Source: Massilia sp. MS-15
GTDB taxonomy: Bacteria > Pseudomonadota > Gammaproteobacteria > Burkholderiales > Burkholderiaceae_D
Assembly (NCBI RefSeq): GCF_020176695.1
Contig: NZ_JAIWIA010000007.1
Coordinates: forward strand, 186,001-250,000
DNA length: 64,000 bases
Reading direction: 5' to 3'
The translations under genes and the position numbers were made by a program. The first letter of the stretch is position 1. Every line of letters begins with the position of its first letter. The notes below the pieces were generated by a model. That model was given only the letters and a program-made list of their open reading frames with translations. It made no database searches and had not been told where the DNA came from. Shown here in pieces: positions 1 to 64,000 of the stretch.

Positions 1-525
1 GTCGTCATCAGCATCGCGCTGGTGGCCCTGCTGCACGTGCTGGGGCTGACCAGCCGCCACAGCGCCGATCCGCTGCGCCGCAAGCAGGCGCTGATGCTGG
101 CCGAGGCCATGCTCGAAGAAGTGCAGCTGGCCCGCTTCACCTATTGCGATCCGTCCTCCGACAACGCCGATACGGCGGAAAGCAGCGCCGACTGCACGAT
201 ACCCGAAGCCTTCGGGCGCAACGCGCCGGAGCCGGCCGGCAGCCGTCCCTACGACAACATCAACGACTACGTGGCGGCCGCGGGCACGCCCACGCTGGCC
301 TTCAACAACGCCGCCGGCCGCCTGGCCGACGTCAACGGCACGCCGCTCGACCTGGCCGGCTACACGGTGCGCCTGACGATCACGCCCGCGGCCCTGGGCG
401 GCATCGCCGCTGGCGGCAACAGCGCCGATGCCGAGGTGCTGCGCATCCGCGTCACCGTCGAGTTCGACGGGGACAGCCTGGCGCTGGACGGCTACCGCAC
501 GCGCCACGCGCCGAACATGCTATGA
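1..525 (+). CDS. mshD: MSHA minor pilin MshD, 5' end outside the window
   Basis: The reading frame is open from base 1 and ends in TGA, so the visible 174 residues lack the start and the prepilin cleavage motif. The first visible residues are the end of a hydrophobic helix, followed by a positively charged stretch and an Ala/Met-rich segment with LAEAMLEEV, as in MshD/PilV-type minor pseudopilins. It overlaps mshO by ATGA. Identity rests mainly on its place before mshO-mshP-mshQ, which is the conserved order. In the family this is a low-abundance pilus subunit processed by the prepilin peptidase and inserted in the inner membrane before assembly. Confidence 0.75.
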   Translation, partial: VVISIALVALLHVLGLTSRHSADPLRRKQALMLAEAMLEEVQLARFTYCDPSSDNADTAESSADCTIPEAFGRNAPEPAGSRPYDNINDYVAAAGTPTLAFNNAAGRLADVNGTPLDLAGYTVRLTITPAALGGIAAGGNSADAEVLRIRVTVEFDGDSLALDGYRTRHAPNML

Positions 526-1403
526 CCGCCCCGCGCATGTTCCGCCAGCCGCGCGGCTTCACCCTGGTCGAGGCGATCGTCGTGATCGCCGTGATCGGCA
601 TCATCGCCGCCATCGTCGCCGCGTTCATCCGCACCCCGGTACAGAACTACATCGATACCGCCACCCGCGCCGAACTCACCGACGAGGCCGACCTGGCCCT
701 GCGCCGCATGGCGCGCGACATCCGCCTGGCGCTGCCCAACAGCGTGCGGGTCAGCGCGGATGGGCGCGCCATCGAATTCCTGCTGACCAAGACCGGCGGG
801 CGCTACCTGGCGCAGGAGGACGGGGTGGCCGACCGCCCGGTGCTCGATTTCACCAACCCGGCCAATACGGGCTTCACGGTGGTCGGCGAACTGCCCGGCG
901 GGAGCCAGCAGATTGAGGCGGGCGACTGGATCGCCGTGTACAACCTCGGTATCGAGCATGCCAACGCCTATCTGGCGAATGCGGCCACGGGCGCGCGCAA
1001 CATCGCCCGCGTGACGGACGTGGACGCGGCCCGGAAGCTGGTCCAGCTGGCCAGCAATCCCTTCGCCCAGCAGGATCCGCCGCTGGCCTCGCCGACGCGC
1101 CGCTTCCAGGTCGTCACCGGCCCGGTTACCTATTTTTGCGGCAACGGCCAGCTGACGCGGCAATCCGGCTATGCGATCAGCGCGGCCCAGGTGGCGCCGC
1201 CGGTGGCGGCGGGACCGGGCGAGAACGGCAGCGCCGTCAGCCGCCTGCTGGCCGCACGCGTGGGCGCCTGCCGCTTCGACTATGGCAGCACCGCCAACCA
1301 GCGCACCGCGCTGGTGTCCATGACGCTCGAACTGCTGCCGCGCAGCGCCAACCACGCGGGCGTCACGCTGGTGCACCAGATCCACGTGGAGAACACGCCA
1401 TGA
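522..1403 (+). CDS. mshO: MSHA minor pilin MshO
   Basis: A 293-residue protein with a type IV prepilin motif: after a short basic leader, RGFTLVEA (residues 11-18) gives cleavage after Gly12, Phe at +1 and the conserved Glu at +5, then a hydrophobic helix to about residue 35. The large C-terminal region has two Cys (YFCGNG and GACRFD) that could form a disulfide in the periplasm. The ATG overlaps the stop of mshD (ATGA), implying coupled translation. The product is a pilus-like subunit; larger minor pilins of this kind usually sit at the tip complex, which is inferred here. Confidence 0.8.
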   Translation: MTAPRMFRQPRGFTLVEAIVVIAVIGIIAAIVAAFIRTPVQNYIDTATRAELTDEADLALRRMARDIRLALPNSVRVSADGRAIEFLLTKTGGRYLAQEDGVADRPVLDFTNPANTGFTVVGELPGGSQQIEAGDWIAVYNLGIEHANAYLANAATGARNIARVTDVDAARKLVQLASNPFAQQDPPLASPTRRFQVVTGPVTYFCGNGQLTRQSGYAISAAQVAPPVAAGPGENGSAVSRLLAARVGACRFDYGSTANQRTALVSMTLELLPRSANHAGVTLVHQIHVENTP

Positions 1404-1870
1404 CGCGCCGCTCCCTCGGGCTGCCGCGCCGCATCGCCCATGCGGCGGGCATCGGCCTGATCACCGCGATCTTCCTGCTGGTGGTGCTGGCGGCGCTCGG
1501 CGTGGTAGCGGTGTCGGTGGCGACCTCGCAGCGCGCCACCGCCACCATGGACGAGCAGGGCGCGCGCGCCTACCAGGCCGCGCGTGCCGGCGTGGAGTGG
1601 GGCGCCTTCCAGGTGCTGCGCCTGGCCCAGTGTCCCACCCAGTCGTTCGCGCTGCCCGAAGGCAGCACGCTGGCCGGCTTTACCGTGACGGTGCAGTGCC
1701 GCCTGGTGCACGACCTGGAAGCGGCCGACGGCGAGGACCCCACCGCCCTGGACCGCTGGGTGATCACGGCCACCGCGTGCAACATGCCGGCCGCCGGCAG
1801 CGGTGCCTGCCCGAACGCGGCCGCCACCAGCGTCGAGTATGTCCAGCGCGTGATCGAAGTGAGGATTTGA
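1400..1870 (+). CDS. mshP: MSHA biogenesis protein MshP (PilX-like)
   Basis: A 156-residue protein with a basic N-terminus and one hydrophobic helix (about residues 16-40, GIGLITAIFLLVVLAALG) that looks like a PilX/MshP-type minor pilin core but lacks the usual Glu at +5. A downstream helix contains the QAARAGVEWG pattern (about residues 56-65) typical of PilX/GspK-like proteins. Cys residues are present in the soluble part. It starts in an ATGA overlap with mshO and ends in an ATGA overlap with mshQ. The msh order supports the assignment more than the sequence alone. Confidence 0.75.
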   Translation: MTRRSLGLPRRIAHAAGIGLITAIFLLVVLAALGVVAVSVATSQRATATMDEQGARAYQAARAGVEWGAFQVLRLAQCPTQSFALPEGSTLAGFTVTVQCRLVHDLEAADGEDPTALDRWVITATACNMPAAGSGACPNAAATSVEYVQRVIEVRI

Positions 1871-4800
1871 TGAAGCAAGCCCTACTCACGTTCGGCAAGG
1901 CCTGCGCGGCGCTGGCGCTGGCGGCCGCCAGCGGCGCCGTGCTGGCCCAGGCCAGGTACGACGTGCCGCTGCGCGTGACGGAAAAATTCAGCGGCAACGT
2001 CAACTTCGTCGGCACCCAGGCCAGCATGCGCACCCAGGCCAACCGCAGCGGCACCACCAATGCCTGCGCGGTGGTCAGCGCATCGACCGAGATCACGGCC
2101 AGCCTGCAGGGCGTGCCGGCCAATTCGAGGATTCTCAGCGCCCAGCTGTACTGGGCCGGCTCGGCCGCCACGCCCGACTACGAGGTGACGTTCGAGAACA
2201 CCACGGTGCGCGCCGCCGACGATCGCCAGTACCGCTCGAACACCACCGGCAGCCACTATTTTTCCGGCGCCGCCGACGTGACGCCGCTGGTGAAGGGCAA
2301 TGGCACCTACCGCTTCAAGAACCTGAGCATCAATGTGGGCAGCCCCTACTGCGCGCCGGAAGGCGTGCTGGGCGGCTTCGCGCTGCTGGTGGTGTATGAG
2401 AACGACAGCGAACCCTATCGCAACCTGAACCTGTACGAGGGCTTCCAGTACATCCACAACCCCGCCGGCAGCGCGAACGTGTCGGTGACCCTGAACCTGA
2501 AGGACTTCAAGATCCCCGACCTGAACCGCACCAGGGCCACCGGCCGCCTCGGCCACATCACCTGGGAAGGCGATCCGAACCTGTCCGAAGGCGGTGAGGT
2601 CCTGAAGTTCAACAACTACGAGATGAGCGACGCCAGCAACCCGGGCGGCAACCAGTTCAACTCGCTGAGCAGCATGACGCCGGGAATGGCGTCGCACGGG
2701 ATCGACTTCGACATCTATACGCTGGACCACCCCGTCATCAAGACCGGCCAGACCAGCGCCACCACGGTATACCGCTCCGGACAGGACCTGGTGCTGCTGA
2801 GCGCGGAAATCATCGCCGTACCCAACGTGGCGCCGACGGTCGACCTGAAGCTCGACAAGACCCGCACCAGCGAACTGGTGGTCGGACTGGACGCCAGCTA
2901 CACCTTGAGCGTCACCAACCTCGGCCCCGGTTCGTATAGCGGAGCGAGCATCGTCGACTACCTGCCTTCGGGCCTGCGCTTCCAGTCCGCCGCCGGCACC
3001 GGCTGGAGCTGCGTCTACTACATCATCCTGTACTGCGAGTATGCCGGCACACTGGCCCAGGGCCAGGCCGCGCCGCCGCTCACGGTGGTGGCGCGGGTCG
3101 AGAAGACCGGTACCCTGACCAACGTGGCAAGCGTGCTGGCGCCGGATACCGATCCGAACACGGCCAACAATACCGACAGCGACAGCGGCGTGGCCGAGCA
3201 GCCGAGCGCCGACCTGAGCTTCGTGTTCACCGACCGCGTCTGCACCGCGAACATCGCGATCGGCAACGCCAGCCAGCCCTGCAAGCCCTTCGCCGGCCCC
3301 GTCGTGGCGGGGGCCAGCACCCAGGTCTTCGTCACCGCGATCGCCAATGGCGTGCCGGTCAAGCCGGCTTCCACCCTGGCCAAGCCCAGCCTGCGCTTCG
3401 GCCTGAGTTGCCTGAATCCCGCGGTCGGCATGCTGGGTTCGAGCTATGGCGTGGCGTTGCCCCAGTGCGCGGCGAGCGGCGCGGTGCCCGCCGCCGGCAC
3501 CGGCGTCGGCACCTGGGGCGCGGCCCAGACCCTGGACTTCAGCGCCGCACCCTCGGTGGCCCTGAACTTCGTGTACCACGACGTCGGCAAGGTGCAGCTG
3601 TACCTGCAGTCCACCGCCACTTCGAAGACGGCGGCCAGCCTGCCCTTCGTGTCGCGTCCGGCGCGCCTGGCCTTCACGCTGATCGAACGCAACCGTGGCA
3701 GGTTCGCCAACCCGGGCGCGGCCACCGGTGCCGATCCGATGTTCGCCGTGGCCGGCGAGCCCTTTACCGTGAGCGTGATTGGCGCCACGCTGCAGGGCGC
3801 GGCCACGCCGAGCTTCGGCGCCGAAGGCGCGACCGTCACCCTGGGCGTCGGCAAGCCGCTGGCCACTGCGGAGGCGAACGCGATGCGCACCATGCCGGAC
3901 CTGGGCGGCGAGGCCTGGACCCTGCAGAACGGCGTGTTCACCGCCGCCAGCCTGTCCTGGGGCGAGGTCGGCATCCTGCGCCTGTGGCCGCGCCTGGACG
4001 GCGAGGGCGAGTTCGGCAACTACCTCGGCACCGGCCCGGTCGACAGCGTCGACGTGCGCAATGTCGGGCGTTTCGTGCCGGCCTATTTCAAGACGGTGGC
4101 CAGCGGCCAGTTCGCTTGCCTGGCGAAGATGGCCTGCGCCGCGCGTGGCGACGGCGCTGTGTACTCCGGCCAGCCGTTCGCGGTGACGGTGGTGCCGATG
4201 GCCCAGGATGGCGAGGAGCTGGACAATTTCAGCGGCCCGTTCGCGCGCGAGATCACGCTCAGCGCCTACAACGCGCCGGCTGGTACCACGCTGAACCCGA
4301 ACGGCGGCAGCCTGGCCCTGGGCGCCGGGGCCAGCGTGGTGGTGCCGAAAACCGGGATCGTGGCGGGCACGCCGATCAGCGTCAAGCCGGGCTACACGTT
4401 GCCGAAGCGCTTCAGCTACACCAGACCGAACGCGCTCGACTGGACCGCGCCGACCCCGGTGTTCCTGCGAGCCGTGTCCAAGCAGGAGGGCACCGAAGAG
4501 GTCACCACGTCGCTGCGCGCGAGCGCGGCCGCCACTCAGGAGGGCGGTGTCACGGTGCTCAATGGCCGCCTGCGCCTGTCGAACGGCGCCGGCTCGGAAC
4601 TGCTCAAGCTGCCCGTGACCACCGAGGCCCAGTACTGGACCGGCAGCGCCTGGGCCAACAACACGGCCGACGACAGCAGCGAGGTCAGCTTCGCCCAGGC
4701 CGGCAACCTGTCCTTCCTCGGCTGCAAGCGCGCCCTGGCCGACGGCAGCGGCTGCAAGAGCGTGCTGGGGCCGGTGGCCGGGCCGGCCTACCGGCTGAGC

Positions 4801-4962
4801 GCCGGGCGCGGCGCCTTCGCGATCCGCGCGCCGGGCGCCGGCAATATCGGCAGTGCGCTGCTGGTTGCCAACAACCCGGCCTGGCTGCCCAGCACCCAGA
4901 CCCTGCTGGCCTTCGGCGGCTTTCACAACAGCCGCCTGATCTTCCTGCGGGAGATGTACTGA
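1870..4962 (+). CDS. mshQ: MshQ-like large secreted protein with DUF11 and DUF6701-type regions
   Basis: A 1030-residue exported protein. A Sec signal peptide covers about residues 1-26 (ends VLAQA). The first third is a beta-rich region with repeated Asn/Thr/Gly. Around residues 320-430 (DLKLDKTRTSELVVG to DPNTANNTDSD) there is a clear DUF11-type immunoglobulin-like domain of the kind found in surface adhesins. The C-terminal half resembles the region found in MshQ proteins, with several Cys pairs. It overlaps mshP by ATGA and closes this half of the locus. A tip adhesin or pilus-associated surface protein is the likely role; this is inferred from size, export and position. The family is poorly characterised. 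Confidence 0.72.
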   Translation: MKQALLTFGKACAALALAAASGAVLAQARYDVPLRVTEKFSGNVNFVGTQASMRTQANRSGTTNACAVVSASTEITASLQGVPANSRILSAQLYWAGSAATPDYEVTFENTTVRAADDRQYRSNTTGSHYFSGAADVTPLVKGNGTYRFKNLSINVGSPYCAPEGVLGGFALLVVYENDSEPYRNLNLYEGFQYIHNPAGSANVSVTLNLKDFKIPDLNRTRATGRLGHITWEGDPNLSEGGEVLKFNNYEMSDASNPGGNQFNSLSSMTPGMASHGIDFDIYTLDHPVIKTGQTSATTVYRSGQDLVLLSAEIIAVPNVAPTVDLKLDKTRTSELVVGLDASYTLSVTNLGPGSYSGASIVDYLPSGLRFQSAAGTGWSCVYYIILYCEYAGTLAQGQAAPPLTVVARVEKTGTLTNVASVLAPDTDPNTANNTDSDSGVAEQPSADLSFVFTDRVCTANIAIGNASQPCKPFAGPVVAGASTQVFVTAIANGVPVKPASTLAKPSLRFGLSCLNPAVGMLGSSYGVALPQCAASGAVPAAGTGVGTWGAAQTLDFSAAPSVALNFVYHDVGKVQLYLQSTATSKTAASLPFVSRPARLAFTLIERNRGRFANPGAATGADPMFAVAGEPFTVSVIGATLQGAATPSFGAEGATVTLGVGKPLATAEANAMRTMPDLGGEAWTLQNGVFTAASLSWGEVGILRLWPRLDGEGEFGNYLGTGPVDSVDVRNVGRFVPAYFKTVASGQFACLAKMACAARGDGAVYSGQPFAVTVVPMAQDGEELDNFSGPFAREITLSAYNAPAGTTLNPNGGSLALGAGASVVVPKTGIVAGTPISVKPGYTLPKRFSYTRPNALDWTAPTPVFLRAVSKQEGTEEVTTSLRASAAATQEGGVTVLNGRLRLSNGAGSELLKLPVTTEAQYWTGSAWANNTADDSSEVSFAQAGNLSFLGCKRALADGSGCKSVLGPVAGPAYRLSAGRGAFAIRAPGAGNIGSALLVANNPAWLPSTQTLLAFGGFHNSRLIFLREMY

Positions 4963-5059
4963 GATGCGGGCCCGATGGCATGGCGCCGTGCAGCCACGCT
5001 CGTCCCGCATTGCATTTGCATTTAAGCAAAAAAATCTGCGCTTGGATGCAAGCGCTGCA

Positions 5060-5065
5060 TATAAT
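5060..5065 (+). promoter_or_regulatory. Candidate -10 box ahead of mshI
   Basis: A perfect TATAAT lies 38 bases before the mshI start, in the only real gap (140 bp) of the msh locus. The surrounding sequence is unusually AT-rich for this window. No convincing -35 hexamer is seen at 16-18 bp spacing, so this is a weak call. It suggests that the mshI-mshN half can be transcribed separately from mshD-mshQ. Confidence 0.35.
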
Positions 5066-5102
5066 CAACGATTCAGAATTTCCGTCGCTCGAGCAGGATT
5101 GC

Positions 5103-6044
5103 ATGCGTCTCTTTAGGAAAGCAAACAAGAAACAGGGCTGGCTGGCGCTCGCCGTTCACCGCGATGGTCTGGTGGGCGCTGCCGTGCGCCGCGCCGGCGG
5201 CGGCATGCCAGTAGTGGTGGGCGTCGGTTTCCTGCAGGGCGAGGCCGGCCCCGAGACGCTGGCGCGCCTGGGCGCGGAACTCGATGCGTCCAGCTTCCAG
5301 CTCAGCCACCTGCTCGGCAACGGGCACTACCAGCTGCTCACGGTCGATTCGCCCAATGTCGCGCCGGACGAGCTGCGCACCGCGGTGCGCTGGCGCCTGA
5401 AGGACATGCTCGACTTCCATGTCGACGACGCCACCATCGACGTGTTCGACATCCCGGTGGACAAGGGGGCCGCGGTGCGCCCCCAGCAGACCATGTTCGC
5501 GGTCGCGGCGCGCAACAGCGTGATCGGCGCGCGCCAGCGCCTGTTCGAGGAAGCCAAGCTGGCGCTGGAAGTCATCGACATTCCCGAAATGGCGCAGCGG
5601 AATATCTCGGCCCTGCTGGAAACCGAAGGGCGCGGCCTGGCGATGCTGTCGGTCGCCGAGGATGGCGCGCTGCTGACGGTCTCCCATGGCGGCGAGCTCT
5701 ACCTGGCGCGGCGGATCGACGTCCCGCTCGAGCTGCTGACGCATGCCGACATCGAGCGCCGCCACGGAGGCTTCGACCGCATCGCACTCGAGCTGCAGCG
5801 TTCGCTCGACCATTTCGAGCGCCAGTTCTCCTTCGTCAGCGTGGCGCGCCTGCTGCTGGCCCCATCGCCGGCCGATGGCCTCGAAGCGTACCTGTCGAGC
5901 AACCTGTACATCGCGGTCGACCAGCTCGACCTGGCCAGCGTGTTCGACCTCGGCGCGGTGCCTGCCCTGGCCGACAAGGGCCTGCAGCACCGCTACTTCC
6001 TGGCCCTGGGCGCGGCCCTGCGCCACGAGGAGCTGCTGCCATGA
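5103..6044 (+). CDS. mshI: MSHA biogenesis protein MshI (PilM-like)
   Basis: A 313-residue cytoplasmic protein without signal peptide or membrane segment. It resembles the PilM/actin-like ATPase fold found in MshI: alternating strands such as GWLALAVHRDGLVGAAVRR near the N-terminus and AMLSVAEDGALLTVSHGGELYLAR around residues 179-202. In the family it docks the inner-membrane PilN/PilO-type pair and connects it to the assembly motor. ATG at 5103 was chosen because the frame upstream is non-coding shadow of mshQ. The stop overlaps the next ATG (ATGA). Together with the next gene it forms the PilM-PilN type platform. Confidence 0.82.
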   Translation: MRLFRKANKKQGWLALAVHRDGLVGAAVRRAGGGMPVVVGVGFLQGEAGPETLARLGAELDASSFQLSHLLGNGHYQLLTVDSPNVAPDELRTAVRWRLKDMLDFHVDDATIDVFDIPVDKGAAVRPQQTMFAVAARNSVIGARQRLFEEAKLALEVIDIPEMAQRNISALLETEGRGLAMLSVAEDGALLTVSHGGELYLARRIDVPLELLTHADIERRHGGFDRIALELQRSLDHFERQFSFVSVARLLLAPSPADGLEAYLSSNLYIAVDQLDLASVFDLGAVPALADKGLQHRYFLALGAALRHEELLP

Positions 6045-6688
6045 GCCAGCAGATCAACCTGTTCAACCCGGTCTTCCGGAGCCAGAAGAAAATATTCGCG
6101 CTTGCCACCATGGCCCAGGCCATGGGCGTGCTGGTGCTGGGCGTGGCCGCACTCGCGTTCTATGGCCAGCTGCAGCTGGCCCAGCTCGAGCGCGAAGCGG
6201 CGCTCGGCGCCGGGCGCCTGGCGCGCAAGCAGGCCAGCCTCGGCGCCGTCGCCAACGAATTCGCGCCGCGCAAGAAGAGTGCCGAGCTGGCGGCCGAACT
6301 GGCCCAGGCCGAGACCCAGCTGGCCGCCCTGCAGCGCATCTCCGGCGTGCTCGAGCGCGGCGAGCTGGGCGACACCAGCGGCTATTCCGAATACCTGCGT
6401 GCGCTGGCGCGCCAGAGCCTGGACGGGCTGTGGCTGACGGGCCTGGGCATCGCGACCGGCGGGCGCGAGATCAGCATCCGTGGCCGCGCCCTCGACCCGG
6501 CCCTGGTGCCCACCTATATCGGGCGCCTGACGAGCGAGGCGGCGCTGCGCGGCAAGGCCTTCGCCGGCATGCAGATCAGCGAGGCGGCGCCCTTGCCGCG
6601 GCCCGGGGCGGACGGCAGGGACGCGGCGGTGCCCGCGCCCTACGTGGAATTCAGCCTGCAGGCACGGGCGGGCGAGGGCAAGCCATGA
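6041..6688 (+). CDS. PilN-like MSHA assembly platform protein
   Basis: A 215-residue protein opening with QINLFNPVFR, the INLLP-like motif by which PilN binds PilM. A single transmembrane helix follows at about residues 20-45, then a coiled-coil stretch (about 45-105) rich in Ala/Glu/Gln, and a small ferredoxin-like domain containing LDGLWLTGLGIATGGREISI. These are the standard parts of PilN family proteins. It overlaps mshI and mshJ by four bases each. In Vibrio-type loci this position is held by a second MshI-like gene, so no symbol is given. Confidence 0.8.
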   Translation: MSQQINLFNPVFRSQKKIFALATMAQAMGVLVLGVAALAFYGQLQLAQLEREAALGAGRLARKQASLGAVANEFAPRKKSAELAAELAQAETQLAALQRISGVLERGELGDTSGYSEYLRALARQSLDGLWLTGLGIATGGREISIRGRALDPALVPTYIGRLTSEAALRGKAFAGMQISEAAPLPRPGADGRDAAVPAPYVEFSLQARAGEGKP

Positions 6689-7383
6689 CGCAAGCCATGA
6701 AGCAGACCTGGTTGAAACTGGCGGGGCGCGTGGATGCCCTGAGCCTGCGCGAGCGGGTGCTGGCCTTCGCCGCGGCCGCGGCCACGCTGCTGTTCCTCGC
6801 GCACTTCTTCGTGCTGGGTCCCATGTTCGCGCGCCAGGACGAGATGGCGGCGCAGATCGCGCGCCAGCAGAACAACATCACCGGCATCGACACCGAGATC
6901 GCGCAGGCCCTGCAGGCCTACCAGCGCGATCCGGATGCGGCCGTGCAGGAACGCCTGAGCGCGGTACGCACCGAGGCGGCGGCACTGGGCGACAGCCTGC
7001 GCGCCATGCAGCGCGGCCTGGTGCCGCCGGAACGCATGGCGCCACTGGTGGAATCGATCCTGCGCGCGCATGGCCGCCTGCAGCTGGTCTCGATGCGCAC
7101 GCTGGCGCCGATGGCGGTCGGCGCCGACGCCGCCGCGCCCGCGCCCGCGGCCAGCCCGGGCGTCCCGCCCGCGCCGCTGCCGGAACTGCTATACCGGCAC
7201 GGCACCGAAGTCGTGGTGCGCGGTAACTACCTGGACATGATCGCCTACATGGAAGCGCTGGAAGCGATGCCGACCGGCCTGTTCTGGGGAAATGCCGAGC
7301 TGGCGGTCGAGACCTGGCCGACGGCGCGCCTGACCCTGACCCTGCATACGCTGAGCCTCGATCCGAAATGGATGACTTTGTGA
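6685..7383 (+). CDS. mshJ: MSHA biogenesis protein MshJ (PilO-like)
   Basis: A 232-residue bitopic inner-membrane protein. A basic N-terminus (WLKLAGRVDALSLRER) precedes a transmembrane helix at about residues 27-48, a coiled coil (about 50-115) and a C-terminal ferredoxin-like domain (LLYRHGTEVVVRGNYLDMIAYMEALEAM, about residues 171-198), the PilO/GspM arrangement. Spelled-out Ala/Pro linkers separate the parts. It partners the PilN-like protein encoded just upstream. An in-frame ATG four codons later is an alternative start; the first is preferred because it gives the ATGA overlap seen across the operon. Confidence 0.8.
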   Translation: MTQAMKQTWLKLAGRVDALSLRERVLAFAAAAATLLFLAHFFVLGPMFARQDEMAAQIARQQNNITGIDTEIAQALQAYQRDPDAAVQERLSAVRTEAAALGDSLRAMQRGLVPPERMAPLVESILRAHGRLQLVSMRTLAPMAVGADAAAPAPAASPGVPPAPLPELLYRHGTEVVVRGNYLDMIAYMEALEAMPTGLFWGNAELAVETWPTARLTLTLHTLSLDPKWMTL

Positions 7384-7775
7384 ATTCCTTCGCCCCTATC
7401 GCCGTACTCGCGCTGCTGCTGGCGGCACTGCCAGGCCCGGCCCAGGCGGCCAGCCAGCCGCTGCGCGACCCGACCCGTCCGCCGCCCCAGGCGGGCCAGC
7501 CTGCCGGCGGATCCGACGCGGCCGGCGCCACCGCCACGCGCGCGCCGCAACTGCAGTCGGTGCTGGTCGGCCGCGGGCGCGACGGCCGCCAGGTGGCCGT
7601 GATCGACGGCCAGAGCGTGCGCGTGGGCGACAGTGTCCAGGGGGCGCGCGTGACCCGCATCGATGCCGGCGAGGTCGAACTCGTGCGCGGCAGGGAACGG
7701 CAGGTGCTGCGCCTGCATCCTTCCACGCGGCAGGAAGACGTCCGCCGCACCCCCTCCCAGAATGACCGGAACTGA
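7368..7775 (+). CDS. mshK: MSHA biogenesis protein MshK (PilP-like)
   Basis: A 135-residue exported protein: a signal peptide ending AQA (about residue 27), then a Pro-rich segment starting LRDPTRPPPQ, the pattern typical of MshK/PilP/GspC-like periplasmic linkers, and a small beta domain (LQSVLVGRGRDGRQVAVIDGQSVRVGD). It links the inner-membrane platform to the secretin. The ATG used overlaps mshJ by 16 bases and puts two Asp before the signal. A GTG at 7380 would give the 4-base overlap normal in this operon and a cleaner signal peptide, so the start may be there. Confidence 0.78.
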   Translation: MDDFVNSFAPIAVLALLLAALPGPAQAASQPLRDPTRPPPQAGQPAGGSDAAGATATRAPQLQSVLVGRGRDGRQVAVIDGQSVRVGDSVQGARVTRIDAGEVELVRGRERQVLRLHPSTRQEDVRRTPSQNDRN

Positions 7776-7776
7776 T

Positions 7777-9594
7777 ATGCGAACACGACCCTTACGCCTT
7801 GCCGCCGTCCTCGCCGCCGCCCTGGCCACGGCCGGACTGGCCGGTTGCCAGAGCGCCCCGCCTTCAAACACCTACGACAAGATCGCGGCCGAGCTACGCC
7901 AGGCCGCCGCCCAGCCGCTGCCGGCGGCGCCGATCGAAGGCGCCGTGGCCGACGCCCTGCTGCCACCCGCGCCGGCGCTGGCCAGCCAGCTGCCCAAGGC
8001 GCGCCAGGTACTCGAGGAACGCTTCAACGTGGCCTTCACCAACGTGCCGGCGCAGCAGTTCTTCAATTCGATCGTGGTCGGCACCCGCTACAACATCCTG
8101 GTCCACCCGCAGGTCAGCGGCACCATCAGCGCCAACCTGAAGGACGTCACGCTGGTCGAGGCGCTGGACGCGGTGCGCGAGATGTACGGCTACGATTACC
8201 AGATCGATGGCACCCGGATCAGCATCCGTCCGCTCACCATGCAGACCCGCATGTTCCACATCAACTACCTGGTCGGCAGCCGGCGTGGCAGCTCGAACCT
8301 GCGCGTGACCTCGACCTCGGTGTCCGATGCGGGCAACAACTACAACAACCCGAACAATCCGCAAGGCCAGCGTGGCCTGGCGCCGAACGCGCCCAATCAG
8401 GGCAACCCGGGCAACGGCAGCAACCAGTACGGCAACGGCGGCGTGCTGCTCGAGAGCACCGACGTCAACACCACCACCAACAACGACTTCTGGGGCGACC
8501 TGAAGAGCGCCATCGAAGCCCTGGTCGGCTCGAAGGAAGGTGGCCGCAGCGTGGTGGTGAGCCCGCATTCGGGCGTGCTGGTGGTGCGCGCCATGCCGGA
8601 CGAATTGCGCAGCGTCGACGCCTACCTGAAGGCGACCCAGATGTCGGTCGACCGCCAGGTGATCCTGGAAGCCAAGATCCTCGAGGTGGAGCTGAACGAC
8701 AGCTATCAGAGCGGCATCAACTGGGCCAGCTTCGCCTCGCTCAGGAGCTCGCACCCGAACCGGGTATCGGGCGGCTTCCTGCAGCCGGGCGCGGGCCTGG
8801 CGCCGCTGCCCTTCACGGGTGGCCAGCCGCCGCTGATCTCGAACGGCAACGGACTCGCGGCCAGCACCGGTTTCTCGCTGTCGAACGCGGCGAACGCGGC
8901 CGGCTCCTTGTTCGGCCTGGCCTTCCAGACGAATAACTTCGCCGCCCTGATTTCCTTCCTGGAGTCGCAGGGCACCGTGCACGTGCTGTCCAGCCCGCGC
9001 GTGGCGGCGATGAACAACCAGAAGGCGGTGCTGAAGATCGGCACCGACGAGTTCTTCGTCACCGGCGTCACCACCACCACCACCGCCAGCACGGCCGGCA
9101 ACACGACCACCCCGAGCGTGACCCTGCAGCCCTTCTTCTCCGGCGTGGTGCTGGACGTGACCCCGCAGATCGACGACAAGGGCAACATCCTGCTGCACGT
9201 GCATCCGTCGGTCAGCGAGGTCAGCACGATCACCAAGAACGTCGACCTCGGCTCGGCTGGCAACCTGACCCTGCCGCTGGCGGCGTCGTCGACCTCGGAA
9301 CTGGACAGCATCGTGCGCGGCCAGGACGGCCAGGTGGTCGCGATCGGCGGCCTGATGCGCCAGGCCAGTACCGACGACGTCAACCGCGTGCCGGGCCTAG
9401 GCCGGGTGAAGGTGCTGGGCGCGCTGTTCAGCAACAAGAACAAGGTCAACCAGAAGCGCGAGCTGGTGGTGCTGATCAAGCCCACCATCGTCGAAGGCGC
9501 CAGCAGCTGGAGCCGCGACCTGCTCGACGCCCGCGACCGGGTCGAGGGGCTCGATCCGCGCGCCCGCCGGCCGGCCGGGCAGGAGCGCCGGTAA
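7777..9594 (+). CDS. mshL: MSHA secretin MshL, lipoprotein-type
   Basis: A 605-residue outer-membrane secretin. The signal peptide ends in a lipobox LAGC (Cys24). An N-terminal secretin/TonB short domain lies around residues 80-150 (FNVAFTNVPAQQFFNSIVVG). A flexible Asn/Gly/Pro-rich linker spans about 185-225. The secretin core occupies roughly residues 290-585, with VDRQVILEAKILEVEL, the VLSSPRVAAMNNQKAVLKIG motif and the closing strand GLGRVKVLGALFSNKNK. It forms the pilus exit pore. The stop and the next start overlap as TAATG. Family length and order match MshL. Confidence 0.92.
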   Translation: MRTRPLRLAAVLAAALATAGLAGCQSAPPSNTYDKIAAELRQAAAQPLPAAPIEGAVADALLPPAPALASQLPKARQVLEERFNVAFTNVPAQQFFNSIVVGTRYNILVHPQVSGTISANLKDVTLVEALDAVREMYGYDYQIDGTRISIRPLTMQTRMFHINYLVGSRRGSSNLRVTSTSVSDAGNNYNNPNNPQGQRGLAPNAPNQGNPGNGSNQYGNGGVLLESTDVNTTTNNDFWGDLKSAIEALVGSKEGGRSVVVSPHSGVLVVRAMPDELRSVDAYLKATQMSVDRQVILEAKILEVELNDSYQSGINWASFASLRSSHPNRVSGGFLQPGAGLAPLPFTGGQPPLISNGNGLAASTGFSLSNAANAAGSLFGLAFQTNNFAALISFLESQGTVHVLSSPRVAAMNNQKAVLKIGTDEFFVTGVTTTTTASTAGNTTTPSVTLQPFFSGVVLDVTPQIDDKGNILLHVHPSVSEVSTITKNVDLGSAGNLTLPLAASSTSELDSIVRGQDGQVVAIGGLMRQASTDDVNRVPGLGRVKVLGALFSNKNKVNQKRELVVLIKPTIVEGASSWSRDLLDARDRVEGLDPRARRPAGQERR

Positions 9595-10490
9595 TGTACG
9601 CCGCCCACTTCGGCCTGCGTGAGTTGCCCTTCAGCATCACGCCCGACACCAGCTTCTTCTTCAGCAGCCCGCACGCGCGCGAAGCCCTGAACACGCTGCT
9701 GGTGGCGGCGCGCAACGGCGAAGGCTTCATCAAGATCACCGGCGAGGTCGGCACCGGCAAGACCCTGCTGTGCCGCAAGTTCATGGCCGCGCTGGGCGAG
9801 GACTTCGTCACCGCCTACCTGCCGAACCCTTACCTGGAACCGCGCACCCTGCTGCTGGCCCTGGCCGACGAGCTGGAAGTGGCCTACGAGCCCGAGCTGG
9901 ACCAGCACCGCCTGCTGAAGGGCATTACGGCCCGCCTGCTCGACCTGGCGCGTGCGCGCAAGCGCGTCCTGCTGTGCATCGACGAAGCGCAGGCCATGCC
10001 GGTCGAGACGCTCGAGGTGCTGCGCCTCCTGACCAACCTGGAAACGGAAAAGCGCAAGCTGCTGCAGATCGTCCTGTTCGGCCAGCCGGAGCTGGACCGC
10101 AAGCTGGGGCTGGAGGCGATCCGCCAGCTGGCCCAGCGCATCACCTTCCACTACACGCTCGGCCCCTTGAGCCGCGACGAGCTCGATTTCTACCTGGCGC
10201 ACCGGCTGCGCGTGGCCGGCTTTGGCGGCGCGCGCCTGTTCACGCCGCGCGCGGTGCGCAGGCTGTACGCGGCCAGCGGCGGCATCCCGCGCCTGATCAA
10301 CATCCTGGCGCACAAGGCGCTGATGTCCTGCTACGGCGAAGGCAAGCAGGAGGTGGGCGCGGCCCATGTCGCGGCGGCGGCGGGCGACACCCTCGCTGTG
10401 CGCAAGCGCCGCGTCTGGCCCTGGCTGGCCGTGGCCGGCGGCACATTCGCGGCGGCGGCCGCCGGACTTGCCTGGGCCTACGCGCGATGA
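9594..10490 (+). CDS. mshM: MSHA ATPase MshM (ExeA-like AAA)
   Basis: A 298-residue ExeA/GspA-type AAA ATPase. It opens with YAAHFGLRELPFSITPD, the signature of this family. Walker A GEVGTGKT is at residues 49-56, Walker B RVLLCIDEAQ around residues 123-132, and sensor residues follow in LFGQPELDRKL. A single transmembrane helix near the C-terminus (about residues 275-295) would anchor it to the inner membrane. The ExeA family helps insert secretins through the cell wall, which fits its place right after mshL. Confidence 0.9.
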   Translation: MYAAHFGLRELPFSITPDTSFFFSSPHAREALNTLLVAARNGEGFIKITGEVGTGKTLLCRKFMAALGEDFVTAYLPNPYLEPRTLLLALADELEVAYEPELDQHRLLKGITARLLDLARARKRVLLCIDEAQAMPVETLEVLRLLTNLETEKRKLLQIVLFGQPELDRKLGLEAIRQLAQRITFHYTLGPLSRDELDFYLAHRLRVAGFGGARLFTPRAVRRLYAASGGIPRLINILAHKALMSCYGEGKQEVGAAHVAAAAGDTLAVRKRRVWPWLAVAGGTFAAAAAGLAWAYAR

Positions 10491-11656
10491 GCCTGATTAA
10501 CAAGATGCTGCAAGACCTGGAAGCGCGCAACGCGGATGCGGCGGCCACGGTGCCGGCCGGGATCGACGCGCAGCGCGCGCGTCGCCCCCGCCTGCCGCTG
10601 CTGGCCGGCGCCGTGGCCGGCGGCGTACTGGTCATCGTGACGGCCACCGCCGTCTACCTGGCCCAGCGCGCCCAGGCGCCGGCCGCGCTGGCGGAGGCTG
10701 GCGCTCGCAAGGCACCGGCCGCGCCGGCACCGGCGCCGGCCCAGCCATCGCTGCCGATTCCGCAGGAAGCCATCGACCGCCTGGCCGAGATGGCCGCCGA
10801 ACAGCGCGTGGCGCAGAAGCAGGAGCAAAAACAGGAGCAGAAACAGGAGCAGGGGCGGGCGCAGGCGACAACGAAGGAGGACGGCGACACGCCGCTGGCG
10901 CGTGCGGCCGAACCGCCCGCGCCGCCCGCCAGGCGACACCGCGCCGCTTCGGCCGACGCAGCGCCGCCGGCTGGCACCGGGCGCGCGGCGCCGGCCGTGA
11001 CGGCGTCGGCGCCTGCGCAAGGGCGTGTCGCCAGCGCAGTCCCGGCCGCGCCGGCGCGCATGGCGCCGCCGGCAGCGGAACGCACGGGCGCCGCGCCGCA
11101 GCGGGCCGAGGGCGCCTACCGGCGCGCGCTGGCCCACCTGGGCGAGGGCCGCATCGTCGAGGCCACGGCCGAGCTGCGCGCGGCGCTGCAGGCCGATCCG
11201 CGCCATGACGGCGCGCGCCAGACCCTGGTCGGCCTGCTGGTCGAAGCCGGCCGCAAGGACGAGGCGATGCGCGAGCTGGAGCAAGCCCTGGCGCTCGACC
11301 CGCGCCAGCCGGCCATGGCGATGCTGCTGGCGCGCATGCAGATCGACAGCGGCGCGAGCGGCGTCGAGACCCTGCAGCGCAGCCTGCCGCACGCGATGGG
11401 CAATGGCGAATACCGGGCCTTCCTGGCCGGCGCGCTGGCGCGCGCGGGCCGCCAGCGCGAAGCGGCGACGCACTACGAGGCGGCGCTGCGCACGGCGCCG
11501 CAGAACGGGGTGTGGTGGATGGGCCTGGGCCTGGCGCTGCAGGGCGACCGGCGCGAACCCGAAGCCGCCGCCGCGTTCCAGAAAGCGCTCGACAGCGGCA
11601 GCCTGACGGCCCAGCTGCAGGACTTCGTGGCGGGCAAGCTCAGGCAGATGCGCTAG
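10487..11656 (+). CDS. mshN: MSHA biogenesis protein MshN, TPR protein
   Basis: A 389-residue protein starting SLINKMLQDLEAR, the conserved MshN N-terminus. A transmembrane helix spans about residues 32-55, followed by a long Ala/Pro-rich, charged linker with a short perfect-like QEQK repeat (about residues 108-122), and C-terminal TPR helices (about 205-380, e.g. AYRRALAHLGEGRIVEATAELRAALQADPRH). The ATG overlaps mshM. It ends the locus; the next gene is convergent 20 bp away. No mshE or mshG is in the window, so the motor ATPase and platform gene must lie upstream or elsewhere. Confidence 0.85.
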   Translation: MSLINKMLQDLEARNADAAATVPAGIDAQRARRPRLPLLAGAVAGGVLVIVTATAVYLAQRAQAPAALAEAGARKAPAAPAPAPAQPSLPIPQEAIDRLAEMAAEQRVAQKQEQKQEQKQEQGRAQATTKEDGDTPLARAAEPPAPPARRHRAASADAAPPAGTGRAAPAVTASAPAQGRVASAVPAAPARMAPPAAERTGAAPQRAEGAYRRALAHLGEGRIVEATAELRAALQADPRHDGARQTLVGLLVEAGRKDEAMRELEQALALDPRQPAMAMLLARMQIDSGASGVETLQRSLPHAMGNGEYRAFLAGALARAGRQREAATHYEAALRTAPQNGVWWMGLGLALQGDRREPEAAAAFQKALDSGSLTAQLQDFVAGKLRQMR

Positions 11657-11676
11657 GATCGGCGCCGCCGCCATTG

Positions 11677-12834
11677 TCAGAGGCGGCGCAGGCGCTCGAG
11701 TGCCGCTTCCAGCGTGGTGTCGGTCTTGGCAAAGCAGAAGCGCACGATGCCCGATTCGGTCGGCGCGCTGTGGAAAGCCGAGACCGGAATCGCGGCCACT
11801 CCGGCCTCGACCGTCAGCCACTGCGCGAACGCGGCCTCCGGCAAGCCGGAGATGGCGCCGTAGCGCACGCACTGGAAGTAGGTGCCGTCGGCCGGCAGGG
11901 GGTCGAAGCGCGTGCCGCCCAGGCCGGCGCGGAACAGGTCGCGCTTGCGCTGGTAGAAGGCGGGCAGGCCGAGATAGGGCGCCGGATCCGCCATGTAGGC
12001 CGCGAGCGCGTGCTGCATCGGCGCGTTCACGCAGAACACGTTGTACTGGTGGACCTTGCGGAATTCCGCCATCAGCGCGGCCGGCGCGGCCACGTAGCCG
12101 ACTTTCCAGCCGGTGACGTGGAAGGTCTTGCCGAAGCTCGATACCAGGAAGGCACGTTCGGCCAGCACCGGGTGGCGCGCCACCGAGGCGTGTTCGGCGC
12201 CGTCGAACACCATGTGCTCGTAGACCTCGTCCGACAGTACCAGGATCTGCGTGCCCGCCACGATCGCGGCCAGCGCATCGAGGTCGGCCGCGCGCAGGAT
12301 CGCCCCGGTCGGATTGTGCGGCGAGTTCACGACGATCATCCGGGTGCGTGGCGTGACCGCGGCCGCGACCCGGTCCCAGGGCACGCTGTAGCCATCGGCG
12401 CCGAGGCGCATCGCCACCGGCACCGTGACGCCGCCCGCCAGCGCCACCGCCGGCGCATAGCAGTCGTAGGCGGGCTCGATGATGATCACTTCCTCGCCCG
12501 GATGCACGCTGCACAGGATCGCCGACTGGATCGCCTGCGAGGCGCCGGCGGTCACGGTGATCTCGCCGTCCACGTCGTAGGCGCGGCCGTACAGGCGCGC
12601 CAGCTTGGCCCCGATGGCGGCGCGCAGCGCGGGCACACCAGCCATCGGCGGATACTGGTTGTGGCCGGCGCGCATGGCCTCGGTGACCAGTTCCACCAGG
12701 CGCGGATCAGGGTCGAAATCCGGAAAGCCCTGGCCGAGGTTGATCGCGCCGTGCGCGGCGGCGAGCTGGGACATCCGGGTGAAGACGGTGGTGCCGACGG
12801 CGGGCAGGCGGGTGCGCAGGGCAGGGGTGCTCAT
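11677..12834 (-). CDS. PLP-dependent methionine aminotransferase-like enzyme
   Basis: A 385-residue fold-type I aminotransferase of the YbdL/KAT class: INLGQGFPDF near residue 31, the NSPHNPTG motif around residue 169, Asp-Glu-Val-Tyr (SDEVYEH) and the PLP lysine in SSFGKTFHVTGWK (Lys236), with a closing Arg in GIVRFCF. The YbdL group prefers methionine and other hydrophobic or aromatic amino acids as amino donors; kynurenine aminotransferase is the alternative name. Its start is 7 bp from the stop of the PIN-domain gene upstream on the same strand, so the two are probably cotranscribed. Confidence 0.85.
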   Translation of the reverse strand: MSTPALRTRLPAVGTTVFTRMSQLAAAHGAINLGQGFPDFDPDPRLVELVTEAMRAGHNQYPPMAGVPALRAAIGAKLARLYGRAYDVDGEITVTAGASQAIQSAILCSVHPGEEVIIIEPAYDCYAPAVALAGGVTVPVAMRLGADGYSVPWDRVAAAVTPRTRMIVVNSPHNPTGAILRAADLDALAAIVAGTQILVLSDEVYEHMVFDGAEHASVARHPVLAERAFLVSSFGKTFHVTGWKVGYVAAPAALMAEFRKVHQYNVFCVNAPMQHALAAYMADPAPYLGLPAFYQRKRDLFRAGLGGTRFDPLPADGTYFQCVRYGAISGLPEAAFAQWLTVEAGVAAIPVSAFHSAPTESGIVRFCFAKTDTTLEAALERLRRL

Positions 12835-12841
12835 GGTGTCG

Positions 12842-13300
12842 TCAGGCTTGCGTGGGGGAAGCGGCGGCCTCGGCCTGGGCCTTCACCCAGGCTTCCGGCA
12901 GCATGATCTTGAACAGGCCTTCGCGGGCGGTGCGGCGGCCCAGCTTGAGCAGGGCCTTGTCCTTGGTGATCAGGACCGCGGCGCCGGCGTCGCGCGCCAG
13001 TTCCAGGAATTTCTGGTCGTCGCGGTCGGTGCAGACCGGCAGGCGCAGGTGCACGGCGTCGGGCGCGACCACCCGCAGCAGGGCGTCAAAGCGCTGCACG
13101 GCGTGGGCCCGGCTGTCCTCGTCGAGCGGCAGGTGCGGGTACTTGAGCACCGCCAGGTATTCGTCGCGGCAGTCGGCGCGGGTCACCGCCACGGCCTGGC
13201 CCGATTCCAGCGCGTCCACCAGCGACGCCCAGCGTGGATCGCGGAACACGAACAGGTCGAGGCAGACGTTGGTATCGATGACGATCGGTTTCATGGGCAT
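12842..13300 (-). CDS. PIN-domain protein, putative toxin family without visible antitoxin
   Basis: A 152-residue protein of the PIN nuclease fold. The first conserved acid is in VIDTNVCLDLF (residues 7-17), the second in TRADCRDEYLAVL, and the third in CTDRDDQKFLELA. These match the TIGR00305-type 'putative toxin component' PIN proteins, which would be Mg-dependent ribonucleases. ATG 13300 and ATG 13294 are both possible starts. No short antitoxin-like gene is beside it: downstream is the aminotransferase, upstream the divergent yaaA. It may therefore be a housekeeping or orphan PIN protein rather than half of a TA pair. Confidence 0.78.
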   Translation of the reverse strand: MPMKPIVIDTNVCLDLFVFRDPRWASLVDALESGQAVAVTRADCRDEYLAVLKYPHLPLDEDSRAHAVQRFDALLRVVAPDAVHLRLPVCTDRDDQKFLELARDAGAAVLITKDKALLKLGRRTAREGLFKIMLPEAWVKAQAEAAASPTQA

Positions 13301-13374
13301 GGGCAATGGTGGAAGGGAAAGGCGAGTATCATGATGGAAATTTTTATGTCTTCTTGCAAAAGCTGTCCACACCG

Positions 13375-14145
13375 ATGCTGATTGTCCTGTCGCCCGCCAA
13401 ATCCCTCGATCTCGACACACCCGCCACCACCAGCCACCATAGTACCCCGCAGTTCATCGAGCAGGCCGCCTTGCTGGTCGCGCTGCTGCGCGGCTATTCA
13501 CCGGCCGCGATCGCCGAGCTGATGGACCTGTCCGATCCGCTGGCCATGCTCAATGTGGCGCGCTATGCGCACTGGAGCGAGGACCACGCCGAGGCGCGCC
13601 AGGCGCTGATGTCCTTCAACGGGGACGTCTATGCCGGCCTCGACGCGCGCACGCTGGCGGCGGACGGGATCGCGTACCTGCAGCGCCACCTGCGCATCCT
13701 GTCCGGGCTGTACGGCCTGCTGCGCCCGCTCGACCGCATGCATCCCTACCGCCTCGAGATGGGCACGCGCCTGCCCAATCCGCGCGGCGCCAGCCTGTAT
13801 GCCTTCTGGGGCGAGGCGATCACGGAAGCGATCAAGGCGGAGCTGGGCAATACCGGGGCGCCCGCCCTGGTCAACCTGGCATCGGAAGAATACTTCAAGG
13901 CGGTCAAGCCGAAGCTGCTGGACGTGCCGGTGATCACGCCCGTGTTCGAGGACTGGAAGAACGGCAAATACAAGATCATCTCGTTCTTCGCCAAGCGCGC
14001 GCGCGGCCTGATGGCGCGCTACGCGGCGCAGCACGGCATTACCGAGCCGGAAGCCTTGAAGGCCTTCGATGCCGACGGCTATGCCTACGAGCCGGCGGCC
14101 TCCAGCGGGCAGCACTGGGTATTCCGGCGCCGCCTGCAGGACTGA
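13375..14145 (+). CDS. yaaA: Peroxide stress protein YaaA (DUF328)
   Basis: A 256-residue protein with full family length and the diagnostic start LIVLSPAKSLD and the middle motif LSGLYGLLRPLD (about residues 104-115), plus NLASEEYFKAV. YaaA lowers intracellular free iron damage under H2O2 stress and has a DNA-binding-like fold; it is usually OxyR-controlled in enterics. The start at 13375 was chosen over an upstream in-frame ATG because family members begin at LIVLSPAK. It is divergent from the PIN gene across 74 bp and convergent with bamD. Confidence 0.95.
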   Translation: MLIVLSPAKSLDLDTPATTSHHSTPQFIEQAALLVALLRGYSPAAIAELMDLSDPLAMLNVARYAHWSEDHAEARQALMSFNGDVYAGLDARTLAADGIAYLQRHLRILSGLYGLLRPLDRMHPYRLEMGTRLPNPRGASLYAFWGEAITEAIKAELGNTGAPALVNLASEEYFKAVKPKLLDVPVITPVFEDWKNGKYKIISFFAKRARGLMARYAAQHGITEPEALKAFDADGYAYEPAASSGQHWVFRRRLQD

Positions 14146-14160
14146 GGCGCCGGTACTTTC

Positions 14161-15000
14161 TTACTTCGCCGCGTCCGACGGCGACGGACGCGGCGCCGCC
14201 TTCGACCAGAACTGCCACCACGGCGCCTCGGCGCGCGCGTTCGGGTTCAGGAAACGGCTGTTCGGGTAGTTCAGGGTCAGCACGCGCTGGGTGTCGTCGC
14301 GCAGCACCGGCATGCCCAGTTTGTCGTAGGAGCGCATCATGATGAACAGCGCTTCCTCGCGCGCCGGGGCGTCCGTGTATTCCTGCACCGCGAGCTGGGC
14401 GCGGTTGGCCGCGGCCAGGTAGGCGCCGCGGCGGTAGTAATAGTTGGCGACGTGGACCTCGTACTGCGCCATCGCGTTCACCAGGTAGCTCATGCGCGCG
14501 ATCGCATCCGGCGCATATTTACTGTTCGGGAACTTGTCCACCAGGACCTTGAAGGCGGCGAAGGCTTCGCGCGTGGCTTTCGGGTCGCGTTCGGTCGGGT
14601 CCTGCGAATAGATGAAGCTCAGGAAGCCCAGCTGGTCGTTGAAGTTGATCAGGCCGCGCAGGTAGTACATGTAGTCCACCTGCGGATGGTTCGGGTGCAG
14701 CTTGATGAAACGCTCGACCGCGGCCAGCGCCTCGGCCTGGTCCTGGGCCTTGTAGTGGGCGTACGCAATTTCCATCTGCGCCTGGTTGGCATAGGTGCCG
14801 AACGGGTAGTTCGACTCCAGCCGCTCGAACAGCTTGATGGCCGACTCGTAGTGGCCGCCGTTCATTTCTTCGCGTGCCTCAGCGTATAATTTCTCCGCTG
14901 ACCAATTTTTGGTATCGTCGCTGCGTTCCGGCAGCATGCTGCAAGCGGACAGACCGACGAGGGCGCAAGCGGCGACCAACACAGACAATTTTTTTTGCAT
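14161..15000 (-). CDS. bamD: Outer-membrane assembly lipoprotein BamD
   Basis: A 279-residue lipoprotein: basic start QKKLSVLVAAC, lipobox LSAC (Cys20), then five TPR-like helices (for example WSAEKLYAEAREEMNGGHYE and SAIKLFERLESNYPFG). It is an essential part of the Bam complex that folds beta-barrel proteins in the outer membrane. The MQKK start at 15000 was preferred to an upstream in-frame ATG (15033), because it gives a proper lipoprotein signal. It is divergent from rluD, sharing a short promoter region; this pairing is common in proteobacteria. Confidence 0.95.
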   Translation of the reverse strand: MQKKLSVLVAACALVGLSACSMLPERSDDTKNWSAEKLYAEAREEMNGGHYESAIKLFERLESNYPFGTYANQAQMEIAYAHYKAQDQAEALAAVERFIKLHPNHPQVDYMYYLRGLINFNDQLGFLSFIYSQDPTERDPKATREAFAAFKVLVDKFPNSKYAPDAIARMSYLVNAMAQYEVHVANYYYRRGAYLAAANRAQLAVQEYTDAPAREEALFIMMRSYDKLGMPVLRDDTQRVLTLNYPNSRFLNPNARAEAPWWQFWSKAAPRPSPSDAAK

Positions 15001-15097
15001 AGCTCTTTGCAAGAAAGTTTTACCTAGATTCAACGAACGGCTGATTATAGCCGATGGGACTCACGTGATATTAACTCCTGCGCCGAATTCGGCGGAA

Positions 15098-16102
15098 ATG
15101 CCTTTGGATGCTGACCTGGACGACGAGGCCGGTTTCGAACTCCCCACTGGGCCGGACCTGTCTCCAATTACCCTCCAGCTCACCCCGGAGGTCTGCGGCC
15201 AGCGCCTCGACAAAGTGGTCGCCAGCCTGGTGCCGCAATTCTCGCGCAGCCGCCTGCAGCTGTGGTTCGAGGGCGGCTTCGTCACCGTGGACGGCAAGCC
15301 GGCGCGCGGCAAGGACACCGCCTACGGCGACGAAAGCGTGTGCATCGCCCCCCAGGCCGCGCCCGAGGACACGGCCTTCGCGCCGGAGCCGCTCGCGCTC
15401 GACATCGTGCACGAGGACGAGGACATCATCGTCATCAACAAGCCGGCCGGGCTGGTGGTCCACCCGGGCGCCGGCAACTGGTCGGGCACCCTGCTCAACG
15501 GCCTGCTGCACCATTGCCCGCAACTGGTGGGTGTGCCGCGCGCCGGCATCGTGCACCGCCTCGACAAGGATACGAGCGGCCTGATGGTGGTCGGCAAGAC
15601 CCTGGCCGCCCAGACCGACCTGGTGCGCCAGCTGCAGGCGCGCAGTGTCAAGCGCGAATACTTTGCCCTGGTGTGGGGCACGCCCCAGCTGTCGGGCACG
15701 GTCAATGCCTCGATGGGCCGCCATCCGCGCGACCGCGTCAAGATGGCGGTGTCTACCGGCATGTTCGGCAAGCCGGCGATCACCCACTACCAGCGCGTCG
15801 CCGAAGGCAGCCTGGACCGCCGCCCGGTGTCGCTGGTGCGCTGCAGCCTGGAGACTGGCCGCACCCACCAGATCCGCGTGCACATGCAGCACCTCGGCTT
15901 CGCGCTGGTGGGCGACGCGGTCTACGGCAAGCAGCACCTGGTGCCGGTGTTCCACCGCCAGGCGCTGCAGGCGCGCCGCCTCGGCCTGGTCCATCCGGGC
16001 ACCGGAGAGGCCTGCGAATGGACGGTGCCGCTGGCGCCGGACTTCGCCGAGCTCATCGCCAGGGCCGGCATCGCCGAGCCGGGCGACGACGGCGCGGCAT
16101 GA
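15098..16102 (+). CDS. rluD: 23S rRNA pseudouridine synthase RluD
   Basis: A 334-residue RluA-family enzyme. An S4-like RNA-binding domain covers about residues 25-90 (GQRLDKVVASLVPQFSRSRL). The catalytic domain holds the catalytic Asp in HRLDKDTSGLMVVGKT and the closing GRTHQIRVHMQHLG motif. It makes pseudouridines at 1911, 1915 and 1917 in helix 69 of 23S rRNA in the family. A GTG at 15065 in frame, with GGGA upstream, could extend it by 11 residues. Its stop overlaps the pgeF start (ATGA), the usual rluD-pgeF pairing. Confidence 0.95.
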   Translation: MPLDADLDDEAGFELPTGPDLSPITLQLTPEVCGQRLDKVVASLVPQFSRSRLQLWFEGGFVTVDGKPARGKDTAYGDESVCIAPQAAPEDTAFAPEPLALDIVHEDEDIIVINKPAGLVVHPGAGNWSGTLLNGLLHHCPQLVGVPRAGIVHRLDKDTSGLMVVGKTLAAQTDLVRQLQARSVKREYFALVWGTPQLSGTVNASMGRHPRDRVKMAVSTGMFGKPAITHYQRVAEGSLDRRPVSLVRCSLETGRTHQIRVHMQHLGFALVGDAVYGKQHLVPVFHRQALQARRLGLVHPGTGEACEWTVPLAPDFAELIARAGIAEPGDDGAA

Positions 16103-16878
16103 TGCTGGAAGACGCACTGGTCCGGCCCGACTGGCCCGACCTGCCCGCCACCGTGGGTGCGCTGGCGACCAGCCGCGGCGGCGGCGTCAGCACGGGACCC
16201 TACGACGACGGCAAGGGTGGCGGGGGGCTGAATCTGGGCCTGCATTGCGGCGACGATCCGCAGGCGGTGCAGGCCAACCGCGCGCGCCTGCAGGCCCTGC
16301 TGCCGGGGCGCCCGGCCTGGATCGCCCAGGTGCACGGCGCCGAGGTGGTCGACGCCGTCACGGTCGGCCCTGGCCAGCCGGTACGGACCGGCGACGCCAG
16401 TATCGCGGCCGCGCCCGGCCTCGTATGCGCGATCCTCACCGCCGACTGCCTGCCCGTGCTGTTCGCCAGCCTGGACGGCAAGGTGGTGGGCGCAGCCCAT
16501 GCCGGCTGGCGCGGGCTGGCCGGGGGCGTGCTGGGCGCCACGGTGCGCGCGATGCGCACGGCGGGCGCGGATGAAATCACGGCCTGGCTGGGGCCGGCGA
16601 TTGGGCCACAGGCCTTCGAGGTCGGCCCGGAGGTGCGCGCCGCCTTCCTGGCGGCCTTGCCCGGAGCCGAGACGGAAGCGGCTTTCCGGCCGGTTTTTGA
16701 CCAACCGGTAAAATTCCTGGCCGATATCTATGCACTGGCGCGGCGGATGCTGGCGCACGAGGGCATCACCCGCGTGCACGGCGGCGGCCTGTGCACGGTT
16801 TCCGCGCCGCAGCGCTTCTATTCCTACCGGCGCGACCGGGTCACCGGCCGCCAGGGCAGCCTGATCTGGATCAAGTAA
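16099..16878 (+). CDS. pgeF: Purine nucleoside phosphorylase/peptidoglycan editing factor PgeF (YfiH)
   Basis: A 259-residue member of the YfiH/laccase-domain family with full length. Metal-site motifs are visible: WIAQVHGAEVVD (His), LTADCLPVLF (Cys) and GAAHAGWRGLAGG (His). Older annotation calls these polyphenol oxidases; later work describes a Zn-dependent purine nucleosidase/phosphorylase activity and a role in correcting peptidoglycan precursors. It is translationally coupled to rluD by ATGA; a second ATG follows directly. Confidence 0.93.
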   Translation: MMLEDALVRPDWPDLPATVGALATSRGGGVSTGPYDDGKGGGGLNLGLHCGDDPQAVQANRARLQALLPGRPAWIAQVHGAEVVDAVTVGPGQPVRTGDASIAAAPGLVCAILTADCLPVLFASLDGKVVGAAHAGWRGLAGGVLGATVRAMRTAGADEITAWLGPAIGPQAFEVGPEVRAAFLAALPGAETEAAFRPVFDQPVKFLADIYALARRMLAHEGITRVHGGGLCTVSAPQRFYSYRRDRVTGRQGSLIWIK

Positions 16879-16911
16879 GCGATCAAGTAAGCGATGCGCT
16901 CGTCGGCATGC

Positions 16912-17130
16912 TCAGCCGTCGCCGCGTGTCTCGTCCTGTGCCGCCCGGACTGCCTCGGCCGCCTGGCGGCTGCGCCGGGCCCGGCGCCGTTTTGCCCCGG
17001 TGAGATAGAAAACAAGGGATAATGGCAGGGCGCAATAGAACAGGAACGTCATCACGCCATGCACGATGGACGCTTCGGTCGCCGCCATCAGGGCGACCAC
17101 ATAAATCCAGGCAACGGCGACGATCCACAT
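16912..17130 (-). CDS. Small two-helix membrane protein, unknown function
   Basis: A 72-residue protein with two hydrophobic helices (residues 2-19 and 26-45) and a strongly basic-then-acidic tail (KRRRARRSRQ followed by EDETRG-like residues). The codon usage and clean membrane topology support a real gene. It lies between pgeF and phaC on the opposite strand. Its start is 46 bp from the phaC start, so the two share a divergent promoter region. I do not recognise a named family. Confidence 0.65.
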   Translation of the reverse strand: MWIVAVAWIYVVALMAATEASIVHGVMTFLFYCALPLSLVFYLTGAKRRRARRSRQAAEAVRAAQDETRGDG

Positions 17131-17176
17131 GCATTTCTCCCAAGGTAATACCCGATTCTAACCATTGGACGCCGAC

Positions 17177-18928
17177 ATGAACATGCCCGACCCTCACGCC
17201 ATTGCCGCCTCCTGGATGAGCTCCTTCACCGATCCCAGCCTGTGGCAGGGCTGGATGAACATGCCCGCGATGACGCCGCCCGCCGGCGCTAACCCGCTGG
17301 CCGGCCTGCTGAAGGACTTCGGCGCCGGCATCGCGCCGGCCAGGCTGGAAAGCCTGCGCGGCGACTACCTGGCGAAGGCGGGCCGGCTGTGGCAGGATTT
17401 CATGAGCGGCAAGTCGCCCGAACTGCACGACCGCCGTTTTGCCGCAGCCGAATGGCGCGAACATCCGCTGTCGGCCTTCTCGGCCGCCTCCTACCTGCTG
17501 AATGCGGAATTCATGCTGGCCCTGGCCGACGCGGTCGAGGCGCCCGCGCGCGAAAAGCAGAAGATCCGCTTCGCGGTCCAGCAGATGGTCGATGCCATGT
17601 CGCCGGCCAATTTCTTTGCCACGAATCCGGAAGCGCAAAAAAAGCTGATCGAGACCAAGGGCGAGAGCCTGGGCAAGGGCCTGGCGAACATGCTGGGCGA
17701 CCTGCAGAAGGGCCGCATCTCGCAGTCCGACGAATCGGCGTTCGAGGTCGGACGCAACGTCGGCACCGCGCCGGGCAAGGTCGTGTTCGAGAATGAACTG
17801 TTCCAGCTGATCCAGTACGCGCCGGCCACGCCGAACGTGAAGGCGGTGCCCCTGTTGATGATTCCGCCTTGCATCAACAAATTCTACATCCTCGACTTGC
17901 AGCCGGAAAATTCGCTGGTGCGCTATGTGGTGGAGCAGGGCAATACCGTGTTCATGGTGTCCTGGCGTAACCCGGACCGCAGCATGGGCACGACCACCTG
18001 GGACGACTATGTCGAGACCGGCGCTATCAAGGCGATCGAGGTGGCGCGCGAACTTGCACGCGACATCGGTGCCCAGGACAAGGTCCATGTGTTCGGCTTC
18101 TGCGTCGGCGGCACCATCGCCGCCACCGCGCTGGCCGTCCTGGCCGCGCGCGGCCAGCAACCGGCGGCCAGCCTGTCGCTGCTGACCACGCTGCTCGATT
18201 TCAGCGAGACCGGCGTACTCGAGGTCTTCGTGGACGAAACCCAGGTCGCGCTGCGCGAGCAGAGCCTGGGCAAGGGCGGCCTGATGCCGGGACGCGACCT
18301 GGCCACCACCTTCTCGGCCCTGCGCCCGAACGACCTGGTATGGAACTACGTGCAGCAGAACTACCTGAAGGGCAAGGAACCGCCGGCCTTCGACCTGCTG
18401 TACTGGAACGCCGACAGCACCAACCTGCCAGGCCCGATGTTCTGCTGGTACCTGCGCAATACCTACCTCGAGAACCGCCTGAAGCAGCCGGGCGCGCTCA
18501 CCGTATGCGGGGCGCCGGTGGACCTGGGCAGGATCGACTGCCCGGTATTCGTGTATGGCTCGAAGGAAGACCATATCGTCCCCTGGGAGGCGGCCTATGC
18601 CTCGATGGACCTGCTGAACCCGAAGAATCCGAAGGCCAAGCGCTTCGTGCTGGGCGCCTCGGGACACATCGCCGGGGTGATCAATCCGGCCTCGAAGAAC
18701 AAGCGCAGCTACTGGACCAACGACAAGGCCGGCAAGGCCCGCCCCAGGACCGCCGGGGACTGGTTCGCCGGTGCGACCGAGCACAAGGGCAGTTGGTGGC
18801 CAGAATGGGCGCAGTTCCTGGCGCAGTACGGCGGCGCCGAGGTGGCGGCCCCGGCGGCGTTCGGCAACGCCCGCTACCAGCCGACCGAGGCGGCGCCAGG
18901 CCGCTACGTCAAGGCAAGAGCGGACTGA
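17177..18928 (+). CDS. phaC: Class I polyhydroxyalkanoate synthase PhaC
   Basis: A 583-residue PHA synthase. The N-terminal PhaC_N domain is followed by an alpha/beta-hydrolase core with the lipase-like box GFCVGG (nucleophile Cys309), the catalytic Asp465 in YGSKEDHIVPW and His497 in GASGHIAG. It polymerises 3-hydroxyacyl-CoA on the granule surface. ATG 17177 was chosen over an upstream in-frame TTG (17165), with GGA seven bases ahead. phaR follows after 248 bp; phaA and phaB are not here. Confidence 0.95.
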   Translation: MNMPDPHAIAASWMSSFTDPSLWQGWMNMPAMTPPAGANPLAGLLKDFGAGIAPARLESLRGDYLAKAGRLWQDFMSGKSPELHDRRFAAAEWREHPLSAFSAASYLLNAEFMLALADAVEAPAREKQKIRFAVQQMVDAMSPANFFATNPEAQKKLIETKGESLGKGLANMLGDLQKGRISQSDESAFEVGRNVGTAPGKVVFENELFQLIQYAPATPNVKAVPLLMIPPCINKFYILDLQPENSLVRYVVEQGNTVFMVSWRNPDRSMGTTTWDDYVETGAIKAIEVARELARDIGAQDKVHVFGFCVGGTIAATALAVLAARGQQPAASLSLLTTLLDFSETGVLEVFVDETQVALREQSLGKGGLMPGRDLATTFSALRPNDLVWNYVQQNYLKGKEPPAFDLLYWNADSTNLPGPMFCWYLRNTYLENRLKQPGALTVCGAPVDLGRIDCPVFVYGSKEDHIVPWEAAYASMDLLNPKNPKAKRFVLGASGHIAGVINPASKNKRSYWTNDKAGKARPRTAGDWFAGATEHKGSWWPEWAQFLAQYGGAEVAAPAAFGNARYQPTEAAPGRYVKARAD

Positions 18929-19176
18929 GCCTAGGTACACGGCGCCGGACTGCCCGCCCGCCGAGGCCGGCGCCGCCATATCAAAAACACCACGGAAGTT
19001 TGTAGTCTAATAATTGCTGCACCTGCGCGCGGCTCATGGTATGGTGTTGCCTTGTCCATCCGCAAGACAACAGGGCCGCGACGCGTCAGCGGCCGACCAG
19101 CCCGTGACGCGATAAGCAATCCATAACATATAGCCTGCGGCGAACGTTGCCGCAGCGCGCAACGACGAGACATGAG

Positions 19177-19740
19177 ATGAGCAGTGCAAAGAAGAATGCC
19201 GAGCGCCTGATCAAGAAGTATCCGAACCGCCGTCTGTACGACACGCAGACCAGTTCCTACATCACCCTGGCCGACGTGAAGCAGCTGGTACTCGACGCGG
19301 ACGAGTTCACCGTGGTCGACGCCAAGTCCAACGAAGACCTGACCCGCAGCATCTTGCTCCAGATTATCCTTGAAGAGGAGGCCAACGGCGTGCCGATGTT
19401 CTCCAGTTCGGTGCTGGCCCAGATCATCCGCTACTACGGCCATGCGATGCAGGGCATGATGGGTTCTTACCTGGAGAAGAACGTCCAGGCCTTCACTGAC
19501 ATCCAGAACAAGTTCACCAGCAGCGCCGCCGGCGCCCTGGAAGGCAAGCCCTTCAGCCCGGAAATGTGGACCCAGTTCATGAATGTCCAGGGACCGATGA
19601 TGCAGGGCATGATGAACAACTACATCGACCAGTCGAAGAACCTGTTCCTGCAGATGCAGGAACAGATGCAAAGCCAGAGCAAGGCCATGTTCGGCGCCTT
19701 TCCCTTCCCGGGCATGACGCCGCCGAACGACAAGAAGTAG
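19177..19740 (+). CDS. phaR: PHA synthesis repressor PhaR
   Basis: A 187-residue regulator with the invariant N-terminal DNA-binding motif [20 protein letters not shown] (PHB_acc_N) and a following accumulation-regulatory domain (about residues 60-105), then a Met/Gln-rich amphipathic C-terminus likely to contact granules. PhaR represses phasin and its own gene and is released when it binds PHA granules. The ATG at 19177 is used because the ATG 5 bases earlier is out of frame and stops at once. It lies 248 bp after phaC on the same strand. Confidence 0.95.
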
Positions 19741-19883
19741 GCAAGTCAACAAGCCGTCGCCGATTGGCGACACCTGCCGGCCCGCGGCGTCCTGCCCGGG
19801 GCCGGCAAAGCATCCTGCCGGTAGCACCCATCTACCCGCTTACGGTACAATCGCGGATTGCCCAGATTCCCTGTCGTCCGCCC

Positions 19884-21335
19884 ATGACCGAACTCCGTCG
19901 TATTCCCTCCGCCTCCGCCAACAGCGCCGCCATCGCCGAGCCGGCCGCGCCTGCGCTCGTCATCCCGAGCCCGGCCGCAGGCAGCGCCGCGCCCAAGGTC
20001 GGCTTCGTGTCGCTCGGCTGCCCGAAGGCGCTGGTCGATTCCGAGCAGATCCTGACCCAGCTGCGCGCGGAAGGCTACCAGACCGCCAAGTCCTACGACG
20101 GCGCCGACCTGGTGATCGTCAACACCTGCGGCTTCATCGACGCCGCGGTGCAGGAGTCGCTGGACGCGATCGGCGAGGCCCTGGCCGAGAACGGCAAGGT
20201 GATCGTCACCGGCTGCCTGGGCGCCAAGAAGGACGCGGATGGTGCGGACATCATCACCAAGGTGCACCCGAAGGTGCTGGCCGTGACCGGCCCGCACGCC
20301 GTGGCCGAGGTGATGGAATCGGTGCACCTGCATTTACCGAAGCCGCACGACCCCTTCGTCGACCTGGTGCCGGACCACGGCGTCAAGCTGACCCCGAAGC
20401 ACTATGCCTACCTGAAGATTTCGGAAGGATGCAACCACCGCTGCAGCTTCTGCATCATCCCTTCGATGCGCGGCGACCTGGTCTCGCGCCCGATCCACGA
20501 GGTGCTGCAGGAAGCCGAGAACCTGTTCAAGGCCGGCGTCAAGGAACTCCTGGTGATCTCGCAGGACACCAGCGCCTACGGCGTGGACGTCAAGTTCCGC
20601 CTGGGTTTCTGGAACGGCCGACCGGTCAGGACCCACATGACCCAGCTCACCGAGGAACTGGGCAAGCTGGCGCGCCAGCACGGCGCCTGGGTGCGCATGC
20701 ATTACGTCTATCCGTACCCGCACGTCGACGGGGTGATCCCGCTGATGGGCGACGGCCACATCCTGCCTTACCTCGACATCCCGATGCAGCATGCGCACCC
20801 GGATGTCCTGAAGCGCATGAAGCGCCCGGCCAGCGGCGAGAAGAACCTCGACCGCATCCTGGCATGGCGCAGGATGAATCCGGACCTGACCATCCGCTCG
20901 ACCTTCATCGCCGGCTTCCCGGGCGAAACCGAAGAAGAGTTCGAATACCTGCTGGACTTCCTGCGCGAAGCGCAGATCGACCGCCTCGGTTGCTTCGCCT
21001 ATTCTCCGGTGGAGGGTGCGACCGCCAACGAGCTGGCCAACCCGGTGCCGGAAGCCGTGCGCGAAGAGCGCCGCGCCCGCGTGATGCTGCTGCAGGAAGA
21101 GATCTCGCTCAAGCGCATGCAGGCCAAGGTCGGCAAGACCCTGCGCGTGCTGGTCGACGAAGTCGGCGCGCGCGAAGCGATCGGCCGCAGCGCCGCCGAT
21201 GCGCCGGAAATCGACGGCGTGGTGCATATCAAGCGCGCCCTGGCGCCGGGCAAGGCCAAGCCCCAGGTGGGCCAGTTCATCGACGTGGTGGTCACCAGGG
21301 CCGACGCCCACGACCTGTGGGCCACCGTCGCCTGA
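19884..21335 (+). CDS. rimO: Ribosomal protein S12 methylthiotransferase RimO
   Basis: A 483-residue radical SAM methylthiotransferase. After an unusually long Ala/Ser-rich N-terminus (about 37 residues) the UPF0004 domain starts [19 protein letters not shown] with cluster Cys residues also in NTCGF and GCLG. The radical SAM motif is CNHRCSFC (about residue 182 on). A TRAM domain closes the protein. It methylthiolates Asp in ribosomal protein S12. It begins 143 bp after phaR, and metC follows 25 bp later, so rimO-metC may be cotranscribed. Confidence 0.95.
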
Positions 21336-21360
21336 CCAACGCAGCCGGCCGCGAAGACGC

Positions 21361-22521
21361 ATGAAGAAGACCATCCAGACCGCCCTGGTCCACAGCGACT
21401 ACCGGCCGCCGGCCGGCTTCGACGCCTTCCCGCCGGGCGTGCACCGCGCCTCGACCGTGCTGTTCGAGAACGTGGCGGCGATGCGCTCCGGCCAGTGGAA
21501 GGACAAGAGCGCCTACACCTACGGCTTGCACGGCACCCCGACCACCTTCACGCTGGAAGCGCGCCTGGCCGCGATCGAGGGCGGCAGCCACTGCCTGCTG
21601 GCGCCGTCGGGCCTGTCCGCGATCGCGATGGTCAACTTCGCCTTGCTGAAAAGCGGCGACGATGTGCTGCTGCCCGAGAACGTCTACAACCCGAACCGCG
21701 AACTGGGCCGCTGGCTGTCCGAGGACTTCGGCGTCAGCGCGCGCTTCTACGATCCGATGCTCGGCGCCGGCATCGCCGCCCTGATCCAGCCGAACACGCG
21801 CCTGGTCTGGGCCGAGGCGCCGGGCTCGGTGTCGATGGAGGTGCCGGACCTGCCGGCCATCTGCGCGGCCGCGCATGCGCGCGGCGTGCCGGTCGCGCTC
21901 GACAATACCTGGTCGGCCGGCCTGGCGCTGCGCGGCTTCGACGTCGGCGCCGACATCGTCATGCACGCGCTCACCAAATACCAGTCGGGCGGGGCCGACC
22001 TCCTGATGGGGGCCGTCATCACGCGCGAGGGCGCGCTCAACGAGCGCCTGGCCCAGGCCCACATGCGGCTCGGCCTGGGCGTGGGGGCGGACGACGCCTA
22101 CCTGGTCCTGCGCGGCCTGCCGAGCATGAAGCTGCGCTTCGAGGCGCACGACGCGGCGGCGCGCCAGGTCGCGGCCTGGCTCGGGGCGCGTCCGGAAATC
22201 GCCAAGGTGCTGCACCCGGCCTTTCCGGATTGTCCGGGGCACGCGCACTGGCAGCGCGACTTCCAGGGCGCGGGCGGGCTGTTCTCGGTGCTGTTCGACC
22301 CGCGTTATACGGAACAGCAGACCGACCGCTTCGTCGACGCCCTGAGGCTGTTCGGCCTCGGCTACAGCTGGGGCGGCCCGAACAGCCTGGTGATGCCTTA
22401 CCGGATCCGCGCGCTGCGCAGCCGCTGGGACGACGCGGGCGTGCTGGTGCGCTTCAACGTCGGCCTGGAAGACCCGGCCGACCTCATCGCCGACATCGAG
22501 CAGGCGCTGGCCCGGCTCTGA
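21361..22521 (+). CDS. metC: Cystathionine beta-lyase MetC
   Basis: A 386-residue Cys/Met-metabolism PLP enzyme: VHRASTVLFENVAAM near the N-terminus, YTYGLHGTPTTFTLEARLA (substrate loop), LAPSGLSAIAMV, DNTWSAGL and the PLP lysine in ALTKYQSGGADLLMG (Lys206). The HGTPT motif and overall style fit cystathionine beta-lyase rather than gamma-synthase. It cleaves cystathionine to homocysteine in methionine synthesis. A strong intrinsic terminator begins at its stop codon. Confidence 0.9.
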   Translation: MKKTIQTALVHSDYRPPAGFDAFPPGVHRASTVLFENVAAMRSGQWKDKSAYTYGLHGTPTTFTLEARLAAIEGGSHCLLAPSGLSAIAMVNFALLKSGDDVLLPENVYNPNRELGRWLSEDFGVSARFYDPMLGAGIAALIQPNTRLVWAEAPGSVSMEVPDLPAICAAAHARGVPVALDNTWSAGLALRGFDVGADIVMHALTKYQSGGADLLMGAVITREGALNERLAQAHMRLGLGVGADDAYLVLRGLPSMKLRFEAHDAAARQVAAWLGARPEIAKVLHPAFPDCPGHAHWQRDFQGAGGLFSVLFDPRYTEQQTDRFVDALRLFGLGYSWGGPNSLVMPYRIRALRSRWDDAGVLVRFNVGLEDPADLIADIEQALARL

Positions 22522-22545
22522 CGCCCGCCGGCGGCGGGCGTTTCA
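22521..22545 (+). terminator. Intrinsic terminator after metC
   Basis: Starting at the last base of the metC stop, ACGCCCGCC pairs with GGCGGGCGT across a GGC loop, followed by TTTC. The stem is nine perfect GC-rich pairs. It would end the rimO-metC transcript. Confidence 0.75.
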
Positions 22546-22573
22546 CCGGTAGCCGGGCGGGCAGGGCAGGCGG

Positions 22574-22936
22574 TCAGCCCGGCATCGCGCGGTTGCTGTT
22601 CAGGTCGAGGAAACCGCGGATGATGCGGTAGGCCGCCCACAGCCACGCCGCGCCCCAGACCACGACGGCAATCGGGATGCCGATGATGGTGGCGGCCAGC
22701 ACCCAGGCCACGATCGACCAGACCAGGTACCACCAGAAGGAGCGGATCATCCAGCTGTGGTGCGAGTAGACGATGGTGCCCTGGGTTTCCGGGCGCTTCA
22801 CATAGTTCACGATCAGCACCAGGATCGACAGCAAACCTGCCGAAAACAGGAAGGTCAGGGCGTGTGCGACGTACAGGATGCGGGCGAACTGCTTGGCGTC
22901 CTCGGTTCCGCGATCCATTACCAGGTCTTGCGACAT
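22574..22936 (-). CDS. Conserved membrane protein, DUF4870-like
   Basis: A 120-residue protein with hydrophobic helices at about residues 23-45, 66-90 and 92-105 and a conserved-looking HHSWMIRSFWWYLVW segment typical of small DUF4870-type inner-membrane proteins. The ATG at 22936 has a purine-rich stretch (GAGGAGAAAG-like) just upstream. Function is unknown. It lies downstream of trxC on the same strand, 100 bp away, and convergent with metC. Confidence 0.7.
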   Translation of the reverse strand: MSQDLVMDRGTEDAKQFARILYVAHALTFLFSAGLLSILVLIVNYVKRPETQGTIVYSHHSWMIRSFWWYLVWSIVAWVLAATIIGIPIAVVVWGAAWLWAAYRIIRGFLDLNSNRAMPG

Positions 22937-23036
22937 CAGCTTTCTCCTCAGTGGGACACCGGAAACGCCCGGCACGCGAGGCATTGTAGCAGTGCGTGCT
23001 GCCTCTTTGCCAACATGAGGGCCATGGCGGCCTTCT

Positions 23037-23480
23037 TCAAGACCGTCCCAGCTGGGCTTGCACCCAGGCCACCAGCCGGCCGGCATCCATCGCGCCGGCC
23101 TGGCGCGCCACTTCGCGCCCGCCGCGGAACAGGGCCAGCGTGGGAATGCTGCGGATCGCGAAGCGCGCCGCCACGTCCTGGCTGCGCTCGGTGTCCAGCT
23201 TCAGCAGGCGCAAGCCCGGCTCGAGTTGCCGCGCGGCCTGTGCGAAATGGGGCGCCATCATCTTGCAGGGACCGCACCAGGCGGCCCAGAAGTCGACCAG
23301 CACCGGGATGTCGTTGCGCGCGATGTGGCGCTCGAAGCCGGCACTGTCGACATCCAGCGGCTGGCCGGTGAACAGGGGATGCGCGCATTTGCCGCAGTCG
23401 GGGCCGTCGCGCAGGCGCGCCGGCGCCAGCCGGTTGACGGCGGCGCAGGACGGGCACACGACGTGGATCGGTTCGTTCAT
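23037..23480 (-). CDS. trxC: Thioredoxin 2 (TrxC)
   Basis: A 147-residue TrxC: an N-terminal zinc ribbon with CPSC (Cys9, Cys12) and CGKC (Cys29, Cys32), then a thioredoxin domain with the active site AAWCGPCKMM and the cis-Pro in SIPTLALF. It reduces cytosolic disulfides and responds to oxidative stress in the family. GGAG-like sequence lies ahead of the ATG. It is divergent from the DUF72 gene. Confidence 0.95.
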   Translation of the reverse strand: MNEPIHVVCPSCAAVNRLAPARLRDGPDCGKCAHPLFTGQPLDVDSAGFERHIARNDIPVLVDFWAAWCGPCKMMAPHFAQAARQLEPGLRLLKLDTERSQDVAARFAIRSIPTLALFRGGREVARQAGAMDAGRLVAWVQAQLGRS

Positions 23481-23614
23481 TGGATTCTCCTCGGTTCGCT
23501 TGCATTCGGATGCAGGCCTTCATTGTAGGTCCTGGCCCATGCTTGGTGCGCAGCCATGCGCCGCGCGGCAGGCGTATTTCGTAGAATCCGTGCATTGCAC
23601 CCGATGCCGAGCCG

Positions 23615-24457
23615 ATGACCGATCACACCGCTCCCACCGCCTCCGCCGAACCTGCCAGCCATGCCGGCCACCCCGCGCATGCGCGCACCCCCGGCCGCCT
23701 GCTGCCCGGCTGCGCCGGCTGGAGCCTGCCCAAGTCGGAAGGCGCCTTCTTTCCAGTCGGCGGCAGCCACCTGGAACGCTATGCGGCGGTGTTTCCCGCG
23801 GTGGAGATCAACTCGTCGTTCTACCGGCCGCACCGTCCCGCGACCTATGCGAAGTGGGCGGCCTGCGTACCGGAAGACTTCCGCTTTTCGGTGAAGCTGC
23901 CGCGCGCCATCACCCACGATGCGCGCATGCGCGAGGTCGAGCCACTGCTGGTGCAGTTCGCGGCCGAGGCGGGCGCGCTGGGCGACAAGCTCGGCTGCGT
24001 GCTGGTCCAGCTGCCGCCGAAGTTCGGTTTCGTCGATGCGCCGGCGCGCGAGCTGTTTCGCCGGCTGCACGAACTGTTCGGCTGCACGCTGGCTTTCGAA
24101 GCGCGCCATCCGGGCTGGTTTTCGGAGGCGGCCACCGCGCTGCTGCGGGAAAGCCGCGTGGTGCGTGTGATCGCCGACCCGGCCGCGGGCCAGCCCGGCC
24201 CGCACGTGCCGACCAGCGACGAGGCCATGTACGTCCGCCTGCACGGCAGCCCGCGTATCTATTACTCGCGCTATCCGGCGGAGTTCGTGGAAGGGGTGCG
24301 GCGGGTGCTGGTGCAAGAGCAGGCGGCGGGGCGCGAGTGCTGGTGCATCTTCGATAACACGGCCGCCTTCGAGGCGGTGCCGAATGCCCTGCAGCTGCTG
24401 CACGGCGCGCAGGGACTGGCGCTCGACGAGGCGGCGATTCCGGCGGCGCCATGGTGA
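23615..24457 (+). CDS. DUF72 (YecE-like) TIM-barrel protein
   Basis: A 280-residue DUF72 protein: PGCAGWSLPK at the start of the barrel, VEINSSFYRPHRPATYAKWA, FRFSVKLPRAITHD, LVQLPPKFGF and the closing YVRLHGSPRIYYSRY and WCIFDNT motifs. All are hallmarks of this widely conserved family of unknown enzymatic function, with a TIM-barrel fold. The first 28 residues are a low-complexity Thr/Ala/His extension. Its stop overlaps the next start by 7 bases, so the next gene is coupled to it. Confidence 0.88.
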   Translation: MTDHTAPTASAEPASHAGHPAHARTPGRLLPGCAGWSLPKSEGAFFPVGGSHLERYAAVFPAVEINSSFYRPHRPATYAKWAACVPEDFRFSVKLPRAITHDARMREVEPLLVQFAAEAGALGDKLGCVLVQLPPKFGFVDAPARELFRRLHELFGCTLAFEARHPGWFSEAATALLRESRVVRVIADPAAGQPGPHVPTSDEAMYVRLHGSPRIYYSRYPAEFVEGVRRVLVQEQAAGRECWCIFDNTAAFEAVPNALQLLHGAQGLALDEAAIPAAPW

Positions 24458-25266
24458 ACCCGCCGGTGACTGTGCGCTTTCGCTTCCACGGCGCGCTGGC
24501 GGACTTCCTGCCGCGCGCGCGGCGCGGCACGGAGTTCGGCGCGGCATGCGCGCGCGACGCCACCGTCAAGCACATGGTCGAGGCGCTCGGCGTGCCGCAT
24601 ACCGAGGTCGGACTGCTCCTGCTCAATGGCGCGCCGGGCAGCCTCGGCGCGCTGCTGCGTGACGGCGACCGGGTGGACGTCCATCCCGCCTCCAGCCTTC
24701 CCGCCGGGGTCGCATGCGCACCCGGCGGCCGCCCGCGCTTCGTGGCCGACGCCCACCTGGGCGGGCTGGCGCGGCTGCTGCGGATGGCGGGCTACGACAC
24801 GCTCTACGACAACGGCTACCGCGACGAGGAGATCGCGCGCATCGCGCACGAGGAGGGACGGTTGCTGCTCACGCGCGACCGCGCGCTGCTCAAGCGCCGC
24901 AGCGTGGGCTGCGGCTGCTATCTGCACGCGACCGCGCCGGAACGGCAGCTGCGCGAACTGTATGCGCGCCTGGACCTGGCGCCGCGCATGCGGCCATTCT
25001 CGCTTTGCCTGCACTGCAATGCGCCGCTGCGTCCCGTGCCGAAGGATGCCGTGCTGGCGCGTCTGCCGCCGCGCGTGGCCGAGGCGCACGACGCGTTCAC
25101 GACCTGCGATGCCTGCCGCCGGGTGTACTGGGCGGGCTCGCATCACGCCCGCATGTGCGTCCTGCTGGCGGAACTGGCGGACGTGGCACTGGCATCCGCT
25201 GCGGTAGAATGGGCGCCGGCACGCGCACCATCCGCGTCCGATCCGCAGCAGTCTTCCCAGCGATGA
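24451..25266 (+). CDS. Ubiquitin-like/Mut7-C RNase fusion protein
   Basis: A 271-residue two-domain protein. Residues about 5-85 form a ThiS/MoaD-like ubiquitin fold (VTVRFRFHGALADFLP, then LLLLNGAPGSLGALLRDGDRVDV), known as Ub-Mut7C. Residues 95-245 are a Mut7-C PIN-like RNase domain with conserved acids in FVADAHLGGLARLLRM and LLTRDRALL, and a zinc ribbon made of CLHCNAPL and CDACRRVYW. It has no C-terminal di-Gly, so the ubiquitin part is not a sulfur carrier. RNA cleavage is inferred from the family; the partner or substrate is unknown. Confidence 0.82.
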   Translation: MVNPPVTVRFRFHGALADFLPRARRGTEFGAACARDATVKHMVEALGVPHTEVGLLLLNGAPGSLGALLRDGDRVDVHPASSLPAGVACAPGGRPRFVADAHLGGLARLLRMAGYDTLYDNGYRDEEIARIAHEEGRLLLTRDRALLKRRSVGCGCYLHATAPERQLRELYARLDLAPRMRPFSLCLHCNAPLRPVPKDAVLARLPPRVAEAHDAFTTCDACRRVYWAGSHHARMCVLLAELADVALASAAVEWAPARAPSASDPQQSSQR

Positions 25267-25293
25267 TGTCCCGGCCCCGATGATGCGCGCAGC

Positions 25294-25731
25294 GTGAGCG
25301 AACACCCGATACCGCCTTCCTTCCCGATCCGCACCGAGTGCCCGCCCGGCGCCTGCGTGTGCGAGCACGCGCGCGTGCTGGCCGATCCCGCGGCCGACCA
25401 GCGTCCGCTGGCACTGACCCGCCAGCAGGAACTTCGGCTGCTCGAGCGCATCGCGCGCATTGACAGCTACGCCGATCTGCAGCACGTGCAGGCCCTGGTG
25501 CGCCAGAACCTCGGCGCTGAGCTGCGCATCGCGCCGGGGCCGAACGAGGTGCGCACCGTGCGCGGCATCATCGTCGTGCTCGAGGAAAAGCCTGGCCTGT
25601 GCAAGAAGGCGCGCCAGTCGGTGCCGGCGGCCGTGCGGCGGCGCCTGGCGGAACGGCCCGAGATCGCCTACGCGCTGCTCGATGCGCACGATCTGTTCGG
25701 CACGCTTCCCGGCTCGCTTCCGCCAGCCTGA
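25294..25731 (+). CDS. Hypothetical protein with Cys-rich N-terminus
   Basis: A 145-residue protein from a GTG start, 27 bp after the Mut7-C gene. The N-terminus has a compact Cys/His motif (ECPPGACVCEH, residues 14-24). The rest is predicted helix with RLLERIARIDSYADLQHVQALVRQNLG and a strand RTVRGIIVVLEEKPGLCKKARQ. I recognise no family. The motif could bind metal or a small redox group, which is inference only. It probably shares the DUF72/Mut7-C transcript. Confidence 0.6.
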   Translation: MSEHPIPPSFPIRTECPPGACVCEHARVLADPAADQRPLALTRQQELRLLERIARIDSYADLQHVQALVRQNLGAELRIAPGPNEVRTVRGIIVVLEEKPGLCKKARQSVPAAVRRRLAERPEIAYALLDAHDLFGTLPGSLPPA

Positions 25732-25814
25732 GCGGCGGCGCACGCTTGGCGCTTGGCTCTTATACAATAGTGACCTTGCGGCAATGGTTAGCCGTCACTT
25801 CAGGAGAACAGCAC

Positions 25815-26204
25815 ATGTCTGGCTATAGCATCAACATCGAAGAAAAAACCCTCGCTGGGAACAATTTCCGCGAAGTGCTGTACACCACGGCGCGCAGCCA
25901 GCTGGTGATCATGACCTTGCAGCCGGGCGAAGAAATCGGCGTCGAGCGGCACGAAGGCCACGACCAGTTCATCCGCGTGGAAGCGGGCAAGGGGGTGGCG
26001 GTCCTGGATGGCGAGGAGCATCGCCTGGAAGACGGGGTGGCGGTCGTGATCCCGGCCGGCACCGAGCACAATGTCATCAATACCTCGCCGTCCGAAGCGA
26101 TGCGCCTGTACACGTTGTATACCCCGCCCGAGCACCCGGACGGCATCGTCCACGCCACCAAGGCGGAAGCGGACGAGTACGAACGCCAGCACCACGGCCA
26201 CTGA
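25815..26204 (+). CDS. Cupin-domain protein
   Basis: A 129-residue single-domain cupin. The first cupin motif is GVERHEGHDQFIRVEAGKG with two His and a Glu, the second is VVIPAGTEHNVINTS with the closing His, so a metal site is intact. AGGAGAA lies 6 bases before the ATG. Similar small cupins are annotated as of unknown function; the metal site suggests an enzyme or a sensor. An AT-rich TATACAAT sequence at 25761-25768 may be part of its promoter. Confidence 0.82.
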   Translation: MSGYSINIEEKTLAGNNFREVLYTTARSQLVIMTLQPGEEIGVERHEGHDQFIRVEAGKGVAVLDGEEHRLEDGVAVVIPAGTEHNVINTSPSEAMRLYTLYTPPEHPDGIVHATKAEADEYERQHHGH

Positions 26205-26226
26205 TCCGCGCCGCGCGCGGCGTGCA

Positions 26227-26258
26227 TGAAAAAAGCCGGCATCGCTGCCGGCTTTGCG
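26227..26258. terminator. Bidirectional terminator between cupin and lipoprotein genes
   Basis: GCCGGCA and TGCCGGC pair across a 4-base TCGC loop, flanked by an A-run on the left and TTT on the right. On the minus strand the stem is followed by six T, a good terminator for the lipoprotein gene; on the plus strand the tail is weaker and serves the cupin gene. The two genes converge here. Confidence 0.75.
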
Positions 26259-26274
26259 TTACCGCCGCCCGGAT

Positions 26275-26673
26275 TCAGTGGCGGTAGGGGAAGCGCGTCC
26301 CGATATGCCCGCCCCAGCCGCGGTGATGTCCCCAGCCGCGTCCGAAATTGAAGCCCAGACCGATCGAGACGGGCGGGTAGTAATAACGCGGCTGGTACAC
26401 CGGTTCCGGCACGTAGACCGGTTGCGGTACCGGTTGCGTCACATACACCGGCTGCCGCACGACCACCGGTGCGCTGCTGTAGGTGGTGATGCCGGTTTCG
26501 CCGTTGGCGGCGGCGCGTGCACCGGTACCGAGCGGCACTGGCGTGACCGAGACGACTTGCCAGCCGTCCGGACCCACCGCGCGCGGATAGGCCTGGCCAT
26601 AGCCGTCCGGACCGGGCGCGGCGCAACCGGCGAGCAGGGCAAGCGAAGCACTGAGAATGATGAGATTTTTCAT
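26275..26673 (-). CDS. Small lipoprotein with Pro/Tyr/Val-rich region
   Basis: A 132-residue lipoprotein: signal peptide with lipobox LAGC (Cys17), a central low-complexity part of VYV/QPVP repeats (about residues 70-95), and a Gly/His/Trp-rich tail (GWGHHRGWGGHIG). It is probably outer-membrane-attached in the periplasm. The His/Gly tail could bind metal, but nothing else supports a function. No family is recognised beyond the general lipoprotein type. Confidence 0.72.
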   Translation of the reverse strand: MKNLIILSASLALLAGCAAPGPDGYGQAYPRAVGPDGWQVVSVTPVPLGTGARAAANGETGITTYSSAPVVVRQPVYVTQPVPQPVYVPEPVYQPRYYYPPVSIGLGFNFGRGWGHHRGWGGHIGTRFPYRH

Positions 26674-26760
26674 GGCGGTTCTCCTGATCCTTCCATGATA
26701 GGAAATTCGGGCGGGGCTGCCGCCGGCAATTACAGCTTGTTACACTCGCAGCTTTCCCGG

Positions 26761-26955
26761 CTAATGCCGTTCAGTTAAGAGGGCGTAGCGTGGGCGGCTA
26801 CGCCGCCCACGCGGTGATAGTTAGCCGATGGAAAGCCGTACGCGATGATTTCGCAGCTGGTTGACCGCGTGGGCGGGAATCCAGTCCACTGGACTAGATT
26901 CCCCCGCCCACCATACAAAAACTCCCAGCACTGCTTAACTGAACATCATTAAGCC
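26761..26955. repeat. Dispersed hairpin repeat, copy A, MITE-like with terminal inverted repeats
   Basis: The ends are CTAATGCCGTTCAGTTAAG on the left and its imperfect complement (CTTAACTGAAC..ATTAAG) on the right. TTCCCGG flanks both sides (26754-26760 and 26956-26962) and may be a target-site duplication. Inside are two hairpin arms: 26784-26814 (CGTGGGCGG.. / ..CCGCCCACG) and a longer one at 26865-26916. Between the arms is a spacer that, read together with the first arm, matches copy B (50497-50634, opposite orientation) with about four mismatches over roughly 110 bp. It fills the gap between the lipoprotein and the SGNH hydrolase; no gene was seen in this stretch. Confidence 0.82.
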
Positions 26956-26982
26956 TTCCCGGCAGCTTTCCCTTTCTGCACT

Positions 26983-28335
26983 TCAGGCTAGCAGGGCGCT
27001 CAGCGTCGCCAGCGGTACCGCCGCGGCCAGCGCCTGGTAGCCCGCATCGTTCGGATGCAGCCAGTCGCGGCTGTTATAGGCGCTGCGCAGGCGGGTCGGC
27101 GCGGCCGGATCGCGCAGCACCGCATCCCAGTCCACCAACGCATCGAATTCGCCCGACGCGCGCAGCCAGGCGTTGACCTGCTGGCGCGCCGCCTCGCGCG
27201 CCGCCGTGTAGTAGACGAAGCCCAGCATCGGCGGCAGGGTGGCGCCCAGCACCGCCAGCCCGCGTGCGTGCGCGCGTGCCAGTAGCTGGCGGTAGCCTGC
27301 GACCAGCTCGGCCGGCATGCCGGCCAGCGCCGTGCCCGAGGCGTAGACGATGTCGTTGATCCCGATCGCGACGATGAGCGCACGCACGCCGGACGTGGCC
27401 AGCACGTCGCGGTCGAAGCGCTCCAGCACGTCGCGGCCGGCCAGCAGCGCGCTGGCGTCGTCCAGCAGCAGGCGGTTGCCGGCGATGCCGCGGTTGACCA
27501 CGCCGATCCGTCCGGCCGCGCCCAGCTCGGCCTGCAGGCGGCGCGCCAGGTAGTCGGGCCAGCGCCGGTTCTGGTTCGCCGTGCTGCCCTGGCCGTCCGT
27601 CAGCGAGTCGCCGATCGCGACCACGCAGGGCGCGCCACCATCCACATCCACCTCGGTGACGAAGGGCCAGGCACTCAGGGTACGCGCGACGTTGAACGTG
27701 CTATTGGCGGCAAAATTGCCTGGCGTGGAAACATAGCCGGTCTGCCAGGCGTCGCGGTGCAGCGTGGTGGCGCTCGCGCCGGCCGGAAAATACAGGCTGA
27801 TGGCGAGGTCGGCGAAGGGCGGCAGCTGGAAGAACACCGGGTCGGACAGTGCCGGCGCGCCGGGCTGGATGGTAAACGCGCTGCGCCCGCCGACGCGCAA
27901 GGGATGGCCCGACCCCGCCACCACCGCCTGCCCGCCGGCGGACAGGGCGACCTGGGCTGCGCCGATCACCAGCGGGCTGCTGCCCATCTCGTTCGAGAGC
28001 CGCACCCGCAGCCGGCTGCCGCCGGTGCTGGCGCGCACGATCAGGCGCAGCGTCTGGCCGCCCAAGCTGGTGGTGGAGGCGGCGGGCGGCGGTCCGGCCG
28101 GCGCGCAGCCCCAGGTGGCGGACCAGCCTTCGCCGCGCCAGGACTGGGCGCGGGCATCGCGCGGCGCCAGCGCCAGCGTGCCGGCCAGGGTGGACGCCCC
28201 GAGCAGCAGGCGGCGCCGCTTGCGGTCGGGCCGCGCGCCGGGGCGGGAGATGTCCGGTTGCGCCTGCGGCTGCGGTGTGGAAGGTAGACTGAGGAAAGTC
28301 GCGCTGGATGGCGCGCGCAAGGCCGGATCGGGCAT
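26983..28335 (-). CDS. Secreted SGNH/GDSL hydrolase, probable Tat substrate
   Basis: A 450-residue exported protein. A long N-region carries RKRRRLLLGASTLAGTLALA (about residues 38-57), resembling a twin-arginine signal, with an Ala-Gln cleavage near residue 64. The SGNH blocks are present: VVAIGDSLTDGQGS (nucleophile Ser), GIAGNRLL (Gly), VAIGINDIV (Asn) and SRDWLHPNDAGYQ (Asp/His). It resembles lipases and esterases acting on acylated sugars or lipids. ATG 28335 has AGGAG seven bases upstream; a longer frame exists but is not preferred. Confidence 0.85.
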   Translation of the reverse strand: MPDPALRAPSSATFLSLPSTPQPQAQPDISRPGARPDRKRRRLLLGASTLAGTLALAPRDARAQSWRGEGWSATWGCAPAGPPPAASTTSLGGQTLRLIVRASTGGSRLRVRLSNEMGSSPLVIGAAQVALSAGGQAVVAGSGHPLRVGGRSAFTIQPGAPALSDPVFFQLPPFADLAISLYFPAGASATTLHRDAWQTGYVSTPGNFAANSTFNVARTLSAWPFVTEVDVDGGAPCVVAIGDSLTDGQGSTANQNRRWPDYLARRLQAELGAAGRIGVVNRGIAGNRLLLDDASALLAGRDVLERFDRDVLATSGVRALIVAIGINDIVYASGTALAGMPAELVAGYRQLLARAHARGLAVLGATLPPMLGFVYYTAAREAARQQVNAWLRASGEFDALVDWDAVLRDPAAPTRLRSAYNSRDWLHPNDAGYQALAAAVPLATLSALLA

Positions 28336-28584
28336 CGCAGGCTCCTGTTCAAGGGCGCGGCCACGGCGCGGCCGCAACACCAACATAGTCCAGCGGCGCG
28401 GCCGATCCAAGCCTGTGCGACACGCGTGTTGCGGCGCCTCGGATCTGGGTGCGAAACAGGGATGGGGACGAAACTAAGCTGAATGCAAATGGTTCGGCCA
28501 AGCTGCCATGCGATGGCGGAGGCCGCACCCGGGCCGCTGCTGCGCACGCGTGGACTGGACCCCGCCTGGATGTCGCCCGGCGTT

Positions 28585-29433
28585 CTAGGCCAGGATGTTC
28601 AGCAGGCCGTCGAGACCGGAAAAGTTCAGTGCGACGCTGGCCTGGGCGCGCACCACCGGCTTGGCGCGGAAGGCCACGGAGAGGCCGGCGACGCCCATCA
28701 TCTGCAGGTCGTTGGCGCCGTCGCCCATCACGATGGCCTGCCGCGGCGTGATGCCCAGTCCGGCGCAGACGCGCTGGACGGTGCGCATCTTTTCCTGCGC
28801 ATCGACGATGCCGCCCAGCACCCGCCCGGTCAGCCTGCCGTCCTCGACCTCGAGCAGGTTGGCATGGGTGTGGTCGAGCCCCAGCCTGTCCTTCAGGCGG
28901 TCGGTGAAGAAGGTGAAGCCGCCCGACACCAGCAGGGTCTTCAGGCCGGCCGCGCGCACCGCCGCCAGCATCGCTTCGCCGCCCGGCGAGATGCGCAGGC
29001 GTTCGTCGTAGACGCGCTGCAGGGCCGAGGCTTCCAGTCCTTCCAGCAGGGCCACGCGGCGCGCCAGGCTGGCGGCGAAATCGAGCTCGCCGCGCATGGC
29101 GGTCTCGGTGATCGCGGCCACCTGGGGCTTCAGGCCCTGCATGTCGGCGATCTCGTCGATGCACTCGATGGTGATCAGGGTCGAGTCCATGTCCATCGCG
29201 ACCAGGCCGAAGTCGGCCAGCCTGCGGCCCGCCTCGATGAAACAGGCATCGACCCCGGCCTCGAAGGCGGCGGCCTCGACCTGTTCCCGCAGCGCTGCCG
29301 CAAAGGCAAGGTCTTCGCAGCGCAGCGCATGTTCGCCGAGGCGTGTGATACGCGCCGGCCGGGCCAGCGCGGCCAGGCGTTCGAGCGTCTCGGAAGAGGC
29401 CTGCGGCCCCTGCAGCACCAGGTTCATCGTCAT
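28585..29433 (-). CDS. serB: Phosphoserine phosphatase SerB
   Basis: A 282-residue HAD phosphatase with the catalytic DMDSTLI (around residues 80-86), the Ser/Gly motif LLVSGGFTFF, Lys in the third motif and GDGANDLQMM as the metal-binding fourth motif. The first 70 residues form a small ACT-like or regulatory part as in other SerB proteins. It makes L-serine from phosphoserine. It lies 20 bp downstream of mfd on the same strand. Confidence 0.95.
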   Translation of the reverse strand: MTMNLVLQGPQASSETLERLAALARPARITRLGEHALRCEDLAFAAALREQVEAAAFEAGVDACFIEAGRRLADFGLVAMDMDSTLITIECIDEIADMQGLKPQVAAITETAMRGELDFAASLARRVALLEGLEASALQRVYDERLRISPGGEAMLAAVRAAGLKTLLVSGGFTFFTDRLKDRLGLDHTHANLLEVEDGRLTGRVLGGIVDAQEKMRTVQRVCAGLGITPRQAIVMGDGANDLQMMGVAGLSVAFRAKPVVRAQASVALNFSGLDGLLNILA

Positions 29434-29453
29434 CGTGATTCCCTATCCGGTTT

Positions 29454-32400
29454 TCAAGCGAGCAGTTGCTTGATGGTCTGTTTCACCTGCGTCACGCGGG
29501 CCGCCAGGTCGGGCATGCTGGCCGTGATGCGCAGCTTGTCCTGGCCGGCCAGCTTGATGTGGCGGTTCTTCTGGATCAGGGTGATGATCCTGACCGGATC
29601 GATCGGCGGCTGTTCCATGAACTGCAGGTTGGCGGCTTCTCCGTGGACGTCGATCTTGACGATGCCCACCGCTTTGGCGGCGATGCGCAGGCGGTGCGTC
29701 TCGATCAGCGCCTTGACCGGCTCGGGCAGCTTGCCGAAGCGGTCGATCAGCTCTTCCTGCATGGCGTCGATCCGGTCCTGGCTCTCGCAGTTGGCCAGGC
29801 GCTTGTAGATCGACAGGCGCTCATGCACGTCGCCGCAGTAGCCCGATGGCAGCAGGGCCGGCACGTGCAGGTTGATCTCGGTGGTGGAGGACAGCGGCGC
29901 GGCCAGGTCCGGCTCCTTGCCGGCTTTCAGCGAGCGTACCGCCTCGTTCAGCATGTCGGAATACAGCTGGAAGCCGACCTCCAGCATCTCGCCCGACTGG
30001 CTCTCTCCCAGCACCTCGCCGGCGCCACGGATCTCCAGGTCGTGCATGGCGAGATAGAAGCCGCTGCCCAGTTCTTCCATCGCCTGGATCGCATCGAGGC
30101 GGCGCTGCGCCTGCTTGGTCAGGCCACCCACGTCGCTCACCAGCAGGTAGGCATAGGCCTGGTGGTGCGAACGGCCGACCCGTCCGCGCAGCTGGTGCAG
30201 CTGGGCCAGGCCGAAGCGGTCGGCGCGGTGCATGATGATGGTGTTCGCGGTCGGCACGTCGATGCCGGTTTCGATGATGGTCGTGCACAGCAGGATGTTG
30301 AAGCGCTGGGCGACGAAGTCGCGCATCACCTTTTCCAGGTCGCGCTCGTGCATCTGGCCGTGCGCCACGCCGATGCGCGCCTCCGGCAACAGCTCCTGGA
30401 GCATGGACCGGCGGTTTTCAATGGTCTCGACCTCGTTGTGCAGGAAGTAGATCTGGCCGCCGCGCTTCAGTTCGCGCAGGCAGGCTTCGCGGATGATCGA
30501 ACCGTCCTCGCTGCGCACGAAGGTCTTGATCGCCAGGCGCTTCTGCGGCGCGGTGGCGATGATCGAGAAGTCGCGCAGTCCCTCCAAGGCCATGCCGAGC
30601 GTGCGCGGGATCGGGGTCGCGGTCAGGGTCAGCACGTCGACCTCGGCGCGCAGCGCCTTCAGCGCTTCTTTCTGGCGTACGCCGAAGCGGTGTTCCTCGT
30701 CGATGATCACCAGGCCCAGGCGGGTGAACTTCACGTCGGGCGAGAGCAGCTTGTGGGTGCCGATCACGATGTCGAGGGTGCCGTCGGCCATGCCCTTGAT
30801 CGCATTGTTGATTTCCTTGCCGGTACGGAAGCGCGACAACTCGGCAATCCTGACCGGCCAGTCGGCGAAGCGGTCGGCGAAGGTCTGCGCATGCTGCTCG
30901 GCCAGCAGGGTGGTGGGCGCCAGGATCGCGACCTGCTTGCCGCCCATGACGGCGATGAAGGCCGCGCGCAGCGCGACCTCGGTCTTGCCGAAGCCGACGT
31001 CGCCGCACACCAGGCGGTCCATCGGGCGGCCCGAAGTCATGTCCTTGATCACGTTGTGGATGGCTTCGGCCTGGTCGGGCGTTTCGTCGAAGCCGAAGCT
31101 GGCCGCGAAGTTCTCGTAGTCGGTGCTCGAATACTCGAAGGCGTGGCCCTGGCGCGCCGCGCGCCGCGCGTACAGGTTGAGCAGCTCGGCGGCCGTGTCG
31201 CGCACCTGCTCGGCAGCCTTTCTCTTTGCCTTGTCCCACTGTCCCGAACCGAGGCTGTGCAGCGGCGCGTCCTCGGGCGAGGTGCCGGAGTAGCGCGAGA
31301 TCACGTGCAGCTGCGAGACCGGCACATACAGCTTGGTTTCCTTGGCGTATTCCAGGTGCAGGAACTCGGTCTCGCCTTCGCCAAGATCCATGCTCATCAA
31401 GCCCATGTAGCGCCCGATGCCGTGGTTGATGTGCACCACCGGGTCGCCGATCTTCAGCTCGGACAGGTCGCGCACCATCGACTCGACCTGGCTGGTGGCT
31501 TCCTGCTTCTTCTTGCCGGCGCGCCGTCCCGAGCCCGCGTACAGCTCGGTCTCGGTGATGAACACCAGGCGCCCGGCCGCGTCTTCGTTCAGTTCGAAGC
31601 CGGCCTGCAGCGGCGCCACGCCGAGCGCCAGCGGGCCGCTGGCGGCGCGCAAGCCCGCGAAGCCGTCCACCGGCACCGGATCCAGTCCGTATTCGTGGAA
31701 GTACTGCTGCAGGGTCTCGCGGCGGCCGGCCGAATCGGCCACGATCATCACGCGCGCGTCCTGGCGCGCCAGGTAGGCGCGCAGGCTCGACAGCGGATCG
31801 TCGAGGCGGCGGTTGACCGCCACGTCGGGGATCGGCGCGGACAGTTCGGACGCTTGGGCGGACGGGTCGCGGCCGATGGTCCAGCGGCCGTGCGGCTTGG
31901 CGCACGTGAAGAACTGTTCGGCGCCCAGGAACAGTTCGCGCGGTTCCAGGATCGGCCGCTCACGGTCGCTTTTCAGGAACTTGTAGCGCGACTCGGTATC
32001 GCGCCAGAAGCGCCCGATCGCGGCCTCGATGTCGCCCACCAGGGCCAGGGTGGCGTCCTCGGGGAGGTAGTCGAACAGGGTCGCGGTCTCATCGAAAAAC
32101 AGTGGCAGGTAGTATTCGATGCCGGCCGAGGCGATGCCGTTGCCGATGTCGCGGTAGATCGGCGAGCGCGAAGGATCGCCCTCGAAGCGCTCGCGCCAGC
32201 GGCCGCGGAAGGCGCTGCGCGCCGCCTCGTCCATCGGGAATTCGCGGCCAGGCAGCAGGCGCACTTCCTTCACCGGGTACAGCGAGCGCTGGGTGTCGGC
32301 ATCGAAGGTACGGATCGACTCGACCTCGTCGCCGAACAGATCGAGCCGGTAGGGCAGGGCGGAGCCCATCGGGAACAGGTCGATCAGGCCGCCGCGCACC

Positions 32401-32900
32401 GAATATTCGCCGGGCGACATCACCTGCGCCACGTGGGTATAACCCGCAAGGGTCAGCTGGGCCTTGAGCCTGGCTTCGTCCAGGCGTTCGCCCTGGCGGA
32501 AGAAGAAGGTGTAGGCTGCCAGGAAGGACGGCGGGGCCAGCCGCACCAGCGCGGTGGTGGCCGGCACCACCAGTACGTCGCACTGGCCGTTGCGGATCTC
32601 GTGCAGCGTGGCGAGACGCTCCGACACCAGGTCCTGGTGCGGCGAGAAAGCGTCGTAAGGCAGGGTTTCCCAGTCCGGTAGCAGGTGGCAGGACAATGCG
32701 CCGTCCGCGAACCAGGGAATCTCCTCGAGCAGGCGCTGGCCGTCGCTGGCGTTTGCCACGATGACGGTGAGGATCTGCCCCCTGGCCTTGAGCGCCAGCG
32801 CGGCGCTGGCGAGCGCATAGGCGTCGCTTGAACCATGCAGGGCAGGCAGGGCAAATCGGGAGGCTGGCTTGGGCAGGTTTTTCTTGAGATCGAAAGGCAT
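29454..32900 (-). CDS. mfd: Transcription-repair coupling factor Mfd
   Basis: A full-length 1148-residue Mfd. The N-terminal UvrB-homology region is followed by the RNA-polymerase interaction domain (SELKIGDPVVHINHGIGRYMG, about residue 480 on), the RecG-like translocase motor with Walker A CGDVGFGKTEVALRAAF and the DEEH box in IIDEEHRFGV, and the C-terminal TRCF domain. It removes stalled RNA polymerase from damaged DNA and recruits UvrA. The ATG at 32900 is the family start; serB is downstream, the HDOD gene upstream. Confidence 0.97.
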   Translation of the reverse strand: MPFDLKKNLPKPASRFALPALHGSSDAYALASAALALKARGQILTVIVANASDGQRLLEEIPWFADGALSCHLLPDWETLPYDAFSPHQDLVSERLATLHEIRNGQCDVLVVPATTALVRLAPPSFLAAYTFFFRQGERLDEARLKAQLTLAGYTHVAQVMSPGEYSVRGGLIDLFPMGSALPYRLDLFGDEVESIRTFDADTQRSLYPVKEVRLLPGREFPMDEAARSAFRGRWRERFEGDPSRSPIYRDIGNGIASAGIEYYLPLFFDETATLFDYLPEDATLALVGDIEAAIGRFWRDTESRYKFLKSDRERPILEPRELFLGAEQFFTCAKPHGRWTIGRDPSAQASELSAPIPDVAVNRRLDDPLSSLRAYLARQDARVMIVADSAGRRETLQQYFHEYGLDPVPVDGFAGLRAASGPLALGVAPLQAGFELNEDAAGRLVFITETELYAGSGRRAGKKKQEATSQVESMVRDLSELKIGDPVVHINHGIGRYMGLMSMDLGEGETEFLHLEYAKETKLYVPVSQLHVISRYSGTSPEDAPLHSLGSGQWDKAKRKAAEQVRDTAAELLNLYARRAARQGHAFEYSSTDYENFAASFGFDETPDQAEAIHNVIKDMTSGRPMDRLVCGDVGFGKTEVALRAAFIAVMGGKQVAILAPTTLLAEQHAQTFADRFADWPVRIAELSRFRTGKEINNAIKGMADGTLDIVIGTHKLLSPDVKFTRLGLVIIDEEHRFGVRQKEALKALRAEVDVLTLTATPIPRTLGMALEGLRDFSIIATAPQKRLAIKTFVRSEDGSIIREACLRELKRGGQIYFLHNEVETIENRRSMLQELLPEARIGVAHGQMHERDLEKVMRDFVAQRFNILLCTTIIETGIDVPTANTIIMHRADRFGLAQLHQLRGRVGRSHHQAYAYLLVSDVGGLTKQAQRRLDAIQAMEELGSGFYLAMHDLEIRGAGEVLGESQSGEMLEVGFQLYSDMLNEAVRSLKAGKEPDLAAPLSSTTEINLHVPALLPSGYCGDVHERLSIYKRLANCESQDRIDAMQEELIDRFGKLPEPVKALIETHRLRIAAKAVGIVKIDVHGEAANLQFMEQPPIDPVRIITLIQKNRHIKLAGQDKLRITASMPDLAARVTQVKQTIKQLLA

Positions 32901-33016
32901 TGAGCGCGCAGTGACGTTCGCAACAGGGGCTGTCCATTATAGACGAACGGCCAGTCCAACGCCGGGCCACCAGGGCCCGTCGCGGCTGGGTCGCCTATGC
33001 CCAGGGCCGCGCCGCC

Positions 33017-34009
33017 TTATTCCTCATCGCTGCGCAGGCGCCCGTAGATGCCGGCCTCGGGCGCGGGCAGGGCGGCGGCCAGCGCCACGGCTTCCCCGAC
33101 GCCGGCCTCGGCCAGCACCCGCAGCTTGGCCAGGCGCTCGCCTGCGTGCAGGGCCTGGGCCAGCGGCCCGGCTTCGGCACGGCCGGCGTGCAGGATCGCC
33201 GCGCCCACCGGCGGCGGAAATTCCCAGGAGGCCGCGATGCGCGCCGACAGGGTGCGCGCGTGCTCGAGCAGCGCGCCCGCGAAGCGTTCGGATTGCGGCA
33301 GCGCCGCGCTGCCGGCCAGCTGGTCCACCAGGCGCAGCGCCACCACCAGCCCCACGTTCTGCATCAGCCCCGCCAGGTAGGCCTCGAAGGGATTGGCCTT
33401 GAGGGCGGGCGCGGCCAGTGCGGCCGCCTGCGCGCACTTCTCGGACTGGCTCCACAGGCGGGGCGCGGCCTGGCGCGCCAGGCGTCCGGTCTGGGCGCTG
33501 ATCACCGGTCGGAAAGCGACCCGCGCCAGCAGCATGCGCAGGCCATTCTGGCCCAGCAGCATGAGCGCGCCCTCGATGTTGGTGACGCGGGTCGTGGCGC
33601 GGTAATAGGGGCTGTTGACTTCGCGGATGACTTCGGCCACCAGGGTCACGTCCTGGCCTACCTGGCGCGCCAGCTCGCCGGCCGACATTGCCTCGTCGCG
33701 CAGGCTGCGCAGCAGTTGCGGGACGACGGCGGGCACGCGCGGCACCAGGTCGGCGGCGGCTTCCGGCTGGCGCGCCAGCCGCGCCAGCTCGTCGAGAACC
33801 AGCTCCTCCGGCATGCTGCCGGCGTGGGCCACGCCCGCGGTCAGCCAGCGGTAGCAGGCCAGGTCGAGGTCGAAGGGAGCGACTTCGGGCATGGCCGCAG
33901 GCGCGGGCACGGCGTGCGCGTCGCCGGCTGCGGCCGGGGACTGTAGGGCGCAGGGCGCCTCGTCGGGATGCGCATTTCCGCCGAACAGGCGGGCAAGCCA
34001 ATTTTTCAT
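33017..34009 (-). CDS. HDOD-domain signalling protein
   Basis: A 330-residue HDOD protein. After a short variable N-terminus with a basic start (KNWLARLFGGNAHPDE) there is an HDOD domain from about residue 80 to 300, with VPAVVPQLLRSLRDEAMSAGELARQVGQD and VNSPYYRA.TRVTNIEGALMLLG, the core HDOD pattern. Catalytic HD residues are absent, as normal for HDOD, so it is a regulator rather than a phosphodiesterase. It lies near a c-di-GMP gene cluster on the same strand, which may be its context. Confidence 0.85.
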   Translation of the reverse strand: MKNWLARLFGGNAHPDEAPCALQSPAAAGDAHAVPAPAAMPEVAPFDLDLACYRWLTAGVAHAGSMPEELVLDELARLARQPEAAADLVPRVPAVVPQLLRSLRDEAMSAGELARQVGQDVTLVAEVIREVNSPYYRATTRVTNIEGALMLLGQNGLRMLLARVAFRPVISAQTGRLARQAAPRLWSQSEKCAQAAALAAPALKANPFEAYLAGLMQNVGLVVALRLVDQLAGSAALPQSERFAGALLEHARTLSARIAASWEFPPPVGAAILHAGRAEAGPLAQALHAGERLAKLRVLAEAGVGEAVALAAALPAPEAGIYGRLRSDEE

Positions 34010-34080
34010 GGTGGGCAGAAGTCGAGCCAGGGCAGGCCGATTCTACCCCATGTGCCGCGCCGTCCCGCCGGCGCAACGAT

Positions 34081-34110
34081 GGTCAGCGCGTGGGCGGGAT
34101 CCCACGCCGC
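34081..34110. repeat. Short degenerate arm of the GTGGGCGG repeat family
   Basis: GCGTGGGCGGGATCCCACGC forms a short palindrome just after the stop of the small lipoprotein. It shares the CGCGTGGGCGGG core with copies A-D but has no spacer or second arm. It may be a decayed arm or a simple terminator stem. Confidence 0.35.
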
Positions 34111-34117
34111 GCCTGGC

Positions 34118-34321
34118 TCAACTGCCGCCAGCCGGCGTCGTGCTTGGAGGCGGCGTGGTGGTCGGCGTGGTGACCGATTCGTTGGTGGTCGGCGTCGCAG
34201 TCCCGCTCTGGCCGGACGGGCTGGCGCTGCTGCCGGATGTGGTGCCGCTGCCGGTCGTGGTGCAGGCGGCCAGCGCCAGGCTGGCCAGGACGCCCAGCAA
34301 TGCGGTGTTCAATTTGTTCAT
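34118..34321 (-). CDS. Small Thr/Ser/Pro-rich lipoprotein (paralogue 1)
   Basis: A 67-residue lipoprotein: signal peptide NKLNTALLGVLASLALAAC with lipobox ending at Cys20, then a Thr/Ser/Gly/Pro-only mature chain that should be disordered. A GGAG ribosome site lies before the ATG. It is a clear relative of the next gene (34485-34760), sharing the signal, the low-complexity mature part and the 100-bp upstream leader. Function unknown; such chains can act as periplasmic spacers or be cell-envelope stress products. Confidence 0.72.
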   Translation of the reverse strand: MNKLNTALLGVLASLALAACTTTGSGTTSGSSASPSGQSGTATPTTNESVTTPTTTPPPSTTPAGGS

Positions 34322-34484
34322 GCGGATCTCCTCGTCGTGGATGGGTCAGGCCATCATGCGAGGCGCGCGGCAGGCGTGAAATAGGCGCAGCGCTCCAGTC
34401 AATGTAGGAAGCAGCGTACATACAGGCGCCATCGGCAGGCCCGTCCGGCGTGGCGCGCGGGCCTGCTGGCGGGCGCTACGGCGG

Positions 34485-34760
34485 TCAGCGGTTGGTGCTG
34501 GTTGCGGTGTTGGTCGCCGGGTTGGTGGTGGTGTTCGACACGTTGGTGCCGGCCTGGCCCGCCGAGGAGGGTACGCCGTTGCCGGTGGTGCTGTCGCGTA
34601 CCACGCCGTTGTTGGTGCCGCCGATGCCGGTGGCCGTGGTGGCACCCGGCGTGGTCGAGCCGGAGGTGGTAGTGGTCGCGTCGCTGCCGGTCGAGCTGCA
34701 GGCGGCCAGCGACATGGCCAGGATGCCGCCCAGCAGGGCGCCTTGGAAGGACTTGTTCAT
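34485..34760 (-). CDS. Small Thr/Ser/Gly-rich lipoprotein (paralogue 2)
   Basis: A 91-residue lipoprotein with signal peptide NKSFQGALLGGILAMSLAAC (lipobox Cys at about residue 21) and a Thr/Asn/Gly-rich mature chain without Lys and almost without charged residues. It parallels the gene at 34118-34321 in start (MNK), lipobox and leader: both have TGTAGGA, GCGTGAAATAGG and ATCATGCGAG blocks upstream in the same order. It is a tandem duplicate that has diverged in length. Confidence 0.72.
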   Translation of the reverse strand: MNKSFQGALLGGILAMSLAACSSTGSDATTTTSGSTTPGATTATGIGGTNNGVVRDSTTGNGVPSSAGQAGTNVSNTTTNPATNTATSTNR

Positions 34761-34906
34761 GCGCTATCTCCTCGTCTAATTGGGTTTGCCAATCATGCGA
34801 GCAGGCGCGGGCGCGTGAAATAGGAACAGGTCGCCAGTGCGTGTAGGAGCGTACGCACAAGCTTGCGCAAGAGGGTCGGGCGAGCGCTGGCCGCCCGTGC
34901 CCTCGT

Positions 34907-36679
34907 TCAGGCCGCCATGGGCTGCTGCCCGGCCAGCCAGGCCAGCAGTTCCGGCGCCGGCAGTGGCCGGCTATAGAAATAGCCCTGTCCCTTGGCGCAG
35001 CACTGGGCCCGCACCACCTCCGCCTGGGACGCGGTCTCGATGCCTTCGGCCACCGTCTTCATGCCCAGGCTCTGCGCCACCTTGACCGTGGCTTCGATCA
35101 GCACCCGGTGGTGGTGGCTGGTATCGGCCTGGCTCACGAAGGAGCGGTCGATCTTGACCGTGTCCACCGGCAGCAGGTGCAGGCTGGACAGCGAGGAATA
35201 GCCGGTGCCAAAGTCGTCCAGCGCGAGCTGGATGCCGAGCGCCTTCAGCTCGTGCAGGCGCTGCTGGATGTCCTGGTCCTGGGCCGCCAGGCTTTCGGTG
35301 ACTTCCAGCTGCAGCTGGCCGGGCGGCATGCCGGTGGCCTGCAGCACGCGCCGCACGCCGTCGATCCACCCTGGCTGGCCGAGCTGGGCGCGCGACAGGT
35401 TGACCGCGATCACGCGCGGCGCGGCGCCGCCCAGGCGCGCCTGCCAGTCCATGAAATCGCGGCAGGAGCGCTCCAGCACGAAGTCGCCCACCGCGCCGAT
35501 CAGGCCGCACTCCTCGGCGACGCCGATGAACTCGATCGGCGGCACGATGCCGCGCTGCGGATGGCGCCAGCGCACCAGGGCCTCGACCCCGGCGGCATGG
35601 TCGGTGCCGCCGTCGGGCAGCAGGCCGACCACGGGCTGGTACACCACGAACAGCTGCTCCTCGACCAGCGCCTGGCGCAGTTCGGCCTCAATGTCGGCGC
35701 GGCGCGCGGCGCGTTCGCGCATGCTGCTGTCGAACACCACCTGGCGCGCGCCGCCGGCGCGCTTGGCTTCGACCATGGCGATGCCGGCATCGCGCAGGAT
35801 CTCGTCGGCGTCGCGCAGGCCGCCATGCAGGGCGTCGGCGCCCCAGGTCAGGCCCAGGCTGATGTTGCACACGACGTCGTGGCCTTGCACACGGTAGGAC
35901 CGTCCCAGCGCGTCGAGGAGGCGCGCCGCGACCCGCTCGGCGTCTTCACGCGCGCGCAGGCCGTCGAGCACCACCACGAATTCGTCGCCGCCGACGCGCG
36001 CGGCCAGCTGGCTGCTGGCAGTGCCGGCGGCGGGGCCGATGCGGTCGCTCGGCGGACGCAGCGCGCCGCGGATGCGGTCGGCCACCTGCACCAGCAGGGC
36101 GTCGCCCACCGCCTGGCCGAGGTTGTCGTTGACCTGGCGGAAGCGGTCGCAGTTCATGAACAGCACCGCGAAGTCGGAGGTCGCATGCGGCCCCGCCACC
36201 AGGTGCTGGAGCTGCTCGCGCACCGCTTCGCGATTCGGCATCCGGGTCAGCGCGTCGGTGCGCGCGGCATTGCGCAGGCGGCGCAGCAGGGTCTCCTGCT
36301 CGCGCTGCACCTCGAGCGTGGCGTCGCCGACCACCGCCATCAGGCGCTGGGCGTCCAGCTTCATCAGGCTGATACCGAGTACCTGCGGACTGCCGGGCGC
36401 GGTCAGCGCCGGCGGCAGCGGTGCGCGCAGGCCTTCGCAGATCACGCCGGAACTGTCGGCGAAACCGGCCGCCAGCTGCGGCAACTGGGGCGCGACCGGG
36501 GCCAGCACGGCGTACAGGTTCTCGAGACCGGTATCGCAGGCGAGCGGCATCAGGAGGCTGGAAGCCATCGGGTTGAGCATCTCGACCGTGCCATCGGGCG
36601 CGATCTGCGCCAGGCCGATCGGTGCGCGGTACAGGAATTGCACCAGCGTTTCGTAGGCATCGCTCGGGTCAGGCAACAT
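34907..36679 (-). CDS. GGDEF-EAL cyclic-di-GMP protein with N-terminal PAS-like region
   Basis: A 590-residue protein. Residues about 8-120 form a PAS-like domain that is a close relative of the N-terminus of the neighbouring PAS-GGDEF protein (LVQFLYRAPIGLAQIAPDGTVEMLNP). The GGDEF motif (residues 230-234, RVGGDEF) is intact, with no RxxD inhibitory site. The EAL domain starts at E366-A367-L368 and keeps the metal and substrate motifs: EALVRWRHP, VNLSRAQL, EVTES, LDDFGTGYSSL, KIDRSFV, EGIET and the closing QGYFYSRPLP. It may be a true c-di-GMP phosphodiesterase or bifunctional. Its start overlaps the stop of the upstream GGDEF gene by 11 bases. Confidence 0.92.
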   Translation of the reverse strand: MLPDPSDAYETLVQFLYRAPIGLAQIAPDGTVEMLNPMASSLLMPLACDTGLENLYAVLAPVAPQLPQLAAGFADSSGVICEGLRAPLPPALTAPGSPQVLGISLMKLDAQRLMAVVGDATLEVQREQETLLRRLRNAARTDALTRMPNREAVREQLQHLVAGPHATSDFAVLFMNCDRFRQVNDNLGQAVGDALLVQVADRIRGALRPPSDRIGPAAGTASSQLAARVGGDEFVVVLDGLRAREDAERVAARLLDALGRSYRVQGHDVVCNISLGLTWGADALHGGLRDADEILRDAGIAMVEAKRAGGARQVVFDSSMRERAARRADIEAELRQALVEEQLFVVYQPVVGLLPDGGTDHAAGVEALVRWRHPQRGIVPPIEFIGVAEECGLIGAVGDFVLERSCRDFMDWQARLGGAAPRVIAVNLSRAQLGQPGWIDGVRRVLQATGMPPGQLQLEVTESLAAQDQDIQQRLHELKALGIQLALDDFGTGYSSLSSLHLLPVDTVKIDRSFVSQADTSHHHRVLIEATVKVAQSLGMKTVAEGIETASQAEVVRAQCCAKGQGYFYSRPLPAPELLAWLAGQQPMAA

Positions 36680-38039
36680 GCTCGGCACCTTCGTTTCCTT
36701 CGGACTGGTGGACGGGGGCGCCGGCAAGTGCCGGGCGCCAGCTTTCTACCCGATTGCGGCCGCCGCGCTTGGCCGCGTACAGGGCTTGGTCGGCGCGCTT
36801 GAGCAGCAGGTCGATGCCGCCTTCGCCATCGTCCAGGCAGGCCACGCCGGCGCTGACCGTGCAGGCGATACGCACGCCGTCGACCTCGGCTGCCTGGGCC
36901 GCCACCGCGTCGCGCAGGCGTTCCGCCACCAGCGCCGCTTGCGCCAGCCCGGTGGACGGCAGCAGCACCGCGAATTCCTCGCCGCCGACGCGGGCCACCA
37001 CGTCCACTTCGCGGAAGGTGCTCAGCAGCAGCCCGGCCAGGTGGCGCAGCACGGCGTCGCCGGCCGGATGGCCGTGGCGGTCGTTGATGGTTTTGAAATG
37101 GTCGGCGTCGAAGGCGATCACCGCGGTCGGGCGCGCCAGGGCGCAGCTGCGTTCCAGTTCGCGCCCGGCCGCCTCGAAGAAGGCGCGCCGGTTCGCGAGG
37201 CCGGTGAGGTGGTCGGCGAAGGCTTCCTGGCGCCGCTGTTCGCTGGCGCCGCGCTGCTCGCTGATGTCGCGCAGGATGAGGCAATAGGCCGGGCCTTCCG
37301 GCACCGCGCCGCTGGGCGGCTCGCGTTCCGGCAGCGGCGCGATCAGGGCGCTGCCCCAGAAGGCGCTGCCATCGGCGCGCACGCGCCGCCCTTCGTCCAG
37401 GCTCCAGCCGTCGCGTCCGGCTTCGCGCAGGCGGTCGAGCAGGTGTTCGGGCGTCATGCCATCGGGGGGATAGAAGATCGAATACGGGCGTCCCACCGCG
37501 TCCTGGCCGTGACCCGTGACGCGCGCGATACTGGGGTTCCACGCGGCGATCGCGCCCTGGGCGTCGAGGCCGACCAGGGCATAGTCGGCGATGCCGGTCA
37601 GGATCGCGTTCAGCCAGGCCTCGTTCTGGCGCAGCTGGCGCTCGCGCCGCACCTGCAGCGTGACGTCCTCCAGCACCGCCATCAGGCGCCCGGCGTCGAG
37701 CTTGAGCAGGGTGAGGGACAGGATCTGCGGCTGTTTCCGGGCGTTGCCGCCGGCATGCAGGTGCAGGTGCAGGCCGTCGCAGATCTTGCCGGCCGGGCGC
37801 TCGTAGCGCGCACACAGGTGGCGCAGATCGGGCGCCACGTCCTGCAGCAGGGTCAGCAGGTTGTCGAGGCCGCCGTCGCGCGAGAGCGGCATCAGGAGCT
37901 GGGCCGCGATCGGGTTGATCATGCCGATGGCGCCGTCGGCGTCGGCCTGCACCAGGCCAACCGGCGCCAGGTACAGGAACTGGATCAGCGCTTCGTGCTC
38001 GGCGCGCAGCTCGGCGAAGTCCTCGGGCGGGTGGCGCAT
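36669..38039 (-). CDS. Diguanylate cyclase with two PAS domains
   Basis: A 456-residue protein. PAS 1 covers about residues 12-120 and PAS 2 about 145-265 (ILTGIADYALVGLDAQGAIAAWNPS, then a PAC-like ending). The GGDEF domain has an intact active site GGEEF (residues 352-356) and an upstream RxxD inhibitory site (REVD), so it should make c-di-GMP with product feedback. It starts 32 bp after the PYP-like gene and its stop overlaps the GGDEF-EAL gene, so the three are one transcript and partly coupled. The signal sensed by its own PAS domains is unknown. Confidence 0.93.
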   Translation of the reverse strand: MRHPPEDFAELRAEHEALIQFLYLAPVGLVQADADGAIGMINPIAAQLLMPLSRDGGLDNLLTLLQDVAPDLRHLCARYERPAGKICDGLHLHLHAGGNARKQPQILSLTLLKLDAGRLMAVLEDVTLQVRRERQLRQNEAWLNAILTGIADYALVGLDAQGAIAAWNPSIARVTGHGQDAVGRPYSIFYPPDGMTPEHLLDRLREAGRDGWSLDEGRRVRADGSAFWGSALIAPLPEREPPSGAVPEGPAYCLILRDISEQRGASEQRRQEAFADHLTGLANRRAFFEAAGRELERSCALARPTAVIAFDADHFKTINDRHGHPAGDAVLRHLAGLLLSTFREVDVVARVGGEEFAVLLPSTGLAQAALVAERLRDAVAAQAAEVDGVRIACTVSAGVACLDDGEGGIDLLLKRADQALYAAKRGGRNRVESWRPALAGAPVHQSEGNEGAEHVA

Positions 38040-38071
38040 GCGGGTCCCTGGCAGTGGATCGGTGCCGCGGT

Positions 38072-38464
38072 TCAGCGCGGCTGGCGCTGCACCAGCACGT
38101 AGCGGAACACGCCGCCCGGCGCGGCCAGCAGGCGCAGGGCCACCTTGACAGGGCGCATGCGCAGGGTCAGCACATAGTCGATGGTGGCATCCAGCATGCT
38201 GCCGTCTTCCTGGGCATCCTCGAAACGCTGGGCCACCATGAAGTTGTTCATGCATGGCGCCACATTGGTAAACAGGGGCTGGCCCAGCACCCGCTGCGGC
38301 GACAGGCCGGCCGCCTGCGATTCGAAGGCGTTGTAGCGCTGCACCATCGTATCGGCGTCGAAGGCGATCACGCCGAAGTCTAGCCCGTCGAGCTGTTCCG
38401 GCGAACAGCGGTCCAGCTCCTCGGCCAGGTCGGGGCGCGAGAAGCTCAGCGTAGATACATTCAT
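38072..38464 (-). CDS. Photoactive-yellow-protein-like PAS protein
   Basis: A 130-residue protein aligning nearly without gaps to photoactive yellow protein (125 residues) as I recall that sequence. Shared: QLDGLDFG near the N-terminus, YNA-E (Tyr44 and Glu48 for PYP Tyr42 and Glu46), P-Q-V-G, the VAPC motif with the chromophore cysteine (Cys71 for Cys69), Tyr97 and Met103 (Tyr94 and Met100) and PVKV near the end. Thr50 and Arg52 of PYP are Ala and Leu here, which usually shifts kinetics rather than abolishing binding. PYP binds p-coumaric acid and reads blue light. Placed at the head of a c-di-GMP gene pair, it likely supplies the input. p-Coumaroyl supply genes are not in the window. Confidence 0.85.
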   Translation of the reverse strand: MNVSTLSFSRPDLAEELDRCSPEQLDGLDFGVIAFDADTMVQRYNAFESQAAGLSPQRVLGQPLFTNVAPCMNNFMVAQRFEDAQEDGSMLDATIDYVLTLRMRPVKVALRLLAAPGGVFRYVLVQRQPR

Positions 38465-38646
38465 GACAGGCGGGCGCGACTTTTCGCGACAGTTGATTTG
38501 AGGAAATTGATGTTGACACGCCGCCAGCAGGTTTGTCAATTGTGCGCAGCGTCCGAGTGACGTCGATGCACACCCGCTCATGCAGCCTGGGCAGGCGCGG
38601 CCGGCAACGCCGCGGGCGCCCTACCCGGCCCAGGAGCCGCAGGGTC

Positions 38647-41049
38647 TCAGGCTTCGCCGGCGGACGCCGCTGACGGCTCTTCTTCTTCTTCTTCCTCCGC
38701 GCCCTCGTCGTCTTCCTGCGGCGCCAGGTCTTCCGGCGCGATATCGATGGCGCGCAGTCCCGGGTCGCCGGCGAATTCCTCGAATACCCAATCGTCGTGG
38801 TCGCGCACCAGGCCTTCCGGGGGCGGCGGCTGCGCGGCATCGGGCGGCTGGGGCCGGGCGCCCAGCGCCACGCGCATGTAGTCGATCCAGATCGGCAGCG
38901 CCAGCGTGGCGCCGAACTCGCGCCCGCCGAGCGAGCGCGGTTCGTCGTAGCCCATCCAGGCCACCGCCACCACCTTGCCGCCATAGCCGGCGAACCAGCC
39001 GTCGATGGCGTCGCTGGTGGTGCCGGTCTTGCCGGCGAGGTCGGCGCGGCCCAGCTGGCGCACGGCGGCGGCGCCGGTACCGTAGCGGGTGACGTCGCGC
39101 AGCATGGAATCGGCAACGAAGGCCGTGCGCGCGTCGAGCACGCGCGCGCCTTCCTGGCGCGCTGGCGGGCGGTTGTCCTGCAGGATGCTGCCGTCGCCGT
39201 CGCGAATCTGGGCGATCAGGTAGGGCTTGATGCGGTAGCCGCCGTTGGCGAACACGGCGTAGGCGCCCGCCATCTGCAGCGGCGTCATGGCGCCGGTGCC
39301 GAGGGCCAGGGTCAGGTTCTTCGGGTGGCGCGCCAGGTCCAGGCCGAAGCGCCCCAGGTAGTCGTGGGCCTGGTCGACGCCGAGCGCACGCAGCAGGCGC
39401 ACGGTGGTCACGTTCTTCGAATGCGCCAGCGAGTAACGCATCGTGATCGGCCCGTCGAACACGCCGTCGTCGTTCTGCGGCGACCAGGTCGCGCCGGCGT
39501 TCTCGCCCGGCATCTCGAGCGGCGCGTCGAGGATCAGGGTGCCCGGGCCGTAGCCCTTGTCGAGCGCCGCCGCGTAGACCAGCGGCTTGATCGCGGAACC
39601 AGGCTGGCGCCAGGCCTGGGTCACGTGGTTGAACTTCTGCAGGTTGTAGTCGAAGCCGCCCACCAGCGCGTGGTAGGCGCCGGTGTCGGCGTCGAGCGCG
39701 ACAAAGGCGGCCGCCACCTGCGGCACCTGGGCGATCGCCCAGCCCTCGTCCTTGTCCCTCGCCTTGTCTTTCCCGGGACGCTGGCTGACGCGCACCACCG
39801 CGCCCGGCGCGATGCGCAGGCTGTTCCTGGCGCCGGCGGCCAGGCCGCGCGCGGCGAACTTCAGGCCGGCGCCCCCGATCGACAGGCGCTCGCCGCTGAG
39901 CAGCTCGACCTCCACCCGCTGGCTCGAGGCGGCCAGCACCACGGCCGGCAGCAGGCCTTCGCTCTGCGGGCGCTTCTGCAGCGCCTCGATGATCGCTTCC
40001 TCGCGTTCGTCCGGGTCATGCGGCAGGTCGATGCGCGCTTCCGGGCCACGGTAGCCGTGCCGCTGGTCGTAGTCGAGCACGTTGCGGCGCACGGATTCGT
40101 AGGCCGCGTCCTGCTCGGCCTTGAGGATGGTGGTGGTGACCACGATGCCGCGCTCGTAGGCGGCGTCGCCGAACTGGGCGTACACGGCCTGGCGCGCCAG
40201 CTCGGCCACGTAGTCGGCGCGGGTGTCGAAGACCTGGCCGCCGCGGTGGATGCGCAGCGGCTCGGCCAGGGCCTGGCGGTAGGCCGCCTCGTCGATCCGG
40301 TCCAGTTCGTATAGACGCTTGAGCACGGCGTGCTGGCGCTGCTGCGCGCGCTTCGGGTTGGCGATCGGGTTGTGGCGCGAGGGGTTCTGCGGCAGGCCGG
40401 CCAGCATCGCGGTCTCGGCCAGGCTCAGCTCCTCGAGCGGCTTGCCGAAGTAGGCGCGGGCCGCACTGGAGAAGCCATAGGCGCGGTTGCCGAGGAAGAC
40501 CTGGTTCATGTACAGCTCCAGGATCTGATCCTTGGTGAGCGCGTCCTCGATCCGGTAGGCGAGGGCGATCTCGATCAGCTTGCGCGACAAGACCTTTTCA
40601 TTGGTGAGGAAGAAGTTGCGCGCCACCTGCATCGTGATGGTCGAGGCGCCGCCGGCGCCAAAGCCTTCGCGCAGGTTGGACAGCACGGCGCGCGCCGCGC
40701 CGCGCCAGTCGATGCCCTGGTGCTGGTAGAAATGCGCGTCCTCGATCGCCAGCAGCGCCTCCTTCATGGGCGCCGGGATGCGCGCGATCGGCACGAAGTC
40801 GCGCCGCTCGACGCCGAATTCGCCGATCAGGTGGCCGTCGGCGGTATACACGCGCAGCGGGATCTTGGGCTGGTAGTCGAGCACCGCGTCGATCTTCGGC
40901 ACCTTGGGCAGCACCGCCACCATGACGTACAGCACGGCGCCGGCCGCCAGCAGCACCAGCGCGGCCAGGCTGAAAAAGACCAGCATGCGCAGGCGGCGCG
41001 CGCCGGAGCGCGCGGAAGTGGTTGCGGGTGTCGAAGCGGGCTTGTTCAC
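38647..41049 (-). CDS. mrcA: Penicillin-binding protein 1A
   Basis: An 800-residue class A PBP. A transmembrane anchor (about residues 22-45) precedes the transglycosylase domain with EDAHFYQHQGIDW and the QVARNFFL and EIALAYRIE motifs, an OB-like insert, and the transpeptidase domain with SAIK (active Ser), the SKN triad and KTGTT. It ends in a very acidic tail (a run of Glu/Asp at about 775-790). A GTG start at 41049 was chosen because it matches PBP1A starts; an ATG at 41112 is possible. It polymerises and cross-links peptidoglycan. The PYP-like gene is 182 bp downstream on the same strand. Confidence 0.92.
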   Translation of the reverse strand: MNKPASTPATTSARSGARRLRMLVFFSLAALVLLAAGAVLYVMVAVLPKVPKIDAVLDYQPKIPLRVYTADGHLIGEFGVERRDFVPIARIPAPMKEALLAIEDAHFYQHQGIDWRGAARAVLSNLREGFGAGGASTITMQVARNFFLTNEKVLSRKLIEIALAYRIEDALTKDQILELYMNQVFLGNRAYGFSSAARAYFGKPLEELSLAETAMLAGLPQNPSRHNPIANPKRAQQRQHAVLKRLYELDRIDEAAYRQALAEPLRIHRGGQVFDTRADYVAELARQAVYAQFGDAAYERGIVVTTTILKAEQDAAYESVRRNVLDYDQRHGYRGPEARIDLPHDPDEREEAIIEALQKRPQSEGLLPAVVLAASSQRVEVELLSGERLSIGGAGLKFAARGLAAGARNSLRIAPGAVVRVSQRPGKDKARDKDEGWAIAQVPQVAAAFVALDADTGAYHALVGGFDYNLQKFNHVTQAWRQPGSAIKPLVYAAALDKGYGPGTLILDAPLEMPGENAGATWSPQNDDGVFDGPITMRYSLAHSKNVTTVRLLRALGVDQAHDYLGRFGLDLARHPKNLTLALGTGAMTPLQMAGAYAVFANGGYRIKPYLIAQIRDGDGSILQDNRPPARQEGARVLDARTAFVADSMLRDVTRYGTGAAAVRQLGRADLAGKTGTTSDAIDGWFAGYGGKVVAVAWMGYDEPRSLGGREFGATLALPIWIDYMRVALGARPQPPDAAQPPPPEGLVRDHDDWVFEEFAGDPGLRAIDIAPEDLAPQEDDEGAEEEEEEEPSAASAGEA

Positions 41050-41203
41050 GGGCGGTCGCGGGCTGGGTTGCAGGGCTGCGCCGGCGCGGCCGGGGCATGG
41101 TGTCCGCCGCATTCTACTCTGTCAAAGCGCTTTCCTTCCATAACGTCCTATGCGATAGTCACGCCTTCGGCTCTGCCAAAGTATGCATTCCAGGGGAACT
41201 TCC

Positions 41204-43495
41204 ATGCCTTACGATTCGCCTTCCAGCCCGGGCGCGACCGCCTTCAAGCCATACATACCGGCCAATGCCCAGCTGCCCGAGATGACGCTGCGCGCGCTCG
41301 TCATGGGCACCGTGCTGGGCATGATCTTCGGCGCGTCCTCGCTTTACCTGGTGCTGAAGGTGGGCCTGACGGTGAGCGCCTCGATCCCGGTGGCGGTGAT
41401 CGCGATCACCCTGTTCCACACGGCGAAGAAATTCGGCGCGCGCGAATCGACCATCCTCGAGAACAGCATCACCCAGACCGCCGGCTCGGCCGGCGAGTCG
41501 CTCGCCTTCGGCCTGGGCGTGACCATGCCGGCCATCATGATCCTCGGTTTCGACCTGGAGATCTCGCGCGTGATGCTGGTGGGCGTGCTGGGCGGGCTGC
41601 TGGGCATCCTGATGATGATCCCGATGCGCCGCACCATGATCGTCGACGCCCACCGCGAACTGAAGTACCCCGAAGGCACGGCCTGCGCCGAGGTGCTCAA
41701 GGCCGCCGCCACCGAGACCTCGCGCGTGGCCGCCGGCGAAGTCCGCGAGGACGGGTCGGACGCGGCGCGCGACGCCCGCCGCCGCGCGATGCTGATCTTC
41801 GGCGGCTTCGGCATCGGCCTGCTGTACAAGACCCTGAGCGTGTCCTTCAAGGGCTGGCGCGACTACGTCAACTTCGAGTTCGCCAGCCCGCTCAAGGGCG
41901 GCTCGGCCGGCGCCGAAGTCTCGCCCGAGCTGCTCGGCGTGGGCTACATCATCGGCCCGCGCATCGCGCTGACCATGGCGGCCGGCGGCGTGCTGTCCTA
42001 TCTGCTCCTGATTCCGATGATCGCGTTCTTCGGCGAGCTCCTCACGGTGCCGCTGGCGCCGGCCACCACCCTGATCAAGGACATGGGCCCCGACGACATC
42101 CGCAACGCCTACGTGCTGTACATCGGCGCGGGCGCGGTGGCGGCCGGCGGCCTGATCGCCCTGGTGCGCTCGATGCCGGCCATCTGGAAGGGTTTGACCG
42201 GCGGCCTGGCCGGCATGGGCAAGGGTTCGGTTGCTGCCAGGGACAAGGCCGGCGGCGAGACCCTGCGCACCGAGCGCGACATCCCGCTCAAGTGGGTCGT
42301 GATCGGCTGCCTGGCCATCATCGCCGTGATCACGGTGGCTACCCCGCTGCACATGAACCTGCTGGGCGCGCTGCTGATCCTGGTGTTCGGCTTCCTGTTC
42401 GCCACCGTGTCCTCGCGCCTGACCGGCGAAGTGGGCTCCTCGTCGAACCCGATCTCCGGCATGGCGGTGGCCACGCTGCTGTTTACCTGCCTGATCTTCC
42501 TGGTGATGGGCTGGACCGGCGGCCAGTACTACGTGACCGCGCTGTCGGTCGGCGCCATCGTCTGCATCGCCGCCAGCAATGCCGGCACCACCTCGCAGGA
42601 CCTCAAGACCGGCTACCTGGTTGGCTCGACCCCGCGCTTGCAGCAGTATGCGATCCTGTGCGGCGCCTTCGCCTCGGCCCTGATCCTGGGACCGATCCTG
42701 CTCAAGCTGAACGAGGCCGGCACGGTCTACGTGCCGGCGGCCCAGGTGGCGCCGAACCTGCGGGTGGACGCGTCGAAGCTGACCGAGACCGCGCAGCTGC
42801 AGGGTCCGCAGGCCGCCAGCGACACCCGCACCTATAAAGTGTGGCAGAAGACCGATACCGCCGGCGGCCCGGCCGGCAAGTACCTGGTGGCGGACGACGG
42901 CCGCCTGGCCTACCTGGTCGACCCCGGCATCAACGGCACCCACAAGACGCGTCCGGACGGCACCGAGGTGAAGAAGTACGATGCGCCGAAGGCGGTCCTG
43001 ATGTCCTATATCATCAAGGGCATCCTCGACCAGGAACTGCCCTGGACCCTGGTGCTGTTCGGGGTGATGATCTCGGTGGTGCTGGAGATGGCGGGCGTGC
43101 ATGCGCTGGCCTTCTCGGTGGGTGTCTACCTGCCGCTGATCTCGACCCTGCCGATCGCGGTGGGCGGCCTGGTGCGCTGGGTAACGGACCGCCGCAACGG
43201 GCGCCTGCCCCAGTACGCCAGCCTGAACGAGGAAGCGCGCCAGGCCGCGGGCGACCGCAGCTCGGGCACGCTGCTGGCATCGGGCTACATCGCGGGCGGC
43301 GCCCTGGCCGGCATCGTCATCGCCATCACGGCGGGCGTGCTGACCGACTTCGACACCAGCATGGCCAAGTGGGCCGAAGCCTCGAACCCGTTCTTCGCGG
43401 GACCGGATTCGCACCTGCTGACCCTGATTCCGTACGCGCTGATCATCGCGCTGCTGTACTGGGTGGCGCGCGAAAAACCGCAAGCCAAGACGTAG
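41204..43495 (+). CDS. OPT-family oligopeptide transporter
   Basis: A 763-residue membrane protein with about 14-16 hydrophobic helices and OPT family signatures: TLRALVMGTVLGMIFGASSLYL at the N-terminus, the NSITQTAGSAGESLAFG motif and GASSNP-like GEVGSSSNPISGMA in the middle, QDLKTGYLVGSTPR towards the C-terminal half, plus a soluble loop (about 510-600). It resembles the EspB/YSL-type peptide transporters of proteobacteria and imports oligopeptides or metal-peptide complexes. AGGGGAA precedes the ATG. Its stop codon TAG is the first TAG of repeat copy C. Confidence 0.88.
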   Translation: MPYDSPSSPGATAFKPYIPANAQLPEMTLRALVMGTVLGMIFGASSLYLVLKVGLTVSASIPVAVIAITLFHTAKKFGARESTILENSITQTAGSAGESLAFGLGVTMPAIMILGFDLEISRVMLVGVLGGLLGILMMIPMRRTMIVDAHRELKYPEGTACAEVLKAAATETSRVAAGEVREDGSDAARDARRRAMLIFGGFGIGLLYKTLSVSFKGWRDYVNFEFASPLKGGSAGAEVSPELLGVGYIIGPRIALTMAAGGVLSYLLLIPMIAFFGELLTVPLAPATTLIKDMGPDDIRNAYVLYIGAGAVAAGGLIALVRSMPAIWKGLTGGLAGMGKGSVAARDKAGGETLRTERDIPLKWVVIGCLAIIAVITVATPLHMNLLGALLILVFGFLFATVSSRLTGEVGSSSNPISGMAVATLLFTCLIFLVMGWTGGQYYVTALSVGAIVCIAASNAGTTSQDLKTGYLVGSTPRLQQYAILCGAFASALILGPILLKLNEAGTVYVPAAQVAPNLRVDASKLTETAQLQGPQAASDTRTYKVWQKTDTAGGPAGKYLVADDGRLAYLVDPGINGTHKTRPDGTEVKKYDAPKAVLMSYIIKGILDQELPWTLVLFGVMISVVLEMAGVHALAFSVGVYLPLISTLPIAVGGLVRWVTDRRNGRLPQYASLNEEARQAAGDRSSGTLLASGYIAGGALAGIVIAITAGVLTDFDTSMAKWAEASNPFFAGPDSHLLTLIPYALIIALLYWVAREKPQAKT

Positions 43496-43661
43496 GGTGG
43501 GCGGCTCTAGCGCGGAGCCGCTTTGCCCGCGGCCTGCCCGCCGCCCACGCGGTCAGCCAGTCCATGCAGCGCCGCGCCGCGTGACCTGACACCTTGGGCG
43601 CGTGGGCGGCGCGCACGCAGCCGGCGGCGCACAAGGAGCAGGAACAGCCGCCCACCCTACG
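43492..43661. repeat. Dispersed hairpin repeat, copy C, beginning at the OPT stop codon
   Basis: Two arms, each bounded by GTGGGCGGC and GCCGCCCAC: arm 1 at 43492-43552 starts GTAGGGTGGGCGG and ends CCGCCCACGCGG; arm 2 at 43599-43661 ends CCGCCCACCCTACG. The layout is the same as in copy B, with different spacers. Bases 43493-43495 (TAG) are the stop of the OPT transporter gene. The arms can fold into long stems, so it may end transcription between OPT and the convergent epimerase gene. Confidence 0.78.
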
Positions 43662-43691
43662 GGCGGCGCGCCCAGGCTTGCGCTGGAGGGC

Positions 43692-44615
43692 TTAAACGAA
43701 GGCCAGGTCGTGATGCCGGACCGCGTCGTCCAGCCAGTCGTCCGTGTGCCCGAAGCGGTAGCCCAGCGCCCGGGCGCGTGCCGTGTCCAGCGCCAGCGGC
43801 GTGGCGAAATCGAAGGGCGACAGCTGCCCCGGCGCCTGCGCCGCCACCCGCGTCGCCGCGGCCGGCTCGTCCAGCACCCGCGCGACGCGCGCATGCAGCT
43901 CGAAAGCGGACAGGGCGCCATCGTCGGCGGCATTCACCGGACCGAGGAAGTCCTGCATGCCCGCCCACAGCAGGAAGTCGGCGGCGCCCGCCGCTTCCAT
44001 GAAGGACACGCGCGCCGCAGCGTTGGTGTAACGCAGGGGCGCGCCGGCGCGCACCAGGTCGACGTAATGGGCCAGGCGTCCGGTGAAGTCCTCCGGCCCG
44101 CCCAGCACATGGGCCAGGCGCACCGTGGCCAGCGGCAGGTTGCCGTCGCGCACCAGGTAGGCCTCGGCCTGGACCTTGCCCGCCACGTAGCTCTCCACCG
44201 CGCGGCCAGGGTCGTGCCACGGGTAGTGGGTGTCGATGCGGCGCGCCAGCACCGGCAGGTCGGCTTCACGGTAGGTCCCCTCGGCGGTGGGAGCCGCCTC
44301 GCGGTAGGCGTCGATGGTCGAGCTCATCACGTAGCGACCCACCTTGCCGGCGAAGACCCGGGTCGAGATCGCGGCGTCGAGCGGCGAATAGCACATCTGG
44401 TCGTAGACGATGTCGTAGCGGCAGTCACGGAAGGCGTTGCGCATCGCGTGCTCGTTGCGGCGGTCGACCCGGATCCGGGTGATGCGCTCGCCAAAAGGGT
44501 CGGGCGCATAGCCGCGCGTGGCGATGCTGACCTGGTGGCCCGCACGCAGCAGGCGCTGCACCAGGAGTTTGCCGAAGTAGCGGGTACCGCCGATCACCAG
44601 TATATGCTTGGCCAT
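43692..44615 (-). CDS. NAD(P)-dependent epimerase/reductase-like protein
   Basis: A 307-residue Rossmann-fold protein: HILVIGGTRYFGKLLVQRLL with the nucleotide-binding glycines at residues 9-15, YDIVYDQMCYSPLDAA, and a catalytic-like Tyr region. It belongs to the extended SDR epimerase group, some members of which are annotated as plant chloroplast RNA-binding-like CSP41 proteins. Substrate unknown. The ATG at 44615 has AAGGGAAA upstream. The divergent LysR gene likely controls it. Confidence 0.75.
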   Translation of the reverse strand: MAKHILVIGGTRYFGKLLVQRLLRAGHQVSIATRGYAPDPFGERITRIRVDRRNEHAMRNAFRDCRYDIVYDQMCYSPLDAAISTRVFAGKVGRYVMSSTIDAYREAAPTAEGTYREADLPVLARRIDTHYPWHDPGRAVESYVAGKVQAEAYLVRDGNLPLATVRLAHVLGGPEDFTGRLAHYVDLVRAGAPLRYTNAAARVSFMEAAGAADFLLWAGMQDFLGPVNAADDGALSAFELHARVARVLDEPAAATRVAAQAPGQLSPFDFATPLALDTARARALGYRFGHTDDWLDDAVRHHDLAFV

Positions 44616-44689
44616 GATGTTTCCCTTGTAGGAGTCGGTATATTTTCTGCAAAGCAGCAAAAACCGGCAACCGAGAAAAAGTACGTACA

Positions 44690-44712
44690 ATGAATAAGAA
44701 ATATTTATTCAT
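44690..44712 (+). promoter_or_regulatory. Inverted repeat in the epimerase-LysR intergenic region
   Basis: ATGAATAA and TTATTCAT are separated by 7 bases, 10 bp before the LysR start codon. The stretch is AT-rich against a GC-rich background. A second inverted repeat, CTGCAAAGCAG, lies nearer the epimerase gene around 44647-44657. Both could be operator sites for the LysR regulator; the exact site cannot be told from sequence. Confidence 0.4.
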
Positions 44713-44721
44713 GGAGCGTTC

Positions 44722-45621
44722 ATGAAACCCTTGCGCAGCCTTTCCGGCCTGCTCGACTTCGACTGCGCCGCGCGCTGGGGCAGCTTCAAGCTGGCTGCGC
44801 GCGAGCTGCACAAGACGCCGGCCGCGGTCAGCCTGCAGGTCAAGCAGCTCGAGGAAAACATCGGCTTCGCGCTGTTCGTGCGTCATCCGCGCCACATCTC
44901 GCTCACCGAAAAGGGTCAGGAACTGGCGGTGGCCACGGGGCGCATGCTGGCCGACCTGCGCGCCAAGGTGGCCGCGCTGCAGCGTGGCGACGAGGAAGCG
45001 GTGCTGCGCATCTCGACCACGCATTCGTTCGCGATCAAGTGGCTGGTGCCGCGCATGCACCGTTTCACCAAGCAGTATCCGGAACTGGACATCCGCATCG
45101 ATTCGAACGATGCGCCGGTCGACCTGCAGGCCGACAGCACCGACGTCGCGATCCGCTATGGACAGGTGACGGAGGGCGATCCGACGGTGCTGTTCCGCGA
45201 GCGCCTGGTGCCGGTGTACAGCCCGGAGCTGCTGGCGCCTGGCCAGGAAGCGCTCACGCTGGCCGACCTGTCGCAGCACCACCTGCTGGTGGTGCAGTCG
45301 CCCGAGGCCTGGCTGCAACTGCTCAACGAGAACCGTGCGCTGAAGGGCAGGTATGATTTTTCACGCGTGTACACGCACTGGGGCGTGCTGGTGCAGGCGG
45401 CGGTGGCGGGGCAGGGGGTGGCCCTGGTGCCCTACGGGATCGCGTTCGGGGACATCCAGTCAGGCGCGCTGCGCCAGATTCCCTGCCGCAGCGCGCGCTT
45501 CGAAAGCGGCTACCGGCTGCTGGCCAATCCGCACAAGGAGGGGATGCTGAAGGTGCAGCGCTTCCGCGACTGGATGGTGGCCGAGATGCGCGCGATGGAA
45601 GCGACGCTGGACCGGCGCTAA
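44722..45621 (+). CDS. LysR-family transcriptional regulator, GcvA-like
   Basis: A 299-residue LysR protein. The N-terminal HTH (SFKLAARELHKTPAAVSLQVKQLEENIGFALFVR, about residues 20-53) is followed by a periplasmic-binding-like co-inducer domain (SFAIKWLVPRMHRF, DLQADSTDVAIRYG) that resembles the GcvA/AmpR subgroup. It is divergent from the epimerase gene, the usual LysR arrangement, and probably regulates it and itself. Effector unknown. Confidence 0.9.
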   Translation: MKPLRSLSGLLDFDCAARWGSFKLAARELHKTPAAVSLQVKQLEENIGFALFVRHPRHISLTEKGQELAVATGRMLADLRAKVAALQRGDEEAVLRISTTHSFAIKWLVPRMHRFTKQYPELDIRIDSNDAPVDLQADSTDVAIRYGQVTEGDPTVLFRERLVPVYSPELLAPGQEALTLADLSQHHLLVVQSPEAWLQLLNENRALKGRYDFSRVYTHWGVLVQAAVAGQGVALVPYGIAFGDIQSGALRQIPCRSARFESGYRLLANPHKEGMLKVQRFRDWMVAEMRAMEATLDRR

Positions 45622-46066
45622 GTACGCCCAACGGAACCTCTTGCCTGCTCTGACTAAAATCGCTACCCGTTCGGTAGACATTTTCGGCATATGGAAGATT
45701 GGCAGTGTTTACGAATTGCACGGTATGTCCGCGCGATCCGGGACCGGCATGCCGCCGCGAGACCGAATGCGGGAAGGCGTCGCTGGCTGCCAGGTGTTGT
45801 CGAGTTTGTCGGCGGTGCGGGCAAATACCGGCCGATCGGCGAGCGGTGGAAGGCTGCGTTGGCACGCCTATAGGGAAGCATCATCATGCGAATGATAAAA
45901 TCATATCCTGACGATCACGCATCGCGCTGTCATACGAATCGCCAGGCCTGCGCGGATCGATGCATAAGTGTGGATCCTGCCGTCGGCCCGAAGCAGATGG
46001 TGGTCAGCTACGGCAAGCTCGCCAATGAAATATGGTGGAGCGAGAACATTTCATAAGAACGATACG
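45622..46066. other. Low-GC stretch with coding-like relic
   Basis: No complete gene was seen in these 445 bases. The base composition is visibly more AT-rich than the neighbours. A frame at 45886-46056 reads through a 56-residue peptide whose last part (VDPAVGPKQMVVSYGKL, then NEIWW) looks protein-like and stops 10 bases before the Sel1 gene. It may be the tail of a decayed gene or a short hypothetical protein. A 60-residue ORF at 45691-45873 has no support. Confidence 0.45.
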
Positions 46067-47218
46067 ATGAGCTATCGATTTTGGGTCTGGCGCCAGCCCG
46101 ACGATGAACGCTTTCCGACCAATCTCCCCGACACCTTTGCTCTCCTCGGCCGGCTGTATCAGCGGGCAGCACCGGACAATACGACTTTCCCCACCTTGGC
46201 CGAGCGCCTGATGTCCCACTTTCCCTGCTCCAGCGGTTCCGTGTGGGTCGAAGGGGCGCTCGACGGCAGGCCACCCGGCGCGGTCTACAAACTGGACCTG
46301 GTCTGGGACAGCGCCGATCGGGCGCGGCCGTTCATCCTGAGCGAGGCGCGCGCCCTGGGCCTGAGTGTGCTCGACGAGATCAAGGCAGAATCGCACTTCT
46401 CGAATAACAGGCTGCTGTCGCTCGAGCAAACTACCGACGCGATCAGGAATGCCGAGCAGGCATATCGTGAAGGAAGATACGAAGACGCTTTCGCCGTCTA
46501 TGAGCGCCTTGCTCGGGACGGCGTCTCTAGCGCTCAGCATCACCTCGGAATCTTGTACGAGTTTGGACATGGTACGGCAATCGATGTCGACACAGCCCTG
46601 TCCTGGTATGCAAAAGCGGCGCAACGCGGCCACAACCAGGCGCGACATCATTTGGGCAGGCTGTACCTTTCAGGAACGAAGGTTCCGCAAAACTATCCTG
46701 CCGCAATCGAACATCTCACCAATGCGGCCAAGAGGCGTCACCTGGAATCTCAGCGCCTGCTCGCCAGCATGTATGCAAACGGCCGCGGTACCGAAATGGA
46801 TCTGGCGCAGGCAGCCTACTGGTATGGACAGGCCGCGGCCGACGAGGATGAATCGGCTCAGCTGTCGCTGGGTCTGGCGTACAAGAACGGCGAAGGCGTA
46901 GAGAAAAACCTGGAGACGGCAAAGTGGTGGATTCGCAGGTCCGCGTCGCACGCCTACCGTGGTGCCTACTTCGCCATGGGAACCCTGTACCTGAGGGGAG
47001 AGGGCGTGCCTGTCAACCTGGTGCTGGCCCATGCCTTGCACCGGTTCGCGTCGATCGGCAATGTTCTGATGCGATCGGAGGCTGAGCGCCTCACTCCGGA
47101 TGCGAGCTTGGATCCGTCAACACTGCAAAAGGCACAGCAGGTGCTCCACGGTCTCAATGCTGCGGCGAACCCGCTTGATTACATTGAACAGGCTTTCGGA
47201 GCGTGGACCAGCAGGTAA
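46067..47218 (+). CDS. Sel1-repeat protein with unusual N-terminal domain
   Basis: A 383-residue protein. Residues 1-120 are an unrecognised globular domain (YRFWVWRQPDDERFPTNLPDTF, then LDLVWDSADRARPFILSEARALGL). From about residue 135 there are five or so Sel1-like repeats (YREGRYEDAFAVYERLARDG, AQHHLGILYEFGHGT and similar). Sel1 proteins mediate protein contacts. Codon use and base content are more AT-rich than the flanks, suggesting later arrival. N-terminal WxWxxPDD-like domains occur in polymorphic-toxin immunity proteins, which is only a resemblance. A longer frame starting at 45968 is not preferred. Confidence 0.7.
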   Translation: MSYRFWVWRQPDDERFPTNLPDTFALLGRLYQRAAPDNTTFPTLAERLMSHFPCSSGSVWVEGALDGRPPGAVYKLDLVWDSADRARPFILSEARALGLSVLDEIKAESHFSNNRLLSLEQTTDAIRNAEQAYREGRYEDAFAVYERLARDGVSSAQHHLGILYEFGHGTAIDVDTALSWYAKAAQRGHNQARHHLGRLYLSGTKVPQNYPAAIEHLTNAAKRRHLESQRLLASMYANGRGTEMDLAQAAYWYGQAAADEDESAQLSLGLAYKNGEGVEKNLETAKWWIRRSASHAYRGAYFAMGTLYLRGEGVPVNLVLAHALHRFASIGNVLMRSEAERLTPDASLDPSTLQKAQQVLHGLNAAANPLDYIEQAFGAWTSR

Positions 47219-47330
47219 GGGCCGGGCAGGCAGATGGTTCCAGCTTGCATTCATGCCGTACAAAGTCTGATGTATCAATCAGACATCTGTTCTCTTCCTG
47301 TTGCGTGGAACCCCGCCGTGCTTGCGCGTG

Positions 47331-47358
47331 CAAAAACGGCGGCCCGCGGGCCGCCGTT
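47331..47358 (-). terminator. Intrinsic terminator of the POT transporter gene
   Basis: On the minus strand ACGGCGGCCC pairs with GGGCCGCCGT across a 2-base loop, followed by a T-run (TTTTTG). The perfect GC-rich stem starts about 22 bp after the transporter stop and also faces the convergent Sel1 gene. Confidence 0.75.
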
Positions 47359-47379
47359 CTCATGTGAAAGCGAAGACGC

Positions 47380-48879
47380 TTACTTCACGCCGTGCATCAG
47401 CTTCTGGATGAGCGGGGCCAGCAGGAACAGCAGGATGCCGCCGCCCAGCAGGATGTAGAAGCCCGAGGTGTAGCCGCTCAGTGCGGAGGCCACCGACATG
47501 CCCGACTCGCCCGAGACGTGCGAGGCGAAGATGCCCGACAGGTTGTTGCCGATACCGGTCGACAGGAACCAGCCGCCCATGCCCAGGCCCACCAGGCGGG
47601 TCGGGGCCAGCTTGGTGACCATCGACAGGCCGATCGGCGACAGGCACAGTTCACCGATCGACTGGATCGTGTACACGGCCAGCAGGGTCCAGGCCGGGAT
47701 CTGGCCGACCGGGTCGAGCAGCTGCGACAGCGCGTACATCAGCAGGCCGAAGGCCAGGCCGTTGATGATGATGCCCAGGCCGAACTTGCGCGGGATCGAC
47801 GGGTTGACGTTGCGCTTGCCCATCGCGACCCAGATCGCGGCGATGATCGGTGCCAGCGCGATGATGGCCACCGAGTTCACCGACTGGAAGTAGGCGACCG
47901 GGATTTCCCAGCCGAGGAAGTTGCGGTTGACGATCTGGTCGGCCAGGAAGGTGAACGAGCTGCCGGCCTGCTCGAAGAAGCACCAGAACAGGATGTTGAA
48001 GAAGAAGATGATCATCATGGCGATCGTCTTGTCGCGCGACACCTTGCCTTCGCGGACGCCTTCGACGATCAGCATCAGCGCCAGGATCACGAACATGATC
48101 GACAGGACGATCTGCAGGTTGGCGGCGCCGGCGCGCAGCAGCAGGTAGACGACCGGGATCACGACCAGCGAGCCGACGATCACGCCGAGCAGGCGCTTCG
48201 GGCTGGCCAGTTCGCCGACCGGCGCACCGATGCCCTTGAGCTGCTTGCGGCCGATGTAGAACCACACCAGTGCGATCAGCATGCCGATGCCGGCGGCGAA
48301 GAACACCGCCTTGTAGGCCGGCACGGCGCCGTCGCTCAGGCGCTCGGCCAGTTCGCCGGTGACGATCGGGGCGAAGAAGGCGCCCGCGTTGATGCCCATG
48401 TAGAAGATGGTGAAGCCGGAGTCGCGGCGGGTATCTTCGATCGAGTACAGCTGGCCGACCATGGCCGAGATGTTCGGCTTGAACATGCCGTTGCCGACGA
48501 TGATGGTGGCCAGGCCGAGCTTGAAGATCTCCTGGTCGGGCAGGGTGATCATGAACAGGCCGGCCGCCATGAACACCGCGCCGACCAGGATCGAACGCTG
48601 GTAGCCAATGACCCGGTCGGCCACGTAGCCGCCCAGGACCGCGCCGGCATACACCAGGGCGAGATAGGAACCGTAGGTCAGGTTGGCGTCGGCCTGGCCG
48701 ACGGCGTCGCCACCGTAGAACTGGGCGACGATGTAGAGCACCAGGGCCCAACGAATGCCGTAGAACGCGAAGCGTTCCCAGAATTCAGTCATGAACAGCA
48801 TCCACAATGGCGCTGGATGGCCCATGATCTGCTTGAATTCTGGGATCGGTCCCTTGGCTGAAGTAGCTGCACCGCTCAT
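47380..48879 (-). CDS. POT-family proton-dependent peptide transporter
   Basis: A 499-residue 12-14 helix MFS protein of the POT/PTR family. The signature segments are EFWERFAFYGIRWALVLYIV (residues 33-52, ExxERFxYYG type) and the GFTIFYMGINAGAFFAPIV (PTR2 pattern), with WE-I and NNLSGIFA later. It imports di- and tripeptides with protons, like DtpT/DtpA. ATG 48879; a 12-bp palindrome lies 28 bp upstream. Confidence 0.93.
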   Translation of the reverse strand: MSGAATSAKGPIPEFKQIMGHPAPLWMLFMTEFWERFAFYGIRWALVLYIVAQFYGGDAVGQADANLTYGSYLALVYAGAVLGGYVADRVIGYQRSILVGAVFMAAGLFMITLPDQEIFKLGLATIIVGNGMFKPNISAMVGQLYSIEDTRRDSGFTIFYMGINAGAFFAPIVTGELAERLSDGAVPAYKAVFFAAGIGMLIALVWFYIGRKQLKGIGAPVGELASPKRLLGVIVGSLVVIPVVYLLLRAGAANLQIVLSIMFVILALMLIVEGVREGKVSRDKTIAMMIIFFFNILFWCFFEQAGSSFTFLADQIVNRNFLGWEIPVAYFQSVNSVAIIALAPIIAAIWVAMGKRNVNPSIPRKFGLGIIINGLAFGLLMYALSQLLDPVGQIPAWTLLAVYTIQSIGELCLSPIGLSMVTKLAPTRLVGLGMGGWFLSTGIGNNLSGIFASHVSGESGMSVASALSGYTSGFYILLGGGILLFLLAPLIQKLMHGVK

Positions 48880-48906
48880 GCGGTTCCTCCCGAAATAGTG
48901 TTTTTT

Positions 48907-48918
48907 AAACGATCGTTT
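48907..48918. promoter_or_regulatory. 12-bp perfect palindrome upstream of the POT transporter
   Basis: AAACGATCGTTT is a perfect palindrome in an AT-rich run, 28 bp upstream of the POT start in the divergent region with ppnN. Such a site could bind a dimeric repressor. No specific regulator is implied. Confidence 0.4.
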
Positions 48919-49134
48919 TTATTGGAATTGCCGAATCCGGAAAATTCCAGTTGGCACGCATTTTAGTGTAAATCGCTCATCGCCAGCGAACTTTTTCTGG
49001 ATGTTGTATTGACGCGTGGCGTGCCTGTGGAGGGCGGCGAACAGGTGCGCCAAGCGTAGGGACAAAACGCGGCGCTTTGGCGTATATTGGCAATCAGGCC
49101 AGACGTGTTACCGTTCGAAAGGGAAAACAAAACC

Positions 49135-50505
49135 ATGACCCATGAAGTAATCGATGCCCTTATTTCTCCGGAAGGCCGGCTCGAAGTCCTGTCGAAAGCC
49201 GAAGTCGCCAAGCTGCTCGACACCAGCAAGCGGGGCCTGTACGACGTGTTCCGCAAGTGCGCGCTCGCCGTGCTCAATTCAGGCAGCTCGATCGACGATG
49301 GCAAGGAGCTGCTGGAGCGCTACCGCGATTTCGACATCAACATCCTGCAGCGCGAGCGCGGCATCAAGCTCGACATCCGCAGCGCGCCGGTGCACGCCTT
49401 CGTCGACGGCAGGATGATCCGCGGTATCCACGAGCACCTGTTCTCGGTGCTGCGCGATATCGTGTATGTGCATTTCGAAGTTACCGACAATCCGAAGTTC
49501 GACCTGAACCGCCCGGAAGGCATTACCGACGCGGTATTCCACATCCTGCGCAACGCCAACGTGCTGCAGCCGCAGCGCAATCCGAACATGGTGGTGTGCT
49601 GGGGCGGCCATTCGATCAACCGGGTCGAGTACACCTATACCAAGGAAGTCGGCTACGCGCTCGGCCTGCGCGAGCTCGATATCTGCACCGGTTGCGGCCC
49701 GGGCGCGATGAAGGGCCCGATGAAGGGCGCCGCCATCGGCCACTCGAAGCAGCGCATCCGCGGCGGACGCTATCTCGGCATCTCGGAGCCGGGCATCATC
49801 GCGGCTGAATCGCCGAACCCGATCGTCAACGACCTGGTCATCATGCCCGACATCGAGAAGCGCCTGGAAGCGTTTGTCCGCACCGGGCACGGCATCGTCG
49901 TGTTCCCGGGCGGGGCCGGCACCGCCGAAGAGATCCTGTACATCCTCGGCATCCTGCTGCATCCGGAGAACGCCGAGATGCCCTTCCCGCTGGTGTTTAC
50001 GGGACCCGCCTCGGCACGTGCCTACTTCGACCAGATCGACCACTTCATCGGGCTCACCCTGGGCGAGGCTGCGCGGCGACGCTACAAGATCATCGTCGAC
50101 GATCCGGAAGCGGTGGCGCGCGAGATGGACGGCGGCATCAAGGCGGTGCGCGAGTTCCGCAAGGCCCACAGCGACGCCTATTACTTCAACTGGCGCCTGC
50201 GCATCGACCCGGAATTCCAGAAACCCTTCCGTCCGACCCACGAGAACATGCGCAACCTGAACCTGCACCGCAACCAGGCGCCGCACCTGCTGGCGGCCGA
50301 CCTGCGGCGCGCCTTCTCGGGCATCGTGGCGGGTAACGTGAAGGAGGAAGGGATCCGCGCGATCGAGCAGTACGGCAAGTACGAGATCCAGGGCGAGAGC
50401 GCGATCATGGAACCGATGGATGCGCTGCTGGCCTCGTTCGTGGAGCAGAGCCGGATGAAACTGCCGGGCAAGGCCTACACGCCCTGCTATACGATCGTTC
50501 AGTAG
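49135..50505 (+). CDS. ppnN: Nucleotide 5'-monophosphate nucleosidase PpnN (YgdH, LOG-like)
   Basis: A 456-residue PpnN: an N-terminal PpnN-specific domain (about 1-130), a LOG/Rossmann core with VVCWGGHSI, CTGCGPGAMKGPMKGAAIGH and the nucleosidase motif FPGGAGTAEEI (about residues 256-266), and a C-terminal extension. In E. coli it hydrolyses purine and pyrimidine nucleotides and is activated by (p)ppGpp. The ATG at 49135 is preferred over an upstream in-frame codon at 49087. Its stop TAG is the first TAG of repeat copy B. Confidence 0.9.
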   Translation: MTHEVIDALISPEGRLEVLSKAEVAKLLDTSKRGLYDVFRKCALAVLNSGSSIDDGKELLERYRDFDINILQRERGIKLDIRSAPVHAFVDGRMIRGIHEHLFSVLRDIVYVHFEVTDNPKFDLNRPEGITDAVFHILRNANVLQPQRNPNMVVCWGGHSINRVEYTYTKEVGYALGLRELDICTGCGPGAMKGPMKGAAIGHSKQRIRGGRYLGISEPGIIAAESPNPIVNDLVIMPDIEKRLEAFVRTGHGIVVFPGGAGTAEEILYILGILLHPENAEMPFPLVFTGPASARAYFDQIDHFIGLTLGEAARRRYKIIVDDPEAVAREMDGGIKAVREFRKAHSDAYYFNWRLRIDPEFQKPFRPTHENMRNLNLHRNQAPHLLAADLRRAFSGIVAGNVKEEGIRAIEQYGKYEIQGESAIMEPMDALLASFVEQSRMKLPGKAYTPCYTIVQ

Positions 50506-50634
50506 GGTGGGCGGGTTTCCCGCCCACGCGGTCGACCAGCTGCGAAATCATCGCGTGCGGCTTTCCATCGGCTAACTATCACCGCGTGGGCGGCGTAGCC
50601 GCCCACCCTACGCCCCCTTAACTGAACGGCATTA
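50497..50634. repeat. Dispersed hairpin repeat, copy B, beginning at the ppnN stop codon
   Basis: Arm 1 (50502-50531, GTAGGGTGGGCGG.. / ..CCGCCCACGCGG) and arm 2 (50582-50612, CCGCGTGGGCGG.. / ..CCGCCCACCCTACG) frame a spacer. Read on the minus strand, the unit from 50634 to about 50520 matches copy A with roughly four mismatches. The right end TTAACTGAACGGCATTA is the same terminal repeat as copy A; the left end keeps GTTCAGTA. Bases 50503-50505 are the ppnN stop codon. Confidence 0.85.
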
Positions 50635-50670
50635 CGGCCGAGGCCGCTTTTTTCATGAGCACAATATCGC

Positions 50671-52206
50671 TCAGTCTTCCTTGCGCAGGTGCGGGAATAG
50701 CAGCACGTCGCGAATGTTCGGCGAATCCGTGATCAGCATCATCAGGCGGTCGATGCCGATGCCGCAGCCGCCGGCCGGCGGCATGCCGTATTCGAGCGCG
50801 CGGATGTAATCGGCGTCGTAGAACATCGCTTCGTCGTCGCCTGCGTCCTTGGCCGCCACCTGCGACAGGAAGCGCGCGGCCTGGTCTTCCGGATCGTTCA
50901 GTTCCGAGAAGCCGTTGGCGATCTCGCGGCCCACCATGAACAGCTCGAAGCGCTCGGTGATGCCTTCACGGCTGTCCGAGGCGCGCGCCAGCGGCGACAC
51001 TTCCACCGGATAGTCGATGATGAAGGTCGGTTCCCACAGCAGGGCTTCGGCGGTCTCTTCGAACAGGGCCAGCTGCAGCGCGCCCAGGCCGGACGTCGCG
51101 AAGGGCTTGACGCCGAACTTCAGCAGTTCCTGCTTCAGGAAGCTCATGTCGTTCAGCTGCTCGGCCGTGTAACCCGGCGCGTACTTGTCGATCGCTTCGA
51201 CGATGGTCAGGCGCTGGAACGGCTTGGACAGGTCGAGTTCGCGGCCACCATAGGTGAGTACGGCGCTACCGTTCGAATCGATCGCGGCCTGGCGGATCAC
51301 CTGCTCGGTGAAGTCCATGATCCACTTGTAGTCGGTGTAGGCCGCATAGAATTCCATCATCGTGAATTCCGGGTTGTGACGGACCGACACGCCCTCGTTG
51401 CGGAAGTTGCGGTTGATCTCGAACACGCGGTCGAAGCCGCCCACCACCAGGCGCTTCAGGTAGAGCTCGGGCGCGATGCGCAGGTACATTTCCATGTCCA
51501 GCGCCTTGTGGTGGGTGATGAAGGGCTTGGCCGCGGCGCCGCCCGGGATCGGGTGCAGCATCGGGGTCTCGACTTCCATGAAGCCGTGCTTTTCCATGAA
51601 GCGCCGCATCGAGGACATGGCGGCGGTGCGCGCCTTGAAGGTACGGCGTGTCTCTTCGTTCATGATCAGGTCGACGTAGCGCTGGCGGTACTTGGTCTCC
51701 TGGTCGGCCAGGCCGTGGAACTTGTCCGGCAGCGGGCGCAGGGCCTTGGCGATCAGGCGCAGCTCCGTGACCTTGATGGTCAGTTCCTCGACCTTGGTCT
51801 TGAACAGGGTGCCTTCGACGCCCAGGATGTCGCCCAGGTCGTAGGAACGCAGCGCTTCCATCGCTTCTTCACCGGCGGAGTCCACCGTGATGTAGATCTG
51901 GATGCGGCCCGAGGCCATCGGGCCCGAGCTGTCCTGCAGGGTGGCGAAGGCGGCCTTCTTGCCGGCTTCGCGGCGCAGCATCATGCGGCCGGCCAGCTTG
52001 ACGGCAACCGGTTCCGCTTCCAGCTCTTCGCGGGTCTTGCCCTTGTAGGTCTCGACCAGGTCGGCGGCCTTGTCCTGCGGGACGAAGTCGTTCGGGAAGG
52101 GGTTGCCCTGCTGGCGCAGCGCGGCCAGCTTGGCGCGGCGCTCGGCCATGATCTTGTTCTCGTCGAGCGCCGGCACCGGCGTCTGGTCTTGGTTTTCCGT
52201 AGTCAT
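50671..52206 (-). CDS. lysS: Class II lysyl-tRNA synthetase LysS
   Basis: A 511-residue LysRS with an OB-fold anticodon-binding domain (about residues 75-180) and the class II core. Motif 2 is in [29 protein letters not shown]; motif 3 is in [17 protein letters not shown]. It charges tRNA-Lys. It lies 28 bp after a HAD phosphatase gene and downstream of prfB, all on the minus strand. Confidence 0.97.
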
Positions 52207-52234
52207 GATGGGATGGACTGTTTTTGTAGGTTGT

Positions 52235-52909
52235 TTAGGCGAACAGCAGTTCGGCCTTCAGTTCGCCGAAGTCGCGCACGATGGCGATGACGTTGTCGAA
52301 ACCGGTAAACGCTTCAGGTGGCAGGGTGGTTGTCAGGATGACGCAGGACATGCCGGCGCGGCGCGCCGCTTCCACGCCCAGCGGCGCGTCCTCGAACACG
52401 ATGCAGTGTTCGGGCGCCACGCCGCACAGCGCGGCCGCCTTCAGGAACACGTCCGGATGCGGCTTGCCGCGCGCGACATCAAGCGCGCCGACGATGGCGT
52501 CGAAGTGGCGGCGCAGGTCCAGGCCGTCGAGGGTGAAGGCGACGTTGGCCGGCGGGGCGGCGGTGCCGACCGCCAGTTTCACGCCGTGCGCCTTCGCCCT
52601 TGCGACCAGGGCATCGAAGCCGGCGACGGCCGCCAGGTGCGGCGCGTACAGCTCGCGGTACACCGATTCCTTCTCGTGGTTCAGCTGCGCGACTTCGTCA
52701 TCGGGCAGGTGCTCGCCAAGATAGCTGCGGATGATTTCGCCGCCCTGGCGCCCAGCCGTCGCACGGAAGAATTCCTCGGCGTCGATGGCGCGGCCACGGC
52801 GTGCGAAGAAGGTGATCCACGAGTCCGAGTGGAAGCCCATGTTGTCGACGATGGTACCGTCCATGTCGAACAGGAAGGCCCGCGAAGGCGTCGCAAAAGC
52901 GGCTGTCAT
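52235..52909 (-). CDS. HAD-superfamily phosphatase (beta-phosphoglucomutase-like)
   Basis: A 224-residue HAD subfamily I hydrolase: nucleophile motif [13 protein letters not shown] (about residues 12-24), a helical cap, second motif VGTAAPP, third-motif Lys in [11 protein letters not shown] and the acidic pair in [17 protein letters not shown]. It resembles sugar-phosphate phosphatases and beta-PGM. The gene sits 3 bp after prfB and 28 bp before lysS, so it belongs to the translation operon although its substrate is unknown. Confidence 0.85.
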
Positions 52910-52912
52910 CGC

Positions 52913-54017
52913 TTACACGCCCTGCTTGAGCGAGGCCGAGATGAAGTCGTCCAGGTCGCCGTCCAGCACGTTCTTGGTGTTGCCGGTTTCGAAACCGGTG
53001 CGCAGGTCCTTGATGCGCGACTGGTCCAGCACGTAGGAGCGGATCTGGTGGCCCCAGCCGACGTCGGTCTTGGAGTCTTCCAGCTTCTGCTGCTCGCTCA
53101 TGCGGTTGCGCAGCTCGAGTTCGTACAGCTTGGCGCGCAGCATGTCCCAGGCCTCGGCCTTGTTGCGGTGCTGCGAGCGGTCGTTCTGGCACTGCACCAC
53201 GATGCCCGACGGGGCGTGCGTCAGGCGCACCGCGGAGTCGGTCTTGTTGATGTGCTGGCCGCCGGCGCCGGATGCGCGGTAGGTATCGATGCGCACGTCG
53301 GCCGGGTTGATCTCGATTTCGATCGAGTCGTCCACTTCCGGATACACGAACAGCGAGGTGAACGAGGTGTGGCGGCCGTTGGCCGAGTCGAACGGCGACT
53401 TGCGTACCAGGCGGTGCACGCCGGTCTCGGTGCGCAGGTGGCCGTAGGCGTACTCGCCGTCGACCTTGATGGTCGCGGTCTTGATGCCCGCGACTTCACC
53501 CTCGGACTGTTCCAGGATCTCGGCCTTGAAACCCTTGCGTTCGCAGTAGCGCAGGTACTGGCGCAGCAGCATCGAGGCCCAGTCCTGGGCTTCGGTGCCG
53601 CCGGCGCCGGCCTGGATGTCGATGAAGCAGTTCGCATGGTCCATCGGGTTGCTGAACATGCGGCGGAATTCCATCGATTCGATGATCTTCTGGATCGCCT
53701 CGGCGTCGCCGCCGATCGATTCGAGCGTGTCGTGGTCGCCTTCTTCCTTGGCCATCTCGAACAGGTCGGTCGCATCCGCGAGGTCGGCCCTGGCCTTCTC
53801 GAGCGTCAGCACGACGGCTTCGAGGGCCTTCTTTTCCTTGCCGAGGTCCTGGGCCCGCTTCTGGTCGTTCCAGACGGTCGGGTCTTCGAGTTCCTGGTTG
53901 ACCTGCTCTAGTTTCTCCGACTTGCGATCGAAGTCAAAGATACCTCCGAAGTTCGGCTTCACGGCTGGTCAGGTCGTTCAGCAGGGAGGAAATGGCATTG
54001 ATGCGTTCAGCTTCCAT
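52913..54017 (-). CDS. prfB: Peptide chain release factor 2 with programmed +1 frameshift
   Basis: The first 27 codons (from ATG 54017, [22 protein letters not shown]) end at an in-frame TGA (53934-53936). The long second frame then supplies the rest of RF2, including [10 protein letters not shown], the SPF anticodon-like tripeptide in [13 protein letters not shown] (class I RF2) and the GGQ peptidyl-hydrolysis motif in [16 protein letters not shown]. About 367 residues after the shift. It recognises UGA and UAA. Autoregulation follows from UGA reading by RF2 itself. Confidence 0.95.
53933..53947 (-). promoter_or_regulatory. RF2 programmed frameshift site
   Basis: On the minus strand an internal Shine-Dalgarno-like GGAGG precedes TAT and CTT-TGA-C, the classic prfB slippery site; the ribosome shifts +1 at CTT to read GAC. 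This keeps RF2 made only when UGA reading is slow. Confidence 0.93.
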
Positions 54018-54185
54018 GGTCTTTGGCAGTCTTCTAAGAGGTTTAAACGTGCATTGAATCGAACCTTCGATTATACCCGAGGACGGCGCCGGGGATGGCG
54101 TATCCAGGGCCGCAGCCACAGGCCTCCCTTGCCCGGAAGCGCCGTACTGGCATATCATCGCCCGGTTTTGTTCCGTTCTTTCCCC

Positions 54186-56213
54186 ATGGCCACTCACTTG
54201 CCTTACCAAATTTGCATCGCGCTGCTTCCGGCGCTCCTCAGCGTTCCCGCGCTGGCCGCCAAGCCAGCCAAGCCAGCCAGGGCGGCGGCCGGTACCACCG
54301 TCAGCCTGGCGCTGCTGGAAACGACCGACCTGCATGCGAACGTCGTGGGCTACGACTACTACAAGCTGGCGCCCGAACCCTCGCATGGCCTGGACCGCAC
54401 CGCGACCCTGATCCGGCAGGCGCGCGCGGAATTCCCGAACACCCTGCTGCTCGACAATGGCGACACCATCCAGGGCACCGCGCTGGCCGACTACCAGGCC
54501 CAGGTCAAGCCGGTGGGCTGCGGCGAGACGCTCGGCATCTACAAGGTGATGAACGGCCTGAAGTACGACGGCGCGGGGATCGGCAACCACGAGTTCAACT
54601 ACGGACTGGCCTTCCTTGGCCAGGTAACCGGCAAGCGCTTCCAGGTGGCCGGCGTGGAGCAGCCGCGGCGCTGCGCCGGCCCGGCTTTCCCGATGGTGCT
54701 GGCCAACGTGGTCAGCGCGAAGACCAACAAGCCGCTGTTCGCACCTTACGCGATCATCGAGAAGCAGGTGCAGGCGCTGGACGCCGCCGGCAAGCCGGTG
54801 CGCGCCCAGTTGCGGGTAGGAATCATCGGCTTCGCGCCGCCCACCATCATGGAATGGGACAGGCGCTGGCTGGAAGGCCGGGTGTATACACAGGGCGTGG
54901 TCGAGGCGGCCCGGCGCTACGTGCCGGAGATGCGCCGCAAGGGCGCCGACCTGGTGGTCGCCATCTCGCACGGCGGCCTGGACGCCAGTCCGTACAGCCC
55001 GGCCATGGAAAACGCCAACTGGCATCTGGCGAAGGTGGAAGGCATCGACGCCATGTTGCTGGGCCACTCGCACCAGCTGTTCCCGAACGCGGACAGCACG
55101 GTCCCGCAGTTCAACCTGCCGGGAGTGGACAAGGCGAAGGGCCTGGTGCACGGCGTGCCCACCGTGATGCCCAACCTGTGGGGCAAGCACCTGGGCGTGA
55201 TCCAGCTGCAGCTGCGCCACGACGGCAAGCGCTGGCTGGTCGAACGCGAGCGCACGGTGGTGCAGGCACGCGCCGCCCAGACCGGTGCGAAAAGCTTCGT
55301 CGACGCCGACCCGGCCGTCATGCGGCTGGTGCAGGCGGAGCACGAGGCCACCATCCGCTACGTGAAGACCCCGGTGGGCGCGACCGAGTTCCGCATGTCG
55401 AGCTATTTCGCCGATGTCGGTGACGTCTCGGCGCTGCAGGTGGTCAACCAGGCCCAGACCGCGTACGTGCAGGACTACGTGGCCGCCAACCTGCCGCAGT
55501 ACAAGGACCTGCCGGTGCTGTCGATGACGGCGCCGTTCAAGAGCGGCGTGGCCGGCGCGGCCGACTACACCGATGTGCAGGCCGGTCCGCTGGCGCTGAA
55601 CAATGCGGCCGACCTCTACCTGTACCCGAATGCCCTGTATGCGGTGAAGGTCGACGGCGCCGGCCTCAAGGCCTGGCTGGAAAAGGCGGCGCAGCGCTTC
55701 CGCACCATCGATCCGGCCGAGACGGCGCCGCAGCAACTGGTGAACCTGGACGTGGCCAGCTACAACTTCGACACCCCCACCTCGAGCGAGCTGCGCTACG
55801 AGATCGACGTCACCCGCGCGCCGGGCGAACGCATCCGCGAGCTGAGCTGGCACGGCCGGCCGGTGGCGGCGGACCAGGAATTCCTGGTCGCGACCAACAA
55901 CTACCGCGCCAGCGGCGGTGGCCACTGCCCGGGCCTGGACGGCAGCAAGACCGTGATCGCCTCGCCCGACAACAGCCGCGACGTCTTGATCGCCTATGTC
56001 CGCAAGGCCGGGCAGCTGACCCGCGCGGCCAACGCCTCCAGCCGCAGCTGGCGCTTCACGCCGGTGAAGACGGCCGGGCCGGTGGTGTTCCCGTCGGCGC
56101 CCGGCATGGCGGCGCTGGCCGCGCAAGCGGGCCTGCGCGGCGTGCAGCAGGTGGCGGCCGACGATGGCCGCGGCAAGGGCGTCGCGCTGTACGCGATCGA
56201 CCTGTCGCAATGA
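54186..56213 (+). CDS. Periplasmic 5'-nucleotidase / 2',3'-cyclic nucleotide phosphodiesterase (CpdB type)
   Basis: A 675-residue exported metallophosphatase: signal peptide (about 1-24, ending ALAA), then metal-site motifs LLETTDLHANVVGYDYY, LLDNGDTIQG, IGNHEFNYGL and AISHGGLD with GHSHQLF, and a C-terminal nucleotidase domain (ATNNYRASGGGHCPGLDG). It most resembles CpdB (2',3'-cyclic-nucleotide phosphodiesterase / 3'-nucleotidase). The ATG at 54186 follows a 168-bp gap after prfB on the opposite strand. The next gene overlaps by 4 bases. Confidence 0.9.
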   Translation: MATHLPYQICIALLPALLSVPALAAKPAKPARAAAGTTVSLALLETTDLHANVVGYDYYKLAPEPSHGLDRTATLIRQARAEFPNTLLLDNGDTIQGTALADYQAQVKPVGCGETLGIYKVMNGLKYDGAGIGNHEFNYGLAFLGQVTGKRFQVAGVEQPRRCAGPAFPMVLANVVSAKTNKPLFAPYAIIEKQVQALDAAGKPVRAQLRVGIIGFAPPTIMEWDRRWLEGRVYTQGVVEAARRYVPEMRRKGADLVVAISHGGLDASPYSPAMENANWHLAKVEGIDAMLLGHSHQLFPNADSTVPQFNLPGVDKAKGLVHGVPTVMPNLWGKHLGVIQLQLRHDGKRWLVERERTVVQARAAQTGAKSFVDADPAVMRLVQAEHEATIRYVKTPVGATEFRMSSYFADVGDVSALQVVNQAQTAYVQDYVAANLPQYKDLPVLSMTAPFKSGVAGAADYTDVQAGPLALNNAADLYLYPNALYAVKVDGAGLKAWLEKAAQRFRTIDPAETAPQQLVNLDVASYNFDTPTSSELRYEIDVTRAPGERIRELSWHGRPVAADQEFLVATNNYRASGGGHCPGLDGSKTVIASPDNSRDVLIAYVRKAGQLTRAANASSRSWRFTPVKTAGPVVFPSAPGMAALAAQAGLRGVQQVAADDGRGKGVALYAIDLSQ

Positions 56214-56623
56214 AGCGCAGGCTGGGCGCGGCGCTGGCGGCGCTGGTAATGGCCACCCTGCTCCAGGCGCCGCTGGCGGGAACGGCCTGGGCCCAGCACG
56301 GCGACGAAGGCGACCTCGCGTTCCGGCGCGCGCTGGCCTACCGCGCCGGCGGCGACGCGGCGCTGGCCGCGCACTGGCTGCAGGTGGCCGCCGGGCGCGG
56401 CATGCCGGAAGCGATGTTCCTGCTGGCCGGCATGTTGCTCGAAGGGGCAGGGGTGGCGAGGGACGAAGCGGCCGCGCGGCGCTGGCTGCAGGCGGCGGCC
56501 GAGCTGGATTACCCGGAAGCCTGGCAGCAGCTGGGCATGCTGGAACCAGACCCGGAAAAGGCGAACCAGTACATGCGGCGCGCGGCGCACGCGCTCTCGC
56601 ACCGCGCCGGGATGAGGCGCTAG
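56210..56623 (+). CDS. Secreted small Sel1/TPR-repeat protein
   Basis: A 137-residue exported protein: signal peptide to about residue 28 (ending AWAQ) and one to three helical Sel1-like repeats (AAHWLQVAAGRGMPEAMFLLAGMLLEGAGVARDE is the first). It starts in an ATGA overlap with the CpdB-type gene, so it may serve the same periplasmic step, for example as a scaffold. No specific role can be read. Confidence 0.72.
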   Translation: MKRRLGAALAALVMATLLQAPLAGTAWAQHGDEGDLAFRRALAYRAGGDAALAAHWLQVAAGRGMPEAMFLLAGMLLEGAGVARDEAAARRWLQAAAELDYPEAWQQLGMLEPDPEKANQYMRRAAHALSHRAGMRR

Positions 56624-56634
56624 GCGCGCCGCCC

Positions 56635-56955
56635 TCAGTGCAGCTGGCGCCGTTGCGGCTGCACCAGCACGAAGGGGCTCACCACCGAGGCCCACAGCGT
56701 CGCGTCGGCCGCGGTCCAGGCCTGGGCCTGGGTGTCGCTCACCTTGGCCACCGACCCCGCCGCCATCCAGGTGCCGATGCTGTCCTTGTCGTCGTGCGCG
56801 ATGCGCAGGGCGACATCGATCAGGTCGAGTTCCTCGCTGACCCAGATCACCGCGCCGCTGGCGAAGTGGCGTTCCAGTTCGCTCCACTTCACGCGCGCGG
56901 TCTCGCGGTTGATCTTGTCGTGCAGTTCGGTGTCTTTGTCAGGATTGGTCTTCAT
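56635..56955 (-). CDS. DUF2288 protein
   Basis: A 106-residue protein with the DUF2288 pattern: ELHDKINRETARVKWSELERHFASGAVIWV and LDLIDVALRIAHDDKDSI. No function is known for the family. Its start lies 10 bp from a five-copy heptamer repeat and follows the RES toxin gene on the same strand. It could be a third member of that cluster, though DUF2288 genes are also widespread outside TA contexts. Confidence 0.8.
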   Translation of the reverse strand: MKTNPDKDTELHDKINRETARVKWSELERHFASGAVIWVSEELDLIDVALRIAHDDKDSIGTWMAAGSVAKVSDTQAQAWTAADATLWASVVSPFVLVQPQRRQLH

Positions 56956-56964
56956 CTGCTTCTA

Positions 56965-56999
56965 TGCTTGTTGCTTGTTGCTTGTCGCTTGTTGCTGGT
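56965..56999 (+). repeat. Tandem heptamer repeat TGCTTGT x5
   Basis: Five adjacent copies of the 7-bp unit TGCTTGT (the fourth and fifth with single changes) lie between the RES toxin stop and the DUF2288 start. It ends 9 bp from the start codon region, on the 5' side of DUF2288. Tandem repeats of this kind can change copy number by slippage. Confidence 0.85.
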
Positions 57000-57689
57000 T
57001 CAGGTGATCTCGACCGCCGGTTGCGGCGAACCCCGCCATGTTAACCGATAGGTCTGCGCCTTGCGCACATTGCCCACCAGTGCGGGACGGAAGCAGGCCA
57101 GGTTGGTGCCGCCCGGATGGCGCACGCTCGGGTAGATGATGCCCATCGAGCCGCATTCCAGCAGTTCAAGCGCCAGCGCCTGCGAGGCGATGTAGCTGCT
57201 TGGGTCCAGGCAGGCCTCGAAGTCGGACAGGCCGCGCAGGTCGTGGAAGCTGGCGTTGAAGTCGGCCAGCAGCATCTGGTAGCTGACGCTGTCGTCGAAG
57301 CGCCCGATCTCGGCGTATTCGACTGTCTTGTGGAACACCACTTCGGCCAGTGCCGTCTCGGCCGCGAAGGCGCAGTACCAGGCGCCGCGCTCGCCGTCGT
57401 TGAAGCGGCTGCCTTCCGGACGCGCATAGGTGAAGGCGGCGTTCACGATGCGGAAGTTGGGCAGGCCGAACACCAGCTCGTCCACGCCGATGCCGGGCAG
57501 CAGGCCGGATTCGCCGCGCAGGCGTTCGTTGGTGGCGTTGTCGAGCTCGAACAGGTCGCGCAGCACGGCGTCGTTGTCCGCCAGCGGGGCCAGTACCGAG
57601 TCCTCCGCATCGGCGAAGCGGGAGGGAATCAGGCGGCAGGTGTCGAACTGGCGTAGCGGGGTAAGGCGGGGTAGCAGCGCCAAGATCAC
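57000..57689 (-). CDS. RES-domain toxin
   Basis: A 229-residue RES protein: RFNDGERGAWYCAFAAETALAEVVFH is the diagnostic RES core with the conserved Arg, Tyr and Glu, and TCRLIPSRFAD lies upstream. The family's better-known members deplete NAD+ and are toxic. A GTG start at 57689 gives a GTGA overlap with the Xre-type antitoxin gene, the normal arrangement. Longer frames were rejected for that reason. Confidence 0.88.
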   Translation of the reverse strand: MILALLPRLTPLRQFDTCRLIPSRFADAEDSVLAPLADNDAVLRDLFELDNATNERLRGESGLLPGIGVDELVFGLPNFRIVNAAFTYARPEGSRFNDGERGAWYCAFAAETALAEVVFHKTVEYAEIGRFDDSVSYQMLLADFNASFHDLRGLSDFEACLDPSSYIASQALALELLECGSMGIIYPSVRHPGGTNLACFRPALVGNVRKAQTYRLTWRGSPQPAVEIT

Positions 57690-58123
57690 AGGCCTCCCCG
57701 GCGCGCGTCGAGCAGCTTGCGCACCGTCTGCATCGCCAGCAGGCCGCCGCCCAGCATCGCCGCCAGCGGCGTACGGCCGGCAAACACGGCGTTGGTATTC
57801 GGCAGGTGCACCCATTCGTCGGCCAGCGCGTCGCCGTACAGGATGTGCAGGGCCTTGTAGATGCCGAGCAGGTAGGAGATGCGGGTGATGCGGTCCACTT
57901 CCAGTACCCGGTCCGGGTTCTTCTTCCAGTCGTACCAGGTGGACGAGGACAGGCCGCCGAGCAGTTCGCGCGCGTCGTCGTCGCGCAGCTTCCAGGCCGC
58001 GGCCAGCTTGAAGAATCCCAGCAGGGCCGAACGCGACAGGCGCTCGCGCTCGGCACGCGAGTTCAGGTCGGTCAGCACCGCCGGCTCATAGCGGCTGCGC
58101 GGGTAGGAGTAGGCCAGGTTCAT
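57686..58123 (-). CDS. Xre/MbcA/ParS-type antitoxin
   Basis: A 145-residue antitoxin partner: an N-terminal helix-turn-helix-like region (LSRSALLGFFKLAAAWKL and RELLGGLSSSTWYDWKK) and a C-terminal toxin-binding domain (ISYLLGIYKALHILYGDALADEWVHLPN). It overlaps the RES toxin start by four bases and would bind and silence it while repressing the promoter. Confidence 0.88.
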   Translation of the reverse strand: MNLAYSYPRSRYEPAVLTDLNSRAERERLSRSALLGFFKLAAAWKLRDDDARELLGGLSSSTWYDWKKNPDRVLEVDRITRISYLLGIYKALHILYGDALADEWVHLPNTNAVFAGRTPLAAMLGGGLLAMQTVRKLLDARRGGL

Positions 58124-58275
58124 CGTGATTCTCCGTAATTGGATTCGTTATACTCCGGTTTCGGAATCCTGGCAAGGATTGGTTGTCAGCATGGTATGCC
58201 CGTGCCAGAATTGCCGGTCTTGCTGTATAGAAAAGCTTCAGCAAAGCCCCTACAACACATAGGAGACCGACACCG

Positions 58276-58740
58276 ATGCGCCCGCGTTCGCTTTCTCTTC
58301 TTGCGGCATGCGTGATACTGTCCGCGGCTGCCACCAGTCCAGGCACCCAGGCCCGCGACTCGAACCACGCGCTGAAGCGGCAGGTGATGGAGGCCGAGCG
58401 CGGTTTCGCCGCCACCATGAAGGCGCGCGATTTCGAGGGCTTCAAGCGCTATCTCGCCGACGAGGCGATTTTCTTCGGGAACGAGGGCCCGCTGCGCGGC
58501 AAGGCCGCCATCGCCAGGGGCTGGCGCCAGTTCTACGACAAGCCGGAGGCGCCGTTCTCCTGGCAGCCGGAAGAGGTGGAAGTCGTGGATTCCGGCACGC
58601 TGGCGTATAGCGGCGGGCCGGTGTTCAACGCCGCCGGCCAGCGCATCGGGCGCTTCAATTCGATCTGGCGCCTGAAGGCGCCGGGGCAGTGGGAAGTGGT
58701 GTTCGACCGCGGGTCGGATTTCGTGGCGCCCGCGAAATGA
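58276..58740 (+). CDS. Exported SnoaL-like/DUF4440 protein
   Basis: A 154-residue protein: signal peptide (about 1-27, ending QA), then a small NTF2-like fold with QVMEAERGFAATMKARDFEGFKRYLADEAIFFG, LRGKAAIARGWRQFY and SGGPVFNAAGQRIGRFNSIWR. These match DUF4440-type periplasmic or cytosolic SnoaL-like proteins. No ligand is known. Repeat copy D follows 48 bp downstream. Confidence 0.8.
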   Translation: MRPRSLSLLAACVILSAAATSPGTQARDSNHALKRQVMEAERGFAATMKARDFEGFKRYLADEAIFFGNEGPLRGKAAIARGWRQFYDKPEAPFSWQPEEVEVVDSGTLAYSGGPVFNAAGQRIGRFNSIWRLKAPGQWEVVFDRGSDFVAPAK

Positions 58741-58787
58741 GCGCTGGCGGCTGCTTGCGTGCCGGACGATCCTGCGGCTGACAATCA

Positions 58788-58850
58788 CCGCGTGGGCGGC
58801 ATGGCCGGCGCGGCTGCGCAGCCTGGCCGGTCGAGCCGCCCACCCTACGC
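58788..58850. repeat. Dispersed hairpin repeat, copy D (single arm) at the recJ stop codon
   Basis: CCGCGTGGGCGGC on the left and GCCGCCCACCCTACGC on the right bound one arm with a long inner spacer. Upstream bases (CGGCTGACAATCACCG, 58775-58790) match the copy B spacer (CGGCTAACTATCACCG), so homology runs past the arm. The minus-strand TAG at 58845-58847 is the recJ stop codon. Confidence 0.78.
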
Positions 58851-60560
58851 GGGCTCGGCGTGCTCCACCAGCAGCTGGACCTTGGTGACGCCGTTGTATT
58901 CGTTGGCGTCGAGCCGGAACGCGACCCGCGCGCGCTCGGGCAGGCTGTCGGTGTGGCCGAACCAGATGGCGTCGTAGCGCCGCCCGTTCTTTTCCAGCAG
59001 CAGCTTCAGGTGGCGCTCCTTCAGGATGCGCTGGCTCACCACGCGGAACTCGTCGCAGAATACGGGCGGGGCGAAGCCCTGGCCCCAGACCTGGCTGTCC
59101 ATCTCTTCGATGAAGGCGGTCGAGTAGAACTCGTCCTCCAGCGGCCCGTCGGTCTCGATGATGCGCTCGAGCTGCGCTTCGGTCAGCCAGGCCTTGCCGA
59201 CCGCCTCGAAGGCCTGCTGGAAGCTGTCGAAATGCTCGCCCCGGATCGACAGGCCGGCCGCCATCGCGTGGCCGCCGAACTTGTCGATCAGGCCCGGCAC
59301 CCGCTTGGAGACCAGGTCGAGCGCGTCGCGCAGGTGAAACCCCGGAATCGAGCGGCCCGAGCCCTTGATCCAGCCGTCACCCGCCGGCGCGAAGGTGATC
59401 GTCGGCCGGTAGAACTTCTCCTTCAGGCGCGAGGCGACGATGCCGATCACGCCCTGGTGCCAGCCGTCGTCGAACACGCTGATGGTGCTTGCCCCCGAGG
59501 GCTCGAAGCTGTCCAGGTGCAGCAGCGCGGTGTCCTGCATTTCGGCCTCGATCTCGCGCCGCTTCAGGTTGATCTCGTTGAGCTGCTGGGCGATCGCCCA
59601 GGCGCGGCCGGGGTCGTCGGTCACCAGGCATTCGATCCCGAGCGACATGTCTTCCAGCCGCCCGGCGGCGTTCAGGCGCGGTCCCAGCGCGAAGCCGAGG
59701 TCGAAGGGCGACGCGCAGCGCGCCTCGCGCCCCGCTACCCGGAACAGCGCGGCCACGCCGGCGTGCATGCGGCCGGCGCGCATGCGGCGGATGCCCTGGG
59801 CCACCAGGATGCGGTTGTTGGCGTCCAGGCGCACCACGTCGGCCACGGTGCCCAGCGCCACCAGGTCGAGCAGGCTGTCCAGGCGCGGCTGGGTCTGGGC
59901 ATCGACCACGCCGCGCCGGCGCAGTTCCGCGCGCAGCGCCAGCAGCACGTAGAACACCACGCCCACGCCGGCCAGGTGCTTGCTGGGAAAGCCGCATTCC
60001 GGCTGGTTCGGATTGACGATCACGCGCGCCGGCGGCAGCGCGTCGCCCGGCAGGTGGTGGTCGGTGACCACGACCTCGATCCCGCGCCGGTTCGCCTCGA
60101 TGACGCCGTCGATGCTGGCGATGCCGTTGTCGACCGTGATGATGATGTCCGGCGATGTCTCGCGCGCCGTGAGTTCGACGATCTCGGGCGTCAGCCCGTA
60201 GCCGTACTCGAAGCGGTTCGGCACGATGTAGTCGACGTTCGCCCCCATCATGCGCAGGCCGCGCAGGGCCACGGCACAGGCGGTGGCGCCGTCGCAGTCG
60301 TAATCTGCGACGATGGTCATGCGCTTGCCGGCGCCGACCGCGTCGGCCAGGAACACGGCCGCCGCATCGATGTGGCGCAGCGCCGCTGGCGGCACCAGCG
60401 CCGCCAGTTCGCTGGACAGCTCGCGCGGGTCCTGCAGGCCGCGCGCGGCGTAGATGCGGGCCAGCACCGGGTGCACCCCGCCCTGGCGCAGCAGCTCCGA
60501 CGTGCGGAAGGGGCAGGGCCGGGTGGCGATGCGGGTCTTGGTATGCTTGGTGGTGCTCAC
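58845..60560 (-). CDS. recJ: Single-strand DNA exonuclease RecJ
   Basis: A 571-residue RecJ with DHH motifs: VADYDCDGATACAVAL, the ITVDNGIAS motif, DHH in VVVTDHHLPG, and the DHHA1 domain with GGHAMAAGLSI. It degrades 5' ends in recombination and mismatch repair. A GTG start at 60560 is used because it gives a GTGA overlap with the gene upstream. Its stop is provided by repeat copy D. Confidence 0.93.
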   Translation of the reverse strand: MSTTKHTKTRIATRPCPFRTSELLRQGGVHPVLARIYAARGLQDPRELSSELAALVPPAALRHIDAAAVFLADAVGAGKRMTIVADYDCDGATACAVALRGLRMMGANVDYIVPNRFEYGYGLTPEIVELTARETSPDIIITVDNGIASIDGVIEANRRGIEVVVTDHHLPGDALPPARVIVNPNQPECGFPSKHLAGVGVVFYVLLALRAELRRRGVVDAQTQPRLDSLLDLVALGTVADVVRLDANNRILVAQGIRRMRAGRMHAGVAALFRVAGREARCASPFDLGFALGPRLNAAGRLEDMSLGIECLVTDDPGRAWAIAQQLNEINLKRREIEAEMQDTALLHLDSFEPSGASTISVFDDGWHQGVIGIVASRLKEKFYRPTITFAPAGDGWIKGSGRSIPGFHLRDALDLVSKRVPGLIDKFGGHAMAAGLSIRGEHFDSFQQAFEAVGKAWLTEAQLERIIETDGPLEDEFYSTAFIEEMDSQVWGQGFAPPVFCDEFRVVSQRILKERHLKLLLEKNGRRYDAIWFGHTDSLPERARVAFRLDANEYNGVTKVQLLVEHAEPA

Positions 60561-61591
60561 GTCAGTCGTTCCAGTGTCGGGCGGCGCCAGAATTTGCGCT
60601 GCGCCATGGCGGTGGTGGTGCATTCGGCAAGGGCGTCGCGGCTGCTCAGCACCAGGCGCAGCGTCTTGATGCGGCCCCCCAGCAGCGCCGCGTGCAGCGG
60701 CGCGAACAGGGCCTGTTCCAGCTGCTGCACGCCCTGCACCCAGCTGCCCCAGTCGGCGGCCAGCGCGGCTTCGGCCAGGCTGCCGGCCACCACGATGCCA
60801 TCTCCGGCCAGCAGGTCCTCGACGCCGTCGAGGCGCTCCAGGCTGCGCGCCGCCAGGCCGCGCACCCAGCCCGGCGCGTCCACGGCGATCACGGGCGGGG
60901 CCAGGCGCGCGCCGCCCGTGATCGCCAGGGATGCGCCCCACAGCCAGAACGAATTCACCGCCGGCAGGCGGCGCCCTTCGCGCGCCGCGTTCACCGGATG
61001 CGCGTGCCACAGCATCTGTACCTCGTTCTGCAGCCGGCGCAGCGGCAGGGCGTGGCGGCCGCGCGGGACGAAGTCGCTCAGGTCCATGCCGGCCACGGTG
61101 TCGGGGGTGGCGCTGTCGATGCCGTCCCAGTCGTCGGCGCGCAGGAACCAGGTCTGGGCGTCGCCGTACAGCAGCGGGTGGCCGGTCTCTTCGCACAGCG
61201 GGCGCGCCGCTTCGTACAGGGCGCGGCTGTCCGGCTGGTCCAGCTGCAGCTGGCGCGGGTCGGCCATCATCGAATGGCTGCGCGCGATCTGGATGTGGGC
61301 CGGGTTGACGATGTACCAGGTGCCATCCCGCGGGTCGAGCCCGAAGCCGCGCATGGCGCTGGCCGCGAAGGCTGGCCGGCCCTCGGGCGACAGGCCGAGC
61401 GCGCGCGCCAGCCAGGCTTCGTGCGGCAGGGCCTGGGCGCCGTCGGCCAGCGCCGCGGCACTGCTGCGGCCGTACGCGCTGGTGCGGCTGAGCAGGGCGG
61501 CGAGCGCCGGGGCCTGCAGGGCGCGCGCCAGGTCGGGCGCGAATTCGGGAAGCGGGAGCAGGTGGGGCAGGACGAGCGTAATGTGCGGCAT
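60557..61591 (-). CDS. Conserved protein, RpfE/phosphoglycerate-mutase-like
   Basis: A 344-residue protein with HITLVLPHLLPLPEFAPDL near the start, DGTWYIVNPAHIQIARSHSMM and VNSFWLWGASLAITGG in the middle. Similar proteins next to recJ in betaproteobacteria are annotated as RpfE regulatory proteins or phosphoglycerate-mutase-related. No catalytic motif is clear. It overlaps recJ by four bases, so it is expressed with it. Name is a low-confidence memory of the family. Confidence 0.6.
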   Translation of the reverse strand: MPHITLVLPHLLPLPEFAPDLARALQAPALAALLSRTSAYGRSSAAALADGAQALPHEAWLARALGLSPEGRPAFAASAMRGFGLDPRDGTWYIVNPAHIQIARSHSMMADPRQLQLDQPDSRALYEAARPLCEETGHPLLYGDAQTWFLRADDWDGIDSATPDTVAGMDLSDFVPRGRHALPLRRLQNEVQMLWHAHPVNAAREGRRLPAVNSFWLWGASLAITGGARLAPPVIAVDAPGWVRGLAARSLERLDGVEDLLAGDGIVVAGSLAEAALAADWGSWVQGVQQLEQALFAPLHAALLGGRIKTLRLVLSSRDALAECTTTAMAQRKFWRRPTLERLT

Positions 61592-61746
61592 GCCGCTATT
61601 TTAGGGCAAATACGGCTTCAGCGAATGCCGCCGGGGCGGCGGCGGGCAGGTCCGCCACACGCGCCATGCTTTCTTTTGCGCCATGAAAGCGCGATGTCTG
61701 GCAAACTGCCGGGTTGGCAAACCCATCACACACATTTACGGATTTC

Positions 61747-63039
61747 ATGAGCATCACCCACAAGCTGCCCTATGAGTGGCAAGTCGGCCTGCGCTACACG
61801 CGCGCCGGCAAGCGCAGCGGGCGCAACAGCTTCATTTCCTTCATCTCGATGGCGTCGGTGGCCGGCATTGCGCTCGGCGTGGCGGCGCTCATCGTCGTGC
61901 TGTCGGTGATGAACGGCTTCCAGAAGGAAGTCACCGCGCGCATGCTCTCGGTGCTGGCCCACATCGAGGTGTTCGACGCCCGCGGCCAGATGCCGGACTG
62001 GCGCGCCAGCAGCGCCCTGGCGCTGCGCCATCCCGAGGTGCGCGCCGCCGCGCCCTTCGCCGAGGTCGAGGCCATGCTGCTCAGCGACGGGGTGATGAAG
62101 CCGGTGCTGCTGCGCGGGATCGACCCGGCCAGCGAGGCGAAGGTGTCGGACGTGGCGCGCCACATGCGCGCGGGGCGGCTCGATGCGCTGCGGCCGGACG
62201 GCTACAACATCGTGATCGGGCGCGCGCTGGCCAGGGCGCTCGACGTCGGCGTGGGCGACCGGGTGACGCTGCTGCTGGCCTCGAATCCGGCCGACCTGCA
62301 GGCCACGGCGCAGTCCGCGGGCCGCGCGGCCGCGCCGCCGCGCACCCGGCCGCTGACGGTGGCCGGCATCTTCGAGGCCGGGCACTACGAGTTCGACTCC
62401 ACCCTGGCCTTCGCCAACATCGCGGATGCCGAGGCGCTGGCGGGGGTTGCCGCGCCGGCCGGGGTCCGCCTGCGCCTGGCCGACATGGCGCGCGCGCCGC
62501 AGGTGGCGGCCGAGCTGCAGGCCAGCCTGCCGGGCGAGCTGTACGTGCGTGACTGGTCGAAGGTGAACGCGGTGTGGTTCGCCGCCGTGCAGTCGCAAAA
62601 GCGCATGATGTTCATCATCCTGACCATGATCGTGGCGGTGGCGGCCTTCAACCTGGTCTCCACCCTGGTCATGACGGTGCGCGACAAGCAGGCCGACATC
62701 GCGATCCTGCGCACCCTGGGCGCTTCGCCGCGCTCGGTGATGGGGATCTTCATGGTGCAGGGCAGCCTGGTCGGGCTACTGGGCGCCGCGCTCGGCGTGC
62801 TGCTGGGGGTGGTGGTGGCGCTCAACATCGACATCATCGTGCCCTTCATCGAACGCAGCCTCGGCGTGCAGTTCCTGTCGGAGGAGGTGTACCTGATCAG
62901 CGAGATCCCGTCCGACCTGCGCTGGGCCGACGTCGGCTGGATCGGCGGCGTGGCGGTGCTGCTGGCCTTCCTCGCCACCCTCTACCCGAGCTGGTCGGCC
63001 GCGCGCGTGAAGCCGGCCGAAGCCCTGCGCTACGAATGA
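61747..63039 (+). CDS. lolC: Lipoprotein-releasing ABC permease LolC/E family (copy 1)
   Basis: A 430-residue MacB/FtsX-type permease: an N-terminal transmembrane helix (about 24-52), a large periplasmic domain (about 55-285), and three C-terminal helices, with FISFISMASVAGIALGVAALIVVLSVMNGFQKEV and AFNLVSTLVMTVRDKQADIAILRTLGASP. It moves lipoproteins from the inner membrane to LolA with LolD. The next gene is a close paralogue 22 bp on. LolD is not in the window. Confidence 0.88.
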   Translation: MSITHKLPYEWQVGLRYTRAGKRSGRNSFISFISMASVAGIALGVAALIVVLSVMNGFQKEVTARMLSVLAHIEVFDARGQMPDWRASSALALRHPEVRAAAPFAEVEAMLLSDGVMKPVLLRGIDPASEAKVSDVARHMRAGRLDALRPDGYNIVIGRALARALDVGVGDRVTLLLASNPADLQATAQSAGRAAAPPRTRPLTVAGIFEAGHYEFDSTLAFANIADAEALAGVAAPAGVRLRLADMARAPQVAAELQASLPGELYVRDWSKVNAVWFAAVQSQKRMMFIILTMIVAVAAFNLVSTLVMTVRDKQADIAILRTLGASPRSVMGIFMVQGSLVGLLGAALGVLLGVVVALNIDIIVPFIERSLGVQFLSEEVYLISEIPSDLRWADVGWIGGVAVLLAFLATLYPSWSAARVKPAEALRYE

Positions 63040-63061
63040 CAACGCTTACCGCCATCGCACC

Positions 63062-64000
63062 ATGAGACTGACCCAGAACCTGCCCTACGAATGGCTGGTC
63101 GGCCTGCGCTACACGCGCGCCGGCAAGCGCAGCGGCCGCAACGGCTTCATTTCCTTCATCTCGCTGATCTCCGTGTCCGGCATCGCGCTCGGCGTGGCGG
63201 CCCTGATCATCGTGCTGTCGGTGATGAACGGCTTCCAGAAGGACGTCACCGACCGCATGCTCTCGGTGCTGGCCCACATCGAGGTGTTCGACCGCAGCGG
63301 CAGCATGCCCGACTGGCGCGCCGCCGCCGCCCAGGCCGCGCGCAACCCGCAGGTACGCGGCGCGGCGCCTTTCGTGGAGACCCAGGGCCTCCTGGTAAGC
63401 GGCGCCGCCATGCGTCCGTCCGCGATCCGCGGCATCCTGCCGGGCGAGGAGGAAAAGGTGTCGCAGGTGGCCGGCCAGGTACGTGCCGGCAGCCTTGCCG
63501 CCCTGCAGCCGGGCGGCTTCAACATCGTGCTCGGCTACGGACTGGCGCGCGCCCTGAACGTGGGCATTGGCGACCGCATCACCATGATGTTGGCCAAGGG
63601 CCAGGTGACGCCGGCCGGCCTGCTGCCGCGCAGCCGCAGCTTCACGGTGGCCGGCATCTTCGAAGCGGGCGACCCGCGCCTGGACAGCGCGCTGTCCTTC
63701 ATCCACATCGAGGACGCCCAGCGCATGGAGCGCCTGGACGCGCCGATGGGCCTGCGCCTGCGCATCGCCGAGATGCGCGATGCGCCGCTGGTGGCGCAGC
63801 AGCTGGAGAAGAGCATGCCGGGCGAGCTCGAGATGCGCGACTGGTCCAAGCTCAACGCCAGCTGGTTCGCCGCCGTACAGACCGAGAAGAAGATGATGTT
63901 CATCATCCTCACCCTGATCATCGCGGTAGCCGCCTTCAACCTGGTGTCCACCCTGGTGATGACGGTGACCGACAAGCAGGCCGACATCGCCATCCTGCGT
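63062..64000 (+). CDS. LolC/E-family permease (copy 2), cut by window end
   Basis: The frame runs from ATG 63062 to the window end (313 residues). It follows copy 1 after 22 bp and matches it closely: identical GLRYTRAGKRSGRN start, FISFIS, GVAALI and VLSVMNGFQK and the same LNASWFAAVQTEKKMM and AFNLVSTLVMTV blocks, with the middle more diverged. Both are the same family, so one may be LolC and the other LolE, or this is a recent duplication. Confidence 0.85.
   Translation, partial: MRLTQNLPYEWLVGLRYTRAGKRSGRNGFISFISLISVSGIALGVAALIIVLSVMNGFQKDVTDRMLSVLAHIEVFDRSGSMPDWRAAAAQAARNPQVRGAAPFVETQGLLVSGAAMRPSAIRGILPGEEEKVSQVAGQVRAGSLAALQPGGFNIVLGYGLARALNVGIGDRITMMLAKGQVTPAGLLPRSRSFTVAGIFEAGDPRLDSALSFIHIEDAQRMERLDAPMGLRLRIAEMRDAPLVAQQLEKSMPGELEMRDWSKLNASWFAAVQTEKKMMFIILTLIIAVAAFNLVSTLVMTVTDKQADIAILR

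Follow-up and report, generated by a model that had tools for sequence, protein, structure and literature searches.

A clade C-type PYP homologue in Massilia sp. MS-15 heads a putative c-di-GMP operon whose two enzymes begin with a predicted PAS domain

Gene organization of the locus

The window analyzed here is a stretch of 64,000 nt from Massilia sp. MS-15 (GCF_020176695.1; NZ_JAIWIA010000007.1, positions 186,001-250,000), and coordinates below are window positions. On the (-) strand, a PYP gene is followed by a PAS-PAS-GGDEF gene and then by a PAS-GGDEF-EAL gene. The PYP reading frame (38072..38464; ATG 38464, TGA 38072) encodes 130 aa and ends 32 bp ahead of the gene for a 456-aa diguanylate cyclase (36669..38039; ATG 38039, TGA 36669). 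The third gene (34907..36679; ATG 36679, stop ending at 34907) encodes a 590-aa protein, and the two enzyme genes overlap by 11 bp (ATGttgccTGA, 36669..36679, (-) strand). The gap and the overlap agree with those given in the initial annotation of this DNA. A promoter scan of 34700-38800 returned no promoter-like sites, and the single terminator-like site predicted in this region lies on the opposite strand and falls below the shuffle mean.

The first gene encodes a PYP homologue of the clade C type

The 130-aa protein matches the NCBIfam model photo_yellow (TIGR02373) over residues 6-127 with an E-value of 1.6e-23. Its score of 83.2 bits lies below the equivalog cut-off of 143.05 bits; because the model covers only ~20% of BLAST-found PYP homologues (PMC9664959), this cut-off was not used to exclude PYP membership. 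A comparison with PDB sequences gave PYP-type matches: each of the 33 distinct sequences matched at E<=0.01 is a PYP, a tag derived from PYP (FAST, nanoFAST) or the PYP domain of Ppr, and no closer match to an unrelated PAS protein without the cysteine was seen among them. The PDB-match alignment equates Y44, E48, C71, Y97 and M103 with Y42, E46, C69, Y94 and M100 of PYP, as had been noted initially, and A52 and L54 with T50 and R52. Judged by its sequence, 38072-38464 is confirmed to encode a PYP homologue.

Tyr42, Glu46 and Cys69 are kept in the window PYP and in 98 of 98 relatives. These relatives are the clade C-type loci outside the window, with the window copy left out, and their domains were called as BLAST matches at E<=1e-4 to pieces of the window. 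The residues F92, F96 and W119 of Halorhodospira halophila PYP are Ile, Leu and Tyr in the window protein, while M100 is retained and a GGDEF gene lies directly downstream; the assignment to clade C is based on these residues and the neighboring gene. Clade C, called poorly characterized in PMC9664959, is found there mostly in Proteobacteria, especially Burkholderiales, and often adjacent to GGDEF genes. The earlier suggestion that Ala and Leu at positions 50 and 52 are special has to be dropped, as both are the family consensus (PMC12826048), with Ala at position 50 in 93 of the 98 loci and Leu at position 52 in 97.

Both downstream enzymes share an undescribed first domain

In the cyclase, Pfam identifies a GGDEF domain (E=3.2e-43) and a PAS domain at residues 153-207, which is the second PAS of the protein. 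Read by eye, the GGDEF domain carries GGEEF with RxxD five residues upstream. The third gene product matches EAL (E=2.8e-69) and GGDEF (E=1.1e-28); it keeps GGDEF, no RxxD was seen, and on inspection by eye the EAL catalytic motifs are present. The first PAS of either enzyme has no Pfam PAS match. It was called from an AF2 model for the cyclase copy, and from 50% identity over 121 aa to that copy for the GGDEF-EAL protein. We name this common first domain N-PAS. Copy 1 comprises cyclase residues 15-135 (37635..37997, (-) strand) and copy 2 begins the GGDEF-EAL protein (36290..36655, (-) strand), giving the architectures N-PAS-PAS-GGDEF and N-PAS-GGDEF-EAL. N-PAS is an undescribed domain and the new part of the observation, the PYP/GGDEF pairing having already been published.

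The AF2 model of N-PAS is PAS-like (pLDDT 88.7, pTM 0.78). A Foldseek search with it returned 42 PDB matches at E<=0.001, including DosP, FixL, NifL, Aer2 and PYP, with a best TMq of 0.68, and on the basis of this model N-PAS is predicted to have a PAS fold. At E<=0.1, none of 39 N-PAS members hits a PAS-named Pfam model. Five Pfam families, PF24820 (Diguanyl_cycl_sensor; E=0.063) among them, match a single member each, with a best E of 0.022. Comparison of the N-PAS and PYP profiles gave an hhalign probability of 1.4%, and the alignment of the 39 members has no invariant Cys. A duplicated PYP was considered as the origin of N-PAS and was rejected for lack of profile kinship. Among the loci examined for divergent PYPs and those of the N-PAS peptide pattern, no open frame contains both PYP and N-PAS.

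N-PAS accompanies clade C-type PYPs

A survey of 392 genomes of the family found N-PAS in 95 of 95 PYP-positive genomes and in 1 of 297 PYP-negative ones; genome G072 has an N-PAS cyclase and no PYP match. At 97 of the 98 clade C-type loci, from 94 other genomes, N-PAS begins the gene after PYP, at a median of 33 nt from the PYP stop to the N-PAS match, and the 98th locus ends at a contig edge. From a search with one N-PAS peptide pattern, 79 named loci were kept out of 120 confirmed stretches; 77 of the 79 have PYP upstream and two are cut by a contig end. The N-PAS-GGDEF-EAL gene of G074 (L278) starts at a contig end, where an upstream PYP cannot be judged.

At the order level (399 genomes), the 11 genomes with N-PAS are the same 11 that have PYP matches below 1e-30; six belong to the family already counted and five are new. 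Two of these five, G551 and G772, are 64-68% complete and have some broken N-PAS frames. At the class level (143 genomes), N-PAS was found only in the Massilia genome itself, together with one weak 20-bit match (G893). Plasmid records carrying N-PAS number 11, and each has an adjacent PYP; eight of these records are alphaproteobacterial by genus, and eight stretches were opened for inspection. Plasmid CP099603 carries one clade C-type PYP without N-PAS nearby. A divergent second PYP type, for which profile comparison with the window PYP type gave 99.7%, has N-PAS near 0 of 16 separate loci; the other two of its 18 places (L117, L119) adjoin a clade C operon, so N-PAS lies in the same stretch.

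The output domains behind N-PAS vary between GGDEF, GGDEF-EAL and HisKA-HATPase, the last in four genomes only. In one of these four, G551, the PYP match spans model residues 29-126 only. At the 98 loci, the second gene shows no GGDEF in seven cases, for four of which the frames were read and for one of which (L043) Pfam was run, and is fused in three; N-PAS is retained.

We compared the parts of the operon in 90 operons, obtained from 160 pairs by removing identical pairs (112) and keeping those with all five parts; pairs with EAL in the first gene had been left out beforehand. N-PAS is the most conserved of the three cyclase parts (64%, compared to 61% for GGDEF and 58% for the second PAS). 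The two N-PAS copies show partial distance correlations with PYP of 0.21 (first) and 0.29 (second), GGDEF one of 0.15 and the second PAS one of 0.09. The PYP-N-PAS value exceeded that of PYP-GGDEF in 80% of bootstraps and that of PYP-second-PAS in 91%, a weak difference in favor of N-PAS.

The operon is tight and in some species plasmid-borne, and linkage alone therefore gives co-occurrence of PYP and N-PAS, which in part reflects inheritance of one operon. N-PAS might then be an independent sensor (of its own ligand, redox or oxygen) or a plain dimerization domain, its link to PYP being that of an operon moving as one block, with PYP acting elsewhere or only indirectly on c-di-GMP. The best Foldseek matches include PAS domains that bind heme, in DosP and FixL, and G072 has a PYP-less N-PAS cyclase; both points are consistent with this explanation. 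We nevertheless consider it unlikely. A linked block leaves the constancy of N-PAS alone unexplained: N-PAS remains where a histidine kinase forms the output and where the output has been lost or fused, and in G055, G097 and G551 N-PAS genes lie apart from PYP, yet these genomes still have PYP.

A second pyp and a CoA ligase gene in the same genome

The Massilia sp. MS-15 genome contains a second pyp, directly followed by a pCL-type CoA ligase gene. The initial annotation had overlooked this pair, as well as the common first domain of both enzymes and its tracking of PYP. The ligase gene, on another contig (C1:47067-48233), scores 321.9-322.3 bits against TIGR02372, whose cut-off is 334.7, and the next best place in the genome scores 60 bits. 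It is the only pCL-type gene found in the genome and a candidate for the p-coumaroyl-CoA ligase that had been sought there; with it located, a missing pCL is ruled out. Of two lyase genes in the genome, one exceeds the cut-offs for histidine ammonia-lyase, and the other, considered as a source of p-coumarate, is a 133-aa fragment at a contig end; neither is a proven tyrosine ammonia-lyase (TAL).

Across the clade C-type loci, pCL lies near 49 of 98. pCL-type genes occur in 18 of 35 clade C genomes and in none of 12 hand-picked PYP-less genomes; at E<=1e-40 no such ligase was found in 17 of the 35. Could the window protein have ceased to be a p-coumarate photoreceptor for want of a chromophore supply, and act as a constitutive or redox subunit? 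Its score under the TIGR02373 cut-off, the replacement of F92, F96 and W119, the sole pCL-type gene on another contig and the lack of a proven TAL would fit such a role. The F92/F96/W119 substitutions are, however, normal for clade C (PMC9664959), and the retention of Y42, E46 and C69 at every locus, the pCL gene behind the second pyp and the distribution of pCL-type genes all argue against it. We regard this as very improbable.

Discussion

We propose that the locus is probably a blue-light input operon for c-di-GMP, in which lit PYP signals via N-PAS to reset the level of the second messenger. PYP would carry p-coumarate on Cys71, with the ligase gene behind the second pyp providing the p-coumaroyl-CoA for loading. 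Blue light would drive PYP through its cycle to a partly unfolded signaling state, whose β-sheet face may contact the N-PAS fronting both downstream enzymes. Such contact would shift the cyclase and the N-PAS-GGDEF-EAL enzyme jointly, in whichever direction the switch may run, and thus set the c-di-GMP level, probably affecting biofilm versus motility. A separate partner of PYP is also reported for Rhodobacter capsulatus, with Rc-PYP and a PYP-binding protein.

The initial annotation had already suggested a light-to-c-di-GMP link, which from the gene content is still the best reading of the operon; its view of the free-standing PYP next to a cyclase as something out of the ordinary does not stand, as PMC9664959 and PMC12826048 report such pairs. 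Clade C PYPs near GGDEF genes in PMC9664959 resemble the one described here: they are single-domain, come especially from Burkholderiales, keep M100 and have lost F92, F96 and W119. Unlike the present analysis of N-PAS, the passages describing them mention neither a common front domain nor co-occurrence. Of 113 predicted pyp operons, 29 have GGDEF downstream, often with EAL as in Massilia, and a biofilm output was proposed; unlike here, the passages on these operons name GGDEF, EAL and HisK outputs and no receiving domain (PMC12826048). In Idiomarina loihiensis, too, PYP is a separate protein with a GGDEF gene alongside, and blue light lowers biofilm, but this PYP belongs to clade A (cited in PMC9664959 and PMC12826048). 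The Ppd fusions (PYP-phytochrome-GGDEF-EAL; PMC9664959) share the PYP input and c-di-GMP output but differ in being one chain with phytochrome. A literature search for PYP and Massilia found no paper.

We also lean, by a smaller degree, toward N-PAS being dedicated to receiving the signal of single-domain PYP. As a portable PAS module, it would let a single free photoreceptor serve several outputs per cell (cyclase, cyclase-phosphodiesterase, histidine kinase) and be the general signaling partner of clade C PYPs in Beta- and Alphaproteobacteria. Copy 1 is a candidate PYP-receiving domain, based on the alignment, the AF2 model and the co-occurrence with PYP.

Although few photoreceptors have been studied as thoroughly as PYP, recent papers still describe the signaling partner of H. 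halophila PYP as unknown (PMC11003764, PMC13250908). Because N-PAS accompanies clade C PYP even where the output differs, it is a candidate partner and indicates which region to purify. Two small proteins would suffice to test the partner question, with the genome's own divergent PYP as a control. Optogenetic tools acting on c-di-GMP or kinases could also gain a separate light input.

A clade C PYP heads the operon

The operon lies on the (-) strand and begins with the gene of a 130-aa homologue of photoactive yellow protein (PYP; 38464-38072). After a gap of 32 bp it continues with the gene of a 456-aa PAS-PAS-GGDEF protein (38039-36669), whose end shares an 11 bp overlap with the gene of a 590-aa PAS-GGDEF-EAL protein (36679-34907). 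GGDEF and the second PAS of the former, and GGDEF and EAL of the latter, were assigned by Pfam. This layout agrees with the initial annotation, and its identification of the 130-residue protein as a PYP was confirmed. The protein matches NCBIfam TIGR02373 with E=1.6e-23 (83.2 bits, below the cut-off of 143.05), and all 33 distinct PDB sequences retrieved at E<=0.01 are PYPs, the Ppr PYP domain or PYP-derived tags. Tyr42, Glu46 and Cys69 (H. halophila PYP numbering) are retained here and in 98/98 relatives, and the positions of F92, F96, W119 and M100 are occupied by I, L, Y and M. Judged by eye, the cyclase has a GGEEF motif plus an RxxD site, and the 590-aa protein GGDEF plus the usual EAL residues. 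Downstream of the operon, 33017-34009 (-) encodes a product that we take to resemble an HDOD domain protein.

PMC9664959 divides PYPs into clades A-C. Clade C, found mostly in Proteobacteria and above all in Burkholderiales, is without F92, F96 and W119, retains M100, and often adjoins GGDEF genes; according to that source, no clade C PYP had yet been thoroughly characterised. PMC12826048 reports a downstream GGDEF in 29/113 pyp operons and a family consensus of Ala50 and Leu52, so that the Thr50 to Ala and Arg52 to Leu changes singled out in the initial annotation are ordinary. Since both sources already pair PYP with GGDEF neighbours, a separate PYP beside a cyclase is no novelty, and the window operon with its light-to-c-di-GMP reading is an already published kind of arrangement.

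Both enzymes begin with N-PAS

The first domains of the two enzymes, termed N-PAS, share 50% identity across 121 residues. None of the 39 members compared with Pfam matched a model named PAS; matches to other models came from five families, each with a single member (best E 0.022), and one of these is a diguanylate cyclase-like sensor model (E 0.063). The AF2 model of N-PAS is confident (pLDDT 88.7, pTM 0.78; 44 sequences) and gave 42 Foldseek matches in the PDB at E<=0.001, PYP chains included; by this prediction N-PAS has a PAS fold. A relationship between N-PAS and PYP was not detectable by profile comparison.

N-PAS accompanies clade C PYP

Among 392 genomes of the family, PYP was found in 95, N-PAS in 96 and both in 95. 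The sole genome with N-PAS but no PYP match (G072) carries it in an N-PAS-GGDEF gene (L282); no PYP remnant was found in this stretch, and what we take to be a TetR-like gene lies upstream, at the expected place of pyp. Of 98 places with clade C type PYP in 94 other genomes, N-PAS begins the next gene in 97, and the 98th is truncated by a contig end. A single N-PAS peptide pattern, scanned against named genomes, yielded 120 stretches that were confirmed, from which 79 distinct loci were retained; PYP is upstream in 77 and the remaining 2 begin at a contig end. The order survey (399 genomes) found N-PAS in 11 genomes, 6 of them belonging to the family already counted, and PYP in 12, namely these 11 and G513, which has divergent PYPs only. 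In the class survey (143 genomes), PYP occurred in the Massilia genome and, as the divergent type, in two others, and N-PAS in the Massilia genome plus one 20-bit match. N-PAS genes distant from PYP were seen in G055, G097 and G551, all of which still have PYP. The G074 case is truncated by a contig end, and in G096 the N-PAS gene adjoins a PYP remnant; this remnant (L281; 29 bits, frame of ~58 codons) is immediately 5' of a second N-PAS-GGDEF gene.

The Massilia genome also encodes a second, divergent PYP on a different contig, at C1:46637 (L080, C1:46637-48233). It is 31% identical to the window PYP and, with 190.7 bits, scores above the TIGR02373 cut-off; directly 3' of it is a 4-coumarate-CoA ligase gene (322.3 bits to TIGR02372, cut-off 334.7). 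At separate divergent PYP loci, including this one, the ligase adjoins in 16/16 and N-PAS is nearby in 0/16; therefore N-PAS accompanies clade C PYP, not PYP in general. Two further divergent PYP loci, L117 and L119 in G053 and G012, adjoin a clade C operon; in both, the divergent pyp and the clade C pyp operon are divergently oriented. G513 has four divergent PYP genes in ~3.5 kb on one strand (L290), with a 4-coumarate-CoA-ligase-like gene among them.

Among 72,556 plasmid records N-PAS occurs in 11, of which 8 are Alphaproteobacteria by genus, and PYP in 13. PYP is adjacent in 11/11 N-PAS records, and it immediately precedes N-PAS-GGDEF in the 8 stretches examined (7 records). The exceptions are a Niveispirillum plasmid PYP (31%), outside the 11 N-PAS records, and that of the Comamonadaceae plasmid CP099603, 69% identical to the window PYP, without N-PAS nearby. 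On the latter (L297) the clade C type PYP gene faces the gene of a 1368-aa PAS protein, beyond which lie genes for a BLUF protein and a diguanylate cyclase. Several plasmid clade C type PYPs are annotated 'phosphonate transporter', a misannotation of PYPs noted in PMC9664959.

Chromophore supply

Of the supply genes named in the initial annotation, the ligase is present, the only strong p-coumarate-CoA ligase-type match being that behind the second pyp; no proven tyrosine ammonia-lyase turned up, only one histidine-ammonia-lyase-type gene and one lyase fragment at a contig end. Uptake of p-coumarate from plant matter is possible. A ligase lies near clade C PYP at 49/98 loci, with 44/55 matches upstream on the opposite strand, and occurs in 18/35 clade-C genomes versus 0/12 of a hand-picked PYP-less set. 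On the Indioceanicola profundi plasmid NZ_CP030128 (L301), one cluster unites chromophore supply and output: besides pyp, pcl and an aromatic ammonia-lyase, it contains a clade C type PYP and an N-PAS-GGDEF gene.

N-PAS is retained while outputs vary

Behind PYP, N-PAS-GGDEF followed by N-PAS-GGDEF-EAL is found at 66/98 loci, N-PAS-GGDEF alone at 9 and N-PAS-GGDEF-EAL alone at 6. An N-PAS gene without GGDEF match precedes N-PAS-GGDEF-EAL at 7, an N-PAS-N-PAS-GGDEF-EAL fusion occurs at 3 and a third gene without N-PAS at 2; 4 have other forms, including an N-PAS frame on its own at a contig end, and 1 is cut. In four genomes from two further families of the order, N-PAS is carried by HisKA-HATPase kinases behind PYP, the order in G419 and G667 being PYP, N-PAS-GGDEF-EAL, N-PAS-kinase. 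Pfam detected no second PAS in the window's 590-aa protein or in the four kinases; the cyclase's second PAS is not constant among N-PAS proteins.

Across 90 non-identical operons, mean identities were 66% for PYP, 64% for N-PAS, 61% for GGDEF and 58% for both the second PAS and the second N-PAS. The partial distance correlation with PYP was 0.29 for the second N-PAS (95% bootstrap 0.15-0.42), 0.21 for N-PAS (0.12-0.31), 0.15 for GGDEF (0.05-0.25) and, for the second PAS, 0.09 (-0.04-0.23). The direction fits PYP-N-PAS pairing, though with overlapping intervals and weak differences, which hold in 80-95% of bootstraps. Residues near-constant in clade C and missing in the divergent type include window PYP positions 99-102, 110-113, 74, 77, 78 and 124, as well as 25, 34, 35, 52, 54, 92 and 95; judging from sequence, 99-102 and 110-113 should lie in strands of the PYP scaffold. 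Because PAS domains often pair, we propose that this face of PYP would meet N-PAS. To judge from the literature searched, a domain that stays with clade C PYP while the output varies is new, and N-PAS makes the question of PYP's signalling partner testable.
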